Origin: Candidatus Binataceae bacterium
Lineage (GTDB): Bacteria; Desulfobacterota; Binatia; Binatales; Binataceae
Assembly (NCBI GenBank): GCA_015478645.1
Contig: JADMIL010000001.1
Span: forward strand, 1 to 64,000
DNA: 64,000 nucleotides
Direction of reading: 5' to 3'
The notes beneath the pieces are model-generated. The model did no database searches. It saw only the letters and a program-made list of their open reading frames with translations, and had not been told where the DNA came from. Below, in pieces: positions 1 to 64,000 of this stretch (position 1 is the first letter of the stretch; the number at the start of each line of letters is the position of its first letter). A program made the position numbers and the translations under genes.

Positions 1-54
1 GGGATTCTTCGCTGCGCTCAGAATGACAACCTAACTTGTGCAGAGGTTCCTTAG
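1..54. repeat. Dispersed MITE-like inverted-repeat element, copy 1 (cut by window start)
   Basis: gggattcttcgctgcgctcagaatgacaacctaacttgtgcagaggttccttag matches the right half of the full copies at 7.4, 9.4, 21.6, 42.7 and 50.0 kb. Confidence 0.85.
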
Positions 55-171
55 GCCACGACGCCGGATTCTTGCGATCGCGGCGGACTTGCTTTGAAGC
101 GCAATTCCTAGCAGCCTGAGCCTCGGCCGGTCCGCCGACAGCTTTTCGTTTTTAGCGATCGCACGACCTCG

Positions 172-1593
<1,422 letters not shown>

Positions 1594-1675
1594 AGCGCTG
1601 GCGGTTCGACGCGGCCCCGCGTCGGGCAGGCGAAGATCGGAGATATCCGGAATTTTATGCGGACTTTATCCGGGT

Positions 1676-2140
1676 TCAGCCATGCGGCGCGCGGACCGGC
1701 AGAGGATCTGGCGCGATCGCCGCATTCACTGCGCGATCCAGTTCGGCCATCGAGAATGGCTTGAGCAGGTAGTCCACCGCGCCCACTTCAGCCGCCGCCG
1801 CCACTGCGTCGGGACTGTGATACGCCGTCATCAGGATTACCGGCAAGGGCCGAATCCGCCGCCGCGCGTGGCGCGCCACGGCCAGCCCGTCACCATCGGA
1901 CAGGTACAGATCGGTCACCACCAGATCGGGAACCAGCTGGTCGATCATGGTCATCGCCTCGAGCTGGCCATGCGCACGAAAGCACTCGTGGCCCTTGAGG
2001 CCGAGCAGGCGCGCGCACGATTCGGCCAGGTCGGGCTCGTCGTCGACGATTAGTATTCGGCGGCCCGTCGAGAATGCGCTCGGCGCACGACCTCCAGGCG
2101 AATGCTCGAGCCATTCGGGCGGCGGGTCGCGATCAGACAT
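1676..2140 (-). CDS. Single-domain response regulator (REC)
   Basis: MSDRDPPPEW...RILIVDDEPDLAESC...VVTDLYLSDGDG...LLKPFSMAEL; start at 2140 overlaps the upstream kinase stop. Confidence 0.88.
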   Translation of the reverse strand: MSDRDPPPEWLEHSPGGRAPSAFSTGRRILIVDDEPDLAESCARLLGLKGHECFRAHGQLEAMTMIDQLVPDLVVTDLYLSDGDGLAVARHARRRIRPLPVILMTAYHSPDAVAAAAEVGAVDYLLKPFSMAELDRAVNAAIAPDPLPVRAPHG

Positions 2141-3485
2141 TGATCCGCACCTGCTCCGGAACCTCGGCCAGCGGCAGCATAATGGTAAAGGTCGTGCCAC
2201 AGCCCACTTCCGAGCGCACGTCGATGCGCCCCTGATGCTCGAGCATAATGCGCCGGCAGAGCCACAAGCCGAGTCCTGTGCCGGTCGCCTTGGTCGTATA
2301 GAAGACGTCAAAGATATGGCCGAGCGCGTCGGGCATGATTCCGCATCCCGTGTCGCTCACCGACAACTGCGCGAAGCCGGGCCGATCGGGCAGCGCATGG
2401 CCCTCGATCCGAATCGTGCCGCCACCGGCCGCCATCGCGTCGCGCGCGTTGGCCAGCAAATTGATCAGCACCTGCTCGAGCGCGATGCGATCGCCCTTGA
2501 TCGGCGCGAGCCCCGGCGCCAGCGCTACCGCGATCGAGACGCCCACGCGGCGCATCTGCTCGCGGAAGTTGCGCAAGGTCTCCTCGACCAGGTCGTTGAG
2601 ATTTACCGGACGCCGTTCGACCGGCCGCTGGCGCGCCGAGTTGAGCAGCTCCGCGGCGATCTGGCTGGCGCGCCGCGCATTGCGATGCACCACTTCGAGA
2701 TCTTCGCGGGTCTGCGCCGAGAGACCCGGTTCAGCGGTCGCCATGATCAGTTCGATCCGCGACGAAACCACCGCCAGGGGATTGTTGAGTTCGTGCGCGA
2801 CTCCCGCCGCAATCGCGCCGAGCGCGGTCAGCGTCTCGCCGCGGCGCGCCTCGCGTTCGAGCTTCAGGCGTTCGGTCACATCCGTGATGAAGGCCATTAC
2901 GACGTCGCCTTTTATCGTATGCAGGAAATTCAGGCTGACCTCGATCGGAAATTCACCGCCGTCCTTGCGCGCGCCTACCAGCTCTGCGCCAAGCCCCATC
3001 TGGCGCGATTGCGGAGCGGAAAAAAAACTCGCGCGATGGCCCAGATGGCCCTGGCGCAAGCGCTGCGGAATCAGCAGCTCGACCGGCTGTCCGATTAATT
3101 CCTCCAGTGTATAGCCGAACATTTCAATCGCCTTCGGATTAGCGTTGTGAATTGTGCCATCCGGGCTGACGCGCAGGATGCCCCACGCGGCGGCGTCGAA
3201 CAGGGCGGCGGCGCGCGCCGCGGTCTCTTCGAGATCCTGGTTCACCCGCCGGATGCGCCCCGCCCAGCGCGAGGCGAGCACGTACAGCAGGCCGCCCGAC
3301 GCGAGGATAAACGCCACGCGGTTCAACACCAGCGTGCGCGCCGGCATCTCGGACAGCGCAAACTCCGAGATCACTACCCACAACAGACCAACCGCCAGGT
3401 AGGTCAGCGTGATGCCTACCGCATTGATCACCAATTCTTTTTTGCTGCGCGATTCTTCTGCCACCGGCGGCTCCGCGCTCCCCAT
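2133..3485 (-). CDS. PAS-domain sensor histidine kinase
   Basis: N-terminal TM segments, PAS (GTIHNANPKAIEMFGYTLEELIGQPVELLIP), H-box AGVAHELNNPLAVV, N/G boxes NLLANARDAM, DTGCGI, GTGLGLWL. Confidence 0.95.
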   Translation of the reverse strand: MGSAEPPVAEESRSKKELVINAVGITLTYLAVGLLWVVISEFALSEMPARTLVLNRVAFILASGGLLYVLASRWAGRIRRVNQDLEETAARAAALFDAAAWGILRVSPDGTIHNANPKAIEMFGYTLEELIGQPVELLIPQRLRQGHLGHRASFFSAPQSRQMGLGAELVGARKDGGEFPIEVSLNFLHTIKGDVVMAFITDVTERLKLEREARRGETLTALGAIAAGVAHELNNPLAVVSSRIELIMATAEPGLSAQTREDLEVVHRNARRASQIAAELLNSARQRPVERRPVNLNDLVEETLRNFREQMRRVGVSIAVALAPGLAPIKGDRIALEQVLINLLANARDAMAAGGGTIRIEGHALPDRPGFAQLSVSDTGCGIMPDALGHIFDVFYTTKATGTGLGLWLCRRIMLEHQGRIDVRSEVGCGTTFTIMLPLAEVPEQVRINV

Positions 3486-3503
3486 CAGCGATATCCGTAA
3501 ATA

Positions 3504-3932
3504 TCATGCCGTGCGCCTCGCACGCAGCGATCTGGGCCGCCGAGCCGGCGACGCCATGCTGTAGGGTGACGTGCGCCGGTGACGCCGCGTCGGGATCCGC
3601 TCGAGCTCGAGCGAGTCCAGGCAGCGCCGGATGGCCTCGGGTTCGAGGCCCAGCGCTTCGCACAGCGGCTCGAACGCAAACAACCCATTGGGCTGCGGCG
3701 CCCACTCCGGACGCAGCGCGAACCAGTTGCGCACTTCCAGAAAACGTACCCGCTGCAAACGCGAGCGCGCATGGCGCGTCGCGACGTAACAGCGCAGCGC
3801 GTCTTCCAAAACCGCATAGAGCAGCCGAAATTCGCCATCCATCGGAGCGTGGCGCTTGATCATTTGATAATACTGGACGGGCATCAGAACGCCGCCGAAA
3901 TCCTCGCCAGAACCATTGGCGTCATTGGACAT
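3504..3932 (-). CDS. Conserved hypothetical protein
   Basis: ORF with SD-like AGGGAGAG upstream of ATG at 3932; LLYAVLEDALRCYVATRHARS...FAFEPLCEALGLEPEAIRRCLDSL. Confidence 0.7.
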   Translation of the reverse strand: MSNDANGSGEDFGGVLMPVQYYQMIKRHAPMDGEFRLLYAVLEDALRCYVATRHARSRLQRVRFLEVRNWFALRPEWAPQPNGLFAFEPLCEALGLEPEAIRRCLDSLELERIPTRRHRRTSPYSMASPARRPRSLRARRTA

Positions 3933-4272
3933 AAAGACGAAGCTCTCCCTTGCGTTTGCATATGATGACCTGGGACGCGTCACGGCCTAAAGCACCGCTC
4001 ATGCCATCACGACAAGGTCGAATTAACCTTATTTCGTTGACGATTTTTTTAACGATGAGGCGACGGTGCCCCAGTTTGGCGGGACCGGCGTGGAGTTACG
4101 AGTATCGCGTGCGACAGGTGGGACATCCGCTCCACAGATCCACGATAAAAATCGCACGTGAATGCGAGTGAAGCTGGCAGGTGCCGGAAAATCTTACGCC
4201 GGCCGCCAATGCTGGCAGAGCACGCGGCGGCGACTCCGATGGCGGAACTGCCGGATTCGCGGAGCCGCCCGA

Positions 4273-5022
4273 TTAATCGATCAGATAGTAGTCGACGGTC
4301 GAGACCAGACGGACTTTCTTGTCGATCGAACTCTGGTCGTCGCCATTGGCATTGTCACCCGAGGCGTCACGCCCGGTGATCTGGAAGACGCCCTGATTGG
4401 CCCGCCGGATCGGGCCCAGCCGGCTATGGGAGTCGGCGGCGAATTGCGTGGCGACGCCGCGTGCGCTGAGGGTCGCAGCGGCGAGCATCGCGGGCCGAAT
4501 AGCGTTGAGCTGGGTGAAGAAATATTGCGGCGCCTGCGGATAGTTCTCGCCCAGCGCGACGCCCTGCTTGATCAGGTCGCCGGTATCCTGGCTCGCCTGG
4601 CTTACCCGGTCGACCTTGATCGAGCGGATTTGCAAGCCGCCCTTGACCACGTAGCGCTGGTCGGCGTCGGGGCGGCTGTTCTGCGCGGCATTGGCGTAGG
4701 TGTCGGTAACGGTGGTCGGCTGCACCGCGATCTCGCCGGGCGCGAAGCCGTGGGCCTGGGCGAAGGCGCTTACCGTCTTTTGATCCTGGACCAGCTGGTC
4801 ATTGGCCGCATTCAGGTCGGCACCCGCCGCGGTATAGCTGATCGACCAGAGCGCGAGGTCGGCCCTGACGTCACGCTCGACCAGCCCCTTGACCGTCACG
4901 TAGCGCTGGGCGCGTGCCCGGTAGAACCCATTGCCGATGAACCATCCGCCGGCCGCCAAGCCGATCCCGATCAACAGACCGGGCAGCAACGCGCTGGTCC
5001 ACGGAAGCGATCGATTTTCCAT
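4273..5022 (-). CDS. SIMPL domain (DUF541) membrane-anchored protein
   Basis: N-terminal TM; YVTVKGLVERDVRADLALWSISYTAAGADLNAAN...; SIMPL-like composition. Confidence 0.85.
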   Translation of the reverse strand: MENRSLPWTSALLPGLLIGIGLAAGGWFIGNGFYRARAQRYVTVKGLVERDVRADLALWSISYTAAGADLNAANDQLVQDQKTVSAFAQAHGFAPGEIAVQPTTVTDTYANAAQNSRPDADQRYVVKGGLQIRSIKVDRVSQASQDTGDLIKQGVALGENYPQAPQYFFTQLNAIRPAMLAAATLSARGVATQFAADSHSRLGPIRRANQGVFQITGRDASGDNANGDDQSSIDKKVRLVSTVDYYLID

Positions 5023-5041
5023 TGGCGGGCGGCGCGCTGGA

Positions 5042-5539
5042 TTAGCTGTTGGTGCCGGCTTCGGCGGCCAGCAACACGTGAATCGTGACCAGCTTGCGCA
5101 CCAGGTACGATCGCTTGCCCTTGGGCGTCAGCACCTCGAGGTCGTCGTCGCAGGCCTTGCCGATCAGCGCGCGGCCGAGCGGCGACGACAGCGAGATCCG
5201 GTGCTGCGCGCCATCGACCTCCTCGGGCACGACGATCTCGTACTCGGTGCGCACGCCTTCGTCGAGGTCTTCGAGCTCGACGCGGCTGCCCAGGCCGACC
5301 GTGTCGCGCGGAATCGAGTCGAGATTGATCATCGCGAGTTCGGCCACCCGGGCCTCGAAGTTATTCAGGCGCGCGCGCAGAAACTCCTGGCGCTGCTTGG
5401 CCATCGCCCATTCGGCGTTCTCCGACAAATCGCCATGGGCACGCGCCCGCTCGAGCTCCTTGGGCAGTTCAACATTGAGCTCGCGCTTGAGCGTTTCCAT
5501 CTCTTTGCGCAGCCGCTTGACTACGGGTAACTCAGCCAT
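5042..5539 (-). CDS. greA: Transcription elongation factor GreA
   Basis: N-terminal coiled coil (LRKEMETLKRELNVELPKELERARAHGDLSENAEWAMAKQRQEFL) and C-terminal SPLGRALIGKACDDDLEVLTPKGKRSYLV. Confidence 0.93.
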   Translation of the reverse strand: MAELPVVKRLRKEMETLKRELNVELPKELERARAHGDLSENAEWAMAKQRQEFLRARLNNFEARVAELAMINLDSIPRDTVGLGSRVELEDLDEGVRTEYEIVVPEEVDGAQHRISLSSPLGRALIGKACDDDLEVLTPKGKRSYLVRKLVTIHVLLAAEAGTNS

Positions 5540-5651
5540 CGGTCACAACTTCCTTGCCCGGTTCCGCCGGTTATGATTACCACGCGCGGCCCGCGCCGCC
5601 GCAATCCGATGCGCCCCTGCTCCGCGACCGACGCCTTAATCCGCCATGCGC

Positions 5652-5885
5652 CTAATCCGCCACGATCGAGGTCAGACTGCGATTGACGCCCGGCACGCTC
5701 TGGATTTTCTGCACCACCAGCTCGCCCATCGCCGAGATGTCGTCGGCCTCGATCATCGCGATAATATCGTGCGGCCCGGTCACCGCATGGGCCGCCGAAA
5801 CACCATGCACCTGGCGCAGCTTCAAGGCCACGTCGCGCGCCTTGCCCGGAGACGTATCGATCAGGATGAAAGCCTTTACCGCCAT
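5652..5885 (-). CDS. Stand-alone Lrp/AsnC ligand-binding (RAM) domain protein
   Basis: MAVKAFILIDTSPGKARDVALKLRQVHGVSAAHAVTGPHDIIAMIEADD..., no HTH. Confidence 0.9.
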   Translation of the reverse strand: MAVKAFILIDTSPGKARDVALKLRQVHGVSAAHAVTGPHDIIAMIEADDISAMGELVVQKIQSVPGVNRSLTSIVAD

Positions 5886-5929
5886 CGCTGGACCTCCCCT
5901 GGCGCGGCCCGGCCGCGCGCTGAGTCGTG

Positions 5930-6820
5930 CTAGCGGCCGTGGGTTACCGGCGCGATCGGATTCCCCTGTTTGTCGTACGTGTAAAAGCCGCGCGCGGCCT
6001 TGCGCCCCAGGTAGCCGGCGTCAACATATTTCTTGAGCAGCGGGCAGGGCCGGTACTTGTCGTCGCCGAACACCCGATGCATCACCTCCATGATCGCCAG
6101 GCAGGTGTCGAGCCCGATCAGGTCGGCCAGCTCGAGCGGGCCCATCGGCTGATTGGTCCCGAGCTTCATCGCGGTGTCGATATCGGTGACCCCGCCGACC
6201 CCTTCGTAGAGCGTGTAGATGCCCTCGTTAATCATCGGCAGCAGGATCCGATTGACGATGAAGCCGGGAAAATCCTCCGCCGTCATGGTGTTTTTGCCCA
6301 GCCGTTCGGCCAGCGTGCGGGTCGCCTCGAAGGTCTCCTGCGAAGTCGCCAGGCCGCGGATAATCTCGACCAGCCGCATCGCCGGCACCGGATTCATGAA
6401 ATGCATCCCGATAAAGCGGTCGGCGCGGCTGGTCCGCGCGCCCATTCGGGTGATCGAGATCGACGAGGTGTTCGAGGCGAAGATCACGTGCGCGGGGCAC
6501 ACCTTGTCGAGCTTCTGAAACAGCTCGATTTTCGCGTCCTCCTGCTCGACCACCGCCTCGATCACGAAATCCGTATCCTTCAAGTCGGCCAGATTCGCCG
6601 TGCCGCTCACCCGGCGCATGATGCGGTCGCGCTCCTCGGGCTTGAAGCGGCCGCGCTCGGTCATGCGGTCGAGATTGCGCCCGACGGTCTGCAGGCCGCG
6701 CTGGACGAACTCCTCCGAAACGTCGTTGAGGAGAACACTCACGCCCGCCTGGGCCGCCACCTGCGCGACGCCCGCGCCCATCTGGCCTGCGCCAATCACG
6801 CCCACTATGCTAACGCTCAT
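5930..6820 (-). CDS. 3-hydroxybutyryl-CoA dehydrogenase
   Basis: GVIGAGQMGAGVAQVAAQAG Rossmann motif; FASNTSSISIT; HFMNPVPAMRLVEIIRG; start could be 6826. Confidence 0.95.
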   Translation of the reverse strand: MSVSIVGVIGAGQMGAGVAQVAAQAGVSVLLNDVSEEFVQRGLQTVGRNLDRMTERGRFKPEERDRIMRRVSGTANLADLKDTDFVIEAVVEQEDAKIELFQKLDKVCPAHVIFASNTSSISITRMGARTSRADRFIGMHFMNPVPAMRLVEIIRGLATSQETFEATRTLAERLGKNTMTAEDFPGFIVNRILLPMINEGIYTLYEGVGGVTDIDTAMKLGTNQPMGPLELADLIGLDTCLAIMEVMHRVFGDDKYRPCPLLKKYVDAGYLGRKAARGFYTYDKQGNPIAPVTHGR

Positions 6821-6872
6821 CCGCATCCTCTCCGTGGTCCGCGCTCCCGCCACCGGGCCGGAACGATGTTGA

Positions 6873-7235
6873 TTAATTCCAAGCCGGCGGCTTTCCGCCC
6901 GCGGCTACGGTCCCCTCACCCGCGCCGGCCGCCATCCGCGTGCGCACCCGCCGCACGTCGTCGGGCGATTGCCGACCCGGCATGCCGAGACCGCGCATCA
7001 GCGCGTTGGCCATCTCCGAGGTCAGCCGATCGCGGATCGTCGGCGTATCGCCGAACGCCGCATCGAGCACGCAATCGACCCGCTCACGCGTGAGTCCGGC
7101 CGTGGCAAAGATATCGACCAGACCAATCATCCCGACCGCGCCGCCTGCGCGATCGACGATCGCCACCACCTGGGCGCAATCCGGGCAGACCCGGCGGACG
7201 ATTCCGGCACGCGCGCGGCAGTAGACGCATCTCAT
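6873..7235 (-). CDS. Small Cys-rich N-terminal hypothetical protein
   Basis: MRCVYCRARAGIVRRVCPDCAQVV: CxxC...CxxC zinc-ribbon-like N-terminus. Confidence 0.65.
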   Translation of the reverse strand: MRCVYCRARAGIVRRVCPDCAQVVAIVDRAGGAVGMIGLVDIFATAGLTRERVDCVLDAAFGDTPTIRDRLTSEMANALMRGLGMPGRQSPDDVRRVRTRMAAGAGEGTVAAGGKPPAWN

Positions 7236-7397
7236 TGAGCCGACGACCTCTCGTACCTCGCGGCGGTCCGCGCCGTCCAGCGGGCTCGGCGGTCCGCGCG
7301 CCATCCATCCAAAAGCGACGAAGCGAAGACGCGCGAATCGCGGTCCCGCTTCAATGGTGAAATTACACCCGCCGCAATTACCCGGCAAGCCGTCGGA

Positions 7398-7512
7398 TAG
7401 GGAACCTCTGCACAAGGCTCCGCTGTCACCCTGAGCGCAGCGCATGGGTCCCGGATCCGGGATTCTGCGCTACGCTCAGAATGACAACCTAACTTGTGCA
7501 GAGGTGCCATAG
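7398..7512. repeat. Dispersed MITE-like inverted-repeat element, copy 2
   Basis: TAGGGAACCTCTGCACAAG...CTTGTGCAGAGGTGCCATAG termini, palindromic core tcccggatccggga. Confidence 0.9.
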
Positions 7513-7633
7513 GGGAAACCATGCGTCACGATTCTTAGCATATGCGCGCGGCAGTCAGTGCTTGCGAAATGCCTGGCGTCAGCGCACGGTCGTCGCGCGC
7601 TTGACATCGTTCGGCGCGAACGACTAATCTCCA

Positions 7634-7652
7634 ATTGAGAATAGTTCTCAAT
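7634..7652. promoter_or_regulatory. Putative Fur box upstream of the iron permease
   Basis: attgagaatagttctcaat: perfect 8-bp arms with 3-nt centre, 7-1-7 Fur-like TGAGAAT-A-GTTCTCA, 17 nt before the ATG. Confidence 0.75.
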
Positions 7653-7669
7653 ATCGCGGCGCGGAAGCT

Positions 7670-8536
7670 ATGCAAACGACCTCCACCGTCATCCCGTATT
7701 TCCTCTACTCCAGCGGCATCCTGTTTCGCGAAGGGCTCGAGGCGATGCTCGTGGTCATCGCGCTGGTCGCCGGCACTCGCGAGGCCGGACAGGAGCGGCG
7801 CGCGCGCGACGTTTACGCCGGCGCTCTGATCGCGATCGGCGTCAGTATCGCGCTGGCCTGGGCGGTCAATCACATAATCGGCGACAACACCAGCGACACG
7901 CTTGAAGGGGTGTTTCAACTGTTCGCCGCCGCGACGCTGTTTTACGTCAGCTCATGGATCACGGCGAAGAGCCAGGCCCAGCGCTGGAAGAGCTTTATCC
8001 AGTCGCAGGTCGCCGCCGCCAAGCTCAGCAAGGGACCGTCACTGGCGCTCGCCCTGACGGCGTTTCTGGCGGTGATGCGCGAGGGTGCGGAGACCATCGT
8101 CTTCTTTCAGGCGCTCGCGGCCGGAGCCACCGAACAGGCCGAGCGGCACGCCGTGATGTTCGGGGTGGCGGCGGGAGCGGTCGCGCTGGCGGTGACGTTT
8201 GTCGCGCTGCGCCGGCTGGTGAGCCGCATTCCGATCGGCGCATTCTTCTCCGTCACCTCGGTACTGCTCTACGCGATGGCGGTGATCTTCGCCGGACAGG
8301 GCGTCGCGAGCTTTCAGGAATCGGGCGTGATGAGTGCGACCTTCGTCAATCATTTGCCGACGATCCCGATGCTGGGGATCTTTCCGACCGTGCAGACCCT
8401 CACCGCGCAGGCCATCCTGCTGATCCTGGCGGCGGCCTCCGCCTTTGCGCCCTATATCCGGCGGCGCAGCGGCCGTCCGGATGAGGCGAGCGCCGCCGGC
8501 CATCGATCGACAGGCGTGACGCCTCGAGCGATCTAG
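7670..8536 (+). CDS. FTR1 family iron permease
   Basis: REGLEAMLVV and MREGAETIVFF (REGxE motifs), 7-TM hydrophobic profile. Confidence 0.92.
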   Translation: MQTTSTVIPYFLYSSGILFREGLEAMLVVIALVAGTREAGQERRARDVYAGALIAIGVSIALAWAVNHIIGDNTSDTLEGVFQLFAAATLFYVSSWITAKSQAQRWKSFIQSQVAAAKLSKGPSLALALTAFLAVMREGAETIVFFQALAAGATEQAERHAVMFGVAAGAVALAVTFVALRRLVSRIPIGAFFSVTSVLLYAMAVIFAGQGVASFQESGVMSATFVNHLPTIPMLGIFPTVQTLTAQAILLILAAASAFAPYIRRRSGRPDEASAAGHRSTGVTPRAI

Positions 8537-8637
8537 CTTCGCGGCGCGCAATCGATCTGGCGCCGCCGCATCCCATAGTCTCAGCGCGATCCGGACCACG
8601 CACGCATCGGCGAATGCGGTTACAATCATCTGTGCCG

Positions 8638-9423
8638 ATGAATCCTCCGCCGACCGATCAATTGCCCAACGACGACGCACCCACGGCCACCTCGACGGCC
8701 GCCGCGTGGCCCGGTCCGCTGCGCGCGTTATGGGGCGCGGTCGCGACCGTGCTGTCCGTCCTTTCCACGGTGATCTTTTCGTTCCCCTCCGCGATCGCCG
8801 CATTCTTCGACAACGGGCACGCCGCGACGCCGATCCTGCGCCAATGGGCCGGGAGCATCATGCGGCTGTGCGGCGTGCGGGTCGAGATCGAAGGGCTCGA
8901 GCATCTCGAGGGCCTCGGACCCTGCGTGATGATCGCGAACCATCAGAGCCTGTTCGACATCCTGGCGGTCATCTGGAAGATCCCGGGCGAGGTCCGCTTC
9001 GTCGCCAAAAAAGAGATCCTCAAACTGCCGGTGCTCGGCTTTATCCTGCACAAATCCGAAAATGTGGTGATCGATCGCGAGGCCGGCGGCCGCGCGATTC
9101 GCCGCGCGATCCAGGTCGTGCGCCACGGCTATAGCATCTGTGTCTTCGCCGAGGGCCATCGCTACAGCGACAACCGTGTGCACGAATTTAACGACGGCGC
9201 CGCGTGGCTCGCGATCCTGGCGAAGATCCCGTGCGTGCCAATGGCGATCAGCGGAACCTCGTCGATGATGCCGCGCGGGGCGCGCTTCGTCGTGCCCGGG
9301 CGCCGGATGCGTATCCGGATTGGCGCGCCGATCGCGACCGTCGGTCTCAAGAGCGTCGATCGCGCCGCACTTACGCGCCAACTCGAGGAGCGCGTGCGCG
9401 CCGCGTTCACGACCGAGGTTTAG
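8638..9423 (+). CDS. 1-acyl-sn-glycerol-3-phosphate acyltransferase (PlsC family)
   Basis: NHQSLFDIL (NHxxxxD), FAEGHRYSDN (EGTRS-like), VPMAISGT. Confidence 0.92.
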   Translation: MNPPPTDQLPNDDAPTATSTAAAWPGPLRALWGAVATVLSVLSTVIFSFPSAIAAFFDNGHAATPILRQWAGSIMRLCGVRVEIEGLEHLEGLGPCVMIANHQSLFDILAVIWKIPGEVRFVAKKEILKLPVLGFILHKSENVVIDREAGGRAIRRAIQVVRHGYSICVFAEGHRYSDNRVHEFNDGAAWLAILAKIPCVPMAISGTSSMMPRGARFVVPGRRMRIRIGAPIATVGLKSVDRAALTRQLEERVRAAFTTEV

Positions 9424-9534
9424 CGAACCTCTGCACAAGGCTCCGCTGTCACCCTGAGCAAAGCGAATGGATCCCGGATCCGGGGTTCTGCGCTGCGCTC
9501 AGAAGGACAACCTAACTTGTGCAGAGGTTCCTTA
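9421..9534. repeat. Dispersed MITE-like element, copy 3 (its first TAG is the plsC stop)
   Basis: tagcgaacctctgcacaaggctccgctgtcacc...cctaacttgtgcagaggttccttatag. Confidence 0.9.
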
Positions 9535-9584
9535 TAGATGAACGCAGGTTATTCGGCGCGAATCGGCCGCGCAGCGACTATCGC

Positions 9585-10199
9585 TCATCGATGGCCGCCG
9601 CCGCCATGGAAGCCGCCGCCGCCATGGAAGCCGCCACCGCCGTGGAAACCTTCGCCGCCCATTCCCGCGAAGCTGCCGCCGTGTAAGCCGCCCATCGCAC
9701 CCGGCGCACCCGCCCTTCCGGCCAGTCCGATCGGCGATCCTCGCACGCCAGCCATGCGCAGCGGTGCGCGTCCCCAGCCGCCGCGTCCGCCGCAGAAGCC
9801 GTTGTCGCAATCATGATCGCCGTCGGCGCCATAGTAACCTGGCGCCGTGTATGGCGCCCAGGCCCAGTAGTCGGGCGAGTACAGAGACCAGAACGGATCG
9901 TACGTGCCGAAGCCAAGCGGGTCGGAGTTATAGCCGTACGCGGCGTACTCCGCCGGCCCGCCATAGCCGCCGTATCCGGCGGGCATGCCATAGCCGCCGT
10001 ATCCGGCGGGCATGCCATAGCCGCCGTATCCTCCATAGCCGTACGGAGTGGAATTCGAGCATCCCTGTGCCAGGGATGCTAAAGCCACGAGCGCCGCCAG
10101 GCTTATCGCGATGCGAAAAATATCAGTGGGCCAGATGCGTTTTGCCGCGGACCGACCCTTCCGATGACCTGCGCCATCCAGACGATCGACGATGTCCAT
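9585..10199 (-). CDS. Gly/Tyr-rich repeat lipoprotein
   Basis: Signal with lipobox LASLAQGC; (GYGGYGMPA)n and (FHGGGG)n repeats. Confidence 0.7.
   Translation of the reverse strand: MDIVDRLDGAGHRKGRSAAKRIWPTDIFRIAISLAALVALASLAQGCSNSTPYGYGGYGGYGMPAGYGGYGMPAGYGGYGGPAEYAAYGYNSDPLGFGTYDPFWSLYSPDYWAWAPYTAPGYYGADGDHDCDNGFCGGRGGWGRAPLRMAGVRGSPIGLAGRAGAPGAMGGLHGGSFAGMGGEGFHGGGGFHGGGGFHGGGGHR
9961..10032. repeat. 27-bp in-frame tandem repeat (about 2.7 units) in Gly/Tyr-rich lipoprotein gene
   Basis: ccatagccgccgtatccggcgggcatg x2 plus partial ccatagccgccgtatcc. Confidence 0.9.
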
Positions 10200-10366
10200 G
10201 GATCAACGCTAGACCTCGGCGTGCGATCCCGCAATGCGGATAATTGCGTCGTTCGGGAGCGTCTTCGCGTATGCGCATCGCTGACGCTTGGAAAAGTCGC
10301 CGCCGCGCGCGCTCAATTTGCCGCGGCGGTACGCGCGGGTGTGACGCTCCGACTATCGGATGGAAG

Positions 10367-10780
10367 TCAATTTCGGCGATCGAAAATGAACAGCGGGACC
10401 ATGTTGGCGGCTTGCGGATCGACCTCAATCACGCGCCGATCGCCCTCGCGACGAATCGCGCGACGGGCGACTTGCGCTGCGTCGAGCGCCGCCGCAACCA
10501 CGTCGAGGTCGTCGGCCTCGAGCCAGATGGCGGCGAGTCCCTCGCCCTGCGCGGCGATAATTTCGGCCGCATCGGCACCGGCGCGCAGACGGATCTCGCA
10601 CTCGCCGATCGCGATCGCAGCCTCATCCGAGCCGGCTTCGCCCGAGCCGGCTTCGCCCGAGCCGGCTTCGCCCGAGCCGGCCTCGCGGCGCACGCTGAAG
10701 CCGAAATTGCGTTCGTAGATCGCGGCCGCGTCGTCCAGGTCGGCGGTCGCGACTTCAAGCCGTTCGAGTCGTTTGATCAT
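10367..10780 (-). CDS. VOC/glyoxalase-like protein with internal AGSGE repeat
   Basis: MIKRLERLEVATADLDDAAAIYERNFGFSVRRE...RRVIEVDPQAANMVPLFIFDR. Confidence 0.75.
   Translation of the reverse strand: MIKRLERLEVATADLDDAAAIYERNFGFSVRREAGSGEAGSGEAGSGEAGSDEAAIAIGECEIRLRAGADAAEIIAAQGEGLAAIWLEADDLDVVAAALDAAQVARRAIRREGDRRVIEVDPQAANMVPLFIFDRRN
10629..10685. repeat. 15-bp in-frame minisatellite
   Basis: gagccggcttcgccc x3 plus partial gagccggcctcg. Confidence 0.92.
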
Positions 10781-10796
10781 CGATGTGATACCAGTC

Positions 10797-11561
10797 TTAT
10801 TTCGCCGCGAGCGTGAAGTCGACGACCGTCGGCGCACCGGCCTTGACGATCACCTTGCGCGTGGTCGTGCCGAGCTTTTCTTGCCATACCGAGACCTTAT
10901 AGGTGCCTGCGGGAACGTCGGCGAGGCTGAAATTACCATGCGCGTCGGTCACCGAGTAATACGGATTGGCGGCGACGTACCACCAGCCCTGCATCCAGTT
11001 GTGCGCGTCGCAGTTGACCTTGATCGCTTCAGGTTGGGCGACGGTCACCGCGATCGAATGCTTGAAGCCTGGCTGCGCCATATCGACCACCGGATTGATC
11101 GTCGATTCGGTGTGGATACTGTGCAGGATACCGTCGGAGTTGATCACGTTGACCGTATCGCCGGCGGCAAACGCGACCACATGCGGCACGTACTCGCAGC
11201 CCTTCTGATCGAACGTCACGGTGCGATCGGCGGCAAAGGCCTTGCCCTTCGCTATATCCGTGATGGTCACGACCGCGTTGGCGATACCGCCGTTGTGCCC
11301 CACTATCAGCGATTGATCGTAGAGTGGCGCGGCGCCGCAAACCTCCTTGTCCTTGCTGATCTCGAGCTGAGCCGGCCGCATCGGCGGTCCAGCGTATTTG
11401 ACCACGCCGGTGATCGAGCCGCCATCGGCGACCGTCTCCGCTTCGTACGGCAATGCCGCCGAGGCAAGCGCAAGCGCGGCGGCACACAGCGCGGCGGCCA
11501 CTAGCGCCACCCGCCGCGTGGCCGGCCGGACAATTTTATTTCGCCGAAGGCTCGCGAACAT
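10797..11561 (-). CDS. Exported cupredoxin-like/carboxypeptidase-regulatory-like domain protein
   Basis: Signal peptide; VAFAAGDTVNVINSDGILHSIHTES...VNCDAHNWMQGWWYV; C-terminal SVTDAHGNFSLADVPAGTYKVSVWQEKLG. Confidence 0.85.
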   Translation of the reverse strand: MFASLRRNKIVRPATRRVALVAAALCAAALALASAALPYEAETVADGGSITGVVKYAGPPMRPAQLEISKDKEVCGAAPLYDQSLIVGHNGGIANAVVTITDIAKGKAFAADRTVTFDQKGCEYVPHVVAFAAGDTVNVINSDGILHSIHTESTINPVVDMAQPGFKHSIAVTVAQPEAIKVNCDAHNWMQGWWYVAANPYYSVTDAHGNFSLADVPAGTYKVSVWQEKLGTTTRKVIVKAGAPTVVDFTLAAK

Positions 11562-11635
11562 CTCAATAATTTATCATTGATCGGAGTGAAGGCGGACGGG
11601 TCGCGCGTGCCGCGAGAGCGGGCCGTCGATCGGTG

Positions 11636-12253
11636 CTAGCCCTCTTTGCGCGCGATGACGCAGTAGTGGACCGAGAGCGCCGAGAAGCGATCGTTGCGTT
11701 CGACGGCGATCGGCTGGCCGTCGAGCACGTCGCGCGCGCGCAGCCGCGTAGTCCAGCCCAGCATCTTGGTCACCGGATTGATGATCCGCGCCATGAAGTA
11801 GAGGATCGGGTTGGCGCTGGCGAAATGGCTAATCACCACGATTCGTCCGCCCGGCCGGCACACCCGGATCATCTCAGCCATCATCCGCTGCGGCTCCGGC
11901 ACCACGGTCATCACGTGGAAGCTCAGCACCCAGTCGAAGCTGTTGTCGGGAAAATCCAGATTGAGCGCGTCGCCGCGATTGAGCGCGATATGCCGCCAGC
12001 CGTTCTCGCTGGTCTTGGCCACCGCCTGCGCGAGCATCCCGGCGGCCGGATCGATCCCGGTCAGATGGATATACGGCGGATAGGCGTCGAGCGAGATGCC
12101 GGTGCCGACGCCGACTTCCAGCGCCTGCTGGCCCGGGCGGAACGGCAGCGATTCAATCACTCCGTGTTCGTTGTCGACAAAGGCGCGGCCGAAGACCTGA
12201 TCGTATAAATGGGCGAGGTCAGAGTAGACGCGGCTCTCGTGCGGTTCGGCCAT
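11636..12253 (-). CDS. Class I SAM methyltransferase, PmtA-like (phospholipid N-methyltransferase family)
   Basis: VYSDLAHLYDQVFGRAF...ALEVGVGTGISLDAYP...GIDPAAGMLAQA. Confidence 0.85.
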   Translation of the reverse strand: MAEPHESRVYSDLAHLYDQVFGRAFVDNEHGVIESLPFRPGQQALEVGVGTGISLDAYPPYIHLTGIDPAAGMLAQAVAKTSENGWRHIALNRGDALNLDFPDNSFDWVLSFHVMTVVPEPQRMMAEMIRVCRPGGRIVVISHFASANPILYFMARIINPVTKMLGWTTRLRARDVLDGQPIAVERNDRFSALSVHYCVIARKEG

Positions 12254-12452
12254 CAGTTCTTTCCTTAGTATCCGGCAACGCCCGGGCATTCGCAGATGCC
12301 CCGGTACCCGGCAACGCGAGATCTTCGAGCGAACGGGAAGACGCCGCGAGTCCCATCGCTGAATTGATCAATCCACCGCCGCGCCACCACCCTCTCTCCA
12401 CCTCATCCCCGGATTTAGTCGTCCCGTTTCTGATCGCCGCGAGTCGCCCGGA

Positions 12453-12665
12453 TCAGGCCGCCGCGTTGAGGCCGCGCAGATGGCGCTTGAATAACGAGAT
12501 GTCGCGCTTACGAAAACGCCATTGCCGGCCCTTCTTGAACGCCGGCAGGATATTGCGCCGGGCGAATTCGTTGACCGTGTCCGGGCTGAGGTCGAGCAGA
12601 AACGCGACTTCGCGGGAGTTGAGCAGGATGTCGTCCTTGTCAGGCATAATCGTGGAAAGAGACAT
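12453..12665 (-). CDS. Excisionase/MerR-type helix-turn-helix protein
   Basis: LLNSREVAFLLDLSPDTVNEFARRNILPAFKKGRQWRFRKRDISLF. Confidence 0.8.
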   Translation of the reverse strand: MSLSTIMPDKDDILLNSREVAFLLDLSPDTVNEFARRNILPAFKKGRQWRFRKRDISLFKRHLRGLNAAA

Positions 12666-12868
12666 TGTGCTATCGGTGCTTTCAGCAGTGCGCGCTTTTG
12701 TAGTACAGCCACGCTGCCGACGTCAAGGCATTCTCTCAAATCCCGTCCGTGAGCGCTATCGGAAGTGTGGATAGAGACGCGCCGAGAGGGTTATATCGTA
12801 CGGTCCGCCGCCGCTCATCAGATATTGTTTTAAGATGTCATGAGACTGATTTTTCGCTTATTGCCAGT

Positions 12869-14524
12869 CTAGACACTGATCGTGTTCAGCCGACGCATCG
12901 CGATTTTGTGGTCGTACCACGCCCGCGTCACCACGAAGCATGAAAACACCCCCGTCAGTACGCCGACGCATAGCGTGACCGCAAAGCCCTTGACCGGCCC
13001 CGTGCCGAACTGAAACAGGATCAGGCCGGCGACGAAGGTCGAAATATTGGAATCGCGAATCGCCGACCACGCCCGTTCATAGCCGATCTTGACCGCTTCG
13101 CGCGGCGATTTGCCGGCGCGCAATTCCTCGCGCATCCGTTCGTTGACCAGCACGTTGGCATCGACCGACATCCCGAGCGTCAGCACGATACCGGCGATGC
13201 CGGGCAGCGTCAGCGTGGCCTGCAGCGCCGCCATCACACAGACCAGTAGGAGGATATTGAGCGTCAGGCCGCAGTCCGCGAGGATGCCCGCGCCACTGTA
13301 ATAGACCGCCATGAAGACCAGCACCGCGACCGCTCCGACGATAAACGACATCTCGCCCTGGCGAATCGAATCGCGCCCGAGCGACGGCCCAACGGTGCGC
13401 TCCTCGATAATATCGACTGGCGCCGGCAATGCGCCCGAGCGCAGCACGATCGCCAGTTCGTGGGCGTCTTCGAAGGAAAAATTGCCAGTGATCTGGACGT
13501 CGCCGCCGGGAATCGCCTCTTTGATCACCGGCGCCGAGTAGACCGTATTGTCGAGCACGATCGCCAGATGGCGGCCGACGTTTTGCGCCGTCAACGCCGC
13601 GAAAACATCCGCGCCACGCCGATCGAGCGTGACCTGCACGTAGGGCCCTTCGAGCCGGCCGCCCGGACGCACCCGCGCGTCGGTCACCACGTCGCCCTGC
13701 ATCAGCACCGGCGATTCGACCAGGTACTGCGGCGCACCACCAGCCGCAACCGGTCCCGAGAGCAATTCATCGCCGGGCGGGACGCCGTTCTTTTGCGCGT
13801 CGGCGAGGTTCGCCTTATCGTCGATCAGTTTGAACTGGAGCACCGCCGTCTTGCCGATCAACTCCTTGGCCCGCTCGGGGTCCTGGATGCCCGGCAACTG
13901 CACCAGGATGTCGCTGTCGCCCTCGCGCTGAACCGCGGTCTCGCGCACGCCGAGCTGATCGATCCGGTTGCGGATGGTCTCGAGCGCCTGATCCATCGCG
14001 TTGTTACTGATCGTGATCGCGTCGGTCGGGCGGAAAGTCGCAGTGTAGGCGGGGCCGCCCGCGCCGCTGTCGGCGGTCGAGAGCACGAAGTCGGGAAAAG
14101 ATTTCTCCGCCAGGTCGAGAAAGGCCGAGCGTTCGCCGGGCTGCTTGAGCGCGATGCGCAGGCTGCCGTCGGCATTCTGCGTGATCGCGGCGGGCGCCAG
14201 CTTGTTGTCACTGAGCGCGCGCGTGAGATCGTCGCCGCGGCGCTTGAGCGCCGTGTTGACCGCGTCCTGCAGTTTGACCTCGAGCAGCAGATGCGTGCCG
14301 CCCTGCAAATCGAGTCCGAGCTGAATCTTGGGCAGCGTATCCATGAACGCGGGTAGCCGCAGGGGAAAGCTCGGCAACAGCAGCACGATCGCTGAAAGGA
14401 CCAGCGCCGCGGCCAGGAACAGGCGCGTCAGGCCACTGCCGTTGGTGAAATGCAGATAGAGAAAGATCGCTGCGATCGATAGCAGCACGGCCACCGGAAT
14501 CGGATTTTGCGTCGAAGCTTCCAA
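12869..14524 (-). CDS. secD: Protein translocase subunit SecD
   Basis: LGLDLQGGTHLLLEV, VRETAVQREGDSDILVQLPGI, GMSVDANVLVNERMREEL; TTG start at 14524 preceded by AAGGA. Confidence 0.95.
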   Translation of the reverse strand: MEASTQNPIPVAVLLSIAAIFLYLHFTNGSGLTRLFLAAALVLSAIVLLLPSFPLRLPAFMDTLPKIQLGLDLQGGTHLLLEVKLQDAVNTALKRRGDDLTRALSDNKLAPAAITQNADGSLRIALKQPGERSAFLDLAEKSFPDFVLSTADSGAGGPAYTATFRPTDAITISNNAMDQALETIRNRIDQLGVRETAVQREGDSDILVQLPGIQDPERAKELIGKTAVLQFKLIDDKANLADAQKNGVPPGDELLSGPVAAGGAPQYLVESPVLMQGDVVTDARVRPGGRLEGPYVQVTLDRRGADVFAALTAQNVGRHLAIVLDNTVYSAPVIKEAIPGGDVQITGNFSFEDAHELAIVLRSGALPAPVDIIEERTVGPSLGRDSIRQGEMSFIVGAVAVLVFMAVYYSGAGILADCGLTLNILLLVCVMAALQATLTLPGIAGIVLTLGMSVDANVLVNERMREELRAGKSPREAVKIGYERAWSAIRDSNISTFVAGLILFQFGTGPVKGFAVTLCVGVLTGVFSCFVVTRAWYDHKIAMRRLNTISV

Positions 14525-14574
14525 GTTTTTCCTTGCGAATTGGATTGTGGGCGGGTGACCGCGAGGGCGCCCCG

Positions 14575-14930
14575 CTACTCGCTCTTGTCTTTTTTGCTTT
14601 GGCTCTTGCCGTGCGCCGAGAGTCCGGTAATTTGCGGCCGCTCGACGCGCACGCGCACGTTGGGCGCGATTTCGAGCGTGATCAGATTGTCGCCGAGTTC
14701 GTGGATCCGCCCGATCAGGCCGCCCGTCGTCACCACTTCGTCGTTGCGCTTGAGCGCCTTGAGCATCTTCTGATGCTCGCTGGCACGCTGGGTCTGCGGC
14801 CGCAGAATCACGAAATAGAACACGCCGACGACCATCACCAGCGGAACGATTGGGTTGGTCAGAAGCGTGTCGAATATGCCCTGCGGAGCGGCGGACGACG
14901 CGGCCGCCCATGCTGTGCCTTCAAACCACA

Positions 14931-14931
<1 letters not shown>
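14575..14931 (-). CDS. yajC: Preprotein translocase subunit YajC
   Basis: Single TM FYFVILRPQTQRASEHQKMLKALKRNDEVVTTGGLIGRI. Confidence 0.95.
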
Positions 14932-17124
<2,193 letters not shown>

Positions 17125-17298
17125 GGATGCACGCCGACGGCCGCGCGCGATGCGCCGCATCGCGGTCGTGGCCGCCGGACCGGCGTTAAACTATCACCGC
17201 GCACCCGTCCAATATAAGTGGGTACGGGCTATGGCGTGCCGCAGGCGGTCTTTACGCCTCGGCACCACGCCGATCGGTGCGATGCCGCGGAACCCCTG

Positions 17299-19125
17299 CT
17301 ACAAATCCGCGAGGCGGCGGTAGCGCGGCTTGGGCAGTTCGTCGGATTCGGGCACTGCGGCATCGACCAGCACCATATGCGGATCCTCGGGCTCGATATC
17401 CTCGAACAGGCGGCTTTGCAATTCGCGTTTGGTCTGCAGGTACATCAGGTCAAAGGCGTCGCGCGCGGACTTGCGCTTCCAGAAATCGAACGTGCCGATT
17501 GCGAGCTGGCCCGCCGGACAGATACTGAACACGTAGAGCAGCTTGTACTCTGCGTTGAACTCCGCCATCTCCTCGTGCACGCCGCTCAGCGCCTCGGCCG
17601 CGACCCCCTGCGGCGGCGCACTCCCGACCAGCGTATTGATGCCGAAGTCCAGGCGCTCGACGCGCTGGGCGAAGCGGTTAATCGTGTTGGCGGTGCTGAG
17701 CGCCTTGCGCTCGAGCACGCCTTGGCGAATGTCCGCGATCCGCAGCACCCGGCGCAATAGCCCGCCTCCGGTGGCCTTCTGATCCTCGAACGTCGCGTTG
17801 AGCGGCAGCACGAAGAGCAGGTCGCAATCCTCGATCGGCGCGCCAAAGCGGATCGGAAGATTATCGATCGCGCCGCCATCCTCGAAAGCCTCCTTGCCGA
17901 TCCGGGCAAACGGAAAAGCCGGCGGCAGATCGATCGATGCGAACACCGCTTCGGCCGTGCGCTTGAGGGCGTCGTCGTCGGCGCCGATCAGATCGAAGAA
18001 CCGGTAGTCGTCATCCTTATCGCGGCCCAAGGCGTCGATCCGGTTTTCGATATCGGCGCGGTTGGTCGCGTATTGGAGCACCCCCGCCTCGACGTCCGCG
18101 CGGGTGAAGTAAAAATTAATCGGCGCCTCGGCGCCAAAGGCGTGCTCGAGCCGCCGGTTGAAAAGCCCAACAAAGCTTTCGCGCCAGGGTGTCGCGCGCA
18201 GCATCGATTGGCTGACGAAGGGAACATACAGCCAGGGGAATTCGACCAGCTCGGAGAACTTGAGGTTCTTCCACCAAGTCTCGATTCCGGGTCGGCCCTG
18301 GCGATCCTCGGAGTCCATCAGATCGGCCAGCCAGAACATCGCGTTCCACGCCCCGATCGAAGTGCCGGCGATCATTTTGACCTTGTGCAGCGCCTTGTAT
18401 TCGCGCAGGAATTCGTGAATCGCCTTGAGCGCGCCGGCCTGGTACGCACCCCTGGCGCCGCCGCCCGCCAGGATGATCCCGATTCGCTCGACGTGGCCCT
18501 GGAAGAACTGGACGTATTCGCGGCGCCGCGCGCGCGAATCGCGCTTGCGCCCGATCTCTTCGATCGGCTCCCCTTCATCGATCGCCGAGGGCGTCGGCCC
18601 GCTCGGCCCTTCAACCCCTCGCTCGCCGTAAAAGCGCACCGGAAAACTGATGATCGTATCGAGGCCATGGCCGACGCGCCGCCCGATATTGTAGAGCCAG
18701 AAGCCGCCGTTGAGCGCGATCAGCGCCTTGAGCAATTTTTCGCCGGCCCACAGCACGCCACGGCCGAAATTCGCCATCGCATCGCCGCCAAAGGTCGCCC
18801 TGATAGTCGCGGCGCACCACGCCACCATTCGCAGCGCGACGTTCGCGCGCAAGTTCGGCGGCAACGAGTCGAACGATCGCGCCAGGTAAGCGCCGATCGC
18901 GGCAAGTCCGTTTGCGATACGAGTGTCGGCCGCCGCCAGCATCGCCCTGGCAGTCGTGATCAGGTCCGGAATGTGCGCGCGATCAAGTAGTCCGGCGCCC
19001 AGCCGAACCAGACGGATTTGGCTCCAGTCGATGTAGTAGATGAAACAGTCTTCGATCCACCATGCGACCAGGAAAAGTGTCGAAGCGGCGAAGATTATGC
19101 CCCATGGTTTGCTCAACCTCGCCAT
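17299..19125 (-). CDS. Patatin-like phospholipase with N-terminal membrane region
   Basis: GGGARGAYQAGALKAI, GTSIGAWNA (GxSxG), EDGGAIDNLPI. Confidence 0.9.
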   Translation of the reverse strand: MARLSKPWGIIFAASTLFLVAWWIEDCFIYYIDWSQIRLVRLGAGLLDRAHIPDLITTARAMLAAADTRIANGLAAIGAYLARSFDSLPPNLRANVALRMVAWCAATIRATFGGDAMANFGRGVLWAGEKLLKALIALNGGFWLYNIGRRVGHGLDTIISFPVRFYGERGVEGPSGPTPSAIDEGEPIEEIGRKRDSRARRREYVQFFQGHVERIGIILAGGGARGAYQAGALKAIHEFLREYKALHKVKMIAGTSIGAWNAMFWLADLMDSEDRQGRPGIETWWKNLKFSELVEFPWLYVPFVSQSMLRATPWRESFVGLFNRRLEHAFGAEAPINFYFTRADVEAGVLQYATNRADIENRIDALGRDKDDDYRFFDLIGADDDALKRTAEAVFASIDLPPAFPFARIGKEAFEDGGAIDNLPIRFGAPIEDCDLLFVLPLNATFEDQKATGGGLLRRVLRIADIRQGVLERKALSTANTINRFAQRVERLDFGINTLVGSAPPQGVAAEALSGVHEEMAEFNAEYKLLYVFSICPAGQLAIGTFDFWKRKSARDAFDLMYLQTKRELQSRLFEDIEPEDPHMVLVDAAVPESDELPKPRYRRLADL

Positions 19126-19204
19126 GACATCACCCTCCCCGCTGCCGCCCGCATCCGCGCGCCCCGCATACTTCTGGTGTGCGAATACCAGAAATTACGC
19201 CAAA

Positions 19205-19220
19205 TAGCCTTCTTAGGCTA
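19205..19220 (-). terminator. Possible hairpin terminator after the quinone-oxidoreductase gene
   Basis: tagcct-tctt-aggcta perfect 6-bp stem; minus-strand 3' side is TTT-rich but imperfect. Confidence 0.35.
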
Positions 19221-19271
19221 GACAAATTTTATGATTAAGGGCTGAGGAAACCCACCGGCGAAGCCGCGATA

Positions 19272-20252
19272 TCAGGACACGCGCAGAACGATTTTGCCGA
19301 AGTGTTCGCTCGACTGCATCATGCGATGCCCTTGAGCAACTTCGGCAAGCTTGATCGTCTTATAGACCGGCGGCCGCAGCCGTCCCGCCTCCAGGTCGCC
19401 GCCGAACCGCTTGAGAAAGGCCGTGACGATTGTGGCTTTTTCCTCGGCCGAACGGGAGCGCAGGGTCGATCCGAAGATCCTGAGATGGCGGCGGAGCACT
19501 ACAGATAGATCGATTTCGGCCTTCGCGCCCTTCATCAGGCCGATCAGGATCAGCCGGCCGCCATTGGCCAGCGCCTCGAGATTGGCCGCCAGGTAGGCCG
19601 CACCGATACTGTCCAGGATAATGTCGGCGCCCCGGCCGTTGGTCGCGGCGCGGACCTTGGGCGCGAACGGCCCGGCGGCGTAATTGATCGCGACATCGGC
19701 CCCGAATCGCAGACATTGCTCGCATTTGGCGTCGGAACCGGCGGTGACGATCGAGCGCGCGCCGGCCAGCCCCAGCAGTTGAATCGACGCGGTACCCACA
19801 CCGCTGCCGCCGCCGTGGATGAGCACCGATTCGCCGGCCTTGACCTCGGCCAGCATGAACAGATTGACGAACGCGGTGAGGAAAACTTCCGGCAGCGCCG
19901 CCGCCTCCTCGTCGCTGAGCGCTGCCGGCACATGCATCGCGGAGCCGTGATCGACCACGGCGCGCTCGGCGTAGCCGCCGCCCGGCAACAGCGCCATCGC
20001 GCGGTCGCCGACGCGCCATCCGGAGACCTGCGCGCCGACCGCGGCGACCCGCCCGGCGCATTCGAGGCCCAGGATCGGTGAGGCGCCGGCCGGTGGCGGA
20101 TAATGGCCCTCACGCTGCATGAGATCGGCGCGATTGAGAGCCGCGCAGGTCACCTCGATCAGCAGGTCGGACGGCCCGGGAACCGGATCGGGAACTTCAC
20201 CCGGCGTGAGCACCGATTCGTCGCCCGGCCGATCGATGAGAATCGCTTTCAT
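19272..20252 (-). CDS. NAD(P)H-quinone oxidoreductase, PIG3-like MDR family
   Basis: MKAILIDRPGDESVLTPGEVPDP, NRADLMQREGHYPPPAGASPILGLECAGRV. Confidence 0.93.
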   Translation of the reverse strand: MKAILIDRPGDESVLTPGEVPDPVPGPSDLLIEVTCAALNRADLMQREGHYPPPAGASPILGLECAGRVAAVGAQVSGWRVGDRAMALLPGGGYAERAVVDHGSAMHVPAALSDEEAAALPEVFLTAFVNLFMLAEVKAGESVLIHGGGSGVGTASIQLLGLAGARSIVTAGSDAKCEQCLRFGADVAINYAAGPFAPKVRAATNGRGADIILDSIGAAYLAANLEALANGGRLILIGLMKGAKAEIDLSVVLRRHLRIFGSTLRSRSAEEKATIVTAFLKRFGGDLEAGRLRPPVYKTIKLAEVAQGHRMMQSSEHFGKIVLRVS

Positions 20253-20347
20253 GATGGATCGAGGCTCCCGCCCTCCGCGCGTCGAAATGACGAGGGTCCG
20301 CGCACTGGCGGACCCTCGTCGCACAAACTTAAAGCGCGATGCGCCGA

Positions 20348-21400
20348 TTAGTACTTGGTGATTACCGACACGCCGACGTTCTGGAACGTGGTCATCTGGG
20401 CCAGCACGTCGGAGGCCTTCTCCAGCGCGATGGTCTCGGTGATCATCGACTTCGGATTGAGCTTCTTCGCCTGCACCATCTGGAGCATCGAGGGATAGCG
20501 CGAGGCCGGCATCCCGAGCGACGCGATGAGCTGCAGCTCCATCGTGACCATCCGATCGATCGGCACCGCGACCTCGCCCTTCTCGGCCGCCGTGGTCAGG
20601 CCAATCTGGAGCGACCGGCCCTGCTTGCGCAACGACAGGATCGAATTCTGGCAGGTCGTCTTGATGCCGAGGGCGTCGACGCCGACGTGTGCGCCGCCCT
20701 TGGTGATATCGACGATCGCCATTACGGCGTCGGTGTTCTTGCCGTTGACGACGTGCTGCGCGCCGACCTTCTTGGCCAGTTCGAGCTTGGCGTCGTCGAG
20801 GTCAACCGCGATAACATTGGCGCCGATCGCCGCCGCGATGTGAATCGCCGACAGACCGATACCGCCGCAGCCGTGCACCGCGACCCATTCGCCGGGCCGC
20901 ACCTGCGCGCGATCGACCACGCCATGGTACGAGGTCATGAAGCGGCAGCCCATCGAGGCGCCTTCGGCAAAGCCGACTTCATCGGGCATCGCGACCAGGT
21001 TGGCGTCAGCGTTGGGAATTCCGACATAGTGGCCGTAGCCGCCCCAGTACGAGAACCCCGGCAGCATCGGATTGGAGCAGACGTGCGATTGGCCGCTGCG
21101 GCAGTATTCGCAAATGCCGTCGCCCTGGCTGAAAGGCACCAGCACGCGGTCGCCCTTCTTAAAGTTGCGGGAATCCTTGCCGACCTCTTCGACCACGCCG
21201 CAAAACTCGTGACCCATCACTAGCGGCATCGGCGGCACCAGGCCGATCCACGACCAGTCGCCCGACCACGCATGCCAGTCCGAGCGGCATACGCCCTCGG
21301 CCTCGGAGCGGATGATCACGCCGTTGGCGGGACATTTCGGATCGGGAACTTCCTTGACGACTAGCGGTTTGCGCACCGCCTCCATTACTGCTGCTTTCAT
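20348..21400 (-). CDS. Zinc-dependent alcohol dehydrogenase family protein
   Basis: CRSDWHAWSGDW, GHEFCGVVEEVG, CEYCRSGQSHVC, HGCGGIGLSAI. Confidence 0.94.
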   Translation of the reverse strand: MKAAVMEAVRKPLVVKEVPDPKCPANGVIIRSEAEGVCRSDWHAWSGDWSWIGLVPPMPLVMGHEFCGVVEEVGKDSRNFKKGDRVLVPFSQGDGICEYCRSGQSHVCSNPMLPGFSYWGGYGHYVGIPNADANLVAMPDEVGFAEGASMGCRFMTSYHGVVDRAQVRPGEWVAVHGCGGIGLSAIHIAAAIGANVIAVDLDDAKLELAKKVGAQHVVNGKNTDAVMAIVDITKGGAHVGVDALGIKTTCQNSILSLRKQGRSLQIGLTTAAEKGEVAVPIDRMVTMELQLIASLGMPASRYPSMLQMVQAKKLNPKSMITETIALEKASDVLAQMTTFQNVGVSVITKY

Positions 21401-21564
21401 TGTTCCATCTCCTGGATTCTTCGCTTGTCCAATTTGGTTGTGCCGAGCCGGCTCGGATGAGCCCCCCAGGCGCGACAGCTAAGACGATTGGTATAGCGCC
21501 TTGTCGCCACGGTCGGCAATGATCGAATAATGCCCGCGGCGCGCATCCGGGGCGCCGTCCGCCA

Positions 21565-21678
21565 GGGAACCTCTGCACAAGTTTAGGTTGTCATTCTGAG
21601 CGCAGCGAAGAATCCCGGATCCGGGACCCATGCGCTGCGCTCTGGGTGACAGCGGAGCCTGGTGCCGAGGTTCCCTAG
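21565..21678. repeat. Dispersed MITE-like element, copy 4 (its terminal TAG is the stop of the minus-strand LLM gene)
   Basis: gggaacctctgcacaagtttaggttgtcattctgagcgcagcgaagaatcccggatccggg...gaggttccctag. Confidence 0.9.
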
Positions 21679-22676
21679 CCGATCAGAGCTTCGAGCGTGC
21701 GCGCAAAGGCCCCCGGCGCGGATCCGGCATCGACTTCCACCGGATGCAGGTCGGCGCCCGCCGCCGCCTGAGCCTTGAGCCGATCGACCGCGCCACTCAG
21801 ATCGCCAACGTAGCCGATTTCGCCGAGCAGGCGCGGCGCGACCGCTTGCGTCGCCGCCATCGCGCCACCGGCGCTCCACGCCTCTTTAATCGCCTTGACC
21901 TCATCGCCGAAGCCGAAACGGGTTAACTGATCGGCGTAAAAGGTACCCATTCGCGCGGCGTAAAATGCGAGCGTCCCGGCCTGGGCGGACCGCGCCCGCG
22001 CCACGTCGGCTGTGACATGAACCCAGCCAGGCGCCTTGACCGCGACCGCCTCGGGGTCGCGGCCGCCGCCGCGCACCATCCCGCGGAAGTCGTCGATCGC
22101 GCCCTTGAGCGCGGCCAGCGGGATCATCACGGGCATCCAGCCGTCGGCCGCCTGCGCAGTAAATTGGACGCTCTTGCGATTGAGCGACGCGATATACACC
22201 GGGATATGCTTGCGCACGGGCTCGAAGCGCAGCGTGAAGCCGCGCGCCAGTTTGAAGATCTTGCCGTTGTAATTGAGCGGCGCGCCGGCCATCAACAAGT
22301 TAAAAATTTCTACATATTCGCGCATCCGGGTCAGCGGCGGGTCGAACTTGACGCCGTGAAAATGTTCGATGACGTGCGGGCCGCTGGTGCCGAGGCCGGC
22401 AATCATGCGGCCCTCGCTTAATTCGTCGAGCGTGCCGAAATGCTGCGCCAGGGCCGCCGGCGTGCGCGAATAGACGTTGACGATCGAGGTGGCGAGCCGC
22501 GCGTGCGCGGTATGTTCGGCGAGCAGCGTGAGCAGGGTGAAGGCGTCGCGGCCCCAGGCCTCGGCCACCCAGATCGAGTGGACGCCGGCCTGGTCGGCGA
22601 TTTTGGCGCGCTCGATGAGCGCCTTGAAGTCGAGTTTGCCCTGCCAGTTGATGCCGATCGTGATCTTGCGCGCCAT
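21675..22676 (-). CDS. LLM-class flavin/F420-dependent oxidoreductase
   Basis: KITIGINWQGKLDFKALIERAKIADQAGVHSIWVAEAWGRDAFTLLTLLAEHT, GLGTSGPHVIEHFHG. Confidence 0.93.
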   Translation of the reverse strand: MARKITIGINWQGKLDFKALIERAKIADQAGVHSIWVAEAWGRDAFTLLTLLAEHTAHARLATSIVNVYSRTPAALAQHFGTLDELSEGRMIAGLGTSGPHVIEHFHGVKFDPPLTRMREYVEIFNLLMAGAPLNYNGKIFKLARGFTLRFEPVRKHIPVYIASLNRKSVQFTAQAADGWMPVMIPLAALKGAIDDFRGMVRGGGRDPEAVAVKAPGWVHVTADVARARSAQAGTLAFYAARMGTFYADQLTRFGFGDEVKAIKEAWSAGGAMAATQAVAPRLLGEIGYVGDLSGAVDRLKAQAAAGADLHPVEVDAGSAPGAFARTLEALIG

Positions 22677-22824
22677 CGCGATTTTCCTCCGCCATGCGCC
22701 CGCCGGCGCGCGCCCGTATCCGCGCGGCCATTGGCCGGTCAGTCCACAGGCTTAGCGCCATGCGGGCGGATTTGTCGAGCGCGGAACAAAAAGCCGGAGG
22801 GCGGCCGAGCATCGGGGGTCCGAG

Positions 22825-24330
22825 CTAACGCGAATTACCATTGCCGCGCGGCCGGCGCGGGCGCGGGACGGCTGAGGTGGTCAGGCGCAGCAGCGCGCGC
22901 GAGCTGATACCAAGCCGATGCGCCGCCCGATCGGTATCGCCCCCGGTGGCGGCCAGCACCCGGCGCACGATCTCGCGCCGCGCAATGTCATGCGAGAGCC
23001 GCCAGAGCGAACGCACATCGCCGGGTTCGCGCGGCGGAGTGAACGCGAGCTGTTCAACGATATCGTCGCGGCCGATCACGCGGGCGCCGGAATGCAGCGG
23101 CACGATCGCCAGTCGCGTGATGAAATTGAGCAGCTCACGGACGTTGCCGGGAAAGGGATAGTCGGCCAGCGTTTTGATCGCCGCCGGGCTGATCGACAGC
23201 GCCGGGTTGACGTGCCGCAGGTAGTGCCGCGCGAGCATCGCGATGTCGACTCGCCGCAGGCGCAGCGGCGGAATCGTTAGGGTGACATCGAACAGATCAT
23301 AGAGCGCGCGCTGGAATTGTCCCCGCTCGGCCAGTTCGGCGAGCGGTTGCGTCGAGCTGGCGAGCAAGCGCACCGCGGCTGGCGACGGCGATGGCCGATG
23401 GCCGCCGCGCGACGGTCCGAGCGCCTCGAGCGCACTGATTTGCGCGGCCGGCGAGAGTTCACCGAGATGGTTGAGAAACAGCGTGCCGCCAGACCATGGC
23501 GATGCTGCGTTCGCCCGGGATGGCGGGTCGGCGAGCGAGGCCAGGTTCGCGCGCGCACCGAACGATGCGCGGGCGGAAATCTGCCGCGTGCCCTGACCGC
23601 CGGCGGCCCGCGCCTGGCTGAGCGCTTCGCGCAGGCGGGCGCCGATCGTACCTTCGTCGAGCGCCGGGCAATCGACGTTAACCAGGCTCGCCGGATCGCC
23701 GCTCGCCGCATGGATCAGCTTGATTAGCGACTCCTTGCCCGATCCGGTTTCACCTTCGACGATGATCCGCGCCGGCCCGCGCGCCACCGTAATTGCCGCG
23801 CGGATCAACTCAAACATGTTTTCATCGGCGGTCAGAAACGGGGCGTAGAGTTTCAGCGCACGGGAGAGAATAAAGCAGGCCGCCGGATGGGCGCTGTCGG
23901 CGACCAGATCGGCCGCGTAATTGAGCGTCCGGGCGCGCGGTCCAAAGGCGATCCGGATGGCCGAAATATCGCCCATCCGGCGCGCGGCGACCGTGCCGAA
24001 TTCCACGCACAGATCCGGCGTGGCATAAGGCGCCGCGGGCGCACCGCACTCTTCGTCATCGGCGATCGGCACTTGCGGCTCCACGGACGCGGCCTGCGCC
24101 GCTTGCGCCGGCTTCGGCGAATTGTCCGACGATTGGGGCCGCGCGATACCGAGTTGGGGCAACAGCCGGATCAATTCGGCTGGCGCCGATCGACCCAATC
24201 GCACACGTGCCAAGGGTTCCAACGACTCATCACCTCGATTTATTTCAGCTATACGCTGGCGGCGGGCACGAACTTTTCCGCGGGCATCGTCAAAATGCCG
24301 GGCGTCATGATCAGATCTGTCAGCCAGCAT
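22825..24330 (-). CDS. Degenerate sigma54-type AAA+ regulator (no GAFTGA, altered Walker B and R-fingers); start uncertain
   Basis: GETGSGKESLIKLIH; GGTLFLNHLGELSPAAQ; FPGNVRELLNFITRLAI; C-terminal Fis-like HTH. Confidence 0.8.
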   Translation of the reverse strand: MLADRSDHDARHFDDARGKVRARRQRIAEINRGDESLEPLARVRLGRSAPAELIRLLPQLGIARPQSSDNSPKPAQAAQAASVEPQVPIADDEECGAPAAPYATPDLCVEFGTVAARRMGDISAIRIAFGPRARTLNYAADLVADSAHPAACFILSRALKLYAPFLTADENMFELIRAAITVARGPARIIVEGETGSGKESLIKLIHAASGDPASLVNVDCPALDEGTIGARLREALSQARAAGGQGTRQISARASFGARANLASLADPPSRANAASPWSGGTLFLNHLGELSPAAQISALEALGPSRGGHRPSPSPAAVRLLASSTQPLAELAERGQFQRALYDLFDVTLTIPPLRLRRVDIAMLARHYLRHVNPALSISPAAIKTLADYPFPGNVRELLNFITRLAIVPLHSGARVIGRDDIVEQLAFTPPREPGDVRSLWRLSHDIARREIVRRVLAATGGDTDRAAHRLGISSRALLRLTTSAVPRPRRPRGNGNSR

Positions 24331-24420
24331 GATTTTTCAGACGTCATGATTTTTCAGACTGTTTCCGATCTGTCAGGCATCATTTACAATCTGTCAGGTA
24401 CAATCTGTCAGGCATCATGC
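24304..24420. repeat. Cluster of short direct repeats (CATGATTTTTCAGAC x2; ATCTGTCAG x4)
   Basis: CATGATTTTTCAGAC at 24328 and 24345; ATCTGTCAGGCATCAT at 24368 and 24403; ATCTGTCAG also at 24315 and 24389. Confidence 0.85.
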
Positions 24421-24863
24421 TCGATGCGTACCGCACCCACCGCAGAGACAGCTTTGCAAGGGCGATACCATCGATCGGGGCAATGTCGCGATCGAAGCGG
24501 CAGTTCGATCCGGCATCCGGCCGCTCGCGCGGATGGAACGAATTTGCGACATGGCCCGGCGCGGTTGCGACGTGCGAAGACCGCCACATGCTTCATTCGG
24601 GAACATCGGGAGAACGCGGCGAGCCCGCGCTAGCGCCGTCGCGCCCGACGATTTTCGGTGCGGCGGCGGCGCTGACCATGCGCACTCGATCGATCGCGCC
24701 CCGCGTCAATCTTCTAATTCGCCGGTTGACGCGCTTATGTCCGCATCGCGCGTCCTCGACGAGCATCGTCGGCCGCGGCCGGAATTTCCGCCGCCCACGG
24801 AATTATGATCGACGAGACCGTCGTCGTGGTGTCGCACCGCGCGACATCGTCGGCAGGTGGACC

Positions 24864-25142
24864 ATGGGCGAGCGCGAACTCGGCCAACCGAACTATCGCA
24901 TAGTCATCGAAAAGGACGTCGCGATACGCACGCATGACGGCGTGACGCTGCGTAGTGACGTTTATCGGCCAGATACGAGCGGCAAATTTCCGGTACTGGT
25001 GGTGCGGCGCTCCCCGGAGAAAAAATGGCATCCTTACCCGAAAACTAAAATCGTTTATAATAGTCTGCCAATCAGGTCAGCACCGAGCGTCCGCGAGTCC
25101 GGCCCACGCGCCGATATCGAACGCGACGGGACCTGCGTATGA
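24864..25142 (+). pseudogene. Remnant of the N-terminus of a CocE/NonD (S15) hydrolase
   Basis: YRIVIEKDVAIRTHDGVTLRSDVYRPDTSGKFPVLVVRRSPEKK is the canonical start of this family; homology then stops and the catalytic domain is absent. Confidence 0.6.
25034..25061 (+). promoter_or_regulatory. Possible sigma70-type promoter for the RND operon
   Basis: perfect TATAAT at 25056-25061; weak -35 TTACCC 16 bp upstream. Confidence 0.35.
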
Positions 25143-26368
25143 GCTATTGCGAGGAGAGCTGTTTGCCGCCTGAATCAGATTCCGCATTCGCCGAACGCGC
25201 GAACGCGCCGGCGCGCGCGCGTGCGCCAATCCCGCATGTGCTAATCAAAGGCGCATGGATCGGCGCGTTATCGATCGCGCTCGGGCTCTGCGCCGGATGC
25301 ACGGACAAGGGCGCGGCGAACCTCGCGATGCGCCCGCCGGTGCCGGTCCTGGTGGCCAAGGCGGTGAGGCGTGACGTGCCTAATCAACTGCATGAAATCG
25401 GCTCGGTCGAAGCCTTCGCCGCGGTCGCGATCAAGGCGCGGGTCGAGGGCAACCTCGATCGAATCGAATTCAAAGAGGGCGATTACGTGCATCAAGGCCA
25501 GACGCTCGCAGTGCTCGACCAGCGGCCGTTCGCCGCGGCGCTGGCGCTGGCGCAAGCCAACGTGGTCCACGACCAGGCCAACGCCGACCGGGCGCGCACC
25601 GACGAACAGCGCAATTCCTATCTGCTGCGCGAGGGCGTCGGCTCGCGCCAGCAATACGACCAGTCTTACGCCGACGCGCGGAGCCTGAGCGCGACCGTGG
25701 CCGCCGATCGCGCGGCGGTGGAGACCGCGCGGCTCAACTTGCAATACACCGTGATCAAGGCGCCGATCGACGGGCGCACCGGCAACCTTGGCGCGCATTT
25801 GGGCGACCTGATCAAGGCCGACGCCGACACCGCGATCGTCACCATCAATCAGATCGAGCCGATCTACGTGGCCTTCTCGATCCCGGAAAACCAGCTCGCC
25901 GAGGTCCGCCGCAATATGGCATTGCGCCAGCTTGAGGTCGACGCGACGATTCCCGGCGATCCGGGTCCGGCCGAGCATGGCGTGCTCGCCTTTATCGACA
26001 ACGGGGTCGACAAAACCACCGGAACGATCGAGCTCAAGGGTCTCTTCCAGAACGAGAACCGCCGCCTGTGGCCGGGCCAGTTCGTCAACGCGACGCTGAC
26101 CCTGAACGAAACTCCGAACGCCGTGCTGATACCCTCCGAGGCGATCCAGAATGGTCAGCAAGGGACGTTCGTCTACGTCGTCGGCGCCGATCTCAAGGTC
26201 GCCAGCCGGCCGATCGTGACGGGCGCGGTCTTCGCCGGTGAGACGCTGATCGCAAAGGGCCTCGCGGCGGGCGAGACCGTGGTCATCGACGGCCAGTTGC
26301 TGCTCACTCCCGGAGCGACCGTGCGGATCAAGGATGCGCTCGGCGGCGGTGCGGGCCACGCCACATGA
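25139..26368 (+). CDS. RND efflux periplasmic adaptor (membrane fusion) lipoprotein
   Basis: lipobox LGLCAGC; VEAFAAVAIKARVEGNLDRIEFKEGDYVHQGQTLAVLD; PIDGRTGN. Confidence 0.95.
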   Translation: MSYCEESCLPPESDSAFAERANAPARARAPIPHVLIKGAWIGALSIALGLCAGCTDKGAANLAMRPPVPVLVAKAVRRDVPNQLHEIGSVEAFAAVAIKARVEGNLDRIEFKEGDYVHQGQTLAVLDQRPFAAALALAQANVVHDQANADRARTDEQRNSYLLREGVGSRQQYDQSYADARSLSATVAADRAAVETARLNLQYTVIKAPIDGRTGNLGAHLGDLIKADADTAIVTINQIEPIYVAFSIPENQLAEVRRNMALRQLEVDATIPGDPGPAEHGVLAFIDNGVDKTTGTIELKGLFQNENRRLWPGQFVNATLTLNETPNAVLIPSEAIQNGQQGTFVYVVGADLKVASRPIVTGAVFAGETLIAKGLAAGETVVIDGQLLLTPGATVRIKDALGGGAGHAT

Positions 26369-29300
26369 ATATCGCGGAAATCTTTATCCGCCGGCCGGTG
26401 ATGACGACGCTGATCTCGATGGCGATCGTGATCTTCGGCCTTGCCGCCTACCGCACGCTGCCGGTCAGCGATCTGCCCAGCGTCGATTATCCGACGATCC
26501 TGGTTTCGGCGAGTCTGCCCGGCGCCAATCCGGAGACCATGGCTTCGTCCGTGGCGACGCCGCTCGAGCGCGAGTTCTCGTCGATCGCGGGCCTGGATCA
26601 GATGACCTCGGCGAACACCCAGGGCAACACCAGCATCACGCTGCAGTTCGACCTCTCGCGCAATATCGACGCCGCCGCCCAGGACGTGCAATCCAAGATT
26701 GCCGCCGCGCAGTCGCAATTGCCGCATGAGATGCCCTCGCCACCTTCGTATGAGAAGGTCAATCCGGCCGATCAGGCGATCCTCTACCTGGGCATGAGTT
26801 CGGCCACGCTGCCGCTGTCCGAGGTCGACGAGTACGCCGAGACCAACCTCGGCGAGCGCATCTCGATGATCGGCGGCGTGGCCCAGGTGCAGGTCTACGG
26901 GTCGCAGAAGTACGCGGTGCGCGTGCAGGTCGATCCGCAGGCGCTCGTCGCGCACGGCGTCGGCATCAATGAGGTCGCCGACGCGATTGCCAGCGCCAAC
27001 GTCGATCTGCCGACCGGCACGCTCTACGGCAGCAATCAGGCTTTCACGCTCAAGGCCAACGGCCAGTTGCGCGACGCCGCCGCCTATCGCCCGCTGGTGG
27101 TCGCCTACCGCAACGGCGCGCCGGTGCGCCTGAGCGATCTCGGCCGGGTGATCGACAGCGTGCAGGACGACAAGGTCGCCGGCTGGGTGCGCGGCGACCG
27201 CGCGGTGGTCCTCGCGATCGAGCGCCAGCCGGGCACCAACACGGTCGAAGTCGTCGATAACATCAAGCGCCTGTTGCCGATGTTTCGCGGGGAACTGCCC
27301 GCGGCGATCGATCTGACGATTCTCTACGACCGCTCGGTCAGCATCCGCCAGTCGGTCAACAGCGTGCAGTCGACGCTGCTGCTGACGATCGCCCTGGTCG
27401 TGATGGTGATCTTTCTTTTCCTGCGCAACCTCTCAGCCACCATCATCCCGAGCCTCGCGCTGCCGATGTCGATCATCGGCACCTTCGGCGTGATGGCGCT
27501 GCTCGGCTACAGCCTCGACAATCTCTCGCTGCTGGCGATTACGCTCTCGGTCGGCTTCGTCGTCGACGACGCCATCGTGATGCTCGAGAACGTCGTGCGC
27601 CATATGGAGATGGGCAAGGGCGTGATGGAAGCGGCGCTCGACGGCTCGCGCGAAATCGCCTTCACGATCCTCTCGATGACCATCTCGCTGGCCGCCGTCT
27701 TCATCCCGGTGCTCTTCATGGGCGGCATCCTCGGGCGCCTGCTGCACGAATTCGCGGTGACCATCGGCGTCGCGATCCTGGTCTCGGGCTTCGTCTCGCT
27801 GACGCTCACCCCGATGCTCTGCAGCCGCTTCATTCGCGCCCCCTCGAGCGAGCGCCACGGGCGGTTCTACCAGGTGACCGAGCGCGGCTTCGACAAGCTG
27901 ATCGCCGGCTACGCGCAAAGCCTGGGCTGGGTGATGCGTCATCGGCGGGCCACGATGGTCACGCTGGGGCTGCTGGTCGCGGGCACCGCATGGGGCTTCC
28001 GCACGGTGCCGCGCGGCTTTCTGCCGCTCGCCGACAACAGCCAGATCCTGATGTTCACGCAGGCCGCGCAGGGCATTTCGTACGACTCGATGATCGCGCA
28101 TCAGCTCGTGCTCAACCAGCTAGTCGCCACCGATCCGGTGGTGCAGACGTTCTTTTCGAGCGTCGGCGCGTCGGGGCCGAGCGGCACGCTCAACTCGAGC
28201 ATCCTGTTCGTCCACCTGGTCGATCGATCGAAGCGGCGCGAGAGCGTCGATCAGATCATCAATCGATGGCGCGTCAAGCTCGGATCGATTCCGGGCCTGA
28301 TGGTCTTCATCCAGAATCCGCCGCCGATCCAGATCGGCGCGCACTTCACCAAGAGCACCTACCAGTTGACGCTCCAGGGCCCCAATACCGACGAGCTCTA
28401 CAAATACGCCACGCTGCTCAAGCAGCGGATGGCCGCGATGCCCGAGTTGCGCGGCGTCAACAGCGATCTCCAGATCGCCAATCCGCAGGTCAACGTCGAC
28501 ATCGATCGCGACAAGGCGCATACCCTGGGCCTCACCGCACAGTCGATCGAGACCGCGCTGGGCTACGCTTACGGTTCCGAGCAGGTCTCGACGATCTACG
28601 CGCCCACCGACGAGTTCTGGGTTGAGCTCGAACTCGAGCCGCAATACCAGGCCGACCCGGCGGCGCTCAACCTGCTCTACGTCCGTTCGGCGACCGGCCA
28701 ACTGGTCCCGCTCAATACCGTCGCCAAACTCACGCGCACGCTCGGCCCGCTGGCGATCAACCATTCCGGCCAGCTCCCCTCGGTGACCATCTCGTTCGAC
28801 GCCGCGCCGGGCGTCTCGCTCGGCAAGGCCCTGGGCAACGTCCGCCGGGTCGCCGAAGATACCCTGCCGGCCGCGATCAGCGCGCAATACTCGGGCGCGG
28901 CGCAGGCCTTCGAGAGCTCGATCGGGAATCTCGGGATGCTGCTGGCGGCGGCCATCCTGGTCATCTACCTGGTCCTCGGCATCCTCTACGAAAGCTTCAT
29001 TCATCCGATCACGATCCTGTCCGGACTGCCGGCGGCCGGCTTCGGCGCGCTCATCACCCTGATGGCCTTCGGTCTGGAACTCGACCTGCTCGCCTTTGTC
29101 GGCATCATCATGCTGGTCGGACTGGTCAAGAAGAACGCCATCATGATGATCGACTTCGCACTCGGCGCGCAGCGCGGCGAGGGCAAAAGCGCGGCCGACG
29201 CGATCGTCGAGGGCTGCCTGGTGCGCTTTCGGCCAATCATGATGACGACCATGGCGGCCTTTATGGGCACGCTGCCGATTGCGATCGGCACCGGCGCCGG

Positions 29301-29532
29301 TGCCGACGCGCGCCGCTCGCTCGGCGTCGCCGTGGTCGGCGGCCTGGTCTTCTCGCAATTGCTCACGCTCTACATCACGCCCGTGGTCTACACGTACATG
29401 GACGGCCTGCAGGAACGCGTAAAGACGTGGACCGGCTCCCGCCGGGGCGACGGCGGCGCCGCCGCAATTGCGACCACCGCCGCGATCGCCGATCGCCGCG
29501 CCGAGGATCGGCGCCGCCGCGCCGCTTCGTAG
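26365..29532 (+). CDS. RND efflux transporter permease (HAE1/MdtB-like)
   Basis: FIRRPVMTTLISMAIVIFG, SVGFVVDDAIVMLENVVRHME, GLVKKNAIMMIDFAL; ATGA overlap with adaptor gene. Confidence 0.97.
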   Translation: MNIAEIFIRRPVMTTLISMAIVIFGLAAYRTLPVSDLPSVDYPTILVSASLPGANPETMASSVATPLEREFSSIAGLDQMTSANTQGNTSITLQFDLSRNIDAAAQDVQSKIAAAQSQLPHEMPSPPSYEKVNPADQAILYLGMSSATLPLSEVDEYAETNLGERISMIGGVAQVQVYGSQKYAVRVQVDPQALVAHGVGINEVADAIASANVDLPTGTLYGSNQAFTLKANGQLRDAAAYRPLVVAYRNGAPVRLSDLGRVIDSVQDDKVAGWVRGDRAVVLAIERQPGTNTVEVVDNIKRLLPMFRGELPAAIDLTILYDRSVSIRQSVNSVQSTLLLTIALVVMVIFLFLRNLSATIIPSLALPMSIIGTFGVMALLGYSLDNLSLLAITLSVGFVVDDAIVMLENVVRHMEMGKGVMEAALDGSREIAFTILSMTISLAAVFIPVLFMGGILGRLLHEFAVTIGVAILVSGFVSLTLTPMLCSRFIRAPSSERHGRFYQVTERGFDKLIAGYAQSLGWVMRHRRATMVTLGLLVAGTAWGFRTVPRGFLPLADNSQILMFTQAAQGISYDSMIAHQLVLNQLVATDPVVQTFFSSVGASGPSGTLNSSILFVHLVDRSKRRESVDQIINRWRVKLGSIPGLMVFIQNPPPIQIGAHFTKSTYQLTLQGPNTDELYKYATLLKQRMAAMPELRGVNSDLQIANPQVNVDIDRDKAHTLGLTAQSIETALGYAYGSEQVSTIYAPTDEFWVELELEPQYQADPAALNLLYVRSATGQLVPLNTVAKLTRTLGPLAINHSGQLPSVTISFDAAPGVSLGKALGNVRRVAEDTLPAAISAQYSGAAQAFESSIGNLGMLLAAAILVIYLVLGILYESFIHPITILSGLPAAGFGALITLMAFGLELDLLAFVGIIMLVGLVKKNAIMMIDFALGAQRGEGKSAADAIVEGCLVRFRPIMMTTMAAFMGTLPIAIGTGAGADARRSLGVAVVGGLVFSQLLTLYITPVVYTYMDGLQERVKTWTGSRRGDGGAAAIATTAAIADRRAEDRRRRAAS

Positions 29533-29558
29533 CCGCGCCGCCCGCAGCTCATCGCCCG

Positions 29559-30878
29559 ATGAAGCGACGACCGTCGAGCGCCTCCGGCACAGGGTCCGAG
29601 GCCGACGCGAGAACGAATATCGCTACTCGCGACTTGCGCGCGGACCGGCGCCCGTCCGCTCTGAGCCGCCACGGACTCGACTGGCTTAACTTTCTGCTCG
29701 CCGACGTGCAGACAGGGGTCGGTCCGTTCCTGGCGATCTACCTTGCCGGCCGTGGATGGAACGAGCAGCGCGTGGGCATCGCCCTGACCATCGGGGGCCT
29801 CGCGGGCATCGCGGCGCAAACGCCGGCGGGCGCGATCGTCGACCGGTTCAAGTCCAAGCGCGCGCTGATTGCGGCGGGAGTGATCGCGCTGGCAATCGGA
29901 GCGCTCTCGATCGCCCTGTTCCCCGCGTTCTGGCCGGTGGTGGCCGCGCAAATTTTAATCGGCGCAATGTCCACTTTCTTCATGCCCGCAATCGCCGCAA
30001 TCTCACTCGGTATCGTCGGCCATCGACTGTTCAATCGCCGCGTGGGACGCAACCAGACCTTCAACTCGGCGGGCAACGTGGCCGCCGCCGCCGCGATGGG
30101 ATTGATCGGCTATTTCATTTCGAACCGCGGCGTTTTTCTCTTTGTAGGGATTCTCGCCATTCCGACGATCCTGTCCCTGTGGCTCATCCGCCCCGGCGAG
30201 ATCGACTATCAGTTGGCGCGCGGCGCCGGCGGCGACATGGATGGGCCAAATTCGGCGACCGTCCTCAATCTATTGAAGGATCGCCCGCTGATCATCTTCC
30301 TCGGCTGCGCGGTCCTGTTTCATTTCGCCAACGCCGCGATGCTGCCGCTGCTGGGCGAAATGCTCGCGCGCGGCAAAGGGCGCGCTTCGATGATGTTCAT
30401 GTCCGCCTGCGTCGTGACGACCCAGTTCACGATCGCGCTGATTGCGGCATGGGTCGGCCGCGGCGCCGCTGCGTGGGGCAGAAAGCCCCTGTTGCTCATC
30501 GGTTTCGGCGTGCTGCCGATCCGCGGAGTTTTATATATCCTGACGCATAACCTCTACCTGCTGGTCGGCATCCAGGTGTTCGACGGCATCGGCGCGGCCA
30601 TTTTTGGCGTGGTCTCCATCCTGGTGATCGCCGATCTGACGCGTGGCACGGGACGGTTTAATCTCACGCTGGGCGCGATCGCGACGGCGGTCGGCATCGG
30701 CGCCGCGCTCAGTCAAACAATCGCCGGCGTCATCGTTCATCATTTCGGTGACCACGCCGGCTTTCTGTTCCTGGCCTCGGTGGCGGCCGCCGCCTTTGCG
30801 ATTTTGTGGTGCTTCATGCCCGAAACCCTCGAGCAGCCGGGCGAGGCTCCCGCGCCGGCGTCGAGGGCAAAGAGTTGA
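29559..30878 (+). CDS. MFS transporter
   Basis: 12-TM-like profile; DWLNFLLADVQTGVGPFLAIYLAGRGWNEQRVGIALTIGGLAGIAAQTPAGAIVDRFKSKR. Confidence 0.9.
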   Translation: MKRRPSSASGTGSEADARTNIATRDLRADRRPSALSRHGLDWLNFLLADVQTGVGPFLAIYLAGRGWNEQRVGIALTIGGLAGIAAQTPAGAIVDRFKSKRALIAAGVIALAIGALSIALFPAFWPVVAAQILIGAMSTFFMPAIAAISLGIVGHRLFNRRVGRNQTFNSAGNVAAAAAMGLIGYFISNRGVFLFVGILAIPTILSLWLIRPGEIDYQLARGAGGDMDGPNSATVLNLLKDRPLIIFLGCAVLFHFANAAMLPLLGEMLARGKGRASMMFMSACVVTTQFTIALIAAWVGRGAAAWGRKPLLLIGFGVLPIRGVLYILTHNLYLLVGIQVFDGIGAAIFGVVSILVIADLTRGTGRFNLTLGAIATAVGIGAALSQTIAGVIVHHFGDHAGFLFLASVAAAAFAILWCFMPETLEQPGEAPAPASRAKS

Positions 30879-31009
30879 CCGTTGCGAACGACTTGAAGGA
30901 CGATCGCCACGCTGAGCATGCGGGACTTTCGCCCGCGCCGCCATGGCGGTAGAATTAAACCGTCAATCGCTCATCGGCTATGCGCCCACGGCGCGCGCGG
31001 TAGGATCTC

Positions 31010-31744
31010 TTGTCTAGCGAAAAAGATTTCAAGATCAGGGTAATCGGCGAAGCGCCGCGCGTGGTCGTCGATTTCGACCTGCTCCGGCGCATGGGCGGGC
31101 GCAACTTCCGCGACCTCGGCGGCCATCCGACCGCCGACGGAAGGCGCGTGCGCAGCAACAAGATCTTTCGTTCGGCCCATCTCGCCCAGGTGCCCGACGA
31201 AAGCCCGCTGCGCGAATTGAAACTGCGCACCCTGGTCACTCTGCAGAGCCGCCTCGAAGTGCGCCGTCTCGGACCGCCGCACGCCGAGTTCCTGGATTCG
31301 GGCGTGCGCTGGGAGCATATCCCGATCGGCGACCCGTGGTTCCGCGAGGATGGCTTCCACAAGATCGAGACTCAGCCCGGCCACGAGCATCTCGTGATCC
31401 TGACCGAATTCCTTGAGGACTGGCAGTCCTTCTTCAAGCTGCTCGCCGAGCGCGAGGTCTACCCGATGCTTTTCCATTGTTCGGCCGGGCGCGATCGCAC
31501 CGGCGTCGGCGCGGCGATGCTGCTCGAGATGCTGGGCGTCGATCGCGAACTGATCGTTGCGGATTTTCTGGTCAGCAACACGACCTTTCCGCAGATGCCG
31601 CTCAAGCGCACGCAGCTCGAGCCGATCTTCTCGCTGATCGACGAGCACGGCGATATCGAGGGCTTCATGCACGACGTGCTCATGCTCGATCAGTCCGACC
31701 TCGACGCGATCCGCACCGACCTGCTCGAAGACCCGCACGACTGA
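31010..31744 (+). CDS. Tyrosine/serine phosphatase (DSP family)
   Basis: GGRNFRDLGGHPTADGRRVRSNKIFRSAHL; catalytic HCSAGRDRTG; TTG start. Confidence 0.92.
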   Translation: MSSEKDFKIRVIGEAPRVVVDFDLLRRMGGRNFRDLGGHPTADGRRVRSNKIFRSAHLAQVPDESPLRELKLRTLVTLQSRLEVRRLGPPHAEFLDSGVRWEHIPIGDPWFREDGFHKIETQPGHEHLVILTEFLEDWQSFFKLLAEREVYPMLFHCSAGRDRTGVGAAMLLEMLGVDRELIVADFLVSNTTFPQMPLKRTQLEPIFSLIDEHGDIEGFMHDVLMLDQSDLDAIRTDLLEDPHD

Positions 31745-31759
31745 GACAACGAAAGCGAT

Positions 31760-32980
31760 TTACGAGCGCCGCACAACCGTGGCGTCGAGCGCGGCGAGCA
31801 GGCCGCGCAGATTCGCCGCGTAGCTCCATTGGGCGATTCGCTCGAGGCTCCGCGCACCCATCGCCGCGGCCCGCTCCGGATCGGACGCGATCATGCGCAG
31901 ACGATCGGCGATCGCCTCGATATCGCCGACCGGCACGAAGTAGCCGTTGACGCCCTCCTCGACCAGGTCATGCGCCAGGCCGGCGGCCCGCGTGACGATT
32001 ACCGGCTTGCCCGCGTTCATCACTTCGGCGACGATCGTCGCCACGCCCTCACGCTCCGACACCAGCACCAGTGCATCGCACAGATCGAAAAATGCGGGCA
32101 GTTCGGTCTGATTACGAAAGCCCAGGAACCTGATCGAGTTCCAGCCCAGTTCGCGCGTGCGCCGCTCCAGGCGCGGACGCTCCTCGCCGTCGCCGACGAA
32201 CAACAGGTACGGACGCGGCTCGCCGCCGCCCGCGGAGGCCAGCCGCGCATACGCTTCGAGCAGATCGCCGGGGCGCTTATGGCGCTGCAATTTCGACGCA
32301 TAGAGAATCACCGGACGGTCCGCATCGAGGCCCAGTCCGGCGCGAAATCGATCGCGATCGGCGTGCGCGGCGATCGCCGCGCGGCGAAAAAAATCGTTAT
32401 CGACCGTCCATGGAAAGAAGAAAATCTTTTGCGCGGCAACCCCGTAATGCAGATAGTAGTCGCGATTGGGCGTGGCCGTCGCGAGCAAGCCGTCGCACAT
32501 CCTGAACAGCGCGGGCAGCGCGAAGCGCTTGAGCGCGAGTATGGCGCGCGAACGCCGCCAGCCTTCGAGATTCGAGTCGCCGTACAAAAATACCTTGAGA
32601 CCGAGGATCTTCGCCACGGCGATCGCGCGCAGGTAGCCGATATGCCCGTAGCCCATCACGCACAGCGCGTCGTAGCGTCCGGCCCGCAGCCGGCGCGTGA
32701 GTCCGTGCACGATCGGACGAAAAAACGACAGGCGATCCGCCGCGCCCGCGCCCGGCAGAAATTCGTGCCGATAGCCCTCGAGCAGCGGCACGTCCCACGC
32801 GACGCGCACGCCAAAGCCCTGGTCGTAGTAGCCGGCCGGCGACATCCGGCTCAGAAACATCACCGTGAGATCGAGCGCGGGACTCGCCGCGAGCGCGCGA
32901 AACAACGGCGCCTGGTACTGGATCGGATGGCTGGTGAGAAAGGCTACCCGGTATGCATCGGCGCGCGCGGCGGGCTGCAT
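31760..32980 (-). CDS. Glycosyltransferase family 4-like
   Basis: VAFLTSHPIQYQAPLFRALA; VILYASKLQRHKRPGDLLEAYARL; VLVSEREGVATIVAEVMNAGKPVIVT. Confidence 0.9.
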   Translation of the reverse strand: MQPAARADAYRVAFLTSHPIQYQAPLFRALAASPALDLTVMFLSRMSPAGYYDQGFGVRVAWDVPLLEGYRHEFLPGAGAADRLSFFRPIVHGLTRRLRAGRYDALCVMGYGHIGYLRAIAVAKILGLKVFLYGDSNLEGWRRSRAILALKRFALPALFRMCDGLLATATPNRDYYLHYGVAAQKIFFFPWTVDNDFFRRAAIAAHADRDRFRAGLGLDADRPVILYASKLQRHKRPGDLLEAYARLASAGGGEPRPYLLFVGDGEERPRLERRTRELGWNSIRFLGFRNQTELPAFFDLCDALVLVSEREGVATIVAEVMNAGKPVIVTRAAGLAHDLVEEGVNGYFVPVGDIEAIADRLRMIASDPERAAAMGARSLERIAQWSYAANLRGLLAALDATVVRRS

Positions 32981-33030
32981 AATAAGGCGATCGCGCGGGG
33001 CGGCCAGCCGCCCGCGCCGCAGACGGCGCG

Positions 33031-34191
33031 TCAGGCCGGCATGTAGCCGTCGCGCAGGAGCGATTTCGCGATAATCATGCGCTGTACTTCGCTGGTGCCC
33101 TCGCCGATTTCGCTGAGCTTGGCGTCGCGCATGTAGCGCTCGGCGGCGAACTCCTTGACGTAGCCGTAGCCGCCGTGAATCTGCACCGCCTTGGTCGTCG
33201 TCCACATCGCGGTCTCGGAGGCGAACAGCTTGGCCATCGAGGCTTCACGCGCGAACGGCTGCCCGCGATCCTTGAGCGCGGCGGCGCGCAGCGCGAGCAC
33301 CCACGACGCCTCGATCCGCGTCGCCATGTCAGCAAACATCCACTGGATCGCCTGGAAGTCGGCGATCGCCTGGCCGAACTGGCGGCGCTCCCTGGCATAG
33401 ACGGCCGCGTCTTCCATCGCCCCGCGCGCGATCCCGATCGCGAAGCCGGCGATTCCGATTCGCCCGCCCTCGAGCACCTTGAGGGTCTGCTGATAGCCCG
33501 CGCCGGCCGCGCCAATCAGGTTGCGCACCGGCACCGTCACGCCGTCGAAGATCACTTCGGCGGTGTCTGACGAATGCAGCCCGAGCTTTTCGATCTTGCG
33601 TCCGTTGCTGAGGCCCGGAGTCGCGCGATCGACGATAAAGGCCGAGACCCCCGCACGGCCGGCGCTCCCGTCGGTCAGCGCCATCACGACGAAGACCTCG
33701 GCCACGCCGCCGTTGGTGATAAACATCTTGCTGCCGTCGATGCGATAGCTGTCGCCGGCGCGCACCGCCTTGGTGCTCATCGCGGCGGCGTCGGAACCCG
33801 AACCCGGCTCGGTCAGGCACCACGCCCCGAGCTGGCGCGCCGCGAGCATCCCGGGCAGGTAATGCGCGCGCTGATCATCGGAGGCGAACAGCCCGATATG
33901 GCCCGACGCCAGCGACATATGGGCCGCGCAGGCCAGGCCGACACCCGCGTCGTAGCGCGAGATGCCCTCGACCACCAGCATCTGCGAGAGCGTATCGGCG
34001 CCGCCGCCGCCGTATTTTTCCGGAAAGGCGACGCCCAGGAAGCCGAGTTCGCCAAGCTGGGCGACGATATGGCGCGGGAAGGTCGCTTCCTTATCCCAGC
34101 GCGCCGCATGCGGCTTGATCTCGCGCTCGGCGAATTCCGCGAGGGTCGTGCGAATCTGCTGCTGCTCTTCGGTGAGATCGAAATTCATCAA
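33031..34191 (-). CDS. Acyl-CoA dehydrogenase
   Basis: WCLTEPGSGSDAAAMST, MFITNGGVAEVFVVMA, QIHGGYGYVKEFAAERYMRDAKLSEIGEGTSEVQR. Confidence 0.96.
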   Translation of the reverse strand: MMNFDLTEEQQQIRTTLAEFAEREIKPHAARWDKEATFPRHIVAQLGELGFLGVAFPEKYGGGGADTLSQMLVVEGISRYDAGVGLACAAHMSLASGHIGLFASDDQRAHYLPGMLAARQLGAWCLTEPGSGSDAAAMSTKAVRAGDSYRIDGSKMFITNGGVAEVFVVMALTDGSAGRAGVSAFIVDRATPGLSNGRKIEKLGLHSSDTAEVIFDGVTVPVRNLIGAAGAGYQQTLKVLEGGRIGIAGFAIGIARGAMEDAAVYARERRQFGQAIADFQAIQWMFADMATRIEASWVLALRAAALKDRGQPFAREASMAKLFASETAMWTTTKAVQIHGGYGYVKEFAAERYMRDAKLSEIGEGTSEVQRMIIAKSLLRDGYMPA

Positions 34192-34210
34192 CGATTACCC
34201 GCACGGCGGA

Positions 34211-34615
34211 TTACTGGCGCGGCTGGACCTTTTCGCGCACCCACTTGACGATATCCTCGGTCGAGGCGCCAGGCGTAAAGACCTCGCTCACGCCGAGCGT
34301 CTTGAGCTTGGCGGAGTCCTCGTCGGGGATGATCCCGCCGCCAAACACCGCGACGTCGCCGGCGCCTTTTTCCTTGAGCAGCCGGATCACTTCGGGGAAC
34401 AGCGTCATGTGCGCGCCCGACAGGATACTCAGGCCGACCGCATCGACGTCCTCCTGCACGGCCGCCTCGACGATCATCTCGGGCGTCTGATGCAGTCCCG
34501 TGTAAATCACTTCGAAGCCGCCGTCGCGCAGCGCGCGGGCGATAATCTTGGCCCCGCGGTCGTGGCCGTCGAGGCCCGGCTTCGCCACCAGTATCCGTAG
34601 TCTTTTTTCCGCCAC
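34211..34615 (-). CDS. Cobalamin-binding small subunit of acyl-CoA mutase
   Basis: [41 protein letters not shown] (DxHxxG). Confidence 0.95.
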
Positions 34616-34618
34616 CTG

Positions 34619-36259
<1,641 letters not shown>

Positions 36260-36370
36260 GTCTTTAACCTGATCCTTGGAGCCTCATCTAAATCAGAGCC
36301 TGATCTGAATCTTCGGGCCCGCTTCCCGGCACCGATTGTCCGTGCGATCGCCGTGACCTTAGCCGCGCGG

Positions 36371-37516
36371 CTATTGCCCGCGCAGCACCTGGCTCGAGAT
36401 TACGAGCCGCTGAATCTCCGAGGTGCCCTCGTAGATTTCGGTAATCTTGGCGTCGCGAAAATAGCGTTCGACCTTGAACTCCTTGGTGTAGCCGTAGCCG
36501 CCGTGAATCTGCACCGCTTCGGTCGCCGACTTCATCGCGGTCTCGGCCGCGAACAGCTTGGCCATCGCCGAGTATTTCGTGCACGGCCGTCCGGCGTCTT
36601 TGAGCGTCGCGGCTTGCAGCGTGAGCAGCCGCGCGGCGTCGATCTCGACCGCCATGTCGGCGAGCTTCCACTGAATCGCCTGATTGCTCGCGATCGGCCG
36701 GCCAAAGGCTTTGCGTTCCTGCGCATACTTGAGCGAGGCCTCGAGCGACGCGCGCGCGATCCCAATCGCCTGCGCGGCGATTCCGATCCGTCCGCCGTCG
36801 AGCGTTTTCATCGCAATCTTGAAGCCGTCACCCTCTTTCATCAGCAGGTTCTCGCGCGGCACCCGCATATCGGTAAACGCGAGCTGCGCGCTATGTGAAC
36901 CGTTGATGCCCATCTTCTCTTCGATCCGCGTCACCGCGAAGCCGGGCGTCGCGGTCTCGACGATCAGCGCCGAAATCCCCTGATGCCCCTGGTCGGGGGC
37001 GGTCATCACGAACAGGATACAAATCCCCGCCTCGGGGCCGTTGGTGATAAAATTCTTGGTCCCGTTGACGACGTAAGTGTCGCCGTCGAGCACCGCGCGG
37101 GTCTTCTGCCCGGCGGCGTCGGAGCCGGCCTGCGGCTCGGTCAGCGCAAAGCAGCCGAGCGCCTCGCCAGTGGCCATTTTCGGCAGGTAGCGGCGCTTCT
37201 GCTCGGCGCTGCCGGTACCCAGAATTGGCCAACTGCCGAGCGACGCATGGGCCGAGACGATTACGCCGGTCGAGGCGCATTCGACCGACAGCTCCTCGAG
37301 CACCAGCGCGTAGGCCACATTGTCGAGGCCCGCGCCGCCGTATTCCTCCGGGATAAACACGCCGAGCATCCCGAGCTTGCCCAGTTCGGCGATCGCGGCG
37401 GCCGGAAACACGTGCGTGCGGTCGACTTCGACGCCGACCCGTTCGAGCCGTTCGCGCGCGAATCGGCGGGCGATATCGCGGGCGCCGCGTTGAGCTTCAG
37501 TAAGTTCGAGGTCCAT
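36371..37516 (-). CDS. Acyl-CoA dehydrogenase
   Basis: CFALTEPQAGSDAAGQKT, FITNGPEAGICI, QIHGGYGYTKEFKVERYFRDAKITEIYEGTSEIQR. Confidence 0.96.
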   Translation of the reverse strand: MDLELTEAQRGARDIARRFARERLERVGVEVDRTHVFPAAAIAELGKLGMLGVFIPEEYGGAGLDNVAYALVLEELSVECASTGVIVSAHASLGSWPILGTGSAEQKRRYLPKMATGEALGCFALTEPQAGSDAAGQKTRAVLDGDTYVVNGTKNFITNGPEAGICILFVMTAPDQGHQGISALIVETATPGFAVTRIEEKMGINGSHSAQLAFTDMRVPRENLLMKEGDGFKIAMKTLDGGRIGIAAQAIGIARASLEASLKYAQERKAFGRPIASNQAIQWKLADMAVEIDAARLLTLQAATLKDAGRPCTKYSAMAKLFAAETAMKSATEAVQIHGGYGYTKEFKVERYFRDAKITEIYEGTSEIQRLVISSQVLRGQ

Positions 37517-37730
37517 GCATCAAATGCCGGTGTGGTAACAATCAGATAGCTTGTATCGAGCTGGCCTATACTACCACTAATTCTTTTATCGTAGATGACT
37601 TACGCCGTCGATAGAAACAACATTTCGTGCCGCGCGCAACATTGATGCGGGCGATTGCCGCGATGCGCCGCTTGCCGCGGCGGCTGATGCGGGCGATTGC
37701 CGCGGCGACGGCAAGCTCCGCGGGTGGCGC

Positions 37731-38504
37731 CTACCTATGCCGCCATTGGGGCGCGCGCTTCTCGACGAAGGCTTTCATCCCCTCGGCCTGGTCGGCGCTG
37801 CCGAAAAGCGCGCCAAAAGCGTTCTGCTCGAAGCGCAGGCCCGCGTCCTCTTCCATCGTGGCCGCGGCGCGCAGCGTCGCCTTGGCCTGGCGCAGCGTGA
37901 AACCCGACTTCGACGCGATCTTTTCCGCCAGCTTGCGGGTCTCGGCGATTAGTTGATCCGGCGCGACCACCCGGCTGACCAGCCCCCAGGCGAGCGCGCT
38001 CGGCGCGTCGAACATCTCGCCGGTCATGATCAGTTCGCGCGCCCGGCCATGGCCAATCCGATGAGGCAGGCGCTGCGTGCCGCCGAAGCCCGGGATAATT
38101 CCGAGGTTGATTTCGGGCTGGCCGAAGCGCGCCTTCTCGCTGGCGACGATCAGGTCGCAAGCCAGCGCCAACTCCAGTCCGCCGCCCAGGGCAAAGCCGT
38201 TGACCGCCGCGATCACCGGGATCGGCAGATCCTCGAAGGTATTCATCACGCGATGGCCCAGGCGGGTGAACTCGAGCCCCTCGACCGTCGACATGCCGGC
38301 CATCGCGGCGATATCGGCGCCGGCGACGAAGGCGCGATCGCCCGCGCCGGTGACGATCAGCACGCGCACCGCGGAGTCATGGCGCACGTCGCGCAGCACG
38401 CGCGCGATCTCCTCGAGCACCGCGCGATTGAGCGCGTTGAGCGCCTTGGGCCGATTAATCGTCAGCGTGGCGATCGTGCCACTTTCAAACATCACGTCTT
38501 CCAC
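37731..38504 (-). CDS. Enoyl-CoA hydratase/isomerase family protein
   Basis: ALNALNRAVLEEI, GAGDRAFVAGADIAAM, AAVNGFALGGGLELALACDLIVASEKARFGQPEINLGIIPGFGGTQRL. Confidence 0.95.
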   Translation of the reverse strand: MEDVMFESGTIATLTINRPKALNALNRAVLEEIARVLRDVRHDSAVRVLIVTGAGDRAFVAGADIAAMAGMSTVEGLEFTRLGHRVMNTFEDLPIPVIAAVNGFALGGGLELALACDLIVASEKARFGQPEINLGIIPGFGGTQRLPHRIGHGRARELIMTGEMFDAPSALAWGLVSRVVAPDQLIAETRKLAEKIASKSGFTLRQAKATLRAAATMEEDAGLRFEQNAFGALFGSADQAEGMKAFVEKRAPQWRHR

Positions 38505-38511
38505 GACTACC

Positions 38512-39240
38512 TCATTGGGAAATTATATCGGCCAGCGCACGGAGCAGCGCCGCGCCGTCGCCTCGCCATGCGCTGCCGTGCATGCATGCCAGCGTGGCCG
38601 GCCGTTCCGCCGCGAAGCGCTCGAGCAGCGCGCGCGAGTTGGGCGCATGGGAGAAATAATCGAGCCGCGCGCGCATCGCTTCGCTGGGACCGAGAATGTC
38701 GTCTTCGGTAAGCGCTGGCGGATTGCCGCCCGGCTGCGTGAACAGGTCGCCGCATAGAAAGGTACGGGTACTCGTCTCGAGCATCAATCCGCACTCCCAT
38801 CCATGCGGCAGATGCGGCGCGTCGAACCATTTTACGGAATGCTTGCCCAATGCGAGCGCCTCGCCATCGCTCATCGCGCGCGGCGGCCGATCGCCGATAT
38901 CCTCGATCGACGTCATCGCGGCGACTCGCCCGCACAGCGGCACCGCACCGGGCGCCGCGGCAAGCCAATCGTTGAGCGCACCGCATTCGTCGGCCTCGAC
39001 ATGCGAGAGCGCAAGGTAGCGTAGTGTTTCGACCGGAAGGATGCTCGCCACCGCTTCGCGCATCAGCGGGAACATCCGGCGCAGTCCGCAATGGAACAGC
39101 AGCGGCTCATCGTCGGCGACCAGGTACTGGTTGAAGGTGAACCCGCCCGGGATCATCTGCTCGGAAACGGGCGTGCTGATTCGATAGATGCCGGCGGCGA
39201 TCTCATTGACATTGGTGCCGGATTCGCGGTTTGTGATCAT
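38512..39240 (-). CDS. MBL-fold protein of the oxygen-binding di-iron (ODP/FprA-like) type
   Basis: LALSHVEADECGALN (HxExD rather than HxHxDH), LCGDLFTQPG, ACMHGSAWRGDG. Confidence 0.8.
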   Translation of the reverse strand: MITNRESGTNVNEIAAGIYRISTPVSEQMIPGGFTFNQYLVADDEPLLFHCGLRRMFPLMREAVASILPVETLRYLALSHVEADECGALNDWLAAAPGAVPLCGRVAAMTSIEDIGDRPPRAMSDGEALALGKHSVKWFDAPHLPHGWECGLMLETSTRTFLCGDLFTQPGGNPPALTEDDILGPSEAMRARLDYFSHAPNSRALLERFAAERPATLACMHGSAWRGDGAALLRALADIISQ

Positions 39241-39340
39241 GGTCGTTTTAACCCTCGCCCAACAGTAACGTCGTCCGAATAGCCGCAGTCATACGGCTCA
39301 CCAATACAATTATGATCGGTCCGATGACAGCGGCGGGCGA

Positions 39341-39931
39341 TTATTTCCCGGCCAGCTTCTCGCGCACCATCCAGAGCCGATCGCCGCCCCAGTAGAGTTC
39401 GCCGTCGATCACGAAAGTCGGCACGCCGAACACGCCGAGCGCCTCGGCCTCCTTGCACACGCGCTCGAGCTCGCGCCGCCCTTCCCCCTCGGCAAACTCG
39501 AAAAAGGCTGCCGTCTCGGCGCCGCTGTCGTCGAGCACGCGGCGCACCGCTTCGCGATCCTCGATATCGAACTCGCGCTTCCAGAAGCGCTCGAAGGCCA
39601 GGTCGTTGTACTTGCGAAAGGTGCCGCGGCGCTGCGCATAGATCGCGCCGATCGAGACCAGCGCCGAGTCGAAGATTTTCTGCGGACCGCGCACCGTCAG
39701 GCCGCGCCGATTCGCCAGCCGCCGCGCGTCGGCGTAGCTGTAGCGCACGCGCCGCCACTGATGGTCGTTGCGGCCCTCGACCGTGCCGAGAAAGTCCGGG
39801 ATGAACAGCACGTACGGATGCCACGCGAAGGTGACCCCGAACTCGCGTTCGAGTTCGTAGGCCGGATCCTTCGCCAGGTAGGCGTACGGGCTTTTGTAAT
39901 CGATATAGAGTCGAAGATCTGGCGGCGTCAT
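39341..39931 (-). CDS. DsbA-family 2-hydroxychromene-2-carboxylate isomerase-like protein
   Basis: LYIDYKSPYAYLAKDPAYELEREFGV...EALGVFGVPTFVIDGELYWGGDRL. Confidence 0.9.
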   Translation of the reverse strand: MTPPDLRLYIDYKSPYAYLAKDPAYELEREFGVTFAWHPYVLFIPDFLGTVEGRNDHQWRRVRYSYADARRLANRRGLTVRGPQKIFDSALVSIGAIYAQRRGTFRKYNDLAFERFWKREFDIEDREAVRRVLDDSGAETAAFFEFAEGEGRRELERVCKEAEALGVFGVPTFVIDGELYWGGDRLWMVREKLAGK

Positions 39932-40049
39932 GCGCCGAGCTTACGAATCCCACGCGCAATTTTCAACGCCCCCACATCAAGCCGTTCCCGTCGATAGGGC
40001 GCAGCCCGTTCGTTCGCCGCTGCAACTCGGATTTTATTGAAATTCTAAA

Positions 40050-40125
40050 TGGAGCGGGTGATCGGTTTCGAACCGACGACCTCGTGCTTGGCAAGCACGC
40101 GCTCTACCAACTGAGCTACACCCGC
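40050..40125 (-). tRNA. tRNA-Gly(GCC), CCA encoded
   Basis: RC gcgggtgtagctcagttggtagagcgcgtgcttgccaagcacgaggtcgtcggttcgaaaccgatcacccgctcca: full cloverleaf, anticodon loop TTGCCAA. Confidence 0.97.
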
Positions 40126-40180
40126 TCGCCGTTCCCAGGCAGGCCAGAACCAAAAGGTTTATTGGTCGCCGCGCCGCTTG

Positions 40181-40768
40181 TCAAATCGCCGCCCGCTTGG
40201 CTATCGACGCCGGTCCGGGCGGCATCAGCACGCCCCACGCGCGCACGAAATAGTCGGCGCCCGACCACACCGTCACGACCAGCGCGATCCACATCACAAA
40301 CATCCCGGCGGCAAAGAAATCCACGTGAAAGTAGGTGTAGTTGATCAGCAGGCCGTGCAGCGCGATCGCCTGTAGCGCCATCTTGTATTTGCCCAGCTCC
40401 TCGGCCGCGATTATCCGCCCGCGGCTCGCCGCGACCGCGCGCAATCCGGTGACCAGCAGTTCGCGCGCCACCAGCACCACCACGATCCAGGCCGGAATCC
40501 GTGGCGTCCGCGGCATCGCCGCCAGCATGATCAGCGCCGCGGTCACCAGCAGCTTGTCGGCCAGCGGATCGAGGAACTTGCCCAGGTTGGTGACCGAACC
40601 GTAGATTCGCGCGATATAGCCGTCGAGAAAATCGGTCAGGGTCGCGACGAAAAACACCGCCGCGGCGATGGCCGACGGAATCGGTCCGGTGAACGTCAGC
40701 AGGTAGACCAGCAGCGGCACCACCGCGATACGCATCAGGGTCAGGACGTTGGGTGCCGTGATTGTCAC
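40181..40768 (-). CDS. pgsA: CDP-diacylglycerol--glycerol-3-phosphate 3-phosphatidyltransferase
   Basis: APNVLTLMRIAVVPLLVYL...DFLDGYIARIYGSVTNLGKFLDPLADKLLV; GTG start. Confidence 0.94.
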   Translation of the reverse strand: MTITAPNVLTLMRIAVVPLLVYLLTFTGPIPSAIAAAVFFVATLTDFLDGYIARIYGSVTNLGKFLDPLADKLLVTAALIMLAAMPRTPRIPAWIVVVLVARELLVTGLRAVAASRGRIIAAEELGKYKMALQAIALHGLLINYTYFHVDFFAAGMFVMWIALVVTVWSGADYFVRAWGVLMPPGPASIAKRAAI

Positions 40769-41048
40769 TCGCAAGGCCTTCGCGCTGCCGCTTTGCGTCC
40801 CCCTCGCGGCTGGCGCCGTACATCCTGACTTTAGGCGATGGCTCCGGATCGAGCAAACCGCGCCGCGCATCCGTCGGCGCCGCGCCGCCGATCGGTTGAC
40901 TCTGGCGCCAGCGGTAATCTAGCGTCGATCAGTCTATGGAGAGCGGCTGCCGCCTTCCGCGCGCTTGCTTAGCGTCGGAGGCGGCGGCTGGTGCGCGTAC
41001 CTCCGGCGGCCCGATAATCATCCTCCGCCCTCCGGCCGCGCCTGAGCG

Positions 41049-42695
41049 ATGAACAACAGCGGTATCGACAGCGATTTTCTGGTCATCGGCGGCGGCATCG
41101 CCGGGATGATCTTTGCGATCAAGGCGGCCGCTATTGGCAGCGTCACCGTCCTCACCAAGGCGGCCAGCGACGAGGCCAACACCGCCTACGCCCAGGGCGG
41201 TATCGCGAGCGTCTGGAGCGTCGACGATTCGTTCGAGTCGCATGTCGCCGATACGCTGCGTGCCGGTGCCGGGGTTTGCGATCGCGCGGCGGTCGAATCG
41301 ATCGTGCGCGACGGTCCCGAGGTGGTCCGCGAGCTGATCGCGCTCGGCACCCATTTCACGCGCGTCGACGAGGGTGGCGAGGACGAATACGACCTCGGCC
41401 GCGAGGGCGGCCACAGCCATCGCCGGGTGCTCCACGCGCAAGACCTGACCGGCCGCGAGATCATGCGGGCGCTCGGCGCGGCGGCCCGCGCACGCGGGAA
41501 TATCCGCGTGCTGGAAAATCACGTCGCGGTTAATCTCTTGATCGACAAGGGCGCCGACGGCCGTCCGCAGTCCTGCTGGGGTGCCTACGCGCTGGAAAAA
41601 TCGACCATGCGCGTGCGCAAGATCGCCGCCCGCACCACGCTGCTGGCAACCGGCGGCGCGGGCAAGGTCTATCTCTATACGACCAACCCCGATATCGCCT
41701 CGGGCGACGGCGTCGCGATGGCTTACCGGGCGGGCGCACCGATCGCCAACATGGAGTTCTACCAGTTCCATCCGACCTGCCTGTATCATCCCGCCGCCAA
41801 GTCGTTCCTGATCTCCGAGGCGCTGCGCGGCGAGGGCGCGATCCTGCGCCTGCCCGACGGCACCCCCTTTATGAAGCGCTATCATCCCGACGCCGAACTG
41901 GCGCCGCGTGACGTGGTCGCCCGCGCGATCGACTCCGAGATGAAGCGCGGCGGCTACGATTGCGTCTATCTCGACTTGAGCCATCGCGACGCCGGCTTCA
42001 TCCGCGAGCGCTTTCCCAACATCTACGAGCGATGCCTGGGCTTCGGCTTCGATCTCACCGCCGCGCCGATTCCGGTCGTGCCGGCCGCCCACTATATGTG
42101 TGGCGGCGTCGTTACCGATCTGATGGGCCGCACCGGTATCCCGCGCCTGTATGCCGCCGGCGAAGTCGCGATGACCGGCCTGCATGGCGCCAACCGGCTC
42201 GCCTCGAACTCGCTGCTCGAAGCCGCCGTGATGGGCCGGCGGGCCTTTGCCGCCGCGCGCGAATTGCTCGGCCATGACGAGGCGGCGATTCCGGAGTTTC
42301 GCCAATGGGATCCCGGCGCGGCGATCAAGAGCGAGCAGCACGTGCTGATTACCCATAGCTGGGAGGAGATCCGCCGCCTGATGTGGAACTACGTCGGCAT
42401 CGTGCGCAGCGATCTCCGCCTCGAGAGCGCGCTCAGGCGCATCCTGATGCTCAAGGAAGAGATCCACGGCTACTACTGGCATCATCAGATCGATTCCGAC
42501 CTGGTCGAACTGCGCAATCTCGTCACCGTCGCCGAACTGGTCGTGCGCTGTGCGATGCTGCGCAAGGAGTCGCGCGGCCTGCACTACAACATCGATCATC
42601 CCGAGCATCCCCACCATCCCGACGACGCCGGTACGCCGCACAACACGACCATGCGTCGCTTCGACGCGCCGCCTCCGGCGACCCTGTCCGCTTAG
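41049..42695 (+). CDS. nadB: L-aspartate oxidase
   Basis: DFLVIGGGIAGM, EANTAYAQGGIASV, HAQDLTGREIM, ATGGAGKVYLYTTNP, EFYQFHPTCLYHP, GLHGANRLASNSLLEAAV. Confidence 0.97.
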   Translation: MNNSGIDSDFLVIGGGIAGMIFAIKAAAIGSVTVLTKAASDEANTAYAQGGIASVWSVDDSFESHVADTLRAGAGVCDRAAVESIVRDGPEVVRELIALGTHFTRVDEGGEDEYDLGREGGHSHRRVLHAQDLTGREIMRALGAAARARGNIRVLENHVAVNLLIDKGADGRPQSCWGAYALEKSTMRVRKIAARTTLLATGGAGKVYLYTTNPDIASGDGVAMAYRAGAPIANMEFYQFHPTCLYHPAAKSFLISEALRGEGAILRLPDGTPFMKRYHPDAELAPRDVVARAIDSEMKRGGYDCVYLDLSHRDAGFIRERFPNIYERCLGFGFDLTAAPIPVVPAAHYMCGGVVTDLMGRTGIPRLYAAGEVAMTGLHGANRLASNSLLEAAVMGRRAFAAARELLGHDEAAIPEFRQWDPGAAIKSEQHVLITHSWEEIRRLMWNYVGIVRSDLRLESALRRILMLKEEIHGYYWHHQIDSDLVELRNLVTVAELVVRCAMLRKESRGLHYNIDHPEHPHHPDDAGTPHNTTMRRFDAPPPATLSA

Positions 42696-42807
42696 GGAAC
42701 CTCTACACAAGTTAGGTTGTCATTCTGAGCGCAGCGAAGAATCCCGGATCCGGGACCCATGCGCTGCGCTCAGGGTGACAGCAGAGCCTGGTGCAGAGGT
42801 TCCCTAG
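42693..42807. repeat. Dispersed MITE-like element, copy 5 (its first TAG is the nadB stop)
   Basis: tagggaacctctacacaagttaggttgtcattctgagcg...ggtgcagaggttccctag. Confidence 0.92.
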
Positions 42808-42919
42808 CGCAGCTCTATTTGCGTGCCGTGGATTCGCGTTATCGTTCGATGTACGCTTCCCCACAGACATAGCGGCGCCGCCTGCAGCGGCGCCAGGCGA
42901 GGAGGACCGATACCTCACC

Positions 42920-43489
42920 ATGCAGGTTCGACCAACGTCGGCTGAGAAACTCAAGGGCTTTTTCCTCACCCTGGTGCGCAAGAGCTTTGACCAGGTTGGC
43001 GTCGGCGACCGGCAGATCACCGACTATGTCGCCACCGTACTGGCCGAATTCGGCCACTCCGACCAATGGCTCGCGATCCGTGGCGCCGAAGGCCGCCGCC
43101 TCACCAGCGTCGTCGAAATGAACCTCGCGCAGTTGGGTCCCGACGAATCGACCCGCCTGGCCGGCGAGCGCGCCCTGCGCAAGCAGGTCGGCGACTACAC
43201 GCTCTTCATGTCGGGATTGTTCCGGCGCTTCGTCGAGCACGGCGGCTATCTGGACTATTATCTCGAAGAGGGCTCGCGCTCGTACCGCGCCGTCTCCGCG
43301 CTCGACCTGACGCTCTACAAGCCGGGCTTCCTGATGTTCGAGGAGTTGAGCGACCGCTTCGAGCATTACTCGGGCGCCCTCGACTTTATGCAGAAATGCT
43401 ATTTCACGCCGGCCCCCAATGAAGATCCCTTCGCCGGCTTCTACCGACAGATCGAAGGCTGGGTGCACCACGGACTCTCTGACAACTGA
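42920..43489 (+). CDS. Conserved hypothetical protein
   Basis: MQVRPTSAEKLKGFFLTLVRKSFDQVGVGDRQITDYVATVLAEF...; coupled to downstream pseudouridine synthase gene. Confidence 0.7.
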   Translation: MQVRPTSAEKLKGFFLTLVRKSFDQVGVGDRQITDYVATVLAEFGHSDQWLAIRGAEGRRLTSVVEMNLAQLGPDESTRLAGERALRKQVGDYTLFMSGLFRRFVEHGGYLDYYLEEGSRSYRAVSALDLTLYKPGFLMFEELSDRFEHYSGALDFMQKCYFTPAPNEDPFAGFYRQIEGWVHHGLSDN

Positions 43490-44408
43490 GGGCGAGCGGC
43501 TCGACCGTTACCTCGTGCGCCTCGGATGGGCAACGTCGCGCCGCGCCGCCAAGGATCTGATCTTCGCTGGCCGCGTCCGCGTCAACGGCCACCGCTATCG
43601 CAAGGGCGAGCCGGTCGCGCCGGGCGATCGCGTCGAGGTCGAGGACGCGCCCGCGCCGGTCCACGCGCTCGCGCCCAATCCCGATCTCGCGCTGGCGATT
43701 CTCTATGAAGACCCCGCGATGCTGGTGGTCGACAAGCCCGGGATGCTCCCATGCCATCCGCTGCGCCCCGACGAGCGCGGCACGGTGATGAACGCGGTCG
43801 CCGCGCGCTATCCCGAAACCGCGGCGGCCGGCGACAAGCCGCTCGAGGGCGGCCTGGTGCATCGCCTCGACAACGGCACTTCGGGCGCATTGATCATCGC
43901 GCGCACTCGCGCGGCGTTTACCATCCTGCGCGCGGCGATTCGGAGCGCCGGCGTGAGCCGCCGCTATCGCGCGCTGGCCGCCGGGCGCCTCGACCGCGCG
44001 CTCGAGATCGATGCGCCCATCGCGCATCATCCGAAGAATCCGCGCCGGATGGTCATTGTCAGCGGCGGCGCGGACGATCCCTCGATTGCCGCCGCCACGC
44101 CCCATCGCGCGGCCGCGCGGCCCGCCTTCACCCGAATCGAGCCAATCGATTATGTGGGAGATTTTACGCTCGCCGACGCGCTCCCGCGCAGCGGCAGCCG
44201 CCATCAGATTCGCCTTCACCTGGCGAGTATCGGCCATCCGATCGCCGGTGACGAACTATATGGCGGCCCGCCGCTCGACGGCCTCGCACGCGGACGCTTT
44301 TGGCTCCATCTGGCGGAGATCGCACTCGTTTCGCCGGCCGGCGCGCGCGTCACCGTCAGCGCCCCGCTCGCTTCCGACCTTGCTAGTGCGATGGCCGGTC
44401 TGGCCTGA
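43479..44408 (+). CDS. RluA-family RNA pseudouridine synthase (start uncertain, 43419 or 43479)
   Basis: S4 region GERLDRYLVRLGWATSRRAAKDLIFAGRVRVNG; GGLVHRLDNGTSGALIIARTRAAF; SRHQIRLHLASIGHPIAGDELYGG. Confidence 0.92.
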   Translation: MTTEGERLDRYLVRLGWATSRRAAKDLIFAGRVRVNGHRYRKGEPVAPGDRVEVEDAPAPVHALAPNPDLALAILYEDPAMLVVDKPGMLPCHPLRPDERGTVMNAVAARYPETAAAGDKPLEGGLVHRLDNGTSGALIIARTRAAFTILRAAIRSAGVSRRYRALAAGRLDRALEIDAPIAHHPKNPRRMVIVSGGADDPSIAAATPHRAAARPAFTRIEPIDYVGDFTLADALPRSGSRHQIRLHLASIGHPIAGDELYGGPPLDGLARGRFWLHLAEIALVSPAGARVTVSAPLASDLASAMAGLA

Positions 44409-44435
44409 AATGCGCCAGATAGAGCGCTATATCGC

Positions 44436-44846
44436 TCAGCCGTGGCCGTCGATATAGACCCGCCGATACTGAAACAGCCACTCGCCGTTGACTTTGCGCA
44501 ATTCGTCCTGGTAGCGCCCGATCGCCTCGAGCGTCGCCTTGCCACCCTTGCAATGGTAGTACGTCAGGTAGCATCCGCCCATCCCGGTATCGCCCTCAAC
44601 GCGAAAGGTCACGTTGGTCATCATGTGGCGGACCTGTGCGTCGCCGGCCGAGTTCTTGTACATTTGGGTGAACTTGGCCAGCGCTTCATGCCCGGCGTGG
44701 CGGCCCAGGCGCGGACTCTCAAAGACCCCGTCCGCCGTGAAGCATCGCACCCATTCGTCAAATGGCCCGTGATCGATCGTAAAGGCGTAGCGCGCGTACA
44801 GCTCGCGGATCTGCTCGCGATCTTCCGCCGTCCCCGTAATCGGCAT
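44436..44846 (-). CDS. SnoaL/NTF2-like protein
   Basis: DREQIRELYARYAFTIDHGPFDEWVRCFTADGVFESPRLGRHAGHEAL. Confidence 0.88.
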   Translation of the reverse strand: MPITGTAEDREQIRELYARYAFTIDHGPFDEWVRCFTADGVFESPRLGRHAGHEALAKFTQMYKNSAGDAQVRHMMTNVTFRVEGDTGMGGCYLTYYHCKGGKATLEAIGRYQDELRKVNGEWLFQYRRVYIDGHG

Positions 44847-44921
44847 CGTCGCTCTCTCCCATTTGCGTTCGTGGCGCCGCCTCAGGCCCCCGGCGCGTCC
44901 CCGTTCAGATCACTTTCCCGC

Positions 44922-46139
44922 TTAGATCACTTCCGCATCGCGCAGCTGGCCGACTTCGTCCCAACTGTAACCCAGCAGCTCGGTGAGGATCATCTCGGAA
45001 TTTTCGCCCAGCTCCGGCGCCCGTCCGCGCGCGTTGCCCGGCGTCTTGCTCAGGATTACCGGCACGCCGACCAGCTTGGTTGGACCGATCTCCGGATGCT
45101 CGTAGTCGACGATGTACTCGTTGGCGATGACCTGCTCGTCGCCGGGCAGATCGTCGATCTTGTTGACCCGCGTGTAAATGAAGTCGCCGCCGCGCTTCAA
45201 TATCCCCATCCATTCGTCGCGCGGCCGCGCAAGAAACACGCGGTCGAGGATCGCCACCAGCTCGCGATGGTTCTTGCCGCGCGGCTTGATCCCGTTGAAG
45301 CGCGCGTCGTCGATCAGCTCGGGCACGCCCAGCGCGTTGCAGAAATCCTTCCAGTAGCGATCGGTCTGCAGCATCCCCAGGCTGATCCATTTGCCGTCGG
45401 CGCACTTGTAGTGATTCCACAGCGGATTGAACGCGTCGTCGCGCGTCGATCGCGGGAACTCGTGGCCCAGGATCGTCCGGCTCGAAACATTCAGCCCCTG
45501 CAGCGCGATCATCGATCCGAGATGCGACGCGTTGACCTCCTGCCCGACCCCGTAGCGCTCGCGCGCGACCAGCGCCGTCATCACCCCGTAGGCCAGCATG
45601 ATCGCGCCCATCTGGTCGGCCAGTCCGCCGTTCAGATAGATCGGCTCCTCGGTCGCCACGCTCGCGATATTCATGATCCCCGATCGCGATTGCGCGAGAT
45701 AATCGAACGACGGCTCGCCGCTGTCGGGGCCGTTGGGCCCGTAGCCCGATGAGCTCGCGTAGATCAGCTTGGGATTGCGCGCGCTCAGCACCTCGTAGCC
45801 CAGGCCGAGCCGGGCCGCCACGCCCTTGCGGAAATTCTGCACGAAGACGTCGCTCTTGGCGGCCAGCCGGTAGACGACCTCGCGCGCCTGCGGCTTGCTC
45901 AGGTCGAGCGTCAGGCTCTGCTTGTGGCGATTATTCGCCTCGAAATAGAAGTTGTGCCCGCTCTTGGCCGTCGCCGCCGAACCGCCGATCGCGAAGATCG
46001 CACGCCCCGGATCACCCTTGCCGCGCTCCTCGATCTTGATCACTTCCGCGCCCAGGTCGGCGAGCATCGTGGTTGCCACCGGGCCCTGCTGCCATATCGT
46101 CCAATCGATAACCCGTATACCCTTAAGTGGTGCGTCCAT
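44922..46139 (-). CDS. CaiB/BaiF family CoA transferase
   Basis: MDAPLKGIRVIDWTIWQQGPVATTMLADLGAEVIKIEERGKGDPGR...DVFVQNFRKGVAARLGLGYEVL. Confidence 0.96.
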   Translation of the reverse strand: MDAPLKGIRVIDWTIWQQGPVATTMLADLGAEVIKIEERGKGDPGRAIFAIGGSAATAKSGHNFYFEANNRHKQSLTLDLSKPQAREVVYRLAAKSDVFVQNFRKGVAARLGLGYEVLSARNPKLIYASSSGYGPNGPDSGEPSFDYLAQSRSGIMNIASVATEEPIYLNGGLADQMGAIMLAYGVMTALVARERYGVGQEVNASHLGSMIALQGLNVSSRTILGHEFPRSTRDDAFNPLWNHYKCADGKWISLGMLQTDRYWKDFCNALGVPELIDDARFNGIKPRGKNHRELVAILDRVFLARPRDEWMGILKRGGDFIYTRVNKIDDLPGDEQVIANEYIVDYEHPEIGPTKLVGVPVILSKTPGNARGRAPELGENSEMILTELLGYSWDEVGQLRDAEVI

Positions 46140-46258
46140 GCCGCCTCTATACCACACATTGCCGCGAATTCATCACGTTGCGATGAGGCCGCATCCCCTC
46201 CGGCGCTGCCTACTTGAGTTTGGTGGCGGATCGCTTCATCACTATTGATAGCGTGCCG

Positions 46259-46987
46259 ATGCTGCATTACCTGGTCAATTTTCTCTATCCACCGCGCTGT
46301 GCCGGATGCGGCGCGCGGCTCTCTGTCGATGCCGCCGCCCGGGTCTGCGCTCCGTGCCTCGCCGGCATCGAGCCGATTCCCGCGCCCTTCTGCGCCGTAT
46401 GCGGAATTCCGCTCGAAGACGCCGGCACCGACTCCCGATGGTGCGACGACTGCGTCGAAGCGCCGCCGCATTTCGGCCGCGCGCGCGCCGTCGCCCGCTA
46501 CTCGTCGCGCGCTGAGGACGACAGCGGCACCGTCGCCTCGATTATCCGCCGCCACAAGTACGGCCTCGATCAATCGCTCGCCCACGCGCTCGCCGAATGC
46601 CTCGGCGGGGAACTGCCGCTGCCGGCCGCCGACTACGACCTGGTGATTCCCGTGCCGCTCCATTCGAGCCGCCTGCGCTGGCGCGGCTTCAACCAGGCCG
46701 CGATGCTCGCGATTGCGGTCGCCCGCCGCGGCGGCCGCACCGTCGATCTGAAATCGCTGGTGCGCGTGCGCGCCACGCCGCCGCAAACCATGCAGAACCA
46801 GCGCGATCGCCGCGACAATCTGCGCGACGCTTTTGCCGTGCGCCGCCCCGCCCGCGTCGCCAACCGGATCGTCCTGCTGATCGACGACGTCATGACCACC
46901 GGCGCGACCGCCGACGAATGCGCCCGCACCCTGCTCGCCGCTGGCGCCCGCCGCGTCGACGTGCTGACCCTCGCCCGCGCGCTATGA
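46259..46987 (+). CDS. ComF family protein (double zinc finger plus PRTase)
   Basis: CAGCGARL..C..C, CAVCGIPL, VIPVPLHSSRLRWRGFNQAAMLA, VLLIDDVMTTGATADECARTL. Confidence 0.95.
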   Translation: MLHYLVNFLYPPRCAGCGARLSVDAAARVCAPCLAGIEPIPAPFCAVCGIPLEDAGTDSRWCDDCVEAPPHFGRARAVARYSSRAEDDSGTVASIIRRHKYGLDQSLAHALAECLGGELPLPAADYDLVIPVPLHSSRLRWRGFNQAAMLAIAVARRGGRTVDLKSLVRVRATPPQTMQNQRDRRDNLRDAFAVRRPARVANRIVLLIDDVMTTGATADECARTLLAAGARRVDVLTLARAL

Positions 46988-47568
46988 ACCTCGCACAGCG
47001 CGCCACCTGGGAAGATCGCCATCGCGACGCGGTGCCGGGCGACCCCGAATTGTCGGTCACCGAGATGCTCCCCGCGATCTGCGCACTCCATCCCCACGGC
47101 CTCGCCCTCGACCTCGCCGCCGGCACCGGCCGCAACGCGATCGCGGTCGCGCGCGCGGGTTTGCGCGTCGTCGCGATCGACTTCTCGATCACCGCGACGC
47201 GCACGCTGGCCGCTCTCGCACGGCGCGAGCGCCTGCCGATCTATCCGATCGTCGCCGACCTCGCAGCGCCGATCCCGCTGCGCCCCGCGAGCTTCGATCT
47301 GATTCTCAACGTGAACTACCTCGATCGCGACCTGATACCGCAACTGGTCTCCGCGATCCGGCCGGGCGGTCTCATCCTCTTCGATACGTTTCTGATCGAC
47401 GAAGCCGGCCACGGCCATCTGCGCGACGCGCGCTTCACCCTCGAGCATTATGAACTGCGCACGCTGCTCGCTGGCCTCGAACTGCTCCGCTATCGCGAGG
47501 GGCTGACCGTCTATCCCACCGGCCAACGCGCCTGGCGCGCAATGGCGCTGGCCCGCCGCGGGAGTTGA
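46984..47568 (+). CDS. Class I SAM-dependent methyltransferase (TehB-like)
   Basis: ALDLAAGTGRNAIAVARAGLRVVAIDFS; ATGA overlap with comF. Confidence 0.9.
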   Translation: MNLAQRATWEDRHRDAVPGDPELSVTEMLPAICALHPHGLALDLAAGTGRNAIAVARAGLRVVAIDFSITATRTLAALARRERLPIYPIVADLAAPIPLRPASFDLILNVNYLDRDLIPQLVSAIRPGGLILFDTFLIDEAGHGHLRDARFTLEHYELRTLLAGLELLRYREGLTVYPTGQRAWRAMALARRGS

Positions 47569-47572
47569 TCGC

Positions 47573-48610
47573 GTGACGGCGCGCCTCACCTACAAATCCG
47601 CCGGCGTCGATATCGGCCTCAAGCAGAGTCTCATTCCGCTCTTCCGCCGCCTCGCCCGACCGACCGCCGGCGCCCACGTCCTCGAGGGCATCGGCGGCTT
47701 CGGCGCGCTGATCGGCCTTAATGGCGCCCAGCAAATGCGCGCGCCGGTGCTCGTCGCCGGCGCCGACGGCGTCGGCACCAAGCTAAAAATCGCCTTCGCC
47801 ACCGGCCGCCACGACACCATCGGCATCGACTGCGTAGCGATGTGCGTCAACGACATCGTATGCCACAACGCGCGGCCGCTCTTTTTCCTCGACTACATCG
47901 GCGCCGGCAAGCTCGATCGCGCCGTCGCACTCGCGATCGTCAAGGGTATCGCCCGCGGGTGCGCCCTGGCGGGGATGTCGCTGGTCGGCGGCGAAACCGC
48001 GCAGATGCCGGGGCTCTATCGGCCGGGCGAATACGATCTCGCGGGCTTCGCCGTGGGGATTGCCGAGCGCGCGCAGATCCCGCATCCCGTACGGATGCGC
48101 GCCGGCGACGCGATCATCGGCCTGGCCGCCGACGGTCTCCACTCCAACGGCTTCTCGCTGGTGCGCAAGGTGCTGCTCGAGCGCGCGCGGCTCAAGCTGG
48201 ACGCGCACCTCGCCGATCTCGGCCGCACGCTGGGCGACGAATTGCTGCGCCCCACGCGCATCTACGCCAAATCGGTGCTCGAACTCTTCGCGCGCTTTCC
48301 GATCCGCGGTCTCGCCAATATCACCGGCGGCGGCCTGCCGGAGAATCTGCCGCGCGTGATGCCGCCGCAGCTCCATGCGCACATCGAGCGCGCCAGTTGG
48401 CCGGTTCCGCCGATCTTCAAGATGATCGCGCGGCTGGGTAAAATCGACCAGGCCGAAATGGATCGCACGTTCAACAACGGCCTCGGCATGGTGGCGATCG
48501 TCCCGCAGGTCCACGCCGCGGCCGTCGTCGCCCAGATCAAATCGCGCCGCCAGCGCGCCTTCATCATTGGCGAAATCGTGCGCGGCGCGCGCGGTGTGAC
48601 GATCGCATGA
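47573..48610 (+). CDS. purM: Phosphoribosylformylglycinamidine cyclo-ligase
   Basis: TYKSAGVDI, VLVAGADGVGTKLKIAF, GIDCVAMCVNDIV, GGETAQMPGLY. Confidence 0.97.
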   Translation: MTARLTYKSAGVDIGLKQSLIPLFRRLARPTAGAHVLEGIGGFGALIGLNGAQQMRAPVLVAGADGVGTKLKIAFATGRHDTIGIDCVAMCVNDIVCHNARPLFFLDYIGAGKLDRAVALAIVKGIARGCALAGMSLVGGETAQMPGLYRPGEYDLAGFAVGIAERAQIPHPVRMRAGDAIIGLAADGLHSNGFSLVRKVLLERARLKLDAHLADLGRTLGDELLRPTRIYAKSVLELFARFPIRGLANITGGGLPENLPRVMPPQLHAHIERASWPVPPIFKMIARLGKIDQAEMDRTFNNGLGMVAIVPQVHAAAVVAQIKSRRQRAFIIGEIVRGARGVTIA

Positions 48611-49290
48611 CCGCCGCCGCTTCCCCTCCGCGTCCGCCGGTGCGGCTCGGCGTGCTGATCTCGGGTGAGGGCACCAACCTGCAGGCCCTCATCGACGCGA
48701 TCGCGCGCGGCGACCTTGCCGCCGAAATCCGCGTCGTCATCTCGAACCAGGCCGCCGCCGGCGGACTCGCCCGCGCCCGCCATCACGGTATCGATGCGCA
48801 AGTCATCGACCATCGCGGCTTTCCCTCGCGCCAGGATTTCGATCGCGCGCTGGTCGCCGCGCTCAACGCCCACGGCGTCGAACTCGTCGTCTGCGCCGGC
48901 TTCATGCGCCTGCTGTCGCCCGTGATGGTCGCCGCATTTCGCGATCGCATCATGAATATCCATCCCGCGCTCTGCCCGGCCTTTCCCGGCGTCGACGCGC
49001 AGCAACAGGCCATCGACTACGGCGTGCGCTTCAGCGGATGCACCGTGTTCTTCGTCACCGAAGGGGTCGACAACGGTCCGGTGATCGTGCAGGCGGTCGT
49101 TCCGGTTCATCAGGACGACGACGCCGCCACGCTGGCCGCACGCATCCACGCCGAGGAGCATCGCATCTATCCCTGGGCGATTGCGCTGTTTCAGCAGGGG
49201 CGCCTCGAAATCCGCGGTCGCCGCGTCCATATCCGCGACTTTCCCGCGCCCGCCGCCATCCCCGCTCTTATCAATCCGCGATCGTCCTGA
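48607..49290 (+). CDS. purN: Phosphoribosylglycinamide formyltransferase
   Basis: LGVLISGEGTNLQALIDAI, VCAGFMRLLSPVM, NIHPALCPAFPGVDAQQQAIDYGVRFSGCTVFFV. Confidence 0.97.
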   Translation: MTAAASPPRPPVRLGVLISGEGTNLQALIDAIARGDLAAEIRVVISNQAAAGGLARARHHGIDAQVIDHRGFPSRQDFDRALVAALNAHGVELVVCAGFMRLLSPVMVAAFRDRIMNIHPALCPAFPGVDAQQQAIDYGVRFSGCTVFFVTEGVDNGPVIVQAVVPVHQDDDAATLAARIHAEEHRIYPWAIALFQQGRLEIRGRRVHIRDFPAPAAIPALINPRSS

Positions 49291-49301
49291 GCCGCCGCGC
49301 G

Positions 49302-49991
49302 ATGCCCGGCCCGCATCTGTCCGTAATTGTGCCGATGCTCAACGAGGAGCGCGCGATTGCCGCAACGCTTGGCGCGCTGCGCCGTGGCGCGCCCGGCGCC
49401 GAGGTCATCGTGGTCGACGGCGGCAGCTCCGATCGCGGCGTCGCGATCGCCCGCCCGCTATGCGATCGCCTCGTGGACGCGCCACGTGGCCGCGCCCGCC
49501 AGATGAACGCCGGCGCCGCCCTCGCGACCGGCGACGCGCTTGCCTTCGTGCATGCCGACACCCTCGTGCCGCGCGACTTCGCGCTCGTGATCGACACCGC
49601 GCTGACCGACGCGCGCGTGGTCGGCGGACGCTTCGACCTGGCCTTCGACGATCGCCGCCTCGCCTATCGCATCGTTGCGGCGTCGATCAATCTGCGCTCG
49701 CGTCTGACCCGCGCCGGCACTGGCGATCAGGCGCTCTTCGTGCGCCGCGATATCTTCACCCGCATGGATGGCTTTCCCGCGATCGACCTGTGCGAGGATG
49801 TCGACTTCGCCCGCCGCCTGCGCCGCCGCGGAAAGATTGCCTGTCCGCGTGCGCGGGTGATCACCTCGGCCCGCCGATGGCGCGACGGCGGTCTCGTCCG
49901 CACGATCATGCGCATGTGGCTGATCAAGACGCTGTTCCTGATCGGTGTACCGCCCGCCCGCCTCAAGCGCGCCTATCCCGATCGACGCTAG
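49302..49991 (+). CDS. TIGR04283-type glycosyltransferase (family 2; arsenosugar-biosynthesis-like)
   Basis: LSVIVPMLNEERAIAATLGAL, EVIVVDGGSSDRG, RARQMNAGAALATGDALAFVHADTLVP, GRFDLAFDD. Confidence 0.88.
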   Translation: MPGPHLSVIVPMLNEERAIAATLGALRRGAPGAEVIVVDGGSSDRGVAIARPLCDRLVDAPRGRARQMNAGAALATGDALAFVHADTLVPRDFALVIDTALTDARVVGGRFDLAFDDRRLAYRIVAASINLRSRLTRAGTGDQALFVRRDIFTRMDGFPAIDLCEDVDFARRLRRRGKIACPRARVITSARRWRDGGLVRTIMRMWLIKTLFLIGVPPARLKRAYPDRR

Positions 49992-50102
49992 GGAACCTCT
50001 GCACAAGTTAGGTTGTCATTCTGAGCGCAGCGAAGAATCCCGGATCCGGGACCCATGCGCTGCGCTCAGGGTGACAGCGGAGCCTTGTGCAGAGGTTTCT
50101 AG
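49989..50102. repeat. Dispersed MITE-like element, copy 6 (its first TAG is the stop of the TIGR04283-type gene)
   Basis: tagggaacctctgcacaagttaggttgtcattctgagcg...agccttgtgcagaggtttctag. Confidence 0.92.
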
Positions 50103-50156
50103 GGAGTGTCTGCGCAAAGCCCGCTCCGTCACTCTCAGCGCAGCGAAGAATCCCAC
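50100..50156. repeat. Degenerate partial second copy of the same element, abutting copy 6
   Basis: tagggagtgtctgcgcaaagcccgctccgtcactctcagcgcagcgaagaatccc. Confidence 0.7.
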
Positions 50157-50293
50157 AACCGGCTTGGCGAAAATCGAATCGGGCGGAGCGGGCATGGGGG
50201 GCGAGCCGGCGAACCGCGGTTATTAAAACTGCCACTTGCGGCCACTTGCGGGAAGCCGCGCGCGTCAGCAGAATAAAGCTGGAAGGAGTAACA

Positions 50294-50557
50294 GTGGCCA
50301 AAGTACAGGTCTATTCCACCGCCTACTGCCCGTTTTGCACGCGCGCCAAGGCCCTGCTCAAGCAAAAAGGCGTCGCGTTTGAAGAAATCGACGTCACCGA
50401 CGACGACGATTTACGCGAACGGATGGTCGAGCTGTCGGGCGGCCGCCGCACCGTCCCGGAGATCTTCATCAACGGCAAGATCGTCGGCGGCTACGACGAG
50501 TTGCGCGCACTCGAAGCACGCGGCGAGCTCGACCGCCTGCTCGCCGAAGCGGGTTGA
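50294..50557 (+). CDS. grxC: Glutaredoxin 3
   Basis: VQVYSTAYCPFCTRAKALLKQKG, RRTVPEIFINGKIVGGYDEL; GGAAGGAG SD and GTG start. Confidence 0.95.
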   Translation: MAKVQVYSTAYCPFCTRAKALLKQKGVAFEEIDVTDDDDLRERMVELSGGRRTVPEIFINGKIVGGYDELRALEARGELDRLLAEAG

Positions 50558-50656
50558 TCCTTCCCCCGCGCCTGTGGGCGAAACCGCGGCCCCGGCCGAC
50601 GCGCGCGAGGGCCGCGGCATTACCCATCGATTAGAACCTATCGCGCGTAACCGATC

Positions 50657-50935
50657 ATGATCGACGAATTCGATAGCGCCCAATTTCCCGGCAATTTCTA
50701 CACCGGACTGGTCGTCCTGCTCGACGCGATCCGCGGACGCGGCATCATCCGCTCGCATAGCGGGCGCGAGATCCGCTTCGAATTTCCCTTCGTCAGCGTG
50801 GTCGGCGCGCCGATCGGCGGACGCGCCCCCGGCCTCGAGCTGTTGCACGAGGGCGACAGTGTCGGCTTCGACGTCGGCTGGACCTCGCACGGCCTGCGCG
50901 TCACGACCATCCGCCCCGCCTCCGGCTCACGCTGA
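50657..50935 (+). CDS. Small cold-shock-like (OB-fold-like) hypothetical protein
   Basis: GRGIIRSHSGREIRFEFPFVSVVG...LLHEGDSVGFDVGWTSHGLRVTTI. Confidence 0.6.
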   Translation: MIDEFDSAQFPGNFYTGLVVLLDAIRGRGIIRSHSGREIRFEFPFVSVVGAPIGGRAPGLELLHEGDSVGFDVGWTSHGLRVTTIRPASGSR

Positions 50936-50968
50936 CCTGCTATCCCGCGCTATCAGGTTTCCGGGATT

Positions 50969-50990
50969 ATCCCGCGCCCGGGATTCTTTG
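50969..50990 (+). terminator. Candidate terminator between convergent genes
   Basis: ATCCCG-CGCC-CGGGAT hairpin followed by TCTTT. Confidence 0.4.
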
Positions 50991-51043
50991 CGTCGGCAGC
51001 CGGCGCTCGCGCAACATTACTAAATGTAGGACAATCATGCAAC

Positions 51044-52540
51044 TCAGGTGTCATTCGCGCCGCGGCTGAGCGTCCGCGCGACCGCGTCACGCCATCCCGC
51101 CAGCAGCCGTTCGCGCTCCGCCGCGCGCATCTTTGGCCGAAACACCCGATCGGTCCGCCGCAGCCCGCGCGTCTCGCCCGCCCCGCGCCACAGCTTCACC
51201 GCCATCCCGGCCAGGATCGCCGCGCCCAGCGCCGTCGTCTCGGCCATCGCCGGACGCCGCACCGGCCGCCCCGAAATGTCCGCCTGGAACTGCATCAGGT
51301 AGTCGTTGGCGACCGCGCCGCCGTCCACCCGCAATTCCGGGATAACCTGCCCACTGTCGCGCTCCATCGCGATCAGCACGTCATGCACCTGGTAGGCGAT
51401 GCTGTCGAGGGTCGCGCGCACGATCGCCGCCCGCGTGGTGTCGCGGGTCAGGCCGAAGATCGCGCCGCGCGCGCCACTGTCCCAATACGGTGCGCCCAGT
51501 CCAACGAAGGCCGGCACCACGTAGGGCGCGCCGCGATCGCCACCGCCTTGCGCCAGCGCCTGCGTCTCCGAAGCCTGCTTGATCAGGCCGAGTTCGTCAC
51601 GCAGCCATTGCACCGCCGCGCCGGCGATAAAAACCGAACCCTCGAGCGCGTAGGCGGGCGCGCCGGCCGCGTCCAGCGCCGCCGTGCTCAGCAGCCGGTG
51701 GTGCGAGACGATCCGATCGCTGCCCGTATGCATCAGCAGGAACGCGCCGGTTCCGTAGGTGACCTTGGCCGCCCCCAGATGCACCGCGCCCTGCCCGAAC
51801 AACGCCGCCTGCTGGTCGCCGATACTCGCGCCGATCGGCACCGCGCGATCGCCGAACAGACCGGCCGCCGCTTCGGCTAGCGGTCCGCGCGAGGCGACCG
51901 GCGCCGGCAGCATTTGCGGCGCCACGCCCAGCATTTCGAGCATCGCCGGATCCCAGCGGCGCCGTTCCAGGTCGAACATCAGCGTGCGCGACGCGTTGGT
52001 ATAGTCGGTCACGAAGGCGCTGCCGCGCGACAGCTTGAAGATCAGCCAGGCGTCGATCGTGCCGAAACACAACTCGCCGCGCGCGGCGCGCCGGCGGATC
52101 GCCGGGTCGTGATCCAGCAGCCATTTGAGCTTGGTTCCCGAGAAGTAGGGATCGATCAGCAGTCCGGTGATCCGCGTGACCTCGGCTGCGCGTGGCGCGA
52201 GCGCCGCGCAGATCGCCGCGCTCCGCCGGCATTGCCACACGATCGCGCGATGCACCGGGCGGCCGCTCGCGCGCTCCCACACTACGAAGGTCTCGCGTTG
52301 ATTGGTGATTCCGATCGCCGCCAGGTCGCCGGCGCGGATGCGCGCCTTCCGGATCGCCATCCGTCCGAGTGCCACCACCGATTTATAGATCGCCTCGGCG
52401 TCGTGCTCGACCCATCCGGGCCGCGGATAGAACTGGCGCACTTCGCCATAGGTCCGCCCGCGGATCCGGCCGCCCGCGTCGATTACCATCACGGTGGTTC
52501 CGGTCGTCCCCTGATCGATCGCGAGCACGCATTGCGCCAT
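51044..52540 (-). CDS. glpK: Glycerol kinase
   Basis: AIDQGTTGTTVMVID, GITNQRETFVVWERASGRPVHRAIVWQCRR, GTGAFLLMHTG, FVGLGAPYWDSGARG. Confidence 0.97.
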   Translation of the reverse strand: MAQCVLAIDQGTTGTTVMVIDAGGRIRGRTYGEVRQFYPRPGWVEHDAEAIYKSVVALGRMAIRKARIRAGDLAAIGITNQRETFVVWERASGRPVHRAIVWQCRRSAAICAALAPRAAEVTRITGLLIDPYFSGTKLKWLLDHDPAIRRRAARGELCFGTIDAWLIFKLSRGSAFVTDYTNASRTLMFDLERRRWDPAMLEMLGVAPQMLPAPVASRGPLAEAAAGLFGDRAVPIGASIGDQQAALFGQGAVHLGAAKVTYGTGAFLLMHTGSDRIVSHHRLLSTAALDAAGAPAYALEGSVFIAGAAVQWLRDELGLIKQASETQALAQGGGDRGAPYVVPAFVGLGAPYWDSGARGAIFGLTRDTTRAAIVRATLDSIAYQVHDVLIAMERDSGQVIPELRVDGGAVANDYLMQFQADISGRPVRRPAMAETTALGAAILAGMAVKLWRGAGETRGLRRTDRVFRPKMRAAERERLLAGWRDAVARTLSRGANDT

Positions 52541-52713
52541 CGCTCATGCCTCTGCGCGGCCACCTTAAGCAAGCCGCTTGCGGCTGACAAGCGCAGCCCA
52601 TCCGGCAGCTTGCCTTAACGGATTTGCGAAGCCATGATAGGCGCGCGATCGGGGCGAAAGTCCTGTGATGCAACCGGACGCCGAACGCCACCCGCAAGCC
52701 AGGCATAAGCAAG

Positions 52714-54078
52714 ATGACCGAGCCGCTGGAAAAGAAAGAGGAGTTGATCCGCTACTTCGAAAGCGGCGCGAAACCGCGGGATAAGTGGCGTATCGGCACG
52801 GAATACGAGAAGGTCGCGGTCAGCGTCCCCAGTGGCACGGCGCTGCCCTTTTCGGGCCCCGGCGGAGTCGAGGAAATCATGCGCCGGCTGATCGATCGCT
52901 ACGGCTATCAGCCCGACGACGAGCACGGCCGAATCATCGCGCTGCGCGGCGAGCGCGCCCCGATCACCATCGAGCCCGGCGGCCAGATCGAGCTCTCCGG
53001 CGAGCAATGCGACAACGTGCATTGTGCGCTCCGCGAGTTCTCCGCCCACGCCCAGCAGCTAATCGAGATTGGCCATCAGATCGGCGCCGCGGTGCTCGGC
53101 CTCGGGATCCAGCCGCTCAGCCGCATCGACGAAATCGAGCTTCTGCCGAAAGCCCGCTACCACATCATGTACCCGTACATGGCGCGCAAGGGGCGCCTCG
53201 GCCAGCGCATGATGAAGCAGACCGCCGGGGTGCAGGCCAACCTCGACTACGCCGATGAAGCCGACGCGATGCGCAAGTTGCGCCTCAGCATGGGTATCGT
53301 GCCGCTGCTCTATGCGGTCTTCGCCAACTCGCCGATCTCCGACGGCAGCCTCAACGGCTATCAGAGCTTCCGCGGCCATATCTGGACCGATACTGATCGC
53401 GATCGCTGCGGCGTGCCACCGTTCGTCTTTGGCGACAGCGCCGGCTTCGAGGATTACGCGGAGTACGCGCTCGACGTGCCGATGTACTTCCTGATGCGCG
53501 ATCATCGCTATCTCAACCTGACCGCCGGCTCCGGCATCACCTTTCGCCAGTTCATGGAGCAGGGCTGGAACGGCCACCGCGCAACGCTCGACGACTGGGC
53601 GAACCATCTGACCACGCTTTTCATCGAGGTCCGGCTCAAGAAATACGTCGAGGTGCGCACCGCCGACAGCCAGTCGCCCGCGCTGATGCTCGCGCTGCCG
53701 GCGCTTCTGAAGGGCGTACTCTACGACGACGATTGCTTGCTCGCGGCCTGGGACCTGGTCAAGCGCTGGAGCTACGAGGAGCGCGTTCAATTGACCGCCG
53801 ACGCCCATAAGATGGGCCTCGAGGCCCGCGCCGGGCGCGCAACGTTCAAGGATCTCGGCCTCGAACTGCTCAACATCGCCGCCACCGGCCTCACCCGCCA
53901 GCGGGCATTGAATGAGCGCGGCGAGGATGAGAGCATTTATCTGTTGCGCCTGATCGACCTGGTGCGCAGCGGCCATTCGCCCGCGAGCCTGCTCGTCGCG
54001 CATTGGAAGGGCCGCTGGAATTACGATATCGGACGGCTGGTCGCGGATACCGCATACGACGCCGAGGCGGCGTTCTGA
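52714..54078 (+). CDS. gshA: Glutamate--cysteine ligase (GCS2/plant-type)
   Basis: WRIGTEYEKVAV, ITIEPGGQIELSGEQCDNVH, RYHIMYPYMARKGRLGQRMMKQTAGVQANLDY. Confidence 0.95.
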   Translation: MTEPLEKKEELIRYFESGAKPRDKWRIGTEYEKVAVSVPSGTALPFSGPGGVEEIMRRLIDRYGYQPDDEHGRIIALRGERAPITIEPGGQIELSGEQCDNVHCALREFSAHAQQLIEIGHQIGAAVLGLGIQPLSRIDEIELLPKARYHIMYPYMARKGRLGQRMMKQTAGVQANLDYADEADAMRKLRLSMGIVPLLYAVFANSPISDGSLNGYQSFRGHIWTDTDRDRCGVPPFVFGDSAGFEDYAEYALDVPMYFLMRDHRYLNLTAGSGITFRQFMEQGWNGHRATLDDWANHLTTLFIEVRLKKYVEVRTADSQSPALMLALPALLKGVLYDDDCLLAAWDLVKRWSYEERVQLTADAHKMGLEARAGRATFKDLGLELLNIAATGLTRQRALNERGEDESIYLLRLIDLVRSGHSPASLLVAHWKGRWNYDIGRLVADTAYDAEAAF

Positions 54079-54996
54079 ATGACGTTCAATCTTCACGAAC
54101 GATATCTGTACGCGCTCAATGCGATGCTGGTCGTGGCGATCGCCTATTTCGCCGCGCTCGCCGTCAGCGACATGATTCGCCTGCGCATGGGGACCGATGT
54201 CGTGCCCGCGATGACCCTCGGCACCGCCGCTGGCACGGCCGGCCTCGACGCCGCGACTTCGCGTGCCACCTACCAGGCGATTGCCCGGCGCGACGTCTTC
54301 AATCTCGCGCCCGCGCCCGAAGCGGCGCCGGTCGCCACCGAAGATCTCAACGTCACCCTGCTCGGCACCTCGCATCTGAGCGGCGGCCTGCCGCCCTTCG
54401 CGATTATTGAGACGCAAGCCGGCGATCAGTCGCTCTATCGGCTTGGCGACACGATTCCCGACGTCGGCCGCCTCGTCCAGATCGACCACAACCGCGTAAT
54501 CGTCGATCACCACGGGCGGCACGTGGCGCTGGTAATCCCGCACGACGATTCCGCCGTTCCCGATCAGGACAACGAAGGCATGCGTTCGCTCCGGATGCGC
54601 GGGTTGCGCCGCCCTTTCATGCATAACCCGATGCTGCGTCGCGTCCCGCCCACGGCCGGCGTGCACCGCATCGCCCCCAACCGCTACGCGCTCGATCGCA
54701 CCGCAGTCGACCACAACATGCAGAACATGGCTCAGCTCTTCACCCAGATCCGCGCCGTCCCGAATCTCCAGGATGGCACGGCGAACGGTTTCGTCCTGTC
54801 GGAAATTCAGCCCGGTTCGATCTTCCAGAATATCGGCCTACAGAATGGCGACGTCCTGACCAACGTCTCCGGCCAGCCGGTTGGCGACCCGGCCAAGGCG
54901 ATGCAGATGCTCTCGACGCTCGGCAGCCGATCGTTCATCACGCTTGGCGTGATCCGCAACGGCACTCCGGTTCAACTTTCGTACTCGATTCACTGA
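54079..54996 (+). CDS. Type II secretion GspC-like protein (N-terminal TM, GspC domain, C-terminal PDZ)
   Basis: TYQAIARRDVFNLAPAPEA...LNVTLLGTSHLSGGLPPFAIIE...GFVLSEIQPGSIFQNIGLQNGDVLTNVSGQPVGDPAKAMQML. Confidence 0.88.
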   Translation: MTFNLHERYLYALNAMLVVAIAYFAALAVSDMIRLRMGTDVVPAMTLGTAAGTAGLDAATSRATYQAIARRDVFNLAPAPEAAPVATEDLNVTLLGTSHLSGGLPPFAIIETQAGDQSLYRLGDTIPDVGRLVQIDHNRVIVDHHGRHVALVIPHDDSAVPDQDNEGMRSLRMRGLRRPFMHNPMLRRVPPTAGVHRIAPNRYALDRTAVDHNMQNMAQLFTQIRAVPNLQDGTANGFVLSEIQPGSIFQNIGLQNGDVLTNVSGQPVGDPAKAMQMLSTLGSRSFITLGVIRNGTPVQLSYSIH

Positions 54997-55048
54997 TCGC
55001 CGAAGCATTGATCGACGAAGAGTGGACGCCCGCAAGCCCGACATCACC

Positions 55049-56260
55049 ATGAGCCGGCGGCGCTTCGTCCGCGGTGGCGTCGCCTTCGCCGCTTCCCTAT
55101 GCGCCCCGACGGTCTTCGCGGTTGCCGCCGCCGCTACCCGGCGCCATTCGCCCGCGCCGAAATCTTCAGCGTCGGCCCCCTCCGGCGCGAACTCCGCCGC
55201 GCTCAACGCACCCTATGCCACCGCTTGCGTGATGGAACCGGTCACCGGCACGATCATCTTCGACCATGACATGCATCGCCCCTGGCCGACCGCGTCGCTG
55301 GCCAAGATGATGCTCATGCTGATCGTCGCCGAAAAGTTGCACGACGGCAGCCTCAAACTCACCGACAAGGTCACCACCTCCGCCTTCGCCGCGCAGATGG
55401 GCGGCTCGCAGGTCTATCTCAAGGAGGGCGAAACTTTCACCCTCCAGCAGATGATGCAGGCCGTCGTGATTCATTCGGCCAACGACGCGTCGGTCGCGGT
55501 CGCCGAGTACGTCGGCGGTTCGGTCGAGGCCTTCACCGCGATGATGAATCAGCGTGCCGCGGCGCTTGGCCTCAAGGACACCCATTACTATTCAGTTCAC
55601 GGCCTGCCGCCGGCGCCCGGCCACCAGCCTGACGTGTCGAGCGCCTATGATCTCGCCGTGATGGCCCGCGAACTGGTGAAGTACCCCGACCTGCTGCGCT
55701 GGGCGGCGACCGATAGCACTCCGTTCCGCAACGGCACCTTTCAATTGCGCAATACCAATCATCTGGTGCGCACGTTTGCCGGATGCGACGGGCTCAAGAC
55801 CGGCTTTTACGATCAGGCCGGCTTCAACGTCGTCGCCACTGCCCGGCGCGCAGGTCTGCGGCTGATCGCGGTGGTCCTTGGCTCGCCACGCAAGGAGGTG
55901 AACTTCAGCGCCGCCTCGACCATGATGGCGCAGGGCTTCGCCGATTATGAAATGCGCCAGATTGCCCATCGCGGCGACGCCATCGCCCGCGTGGTGCCGG
56001 TTACCGACGGCGCGGCCAGCACGGTCCGCCCGGTCTGGAGCGAAGACGCGTCGATCTTCACCGCCCGCGACGATGAGAAAGCCGGCTTCACGATCGATTT
56101 TCGCCTGCCCGCGTCGATCGACGCGCCCATTGCCGCCGGACAGAACATCGGCACCGCGGTCGTCGTGGTCGACGGCAAATCGCGCCAGGAGCTGCCCCTG
56201 ATGGCGCCCGCCGCCGTCGCTCGCGACACGCTCTTTCAACGCCTGACTGGGGGACTCTAG
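55049..56260 (+). CDS. D-alanyl-D-alanine carboxypeptidase (PBP5/6 family); start 55022 or 55049
   Basis: Tat-like MSRRRFVRGGVAFAAS; WPTASLAKMM (SxxK), SAND (SxN), CDGLKTGFYDQAGFN (KTG). Confidence 0.95.
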   Translation: MSRRRFVRGGVAFAASLCAPTVFAVAAAATRRHSPAPKSSASAPSGANSAALNAPYATACVMEPVTGTIIFDHDMHRPWPTASLAKMMLMLIVAEKLHDGSLKLTDKVTTSAFAAQMGGSQVYLKEGETFTLQQMMQAVVIHSANDASVAVAEYVGGSVEAFTAMMNQRAAALGLKDTHYYSVHGLPPAPGHQPDVSSAYDLAVMARELVKYPDLLRWAATDSTPFRNGTFQLRNTNHLVRTFAGCDGLKTGFYDQAGFNVVATARRAGLRLIAVVLGSPRKEVNFSAASTMMAQGFADYEMRQIAHRGDAIARVVPVTDGAASTVRPVWSEDASIFTARDDEKAGFTIDFRLPASIDAPIAAGQNIGTAVVVVDGKSRQELPLMAPAAVARDTLFQRLTGGL

Positions 56261-56316
56261 CGCCGGATGCGGCGCGCGACTTTACCCACCCCGCCGCTCC
56301 GGGAGACAATCGGCCC

Positions 56317-57231
56317 ATGTCCCTGAAACGTATCGGTCTTATCGCGGCCGCCGCGCTCGTGGCGCTAGCCGCGATTAATCTCGGGCTGCATTTCGGCCAG
56401 ATTTACCACGATCGCCTCGGCTTCGACGCCGACCAGGCCTTTCCCCCGGGCAAGCCCTTCGCGCCCGGCGAAATCTACGCGAGCACGCTCGCCGCGATCA
56501 TGGATCACGAACTCAATTCCGGCTTCGGCTGGCGCCCCAACGATCTCATCATCTGGGGTCCGCTCCTGATGGCCGACAATAACGCTTCGCGCCAGATCGG
56601 CATCATCATGGCGGTGCGCGAGACGACCCGCGTCTTCAAGGACGACCTGACCAAGATTTCATCCAACGAGTACGATCCCAACCTGGTCGTCGCCGACACC
56701 GATTTCCGCAACGACGCGGAAAAATGGATGCTCCCGTCGGCCGAGCACAAGTATGCCGACGGCGTCGCTCATCTGCACCTCTACATCGCCGGCCTCCACA
56801 GCACGCCGCCCACCTCGCGCGAACTCAACCAGCGCAACGTCGAATTGATTACCCTGTTCGAGGCCTGGGGCGATTTGCTCGGCGACGCCCATGCGATGCT
56901 CTACATGACCCAGCGGCCCGACGGCGGCCCGATCCGTCCGTGGAACGATGATGACTATTTTTATCACGCGCAGGGCTATGCGCACGTGATTTACTACATG
57001 TTGATCGCGGTCAAACGCGAATATCATCAGACCGAGACCACCAAGCCGGTGATCGAACAGCTCATCGACGAGACCATCACGCCGCTCGCCAGTGCCGCCG
57101 CGATGAAACCGCTGATCGTGCTCAACGGCTCCGAGACCGGCCTGCTCGCCAACCATCGGCACAATCTCGACGCCTACATTTCCGAGGCGCGCCAGAAGAT
57201 GTATTCGATTCGCGAAGAACTCGCCCGCTAG
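56317..57231 (+). CDS. DUF2333 family protein
   Basis: LNSGFGWRPNDLIIWGPLLMADNNASRQIGIIMAVRETTRVFKDDLTKISSNEYDPNLV. Confidence 0.85.
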   Translation: MSLKRIGLIAAAALVALAAINLGLHFGQIYHDRLGFDADQAFPPGKPFAPGEIYASTLAAIMDHELNSGFGWRPNDLIIWGPLLMADNNASRQIGIIMAVRETTRVFKDDLTKISSNEYDPNLVVADTDFRNDAEKWMLPSAEHKYADGVAHLHLYIAGLHSTPPTSRELNQRNVELITLFEAWGDLLGDAHAMLYMTQRPDGGPIRPWNDDDYFYHAQGYAHVIYYMLIAVKREYHQTETTKPVIEQLIDETITPLASAAAMKPLIVLNGSETGLLANHRHNLDAYISEARQKMYSIREELAR

Positions 57232-57248
57232 CCCGCGCGCGCGGCGAC

Positions 57249-59066
57249 CTAGCCGATTAGCGGACAGATCAGCATCAGCCCGCCGCGCGCCACCAGACCG
57301 ATCAGCGCCGGCATCCAGCGCGCCGGAATTCCGCTCGCGGCGGCGCCCACCGCGCCGAGCCACGATAGATCCGACGACACGTCCGTTCGTGACATCACGA
57401 AGTTGATCGCCGAGAGCAGGTTCGGCGCCGGATAGCGCACCAGATCGTGCGCCTGCGTCGCCTCGATTCCCGCCTTGGCCCGCGCGATCGCGACCGCCCG
57501 GCCCACTCCGCCCAGCTCGTCGACCAGTCCGCGCGCATGCGCCGCCACGCCGCTCCAGACGCGTCCGCGCGCCAGCTCTTCGGCTCGCGCCGCCTCGAGC
57601 TTGCGCCCCTCGGCCACCTTCGCGGTAAAATTTCCGTAGAGCTCGCCGACCACGTCGTTGAGCTGCGCCAGCTCGCCCACGCTCATCGGCCGCGTGATCG
57701 ACATCGCGTCGCTGATCTCGTCGGTCTTGGCCACATCGATCGCCACGCCCAACTGCCCGAGCAGCGCGGGCAGCGCGAACTTGGTGTAGACCACGCCGAT
57801 CGATCCGGTGATGGTCGCCGGCTCGGCCACGATCGCGTCCGCGCCCATCGCCACGTAGTAGCCGCCCGACCCGGCCACGTCGCCCATCGAAACCACCACC
57901 GGCTTGCCGCGCTTTTGCGCCTCGCGCACCGCGCGCCACACCAGGTCCGATCCGACCGCCGATCCGCCCGGCGAATTCACGCGAAACACGATCGCGCGGA
58001 CCTCGTCGTCGTTCGCCGCATGGCGAATCTCGTTCGCCGTCCGCTCGCCGCTCAGGAACTCGCCCGGCATCATGCCGTCGCCGGTGACCACCGGTCCGAG
58101 GCCGTGGATCAGCGCGATCCGCGCCCGCGGACCGCCCTCGCGCACGTAGCTCGTATGCCGCAGGAAGCGGCCCAGCCCGATGAACGGTTTCGCCTTGCCC
58201 TCGGGATCGAACTCCGCGCGCACCTCTTCGCCGTAGCCCGCGCGATCCGCCAGCCCCGCCGCGCACGCCGTCCGCGCGCTGACGAAGCCCTGCCCGATCA
58301 GCTCGCGCGCCCGCTCCGGCTCGATCCCGCGCGCGGCCGCCAGATGGCCCGCGATGACCGTCTTCCAATCGCCGACGATCGCCTCGAGGCTCTCGCGCAA
58401 CTCCGCCGACATCGACTCGCGGCTGAACATCTCGGCCGCGCCCTTGTACTCCTTCCATTGCAGCGTCTGCGCTTCGACGCCGATCTTCTTGAGCGCGCCG
58501 CTTAAGAAAAAGCCGCCCGCCGAAGCCCCCAGCATCATCATCGCGGTGTCCGGATTGATCACGACTTCGCCCGCGCCGCACGCGACCAGGTAGTCGCGCA
58601 CGGTCACGTTGTCGCCCGCCAGCACGGCGACCACCCGTTTTTTGGCCGCGACGATCGCGCGCAGCAGGTCGTGCAATTCCTGCGCGGTCGCCAGCCCAAT
58701 CGACGGCGCCGAGATCTCCACGATCACGCCCGCGATCTTGACGTCGGCCGCCGCCGCCTCGAGCGCTCGCCGCAGGTCGTACAGCGTCGCCGCGCCACGC
58801 CCGCGGATTTGCGCGAGCGGCGATCGCGGCGCGTCCTCGCGCATATCGTCGCCGATTTTGATCGTCAGCACGGCGTCTTTGGGGATGCGCGCCGGCCGCG
58901 TGACCAGCGCGTAGAATGCCCCGGCCAGCGCCGCCGCCGCCAGCAGCAGGATCGCGCCGCTCACATGCCAGCCCGCCGCAAACGCGATCAGCGCGATCGC
59001 CGCGATTATCGCCGTCACGCTGCCGACCCGCGCCTCGCGGCTCAACTTGAGTCCATTGATCTGCAA
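57249..59066 (-). CDS. sppA: Signal peptide peptidase SppA (67K type, duplicated S49 domain)
   Basis: RAIVFRVNSPGGSAVGSDLVWRAVREAQKRGKPVVVSMGDVAGSGGYYVAMGADAIVAEPATITGSIGV. Confidence 0.95.
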   Translation of the reverse strand: MQINGLKLSREARVGSVTAIIAAIALIAFAAGWHVSGAILLLAAAALAGAFYALVTRPARIPKDAVLTIKIGDDMREDAPRSPLAQIRGRGAATLYDLRRALEAAAADVKIAGVIVEISAPSIGLATAQELHDLLRAIVAAKKRVVAVLAGDNVTVRDYLVACGAGEVVINPDTAMMMLGASAGGFFLSGALKKIGVEAQTLQWKEYKGAAEMFSRESMSAELRESLEAIVGDWKTVIAGHLAAARGIEPERARELIGQGFVSARTACAAGLADRAGYGEEVRAEFDPEGKAKPFIGLGRFLRHTSYVREGGPRARIALIHGLGPVVTGDGMMPGEFLSGERTANEIRHAANDDEVRAIVFRVNSPGGSAVGSDLVWRAVREAQKRGKPVVVSMGDVAGSGGYYVAMGADAIVAEPATITGSIGVVYTKFALPALLGQLGVAIDVAKTDEISDAMSITRPMSVGELAQLNDVVGELYGNFTAKVAEGRKLEAARAEELARGRVWSGVAAHARGLVDELGGVGRAVAIARAKAGIEATQAHDLVRYPAPNLLSAINFVMSRTDVSSDLSWLGAVGAAASGIPARWMPALIGLVARGGLMLICPLIG

Positions 59067-59278
59067 AAACTTCATCACGCGCCTCATGCCCAATACTATC
59101 GCAGCGGGACTCAACTTGCCCGGTGTCCCGCCGACCGGTCTACAAGGTTAGCATCCTCGCGCTCGATTCTGTTCAGGGCGTCATGCTACGGAAGGTACTT
59201 GAAGGGAGAGCAGTGGAGACCGCGATGCCTGACAGCAAAGTATAAGCAGTCGCCCGGGTTCTACCCCGAAAAAACTCC

Positions 59279-59308
59279 TTGACGAGTGTACGGCATTGCC
59301 GTACACTC
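59279..59308 (+). promoter_or_regulatory. higBA promoter/operator: -35 TTGACG, 17-bp spacer, -10 TACACT, overlapped by a perfect 25-bp palindrome
   Basis: gagtgtacggca-t-tgccgtacactc at 59284-59308. Confidence 0.8.
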
Positions 59309-59313
59309 CACCA

Positions 59314-59598
59314 ATGATAATTCGGAGCGTCCAACATCGGGGGCTTTTGCGCCTGATCGAAGATGACGACAGCCGCGAATTGCGCCCCGATCTCGTAAGG
59401 CGGCTGCGTAATATTCTCGCGGCGCTCATCGTGGCTCCCGATATGGGCGCGGTTACTGGTCCGCCCGGCTGGAAGGTGCATCAGCTAAAAGGCAACCGGG
59501 CCGGGACATGGAGCATTTCAGTAAGCGGAAATTGGCGCATCACATTCGACCTGAATAAGGGAGAAATCGGCAATCTGAACTTGGAGGATTACCACTGA
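59314..59598 (+). CDS. higB: HigB-like type II toxin (RelE/ParE superfamily)
   Basis: LRRLRNILAALIVAPDMGAVTGPPGWKVHQLKGNRAGTWSISVSGNWRITFDLNKGEIGNLNLEDYH. Confidence 0.93.
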   Translation: MIIRSVQHRGLLRLIEDDDSRELRPDLVRRLRNILAALIVAPDMGAVTGPPGWKVHQLKGNRAGTWSISVSGNWRITFDLNKGEIGNLNLEDYH

Positions 59599-59918
59599 TG
59601 AGCACGACACCAAACAAAATCGGGATGACGCCGCCGCATCCCGGAGCATTTATCCGCGATGAGGTTTTGTCCGAGCTAAAGCTGAGCGTCAGCCAGGCGG
59701 CGGTAATTCTCGGCGTACGGCGCGCGACGTTATCCGACCTCGTGAACGGCAAAGCCGCGCTGTCACCTGAAATGGCGCTGCGCGTTGAAAAGGCTTTCGG
59801 CATCAATCTGGATACGCTCTTGCGTATGCAAGCGTGGTACGACGCCCAGGCGATGCGCCGCCGCGCCGATAAAATCGAGGTGCGCAGGTATAAGCCGCCC
59901 ATCGAATCACCGCACTAG
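59598..59918 (+). CDS. higA: HigA-like antitoxin (XRE family)
   Basis: PPHPGAFIRDEVLSELKLSVSQAAVILGVRRATLSDLVNGKAALSPEMALRVEKAFG. Confidence 0.95.
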   Translation: MSTTPNKIGMTPPHPGAFIRDEVLSELKLSVSQAAVILGVRRATLSDLVNGKAALSPEMALRVEKAFGINLDTLLRMQAWYDAQAMRRRADKIEVRRYKPPIESPH

Positions 59919-60048
59919 CACCGCGCGCCGTTTCAAAAGGAACTTCCGGGGAGACCACTAACCGGGGGATTTAACATTCATCCCTTATGCGACTTTTGAC
60001 AGCGCCTACCCCGACGCGCAGGGCTCACTTTTATCAAGTCTATTTACA

Positions 60049-60369
60049 TCAGGCCGCAGGAGGTCGCCCGGGCCGCATGACCCGACGTATGAGACGGTGT
60101 ATCTCACCATGGAACGTGATCGTTTGCGCATGTAGCGGAAAATGACAGAGCGCACTCCCGTTGACTTGAATTGCCGGTAAGACGTTTCTGAAGAAATCCC
60201 GGAACTCATGTTCGGTTAATGCTGGGTTCCTGTCACGCAACTGTCGAAACAGCGTGCGCCACTTCCACGCTTTGCGAAATCTGTCCTTTTCAAAAGCCGA
60301 GCGGATGAAGGCGCGAGCTACATGGTTGTCATGGAATAATGAACGGAGCTGGCGAACGGATTGGTCCAT
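60049..60369 (-). CDS. Orphan basic hypothetical protein
   Basis: 106-aa ORF in AT-richer island; no family recognised. Confidence 0.4.
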   Translation of the reverse strand: MDQSVRQLRSLFHDNHVARAFIRSAFEKDRFRKAWKWRTLFRQLRDRNPALTEHEFRDFFRNVLPAIQVNGSALCHFPLHAQTITFHGEIHRLIRRVMRPGRPPAA

Positions 60370-60657
60370 TCAGTTTGCCTCATAGCAATCATAGCCTTTA
60401 TAATTTGGATGTCCAACGTAGTAAATACCTCTACAGTCATACAGCCCCAATCCTTTAAGGCTTCAGCGGACCATCAAATCTGTAAAATTGGTATGCGGCG
60501 ACGCTTTGGAGATTTGAGGCTTAGCATTTGTCGGCAACATCGGAAAAGTGTTACAGTAGCAATGCAAAGAGCGATTTCCAATGACCCTCCCTGTGAAGCG
60601 TTTCAGAAGGTCGATTTTTGAAAATATTGAACCTTGGCGTAAAGACAGGAGGCTCGC

Positions 60658-61089
60658 ATGAAACGACGCCGAACAATTAGAACGACAAAAGAAGCGAAGG
60701 GCGTTGCGGCTACAACACTCATTCAAAAACTCCGGAGTCAGAACCGCGAACTCCGGAAGGAAAACGAAGCCTTAACAGCGAGGGCTGAGAGGCAAGAAAC
60801 GAGAGCTATTAAAGCACTCAAGCATATCATGAACTTGAAGCACGACAGGGAGCAGTGGGAGAGTCGAATACATACACTCCAAAATGAAAAGGGAAATTTA
60901 ATCGCGAAGATGACAAAATACGATGAAATAGAAATTCCCGGTCTCAATCGTCAAATCGCGGACCTGAAGCAGCAAATTGTCAGAAGCCAGCCGGGAGGTT
61001 GGAGTGGAAGAACTCCGATGAACGTCATCGAGGAGCGCCAGATTCCGCTTCGACCACCTGGAGTTCAAGGTGGTTTAGGAGGTTTGTAA
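60658..61089 (+). CDS. Orphan coiled-coil hypothetical protein
   Basis: AGGAGG SD before ATG; heptad-rich Lys/Glu region LIQKLRSQNRELRKENEALTARAERQETRAIKALKHI. Confidence 0.65.
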   Translation: MKRRRTIRTTKEAKGVAATTLIQKLRSQNRELRKENEALTARAERQETRAIKALKHIMNLKHDREQWESRIHTLQNEKGNLIAKMTKYDEIEIPGLNRQIADLKQQIVRSQPGGWSGRTPMNVIEERQIPLRPPGVQGGLGGL

Positions 61090-61180
61090 AGAACCACCAC
61101 AGTCTTGCACAGGTTATTGTGGTGGTGCGTCTTCTCACGTATCGAAAAGGGTAGAATTTTAGACGCCCGGCGAGGTTGAT

Positions 61181-61480
61181 ATGGCCGTGACAACGACCGA
61201 TTTTAGAAACTGGCTGGCGGTAGCAGACCCCGAGACCCCCGAAGAGGTTTACGACCTGTTCACAGCCGTTAAGGATGAGAAACGGGGACATTTGTACGAC
61301 ATTAAATGTGCCGAGGGGAAAACTTTTGTCAGCGCAGACAGTGTCGAGGAAACGCTAATGATTGTGCCACAAGCCAAAGACCTGTTTCTGAATATCCTTC
61401 GCGAGCACGCGGGCATCGACGAAGATGAGGATATCGAAACGTGGTACGCATTCAAGCGAGCCATTGCCAAGGACGAATAA
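61181..61480 (+). CDS. Orphan acidic hypothetical protein
   Basis: 99-aa ORF, Asp/Glu-rich, no recognised domain. Confidence 0.55.
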   Translation: MAVTTTDFRNWLAVADPETPEEVYDLFTAVKDEKRGHLYDIKCAEGKTFVSADSVEETLMIVPQAKDLFLNILREHAGIDEDEDIETWYAFKRAIAKDE

Positions 61481-61633
61481 AAATGAGCCTCGCCGTGGAG
61501 TACGCGGCTGACTGTCGCGGAGAGACGAGGCCTCGATTGTTTCAAAAAGGGTAGATTACGAAACATTCTGCAAAGCCCCTATAACCAAGGACCTCAATGG
61601 TTCAGCCTTGATGTTTCAACACCATCGACCGCT

Positions 61634-61665
61634 TTCGTCATTCTGAGCGCAGCGAAGAATCCCGA
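61634..61665. repeat. Core fragment of the dispersed MITE-like element, no terminal repeats
   Basis: gtcattctgagcgcagcgaagaatcccgatcc. Confidence 0.8.
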
Positions 61666-61720
61666 TCCTTGCGCCGGATTCGTCCAGGCTACTTGCGCCA
61701 TACGCCACTAGCGATTTCCC

Positions 61721-63067
61721 ATGCGCCACCCGATTATCCTCGCCATGCTGCTCGCCATATCTGTCGCCGCCTGCGCGACCAAAAAGCCGGCGCCCGCGCA
61801 GCCCCCGCCGCCGCCCATCGCCGGACACACCGCGACGCTCGATATCACCGGCGGGATGCAGGTCGTCGGCGCGCTCGCGATGCCGTCCGGGTTCACGCCG
61901 GTACCCGCATGGCCGCCGATGTGGCTCGAGCAGGGCCGCGAGATCGCCGTGGCCGGTCTGGTCGGCGACAAGGCGACGGTGATTGCCTTCGGCGGTTCGG
62001 GCCTGGCCGATCAACATGAACTGGGTGAGGATTTTGGCCCGCTCGCACCAGGCGGACGGATCGTCGATATCGCCGCCAGCCCCGACGGCATGGAACTCGC
62101 CACCGCAGTCGCCGAGCCCACCGCAAATCGCCTCGAGGTCGTCGTCACCGACGTGCTCGCCGGCGGCAGCGGCCATCCGGTCGCCACCTTCGACGGCGAC
62201 TATCCGTTCGTCACCTTGCAATGGCTCGACCCGACGACCATCGCGCTCTCGATTCGCGCCGCCCCGCCGCCGCCCGATCAGGCCGCCGCGCCGGTTGAAA
62301 CCTTGCCCCCGGCCGGTGGCTTCTACGCCATCCGTATCGGCGGACCCGGCACGGTCGCGCACTTCGACAAGATTCGCTGCCCACTCGCCGGACTGAGCTT
62401 TAGCCCCTCGCGCCGCTATGTGGTGAGCGAGGGCGATGCCGCGACGCACCCCGCGATTGTCGATCTCGACTCGCAAGCCTGCGTCGCGCTCAGCGCGCCG
62501 GCGCCGCTCAAGGTCCTCGGATGGGCGCCCGACTCGTCGGCCTTCATTTACGCCGCCAACGCCGGCAACGGCGGTCTGCCCGGCGTCTTCCGCTACACCA
62601 TCGCCAATGGCACGGTCGCGATCATCGCGGTGTCGTCATCGGCCGCGGCCTGGGCCAGCGACGGCACTATCCTCGCGATGGGCAACAGCCAATTGTCGTG
62701 GAAGCGCGTCGCACAGGCGCCCGCGGCGCTAGCGCGGATTCAGATCGCGCTCTTCAGCGATCAGCATCCGCAAATCCAGATGAATGGACTCGGCTATCAA
62801 TCGCTACCCGCGATGCTCGCCCGGAGCACGATGACCTTTACCGCCGCGACCGATACCGCCGCGATCGACGCGATCAGGCCAGGCGCCACCGGGCCGCTGC
62901 GCGAGCTCATCGACTATTCCTATCCGGCACGCGCCGCCTTCATCGTCGCCGAAGGTCCCGCGCGCGGACCGCTCATCATGAGCTGGGGTCCCGACGGCCG
63001 CACGCTCGCGATGCTCGACGGCGATCGTTCGCTCGCGATGCTGACGGTTATCGTCCCGCCGCGCTGA
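61721..63067 (+). CDS. Hypothetical lipoprotein, possible TolB-like beta-propeller
   Basis: MRHPIILAMLLAISVAACATKKP lipobox; repeated FSPSRRYVVS..DLDS / LGWAPDSSAFIY / SWGPDGRTLAMLDGD motifs. Confidence 0.7.
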   Translation: MRHPIILAMLLAISVAACATKKPAPAQPPPPPIAGHTATLDITGGMQVVGALAMPSGFTPVPAWPPMWLEQGREIAVAGLVGDKATVIAFGGSGLADQHELGEDFGPLAPGGRIVDIAASPDGMELATAVAEPTANRLEVVVTDVLAGGSGHPVATFDGDYPFVTLQWLDPTTIALSIRAAPPPPDQAAAPVETLPPAGGFYAIRIGGPGTVAHFDKIRCPLAGLSFSPSRRYVVSEGDAATHPAIVDLDSQACVALSAPAPLKVLGWAPDSSAFIYAANAGNGGLPGVFRYTIANGTVAIIAVSSSAAAWASDGTILAMGNSQLSWKRVAQAPAALARIQIALFSDQHPQIQMNGLGYQSLPAMLARSTMTFTAATDTAAIDAIRPGATGPLRELIDYSYPARAAFIVAEGPARGPLIMSWGPDGRTLAMLDGDRSLAMLTVIVPPR

Positions 63068-63128
63068 CGCGCCTGATTTGTTTGATATTTTCGCTTTACC
63101 CGATGAGCGAAATGGCCGATGCCGATGC

Positions 63129-64000
63129 TCAGTCGCCGCGCGCCGCGCGTCCCGCCCAGTATTCGTACGCCGTGCGCGTCGCCGCCGCCGCACGCTCGAA
63201 ACTCTCGAACACCACCAGTCCGCGCTCGCGCGCCAGCGCACGCGCCCGCACCACGATCGTCTCGACGTGCGCCGGATGCATCACCAGGGCGAATGGCTTG
63301 GCCGACGTCCGCGCAAATTCCGCGAGCCGATCGAGCATCGCCGTCAGCTCATCCTCATGCGTCGCCCAGCGCTGCGCGCGCAACCCCGTGCCGACTTCGA
63401 GCACGATCGCGTCGATCGCCGCGTCGCGATCGAGAATCGCCAGGATGCGCTCGAGGTTGCCGGTATGCACGCCGCCGCCGATCGTGCCGCCCGCGTCGAG
63501 CGGATTACGATAGCTCCCACCGATTATATTGAAGAAGCCCTTGAGCTCGTCGTACGACGCCGACGACAGCGCCGGTATCTCCAGCCCCGCGCCGGCAAAG
63601 GTGTCGGTGATCACCACCGATTGTCCGCCCGTCATCGCCACCAGCCCCATCCCGCGCCCGGCCACGCGCCGTCCGCGCGCCAGCATCTCGACCGCATCGA
63701 GCATCGCGTCGAGTCCCGCCACGCTGACCGCCCCGCTCTGCCGCACCATCGCACTCCACACCGCCGCCGGCGTCGCGATCGATCCGGTATGCGAAAAGGT
63801 CGCGCGCGCGCCCGCCTCGGTCATGCCGCCCTTCCACACCACCACCGGATGCTGCGCGGCGGCGCGGCTGAGACTCTCGAAGAAGCGGCGCCCGTCGCGC
63901 ACGCCCTCGACGTACATCCCGATCACTCGCGTCGCCGGGTCGGCCGCCATCACGTCGATATAGTCCGCCGCCTCGATCATCAGCACGTTGCCGATCGACG
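63129..64000 (-). CDS. Acetyl-CoA synthetase (ADP-forming)/CoA-binding family protein, partial (runs off window)
   Basis: SIGNVLMIEAADYIDVMAADPATRVIGMYVEGVRDGRRFFESLSRAA...VVWKGGMTEAGARATFSHTGSIA. Confidence 0.9.
   Translation of the reverse strand, partial: SIGNVLMIEAADYIDVMAADPATRVIGMYVEGVRDGRRFFESLSRAAAQHPVVVWKGGMTEAGARATFSHTGSIATPAAVWSAMVRQSGAVSVAGLDAMLDAVEMLARGRRVAGRGMGLVAMTGGQSVVITDTFAGAGLEIPALSSASYDELKGFFNIIGGSYRNPLDAGGTIGGGVHTGNLERILAILDRDAAIDAIVLEVGTGLRAQRWATHEDELTAMLDRLAEFARTSAKPFALVMHPAHVETIVVRARALARERGLVVFESFERAAAATRTAYEYWAGRAARGD

Follow-up and report, generated by a model that had tools for sequence, protein, structure and literature searches.

The question raised by this locus is what a sigma54-type AAA+ regulator (bEBP) does once it is no longer fit to work sigma54. 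The window, meaning the whole stretch of 64,000 nucleotides analyzed here, comes from a Candidatus Binataceae bacterium (GCA_015478645.1, contig JADMIL010000001.1, positions 1 to 64,000), and an earlier note made from the sequence alone had described a degenerate bEBP, or pseudo-bEBP, in the frame 22825-24330. This frame is a genuine ORF on the minus strand, with 501 aa at its longest reading from the ATG at 24330 to the stop at 22825, but the start given in the note probably has to be shifted. The proteins of the relatives begin at the residue aligned with Leu37 of the window protein, a GAGGTGA lies a few bases upstream of the TTG at 24222, and the G001 relative has a GTG at the equivalent position. 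With the relatives starting at this residue, the degenerate bEBP gene (22825..24222, minus strand) probably begins at TTG 24222 and encodes a protein of about 465 aa; the frame is open up to ATG 24330, and its first 36 residues would not be translated.

We aligned the window protein with five canonical bEBPs encoded in its own genome and compared their motifs. The degenerate character of the protein was confirmed, and the strings that had been quoted for it (GETGSGKE, CPALDEGTIGARLREALSQARA, GGTLFLNHLGEL and FQRALYDLF) were all found in the sequence. In the translation and motif table, Walker A is kept as GETGSGKE (approximately 23728..23751 by the ORF numbering, minus strand as for all segments of this gene), and the GNVREL of sensor II is intact. 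GAFTGA, present in the canonical bEBPs of the same genome, is absent; the region in place of this loop (approximately 23495..23671) is unconserved with low pLDDT, and 66 residues separate the conserved Cys from Walker B versus 42 in canonical bEBPs. The degenerate Walker B, GGTLFLNHLGEL (approximately 23461..23496), has NH in place of the acidic DE, sensor I has changed from TN to ST, and the arginine-finger segment FRxDLxxRL reads FQRALYDLF (approximately 23294..23320), with both arginines gone. One statement of the earlier note went too far. The Fis-type HTH, given there as retained, is a weak remnant (approximately 22885..22985) that reaches 18.9-19.1 bits for HTH_8 against a cut-off of 22, and it is deleted in several relatives. 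The note also proposed to check the conservation of NH, and the pair is not conserved: genus-mates have NR, HR or DQ instead. Among the Pfam models, Sigma54_activat matched as two short pieces only (32 and 24 bits, versus 205-242 bits in eight bEBPs of the same genome); these fragments and AAA_lid_14 were over the cut-off and HTH_8 under it, and HTH_8 was not found in the genus-mates G002 and G006.

In the AlphaFold2 model of the window protein, the AAA+ core resembles that of bEBPs, with a pLDDT of around 90 in most blocks. Three helices are predicted at the C-terminus, and confidence is weak in the former L1 region and in an insert of the N-terminal domain. The closest solved folds in the PDB (ZraR, NtrX, NtrC1, FlrC, FleQ and VpsR) are all bEBPs. 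Pfam homology, these predicted-fold neighbours and the tree described below indicate that the protein is a descendant of the bEBP AAA+ superfamily. The N-terminal domain (23821..24216, minus strand) is specific to the family, with the low-confidence insert in the window copy, and was used as the marker for family scans. For a flagellar member of the family, AlphaFold2 gave this domain a small alpha/beta fold (pLDDT 84.5) that looks by eye like a shrunken receiver; a Foldseek search with it returned nothing significant, with a best E of 0.02 and receivers and BRCT domains mixed.

In a search of 57 relatives, the best matches to the window protein were 42-54% identical and came from the same genus and beyond. 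Among genomes of which many are drafts, the N-domain model found the family in 16/41 genomes and 6/17 genera of the taxonomic family, and a scan of 148 class genomes located no member in any other taxonomic family; a degenerate bEBP gene was present in 7/7 genomes examined of the window's genus. A maximum-likelihood tree grouped 18 members in one clade (100/100), apart from 34 canonical bEBPs. Within it, one branch holds the 14 non-flagellar copies (95/87) and the other the four flagellar copies (98/93); a tree built after removal of the longest branch agreed, with 98/86 and 98/93. Direct descent from the canonical flagellar bEBP of the class (L170) was not supported, L170 not being sister to the clade. 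A 98-aa frame in G001 was considered as a possible decayed copy; this reading was rejected, since the contig ends within the gene, whose own promoter is present. Outside the clade, seven otherwise canonical, high-scoring bEBPs (L008, L023, L024, L027, L028, L034 and L035) carry G[AS]FTDA instead of GAFTGA, and five of them form one clade in the tree.

The loss of sigma54 remodelling that had been proposed for the window protein is, from these alignments, very likely and also old: GAFTGA is absent in 18/18 clade members, and the ancestor of the clade was most likely already without this loop. The catalytic residues, arginine fingers and HTH are, on the sequences compared, lost stepwise across the clade. 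The Walker A lysine is kept in 17/18 members and the sensor II arginine in 13/18, the window protein being among both. The Walker A lysine, DE, the TN of sensor I and the two arginine fingers all survive in the flagellar copies of G016 and G026, and the L1 region is reduced to 17-34 residues in 3/4 flagellar copies, with no common sequence. The g13 copies keep the fingers and have lost the second Walker B acid; the window's genus has lost the fingers as well; and in the non-flagellar copy of G012 (C1) even the Walker A lysine is gone. The HTH is recognisable in flagellar, g11 and g13 members, and good in the flagellar and g13 ones, and it is erased in G002, in G011 and, for G026 and G012, in the non-flagellar copy. 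A frameshift was rejected as the cause of these HTH losses, as nothing was there when the other frames were read.

Three features had escaped the earlier note: a sigma54-type promoter at every testable copy, the flagellar branch of the clade, and a divergent RND pump as neighbour. The sigma54 -24/-12 consensus is TGGCAC-N5-TTGC. In the window, a putative promoter of this type, TGGTATCGCCCTTGCAA (24454..24470, minus strand), is directed at the degenerate bEBP gene, 248 nt upstream of its start. When upstream regions were scored against the general consensus, such a site was the best match for 13/13 non-flagellar copies with upstream sequence (scores 18.8-21.0), a range reached by 4/139 control genes and equalled in 0-10 of 300 dinucleotide shuffles; G001 adds a further site, making 14/14 testable non-flagellar copies. 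A strict pattern, written after the sites had first been seen by eye and after this first scored scan, occurred within 300 nt upstream of 10/373 genes, all 10 of them clade members, and of 0/363 other genes, with a chance of about 0.2% per gene from own-genome counts (Fisher p ~1e-19, a value that overstates independence, the copies being related). When upstream regions of different species are compared, the element is also the only long block that they have in common, the rest being unalignable (26% and 13% identical columns). As for the flagellar genomes, a site precedes fliM in 4/4, at 28-36 nt from the fliM start (18.3-20.8), and fliM heads a fliM-fliN-pseudo-bEBP-motA arrangement; few control genes scanned within 60 nt reached such scores, and no sigma54-type site was found at the fliM of flagellated G021, a genome without the degenerate bEBP gene. 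RpoN is encoded in 57/57 genomes searched, the window's genus included. By its promoter motif, a bEBP uncoupled from sigma54 thus appears to be made by sigma54. The sequence before the promoter was also searched for a palindromic enhancer, and none is common to the relatives. Elsewhere in the window, another sigma54-type site, TGGCATGAGCGGTGCTT (score 19.8), lies 23 nt upstream of an ORF at 3507-3983 (minus strand), near a canonical bEBP gene at 172-1590.

The two branches of the clade differ in their surroundings, where the flagellar and pump genes were named from reading translations. In G012, G016, G019 and G026 the gene lies inside a flagellar cluster, after fliM and, where read, fliN, and adjoins motA/motB where the contig reaches; G012, G016 and G026 carry both flagellar and non-flagellar copies. 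An RND efflux operon in the opposite direction is found near the gene in 11/11 non-flagellar loci whose contigs reach that far, either directly across the gap or separated from the gene by one to a few others. In the window, this conserved neighbour runs from 25139 to 29529 on the plus strand, with the membrane-fusion protein at 25139-26365 and the permease at 26365-29529. The promoter scans found no sigma54 site for this operon, and its control by sigma54 was rejected. Between pump and bEBP gene, a hydrolase gene remnant (24417-25139; CocE/NonD-like by reading) was noticed, with intact relatives of 585-594 aa in this place in G018, G029, G030 and G092. On the same strand as the degenerate bEBP gene, oxidoreductase and dehydrogenase genes follow it. 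In G011 (L051, 3-2246), a stopless bEBP frame continues into the downstream LLM-type oxidoreductase frame, giving an open frame of 748 aa that may be a real fusion or an assembly error. Further along the window, two small adjacent genes (59296-59915, plus strand) read like a HigBA-type toxin-antitoxin pair.

Our best model, which we put forward tentatively by sequence and by analogy, is that the protein is a non-motor subunit that joins a canonical bEBP and acts back on sigma54 activity, in a FleT-like manner. The sequence establishes the anatomy, family, selection and promoter motif; sigma54 use of the promoter, nucleotide binding, the loss of ATPase activity, a partner and the direction of the effect are what the model infers, as follows. 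One branch of the clade would have stayed in flagellar operons, while the window branch came to sit by an RND pump and further lost the ATPase catalytic residues, the arginine fingers and much of the HTH. With a sigma54-type promoter before the gene, the protein would most likely appear once one of the cell's canonical bEBPs is active and sigma54 transcribes the degenerate bEBP gene. It would then fold as a bEBP AAA+ protomer, use Walker A and sensor II to bind nucleotide that it does not hydrolyse, join the canonical bEBP as a non-motor subunit, and adjust or damp the very sigma54 activity that made it. A protein presumably unfit to work sigma54 is yet, by motif, in the sigma54 regulon in both branches, and feedback or partnership is the simplest functional reading of this. 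Furthermore, since the HTH was erased without frameshift in four relatives, a protein partner suits the data better than a DNA target. As precedents, the Walker B change E108Q in PspF keeps ATP binding and hexamers and impairs hydrolysis (PMC4132715), and paralogous VnfA proteins form hetero-oligomers (PMC9542535). Against the partner model count the rarity of mixed hexamers in reports on bEBPs (PMC9542535), the good HTH of flagellar and g13 members, the missing Walker A lysine of G012 C1, and the conserved divergent pump, which suggests a local DNA-binding regulator instead.

The latter is the main rival, and a genuine possibility although we hold it doubtful. On this reading the protein would bind DNA and regulate the RND pump or its own promoter in the sigma70 manner, independently of sigma54, and non-hydrolysed nucleotide would set its oligomeric state; TyrR, DhaR, HupR and the NtrC proteins of R. 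capsulatus and Caulobacter are precedents (PMC3162934, PMC10274813). It draws its support from the divergent RND operon and from the recognisable HTH of the flagellar, g11 and g13 members, and is weakened by the sub-threshold HTH of the window protein and its erasure in at least four non-flagellar relatives. The stretch from the sigma54-type site to the gene start contains, at 24314-24418, an imperfect direct repeat of about 17 nt (GATCTGTCAGGCATCAT) in five copies, which may represent an operator cluster, a leader element or a local duplication. Such repeats next to the gene would suit a DNA-binding regulator, but they are confined to the window genome and lie downstream of the putative promoter: strong copies occur nowhere else in this genome and are absent at the same place in genus-mates, so that they are not a shared operator. 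No other shared operator was found among the upstream regions, and the conserved footprint there is the sigma54-type site. Any of the roles suggested in the earlier note, as a repressor, a sigma70 regulator or a subunit of a mixed hexamer, may still apply to the protein, and this promoter and the repeated loss of the HTH favour a mixed oligomer or feedback over a plain sigma70 regulator.

The pattern of selection bears on both the partner model and a further, clearly unlikely alternative, in which the gene is a relic: its role would have gone with the flagellum, the protein would be eroding, and the promoter alone would be maintained, for the downstream oxidoreductase genes. By simple pairwise Nei-Gojobori estimates, in which wider pairs are near saturation at silent sites, dN/dS within the genus is 0.35-0.52, versus 0.05-0.25 in most close-pair comparisons of neighbour genes. 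This speed fits a relic, as do the stepwise motif losses, the former L1 region, which with the linkers is least constrained in the wider comparisons, the absence of fliG in 7/7 genomes of the genus, and the same-strand genes that follow. It also tells against the partner model, as part of the protein may be drifting with a dN/dS of about 0.5 across the genus. However, dN/dS is below 1 in every region (0.29-0.46 among the three closest genomes), the frame is open across the genus at about 48% identity with the gene kept in all seven genomes, and the conserved parts are Walker A, the lid and the surroundings of GNVREL. On these sequence comparisons, the window protein is under constraint yet fast-evolving, and decay after flagellar loss is possible in part. 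A recent pseudogene, which intact orthologues would have indicated, is ruled out: no clade relative has GAFTGA, the frames are open, and dN/dS is about 0.25-0.5.

That the protein is itself a sigma54 activator through a non-GAFTGA loop, alone or with a partner, with the flagellar copies that have a complete ATPase site as the working form, we regard as very improbable. In its favour, all testable copies go with a sigma54-type site, which is often the case with local activators, the G016 and G026 flagellar copies keep their catalytic residues and fingers, and the flagellar-cluster stretches examined of G019, G012 and G026 showed no canonical bEBP, apart from one of two-component type in a G026 stretch that does not adjoin flagellar genes. 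Against it, GAFTGA, described as required for sigma54 contact (PMC7057263, PMC3162934), is missing, and the L1 region is short in three of the four flagellar copies, without shared sequence and least constrained.

Extending the partner model to the history of the clade, a bEBP lineage would have given up the sigma54 motor role and become a source of sigma54-made feedback subunits, in the flagellar operon for one branch and at the pump locus for the other; we consider this broader proposal rather unlikely. GAFTGA-less bEBPs have been known one by one, and in this case the sequence of losses can be read from an entire clade with surviving intermediates: the sigma54 contact first, the ATPase residues next and DNA binding last. 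The clade makes it testable which role a non-hydrolysing bEBP plays during the activity of the cell's other bEBPs, and also whether rings of mixed bEBPs occur more often than the few known cases suggest. It is also a warning, in that annotation pipelines would call the window protein a sigma54 activator.

Several known systems resemble parts of this picture. FlbD, FlrA and FleQ share the bEBP AAA+ fold and, with the sister branch, the location in a flagellar cluster; they are canonical activators, and L170, the flagellar bEBP of a class relative, stands apart from the clade. In TyrR, DhaR, HupR, VpsR and YplP, GAFTGA is likewise lost or altered and sigma54 contact is not expected (PMC3162934), but these are separate families, for which we found no description of a sigma54-type promoter before every member. 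The NtrC proteins of Caulobacter and Rhodobacter capsulatus, which act at sigma70 promoters, are alike in the deletion of L1/GAFTGA and the retention of Walker A (PMC10274813). They differ in having a working phosphoreceiver, and Caulobacter NtrC needs its Walker A and B residues, whereas the window protein has also lost Walker B and the arginine fingers and its N-domain contains no recognisable receiver. In Rhodobacter sphaeroides, an operon that carries fleT together with flagellar genes is driven by FleQ and sigma54, and the FleT made from it works jointly with FleQ (PMC7277832). The published description makes FleT a second activator protein for sigma54, whereas every member of the present clade lacks GAFTGA and most lack the ATPase site; the window copy sits beside a pump, not flagellar genes, with a partnership that we infer. 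In common with the clade, FleT is a bEBP paralogue. Its gene belongs to a flagellar operon driven by sigma54, and the protein partners another bEBP (PMC7277832); for the clade, the likeness in promoter holds at the level of the motif, through the sigma54-type site at 14/14 non-flagellar copies that could be examined and at four fliM operons, and the likeness in partnership is a proposed one.
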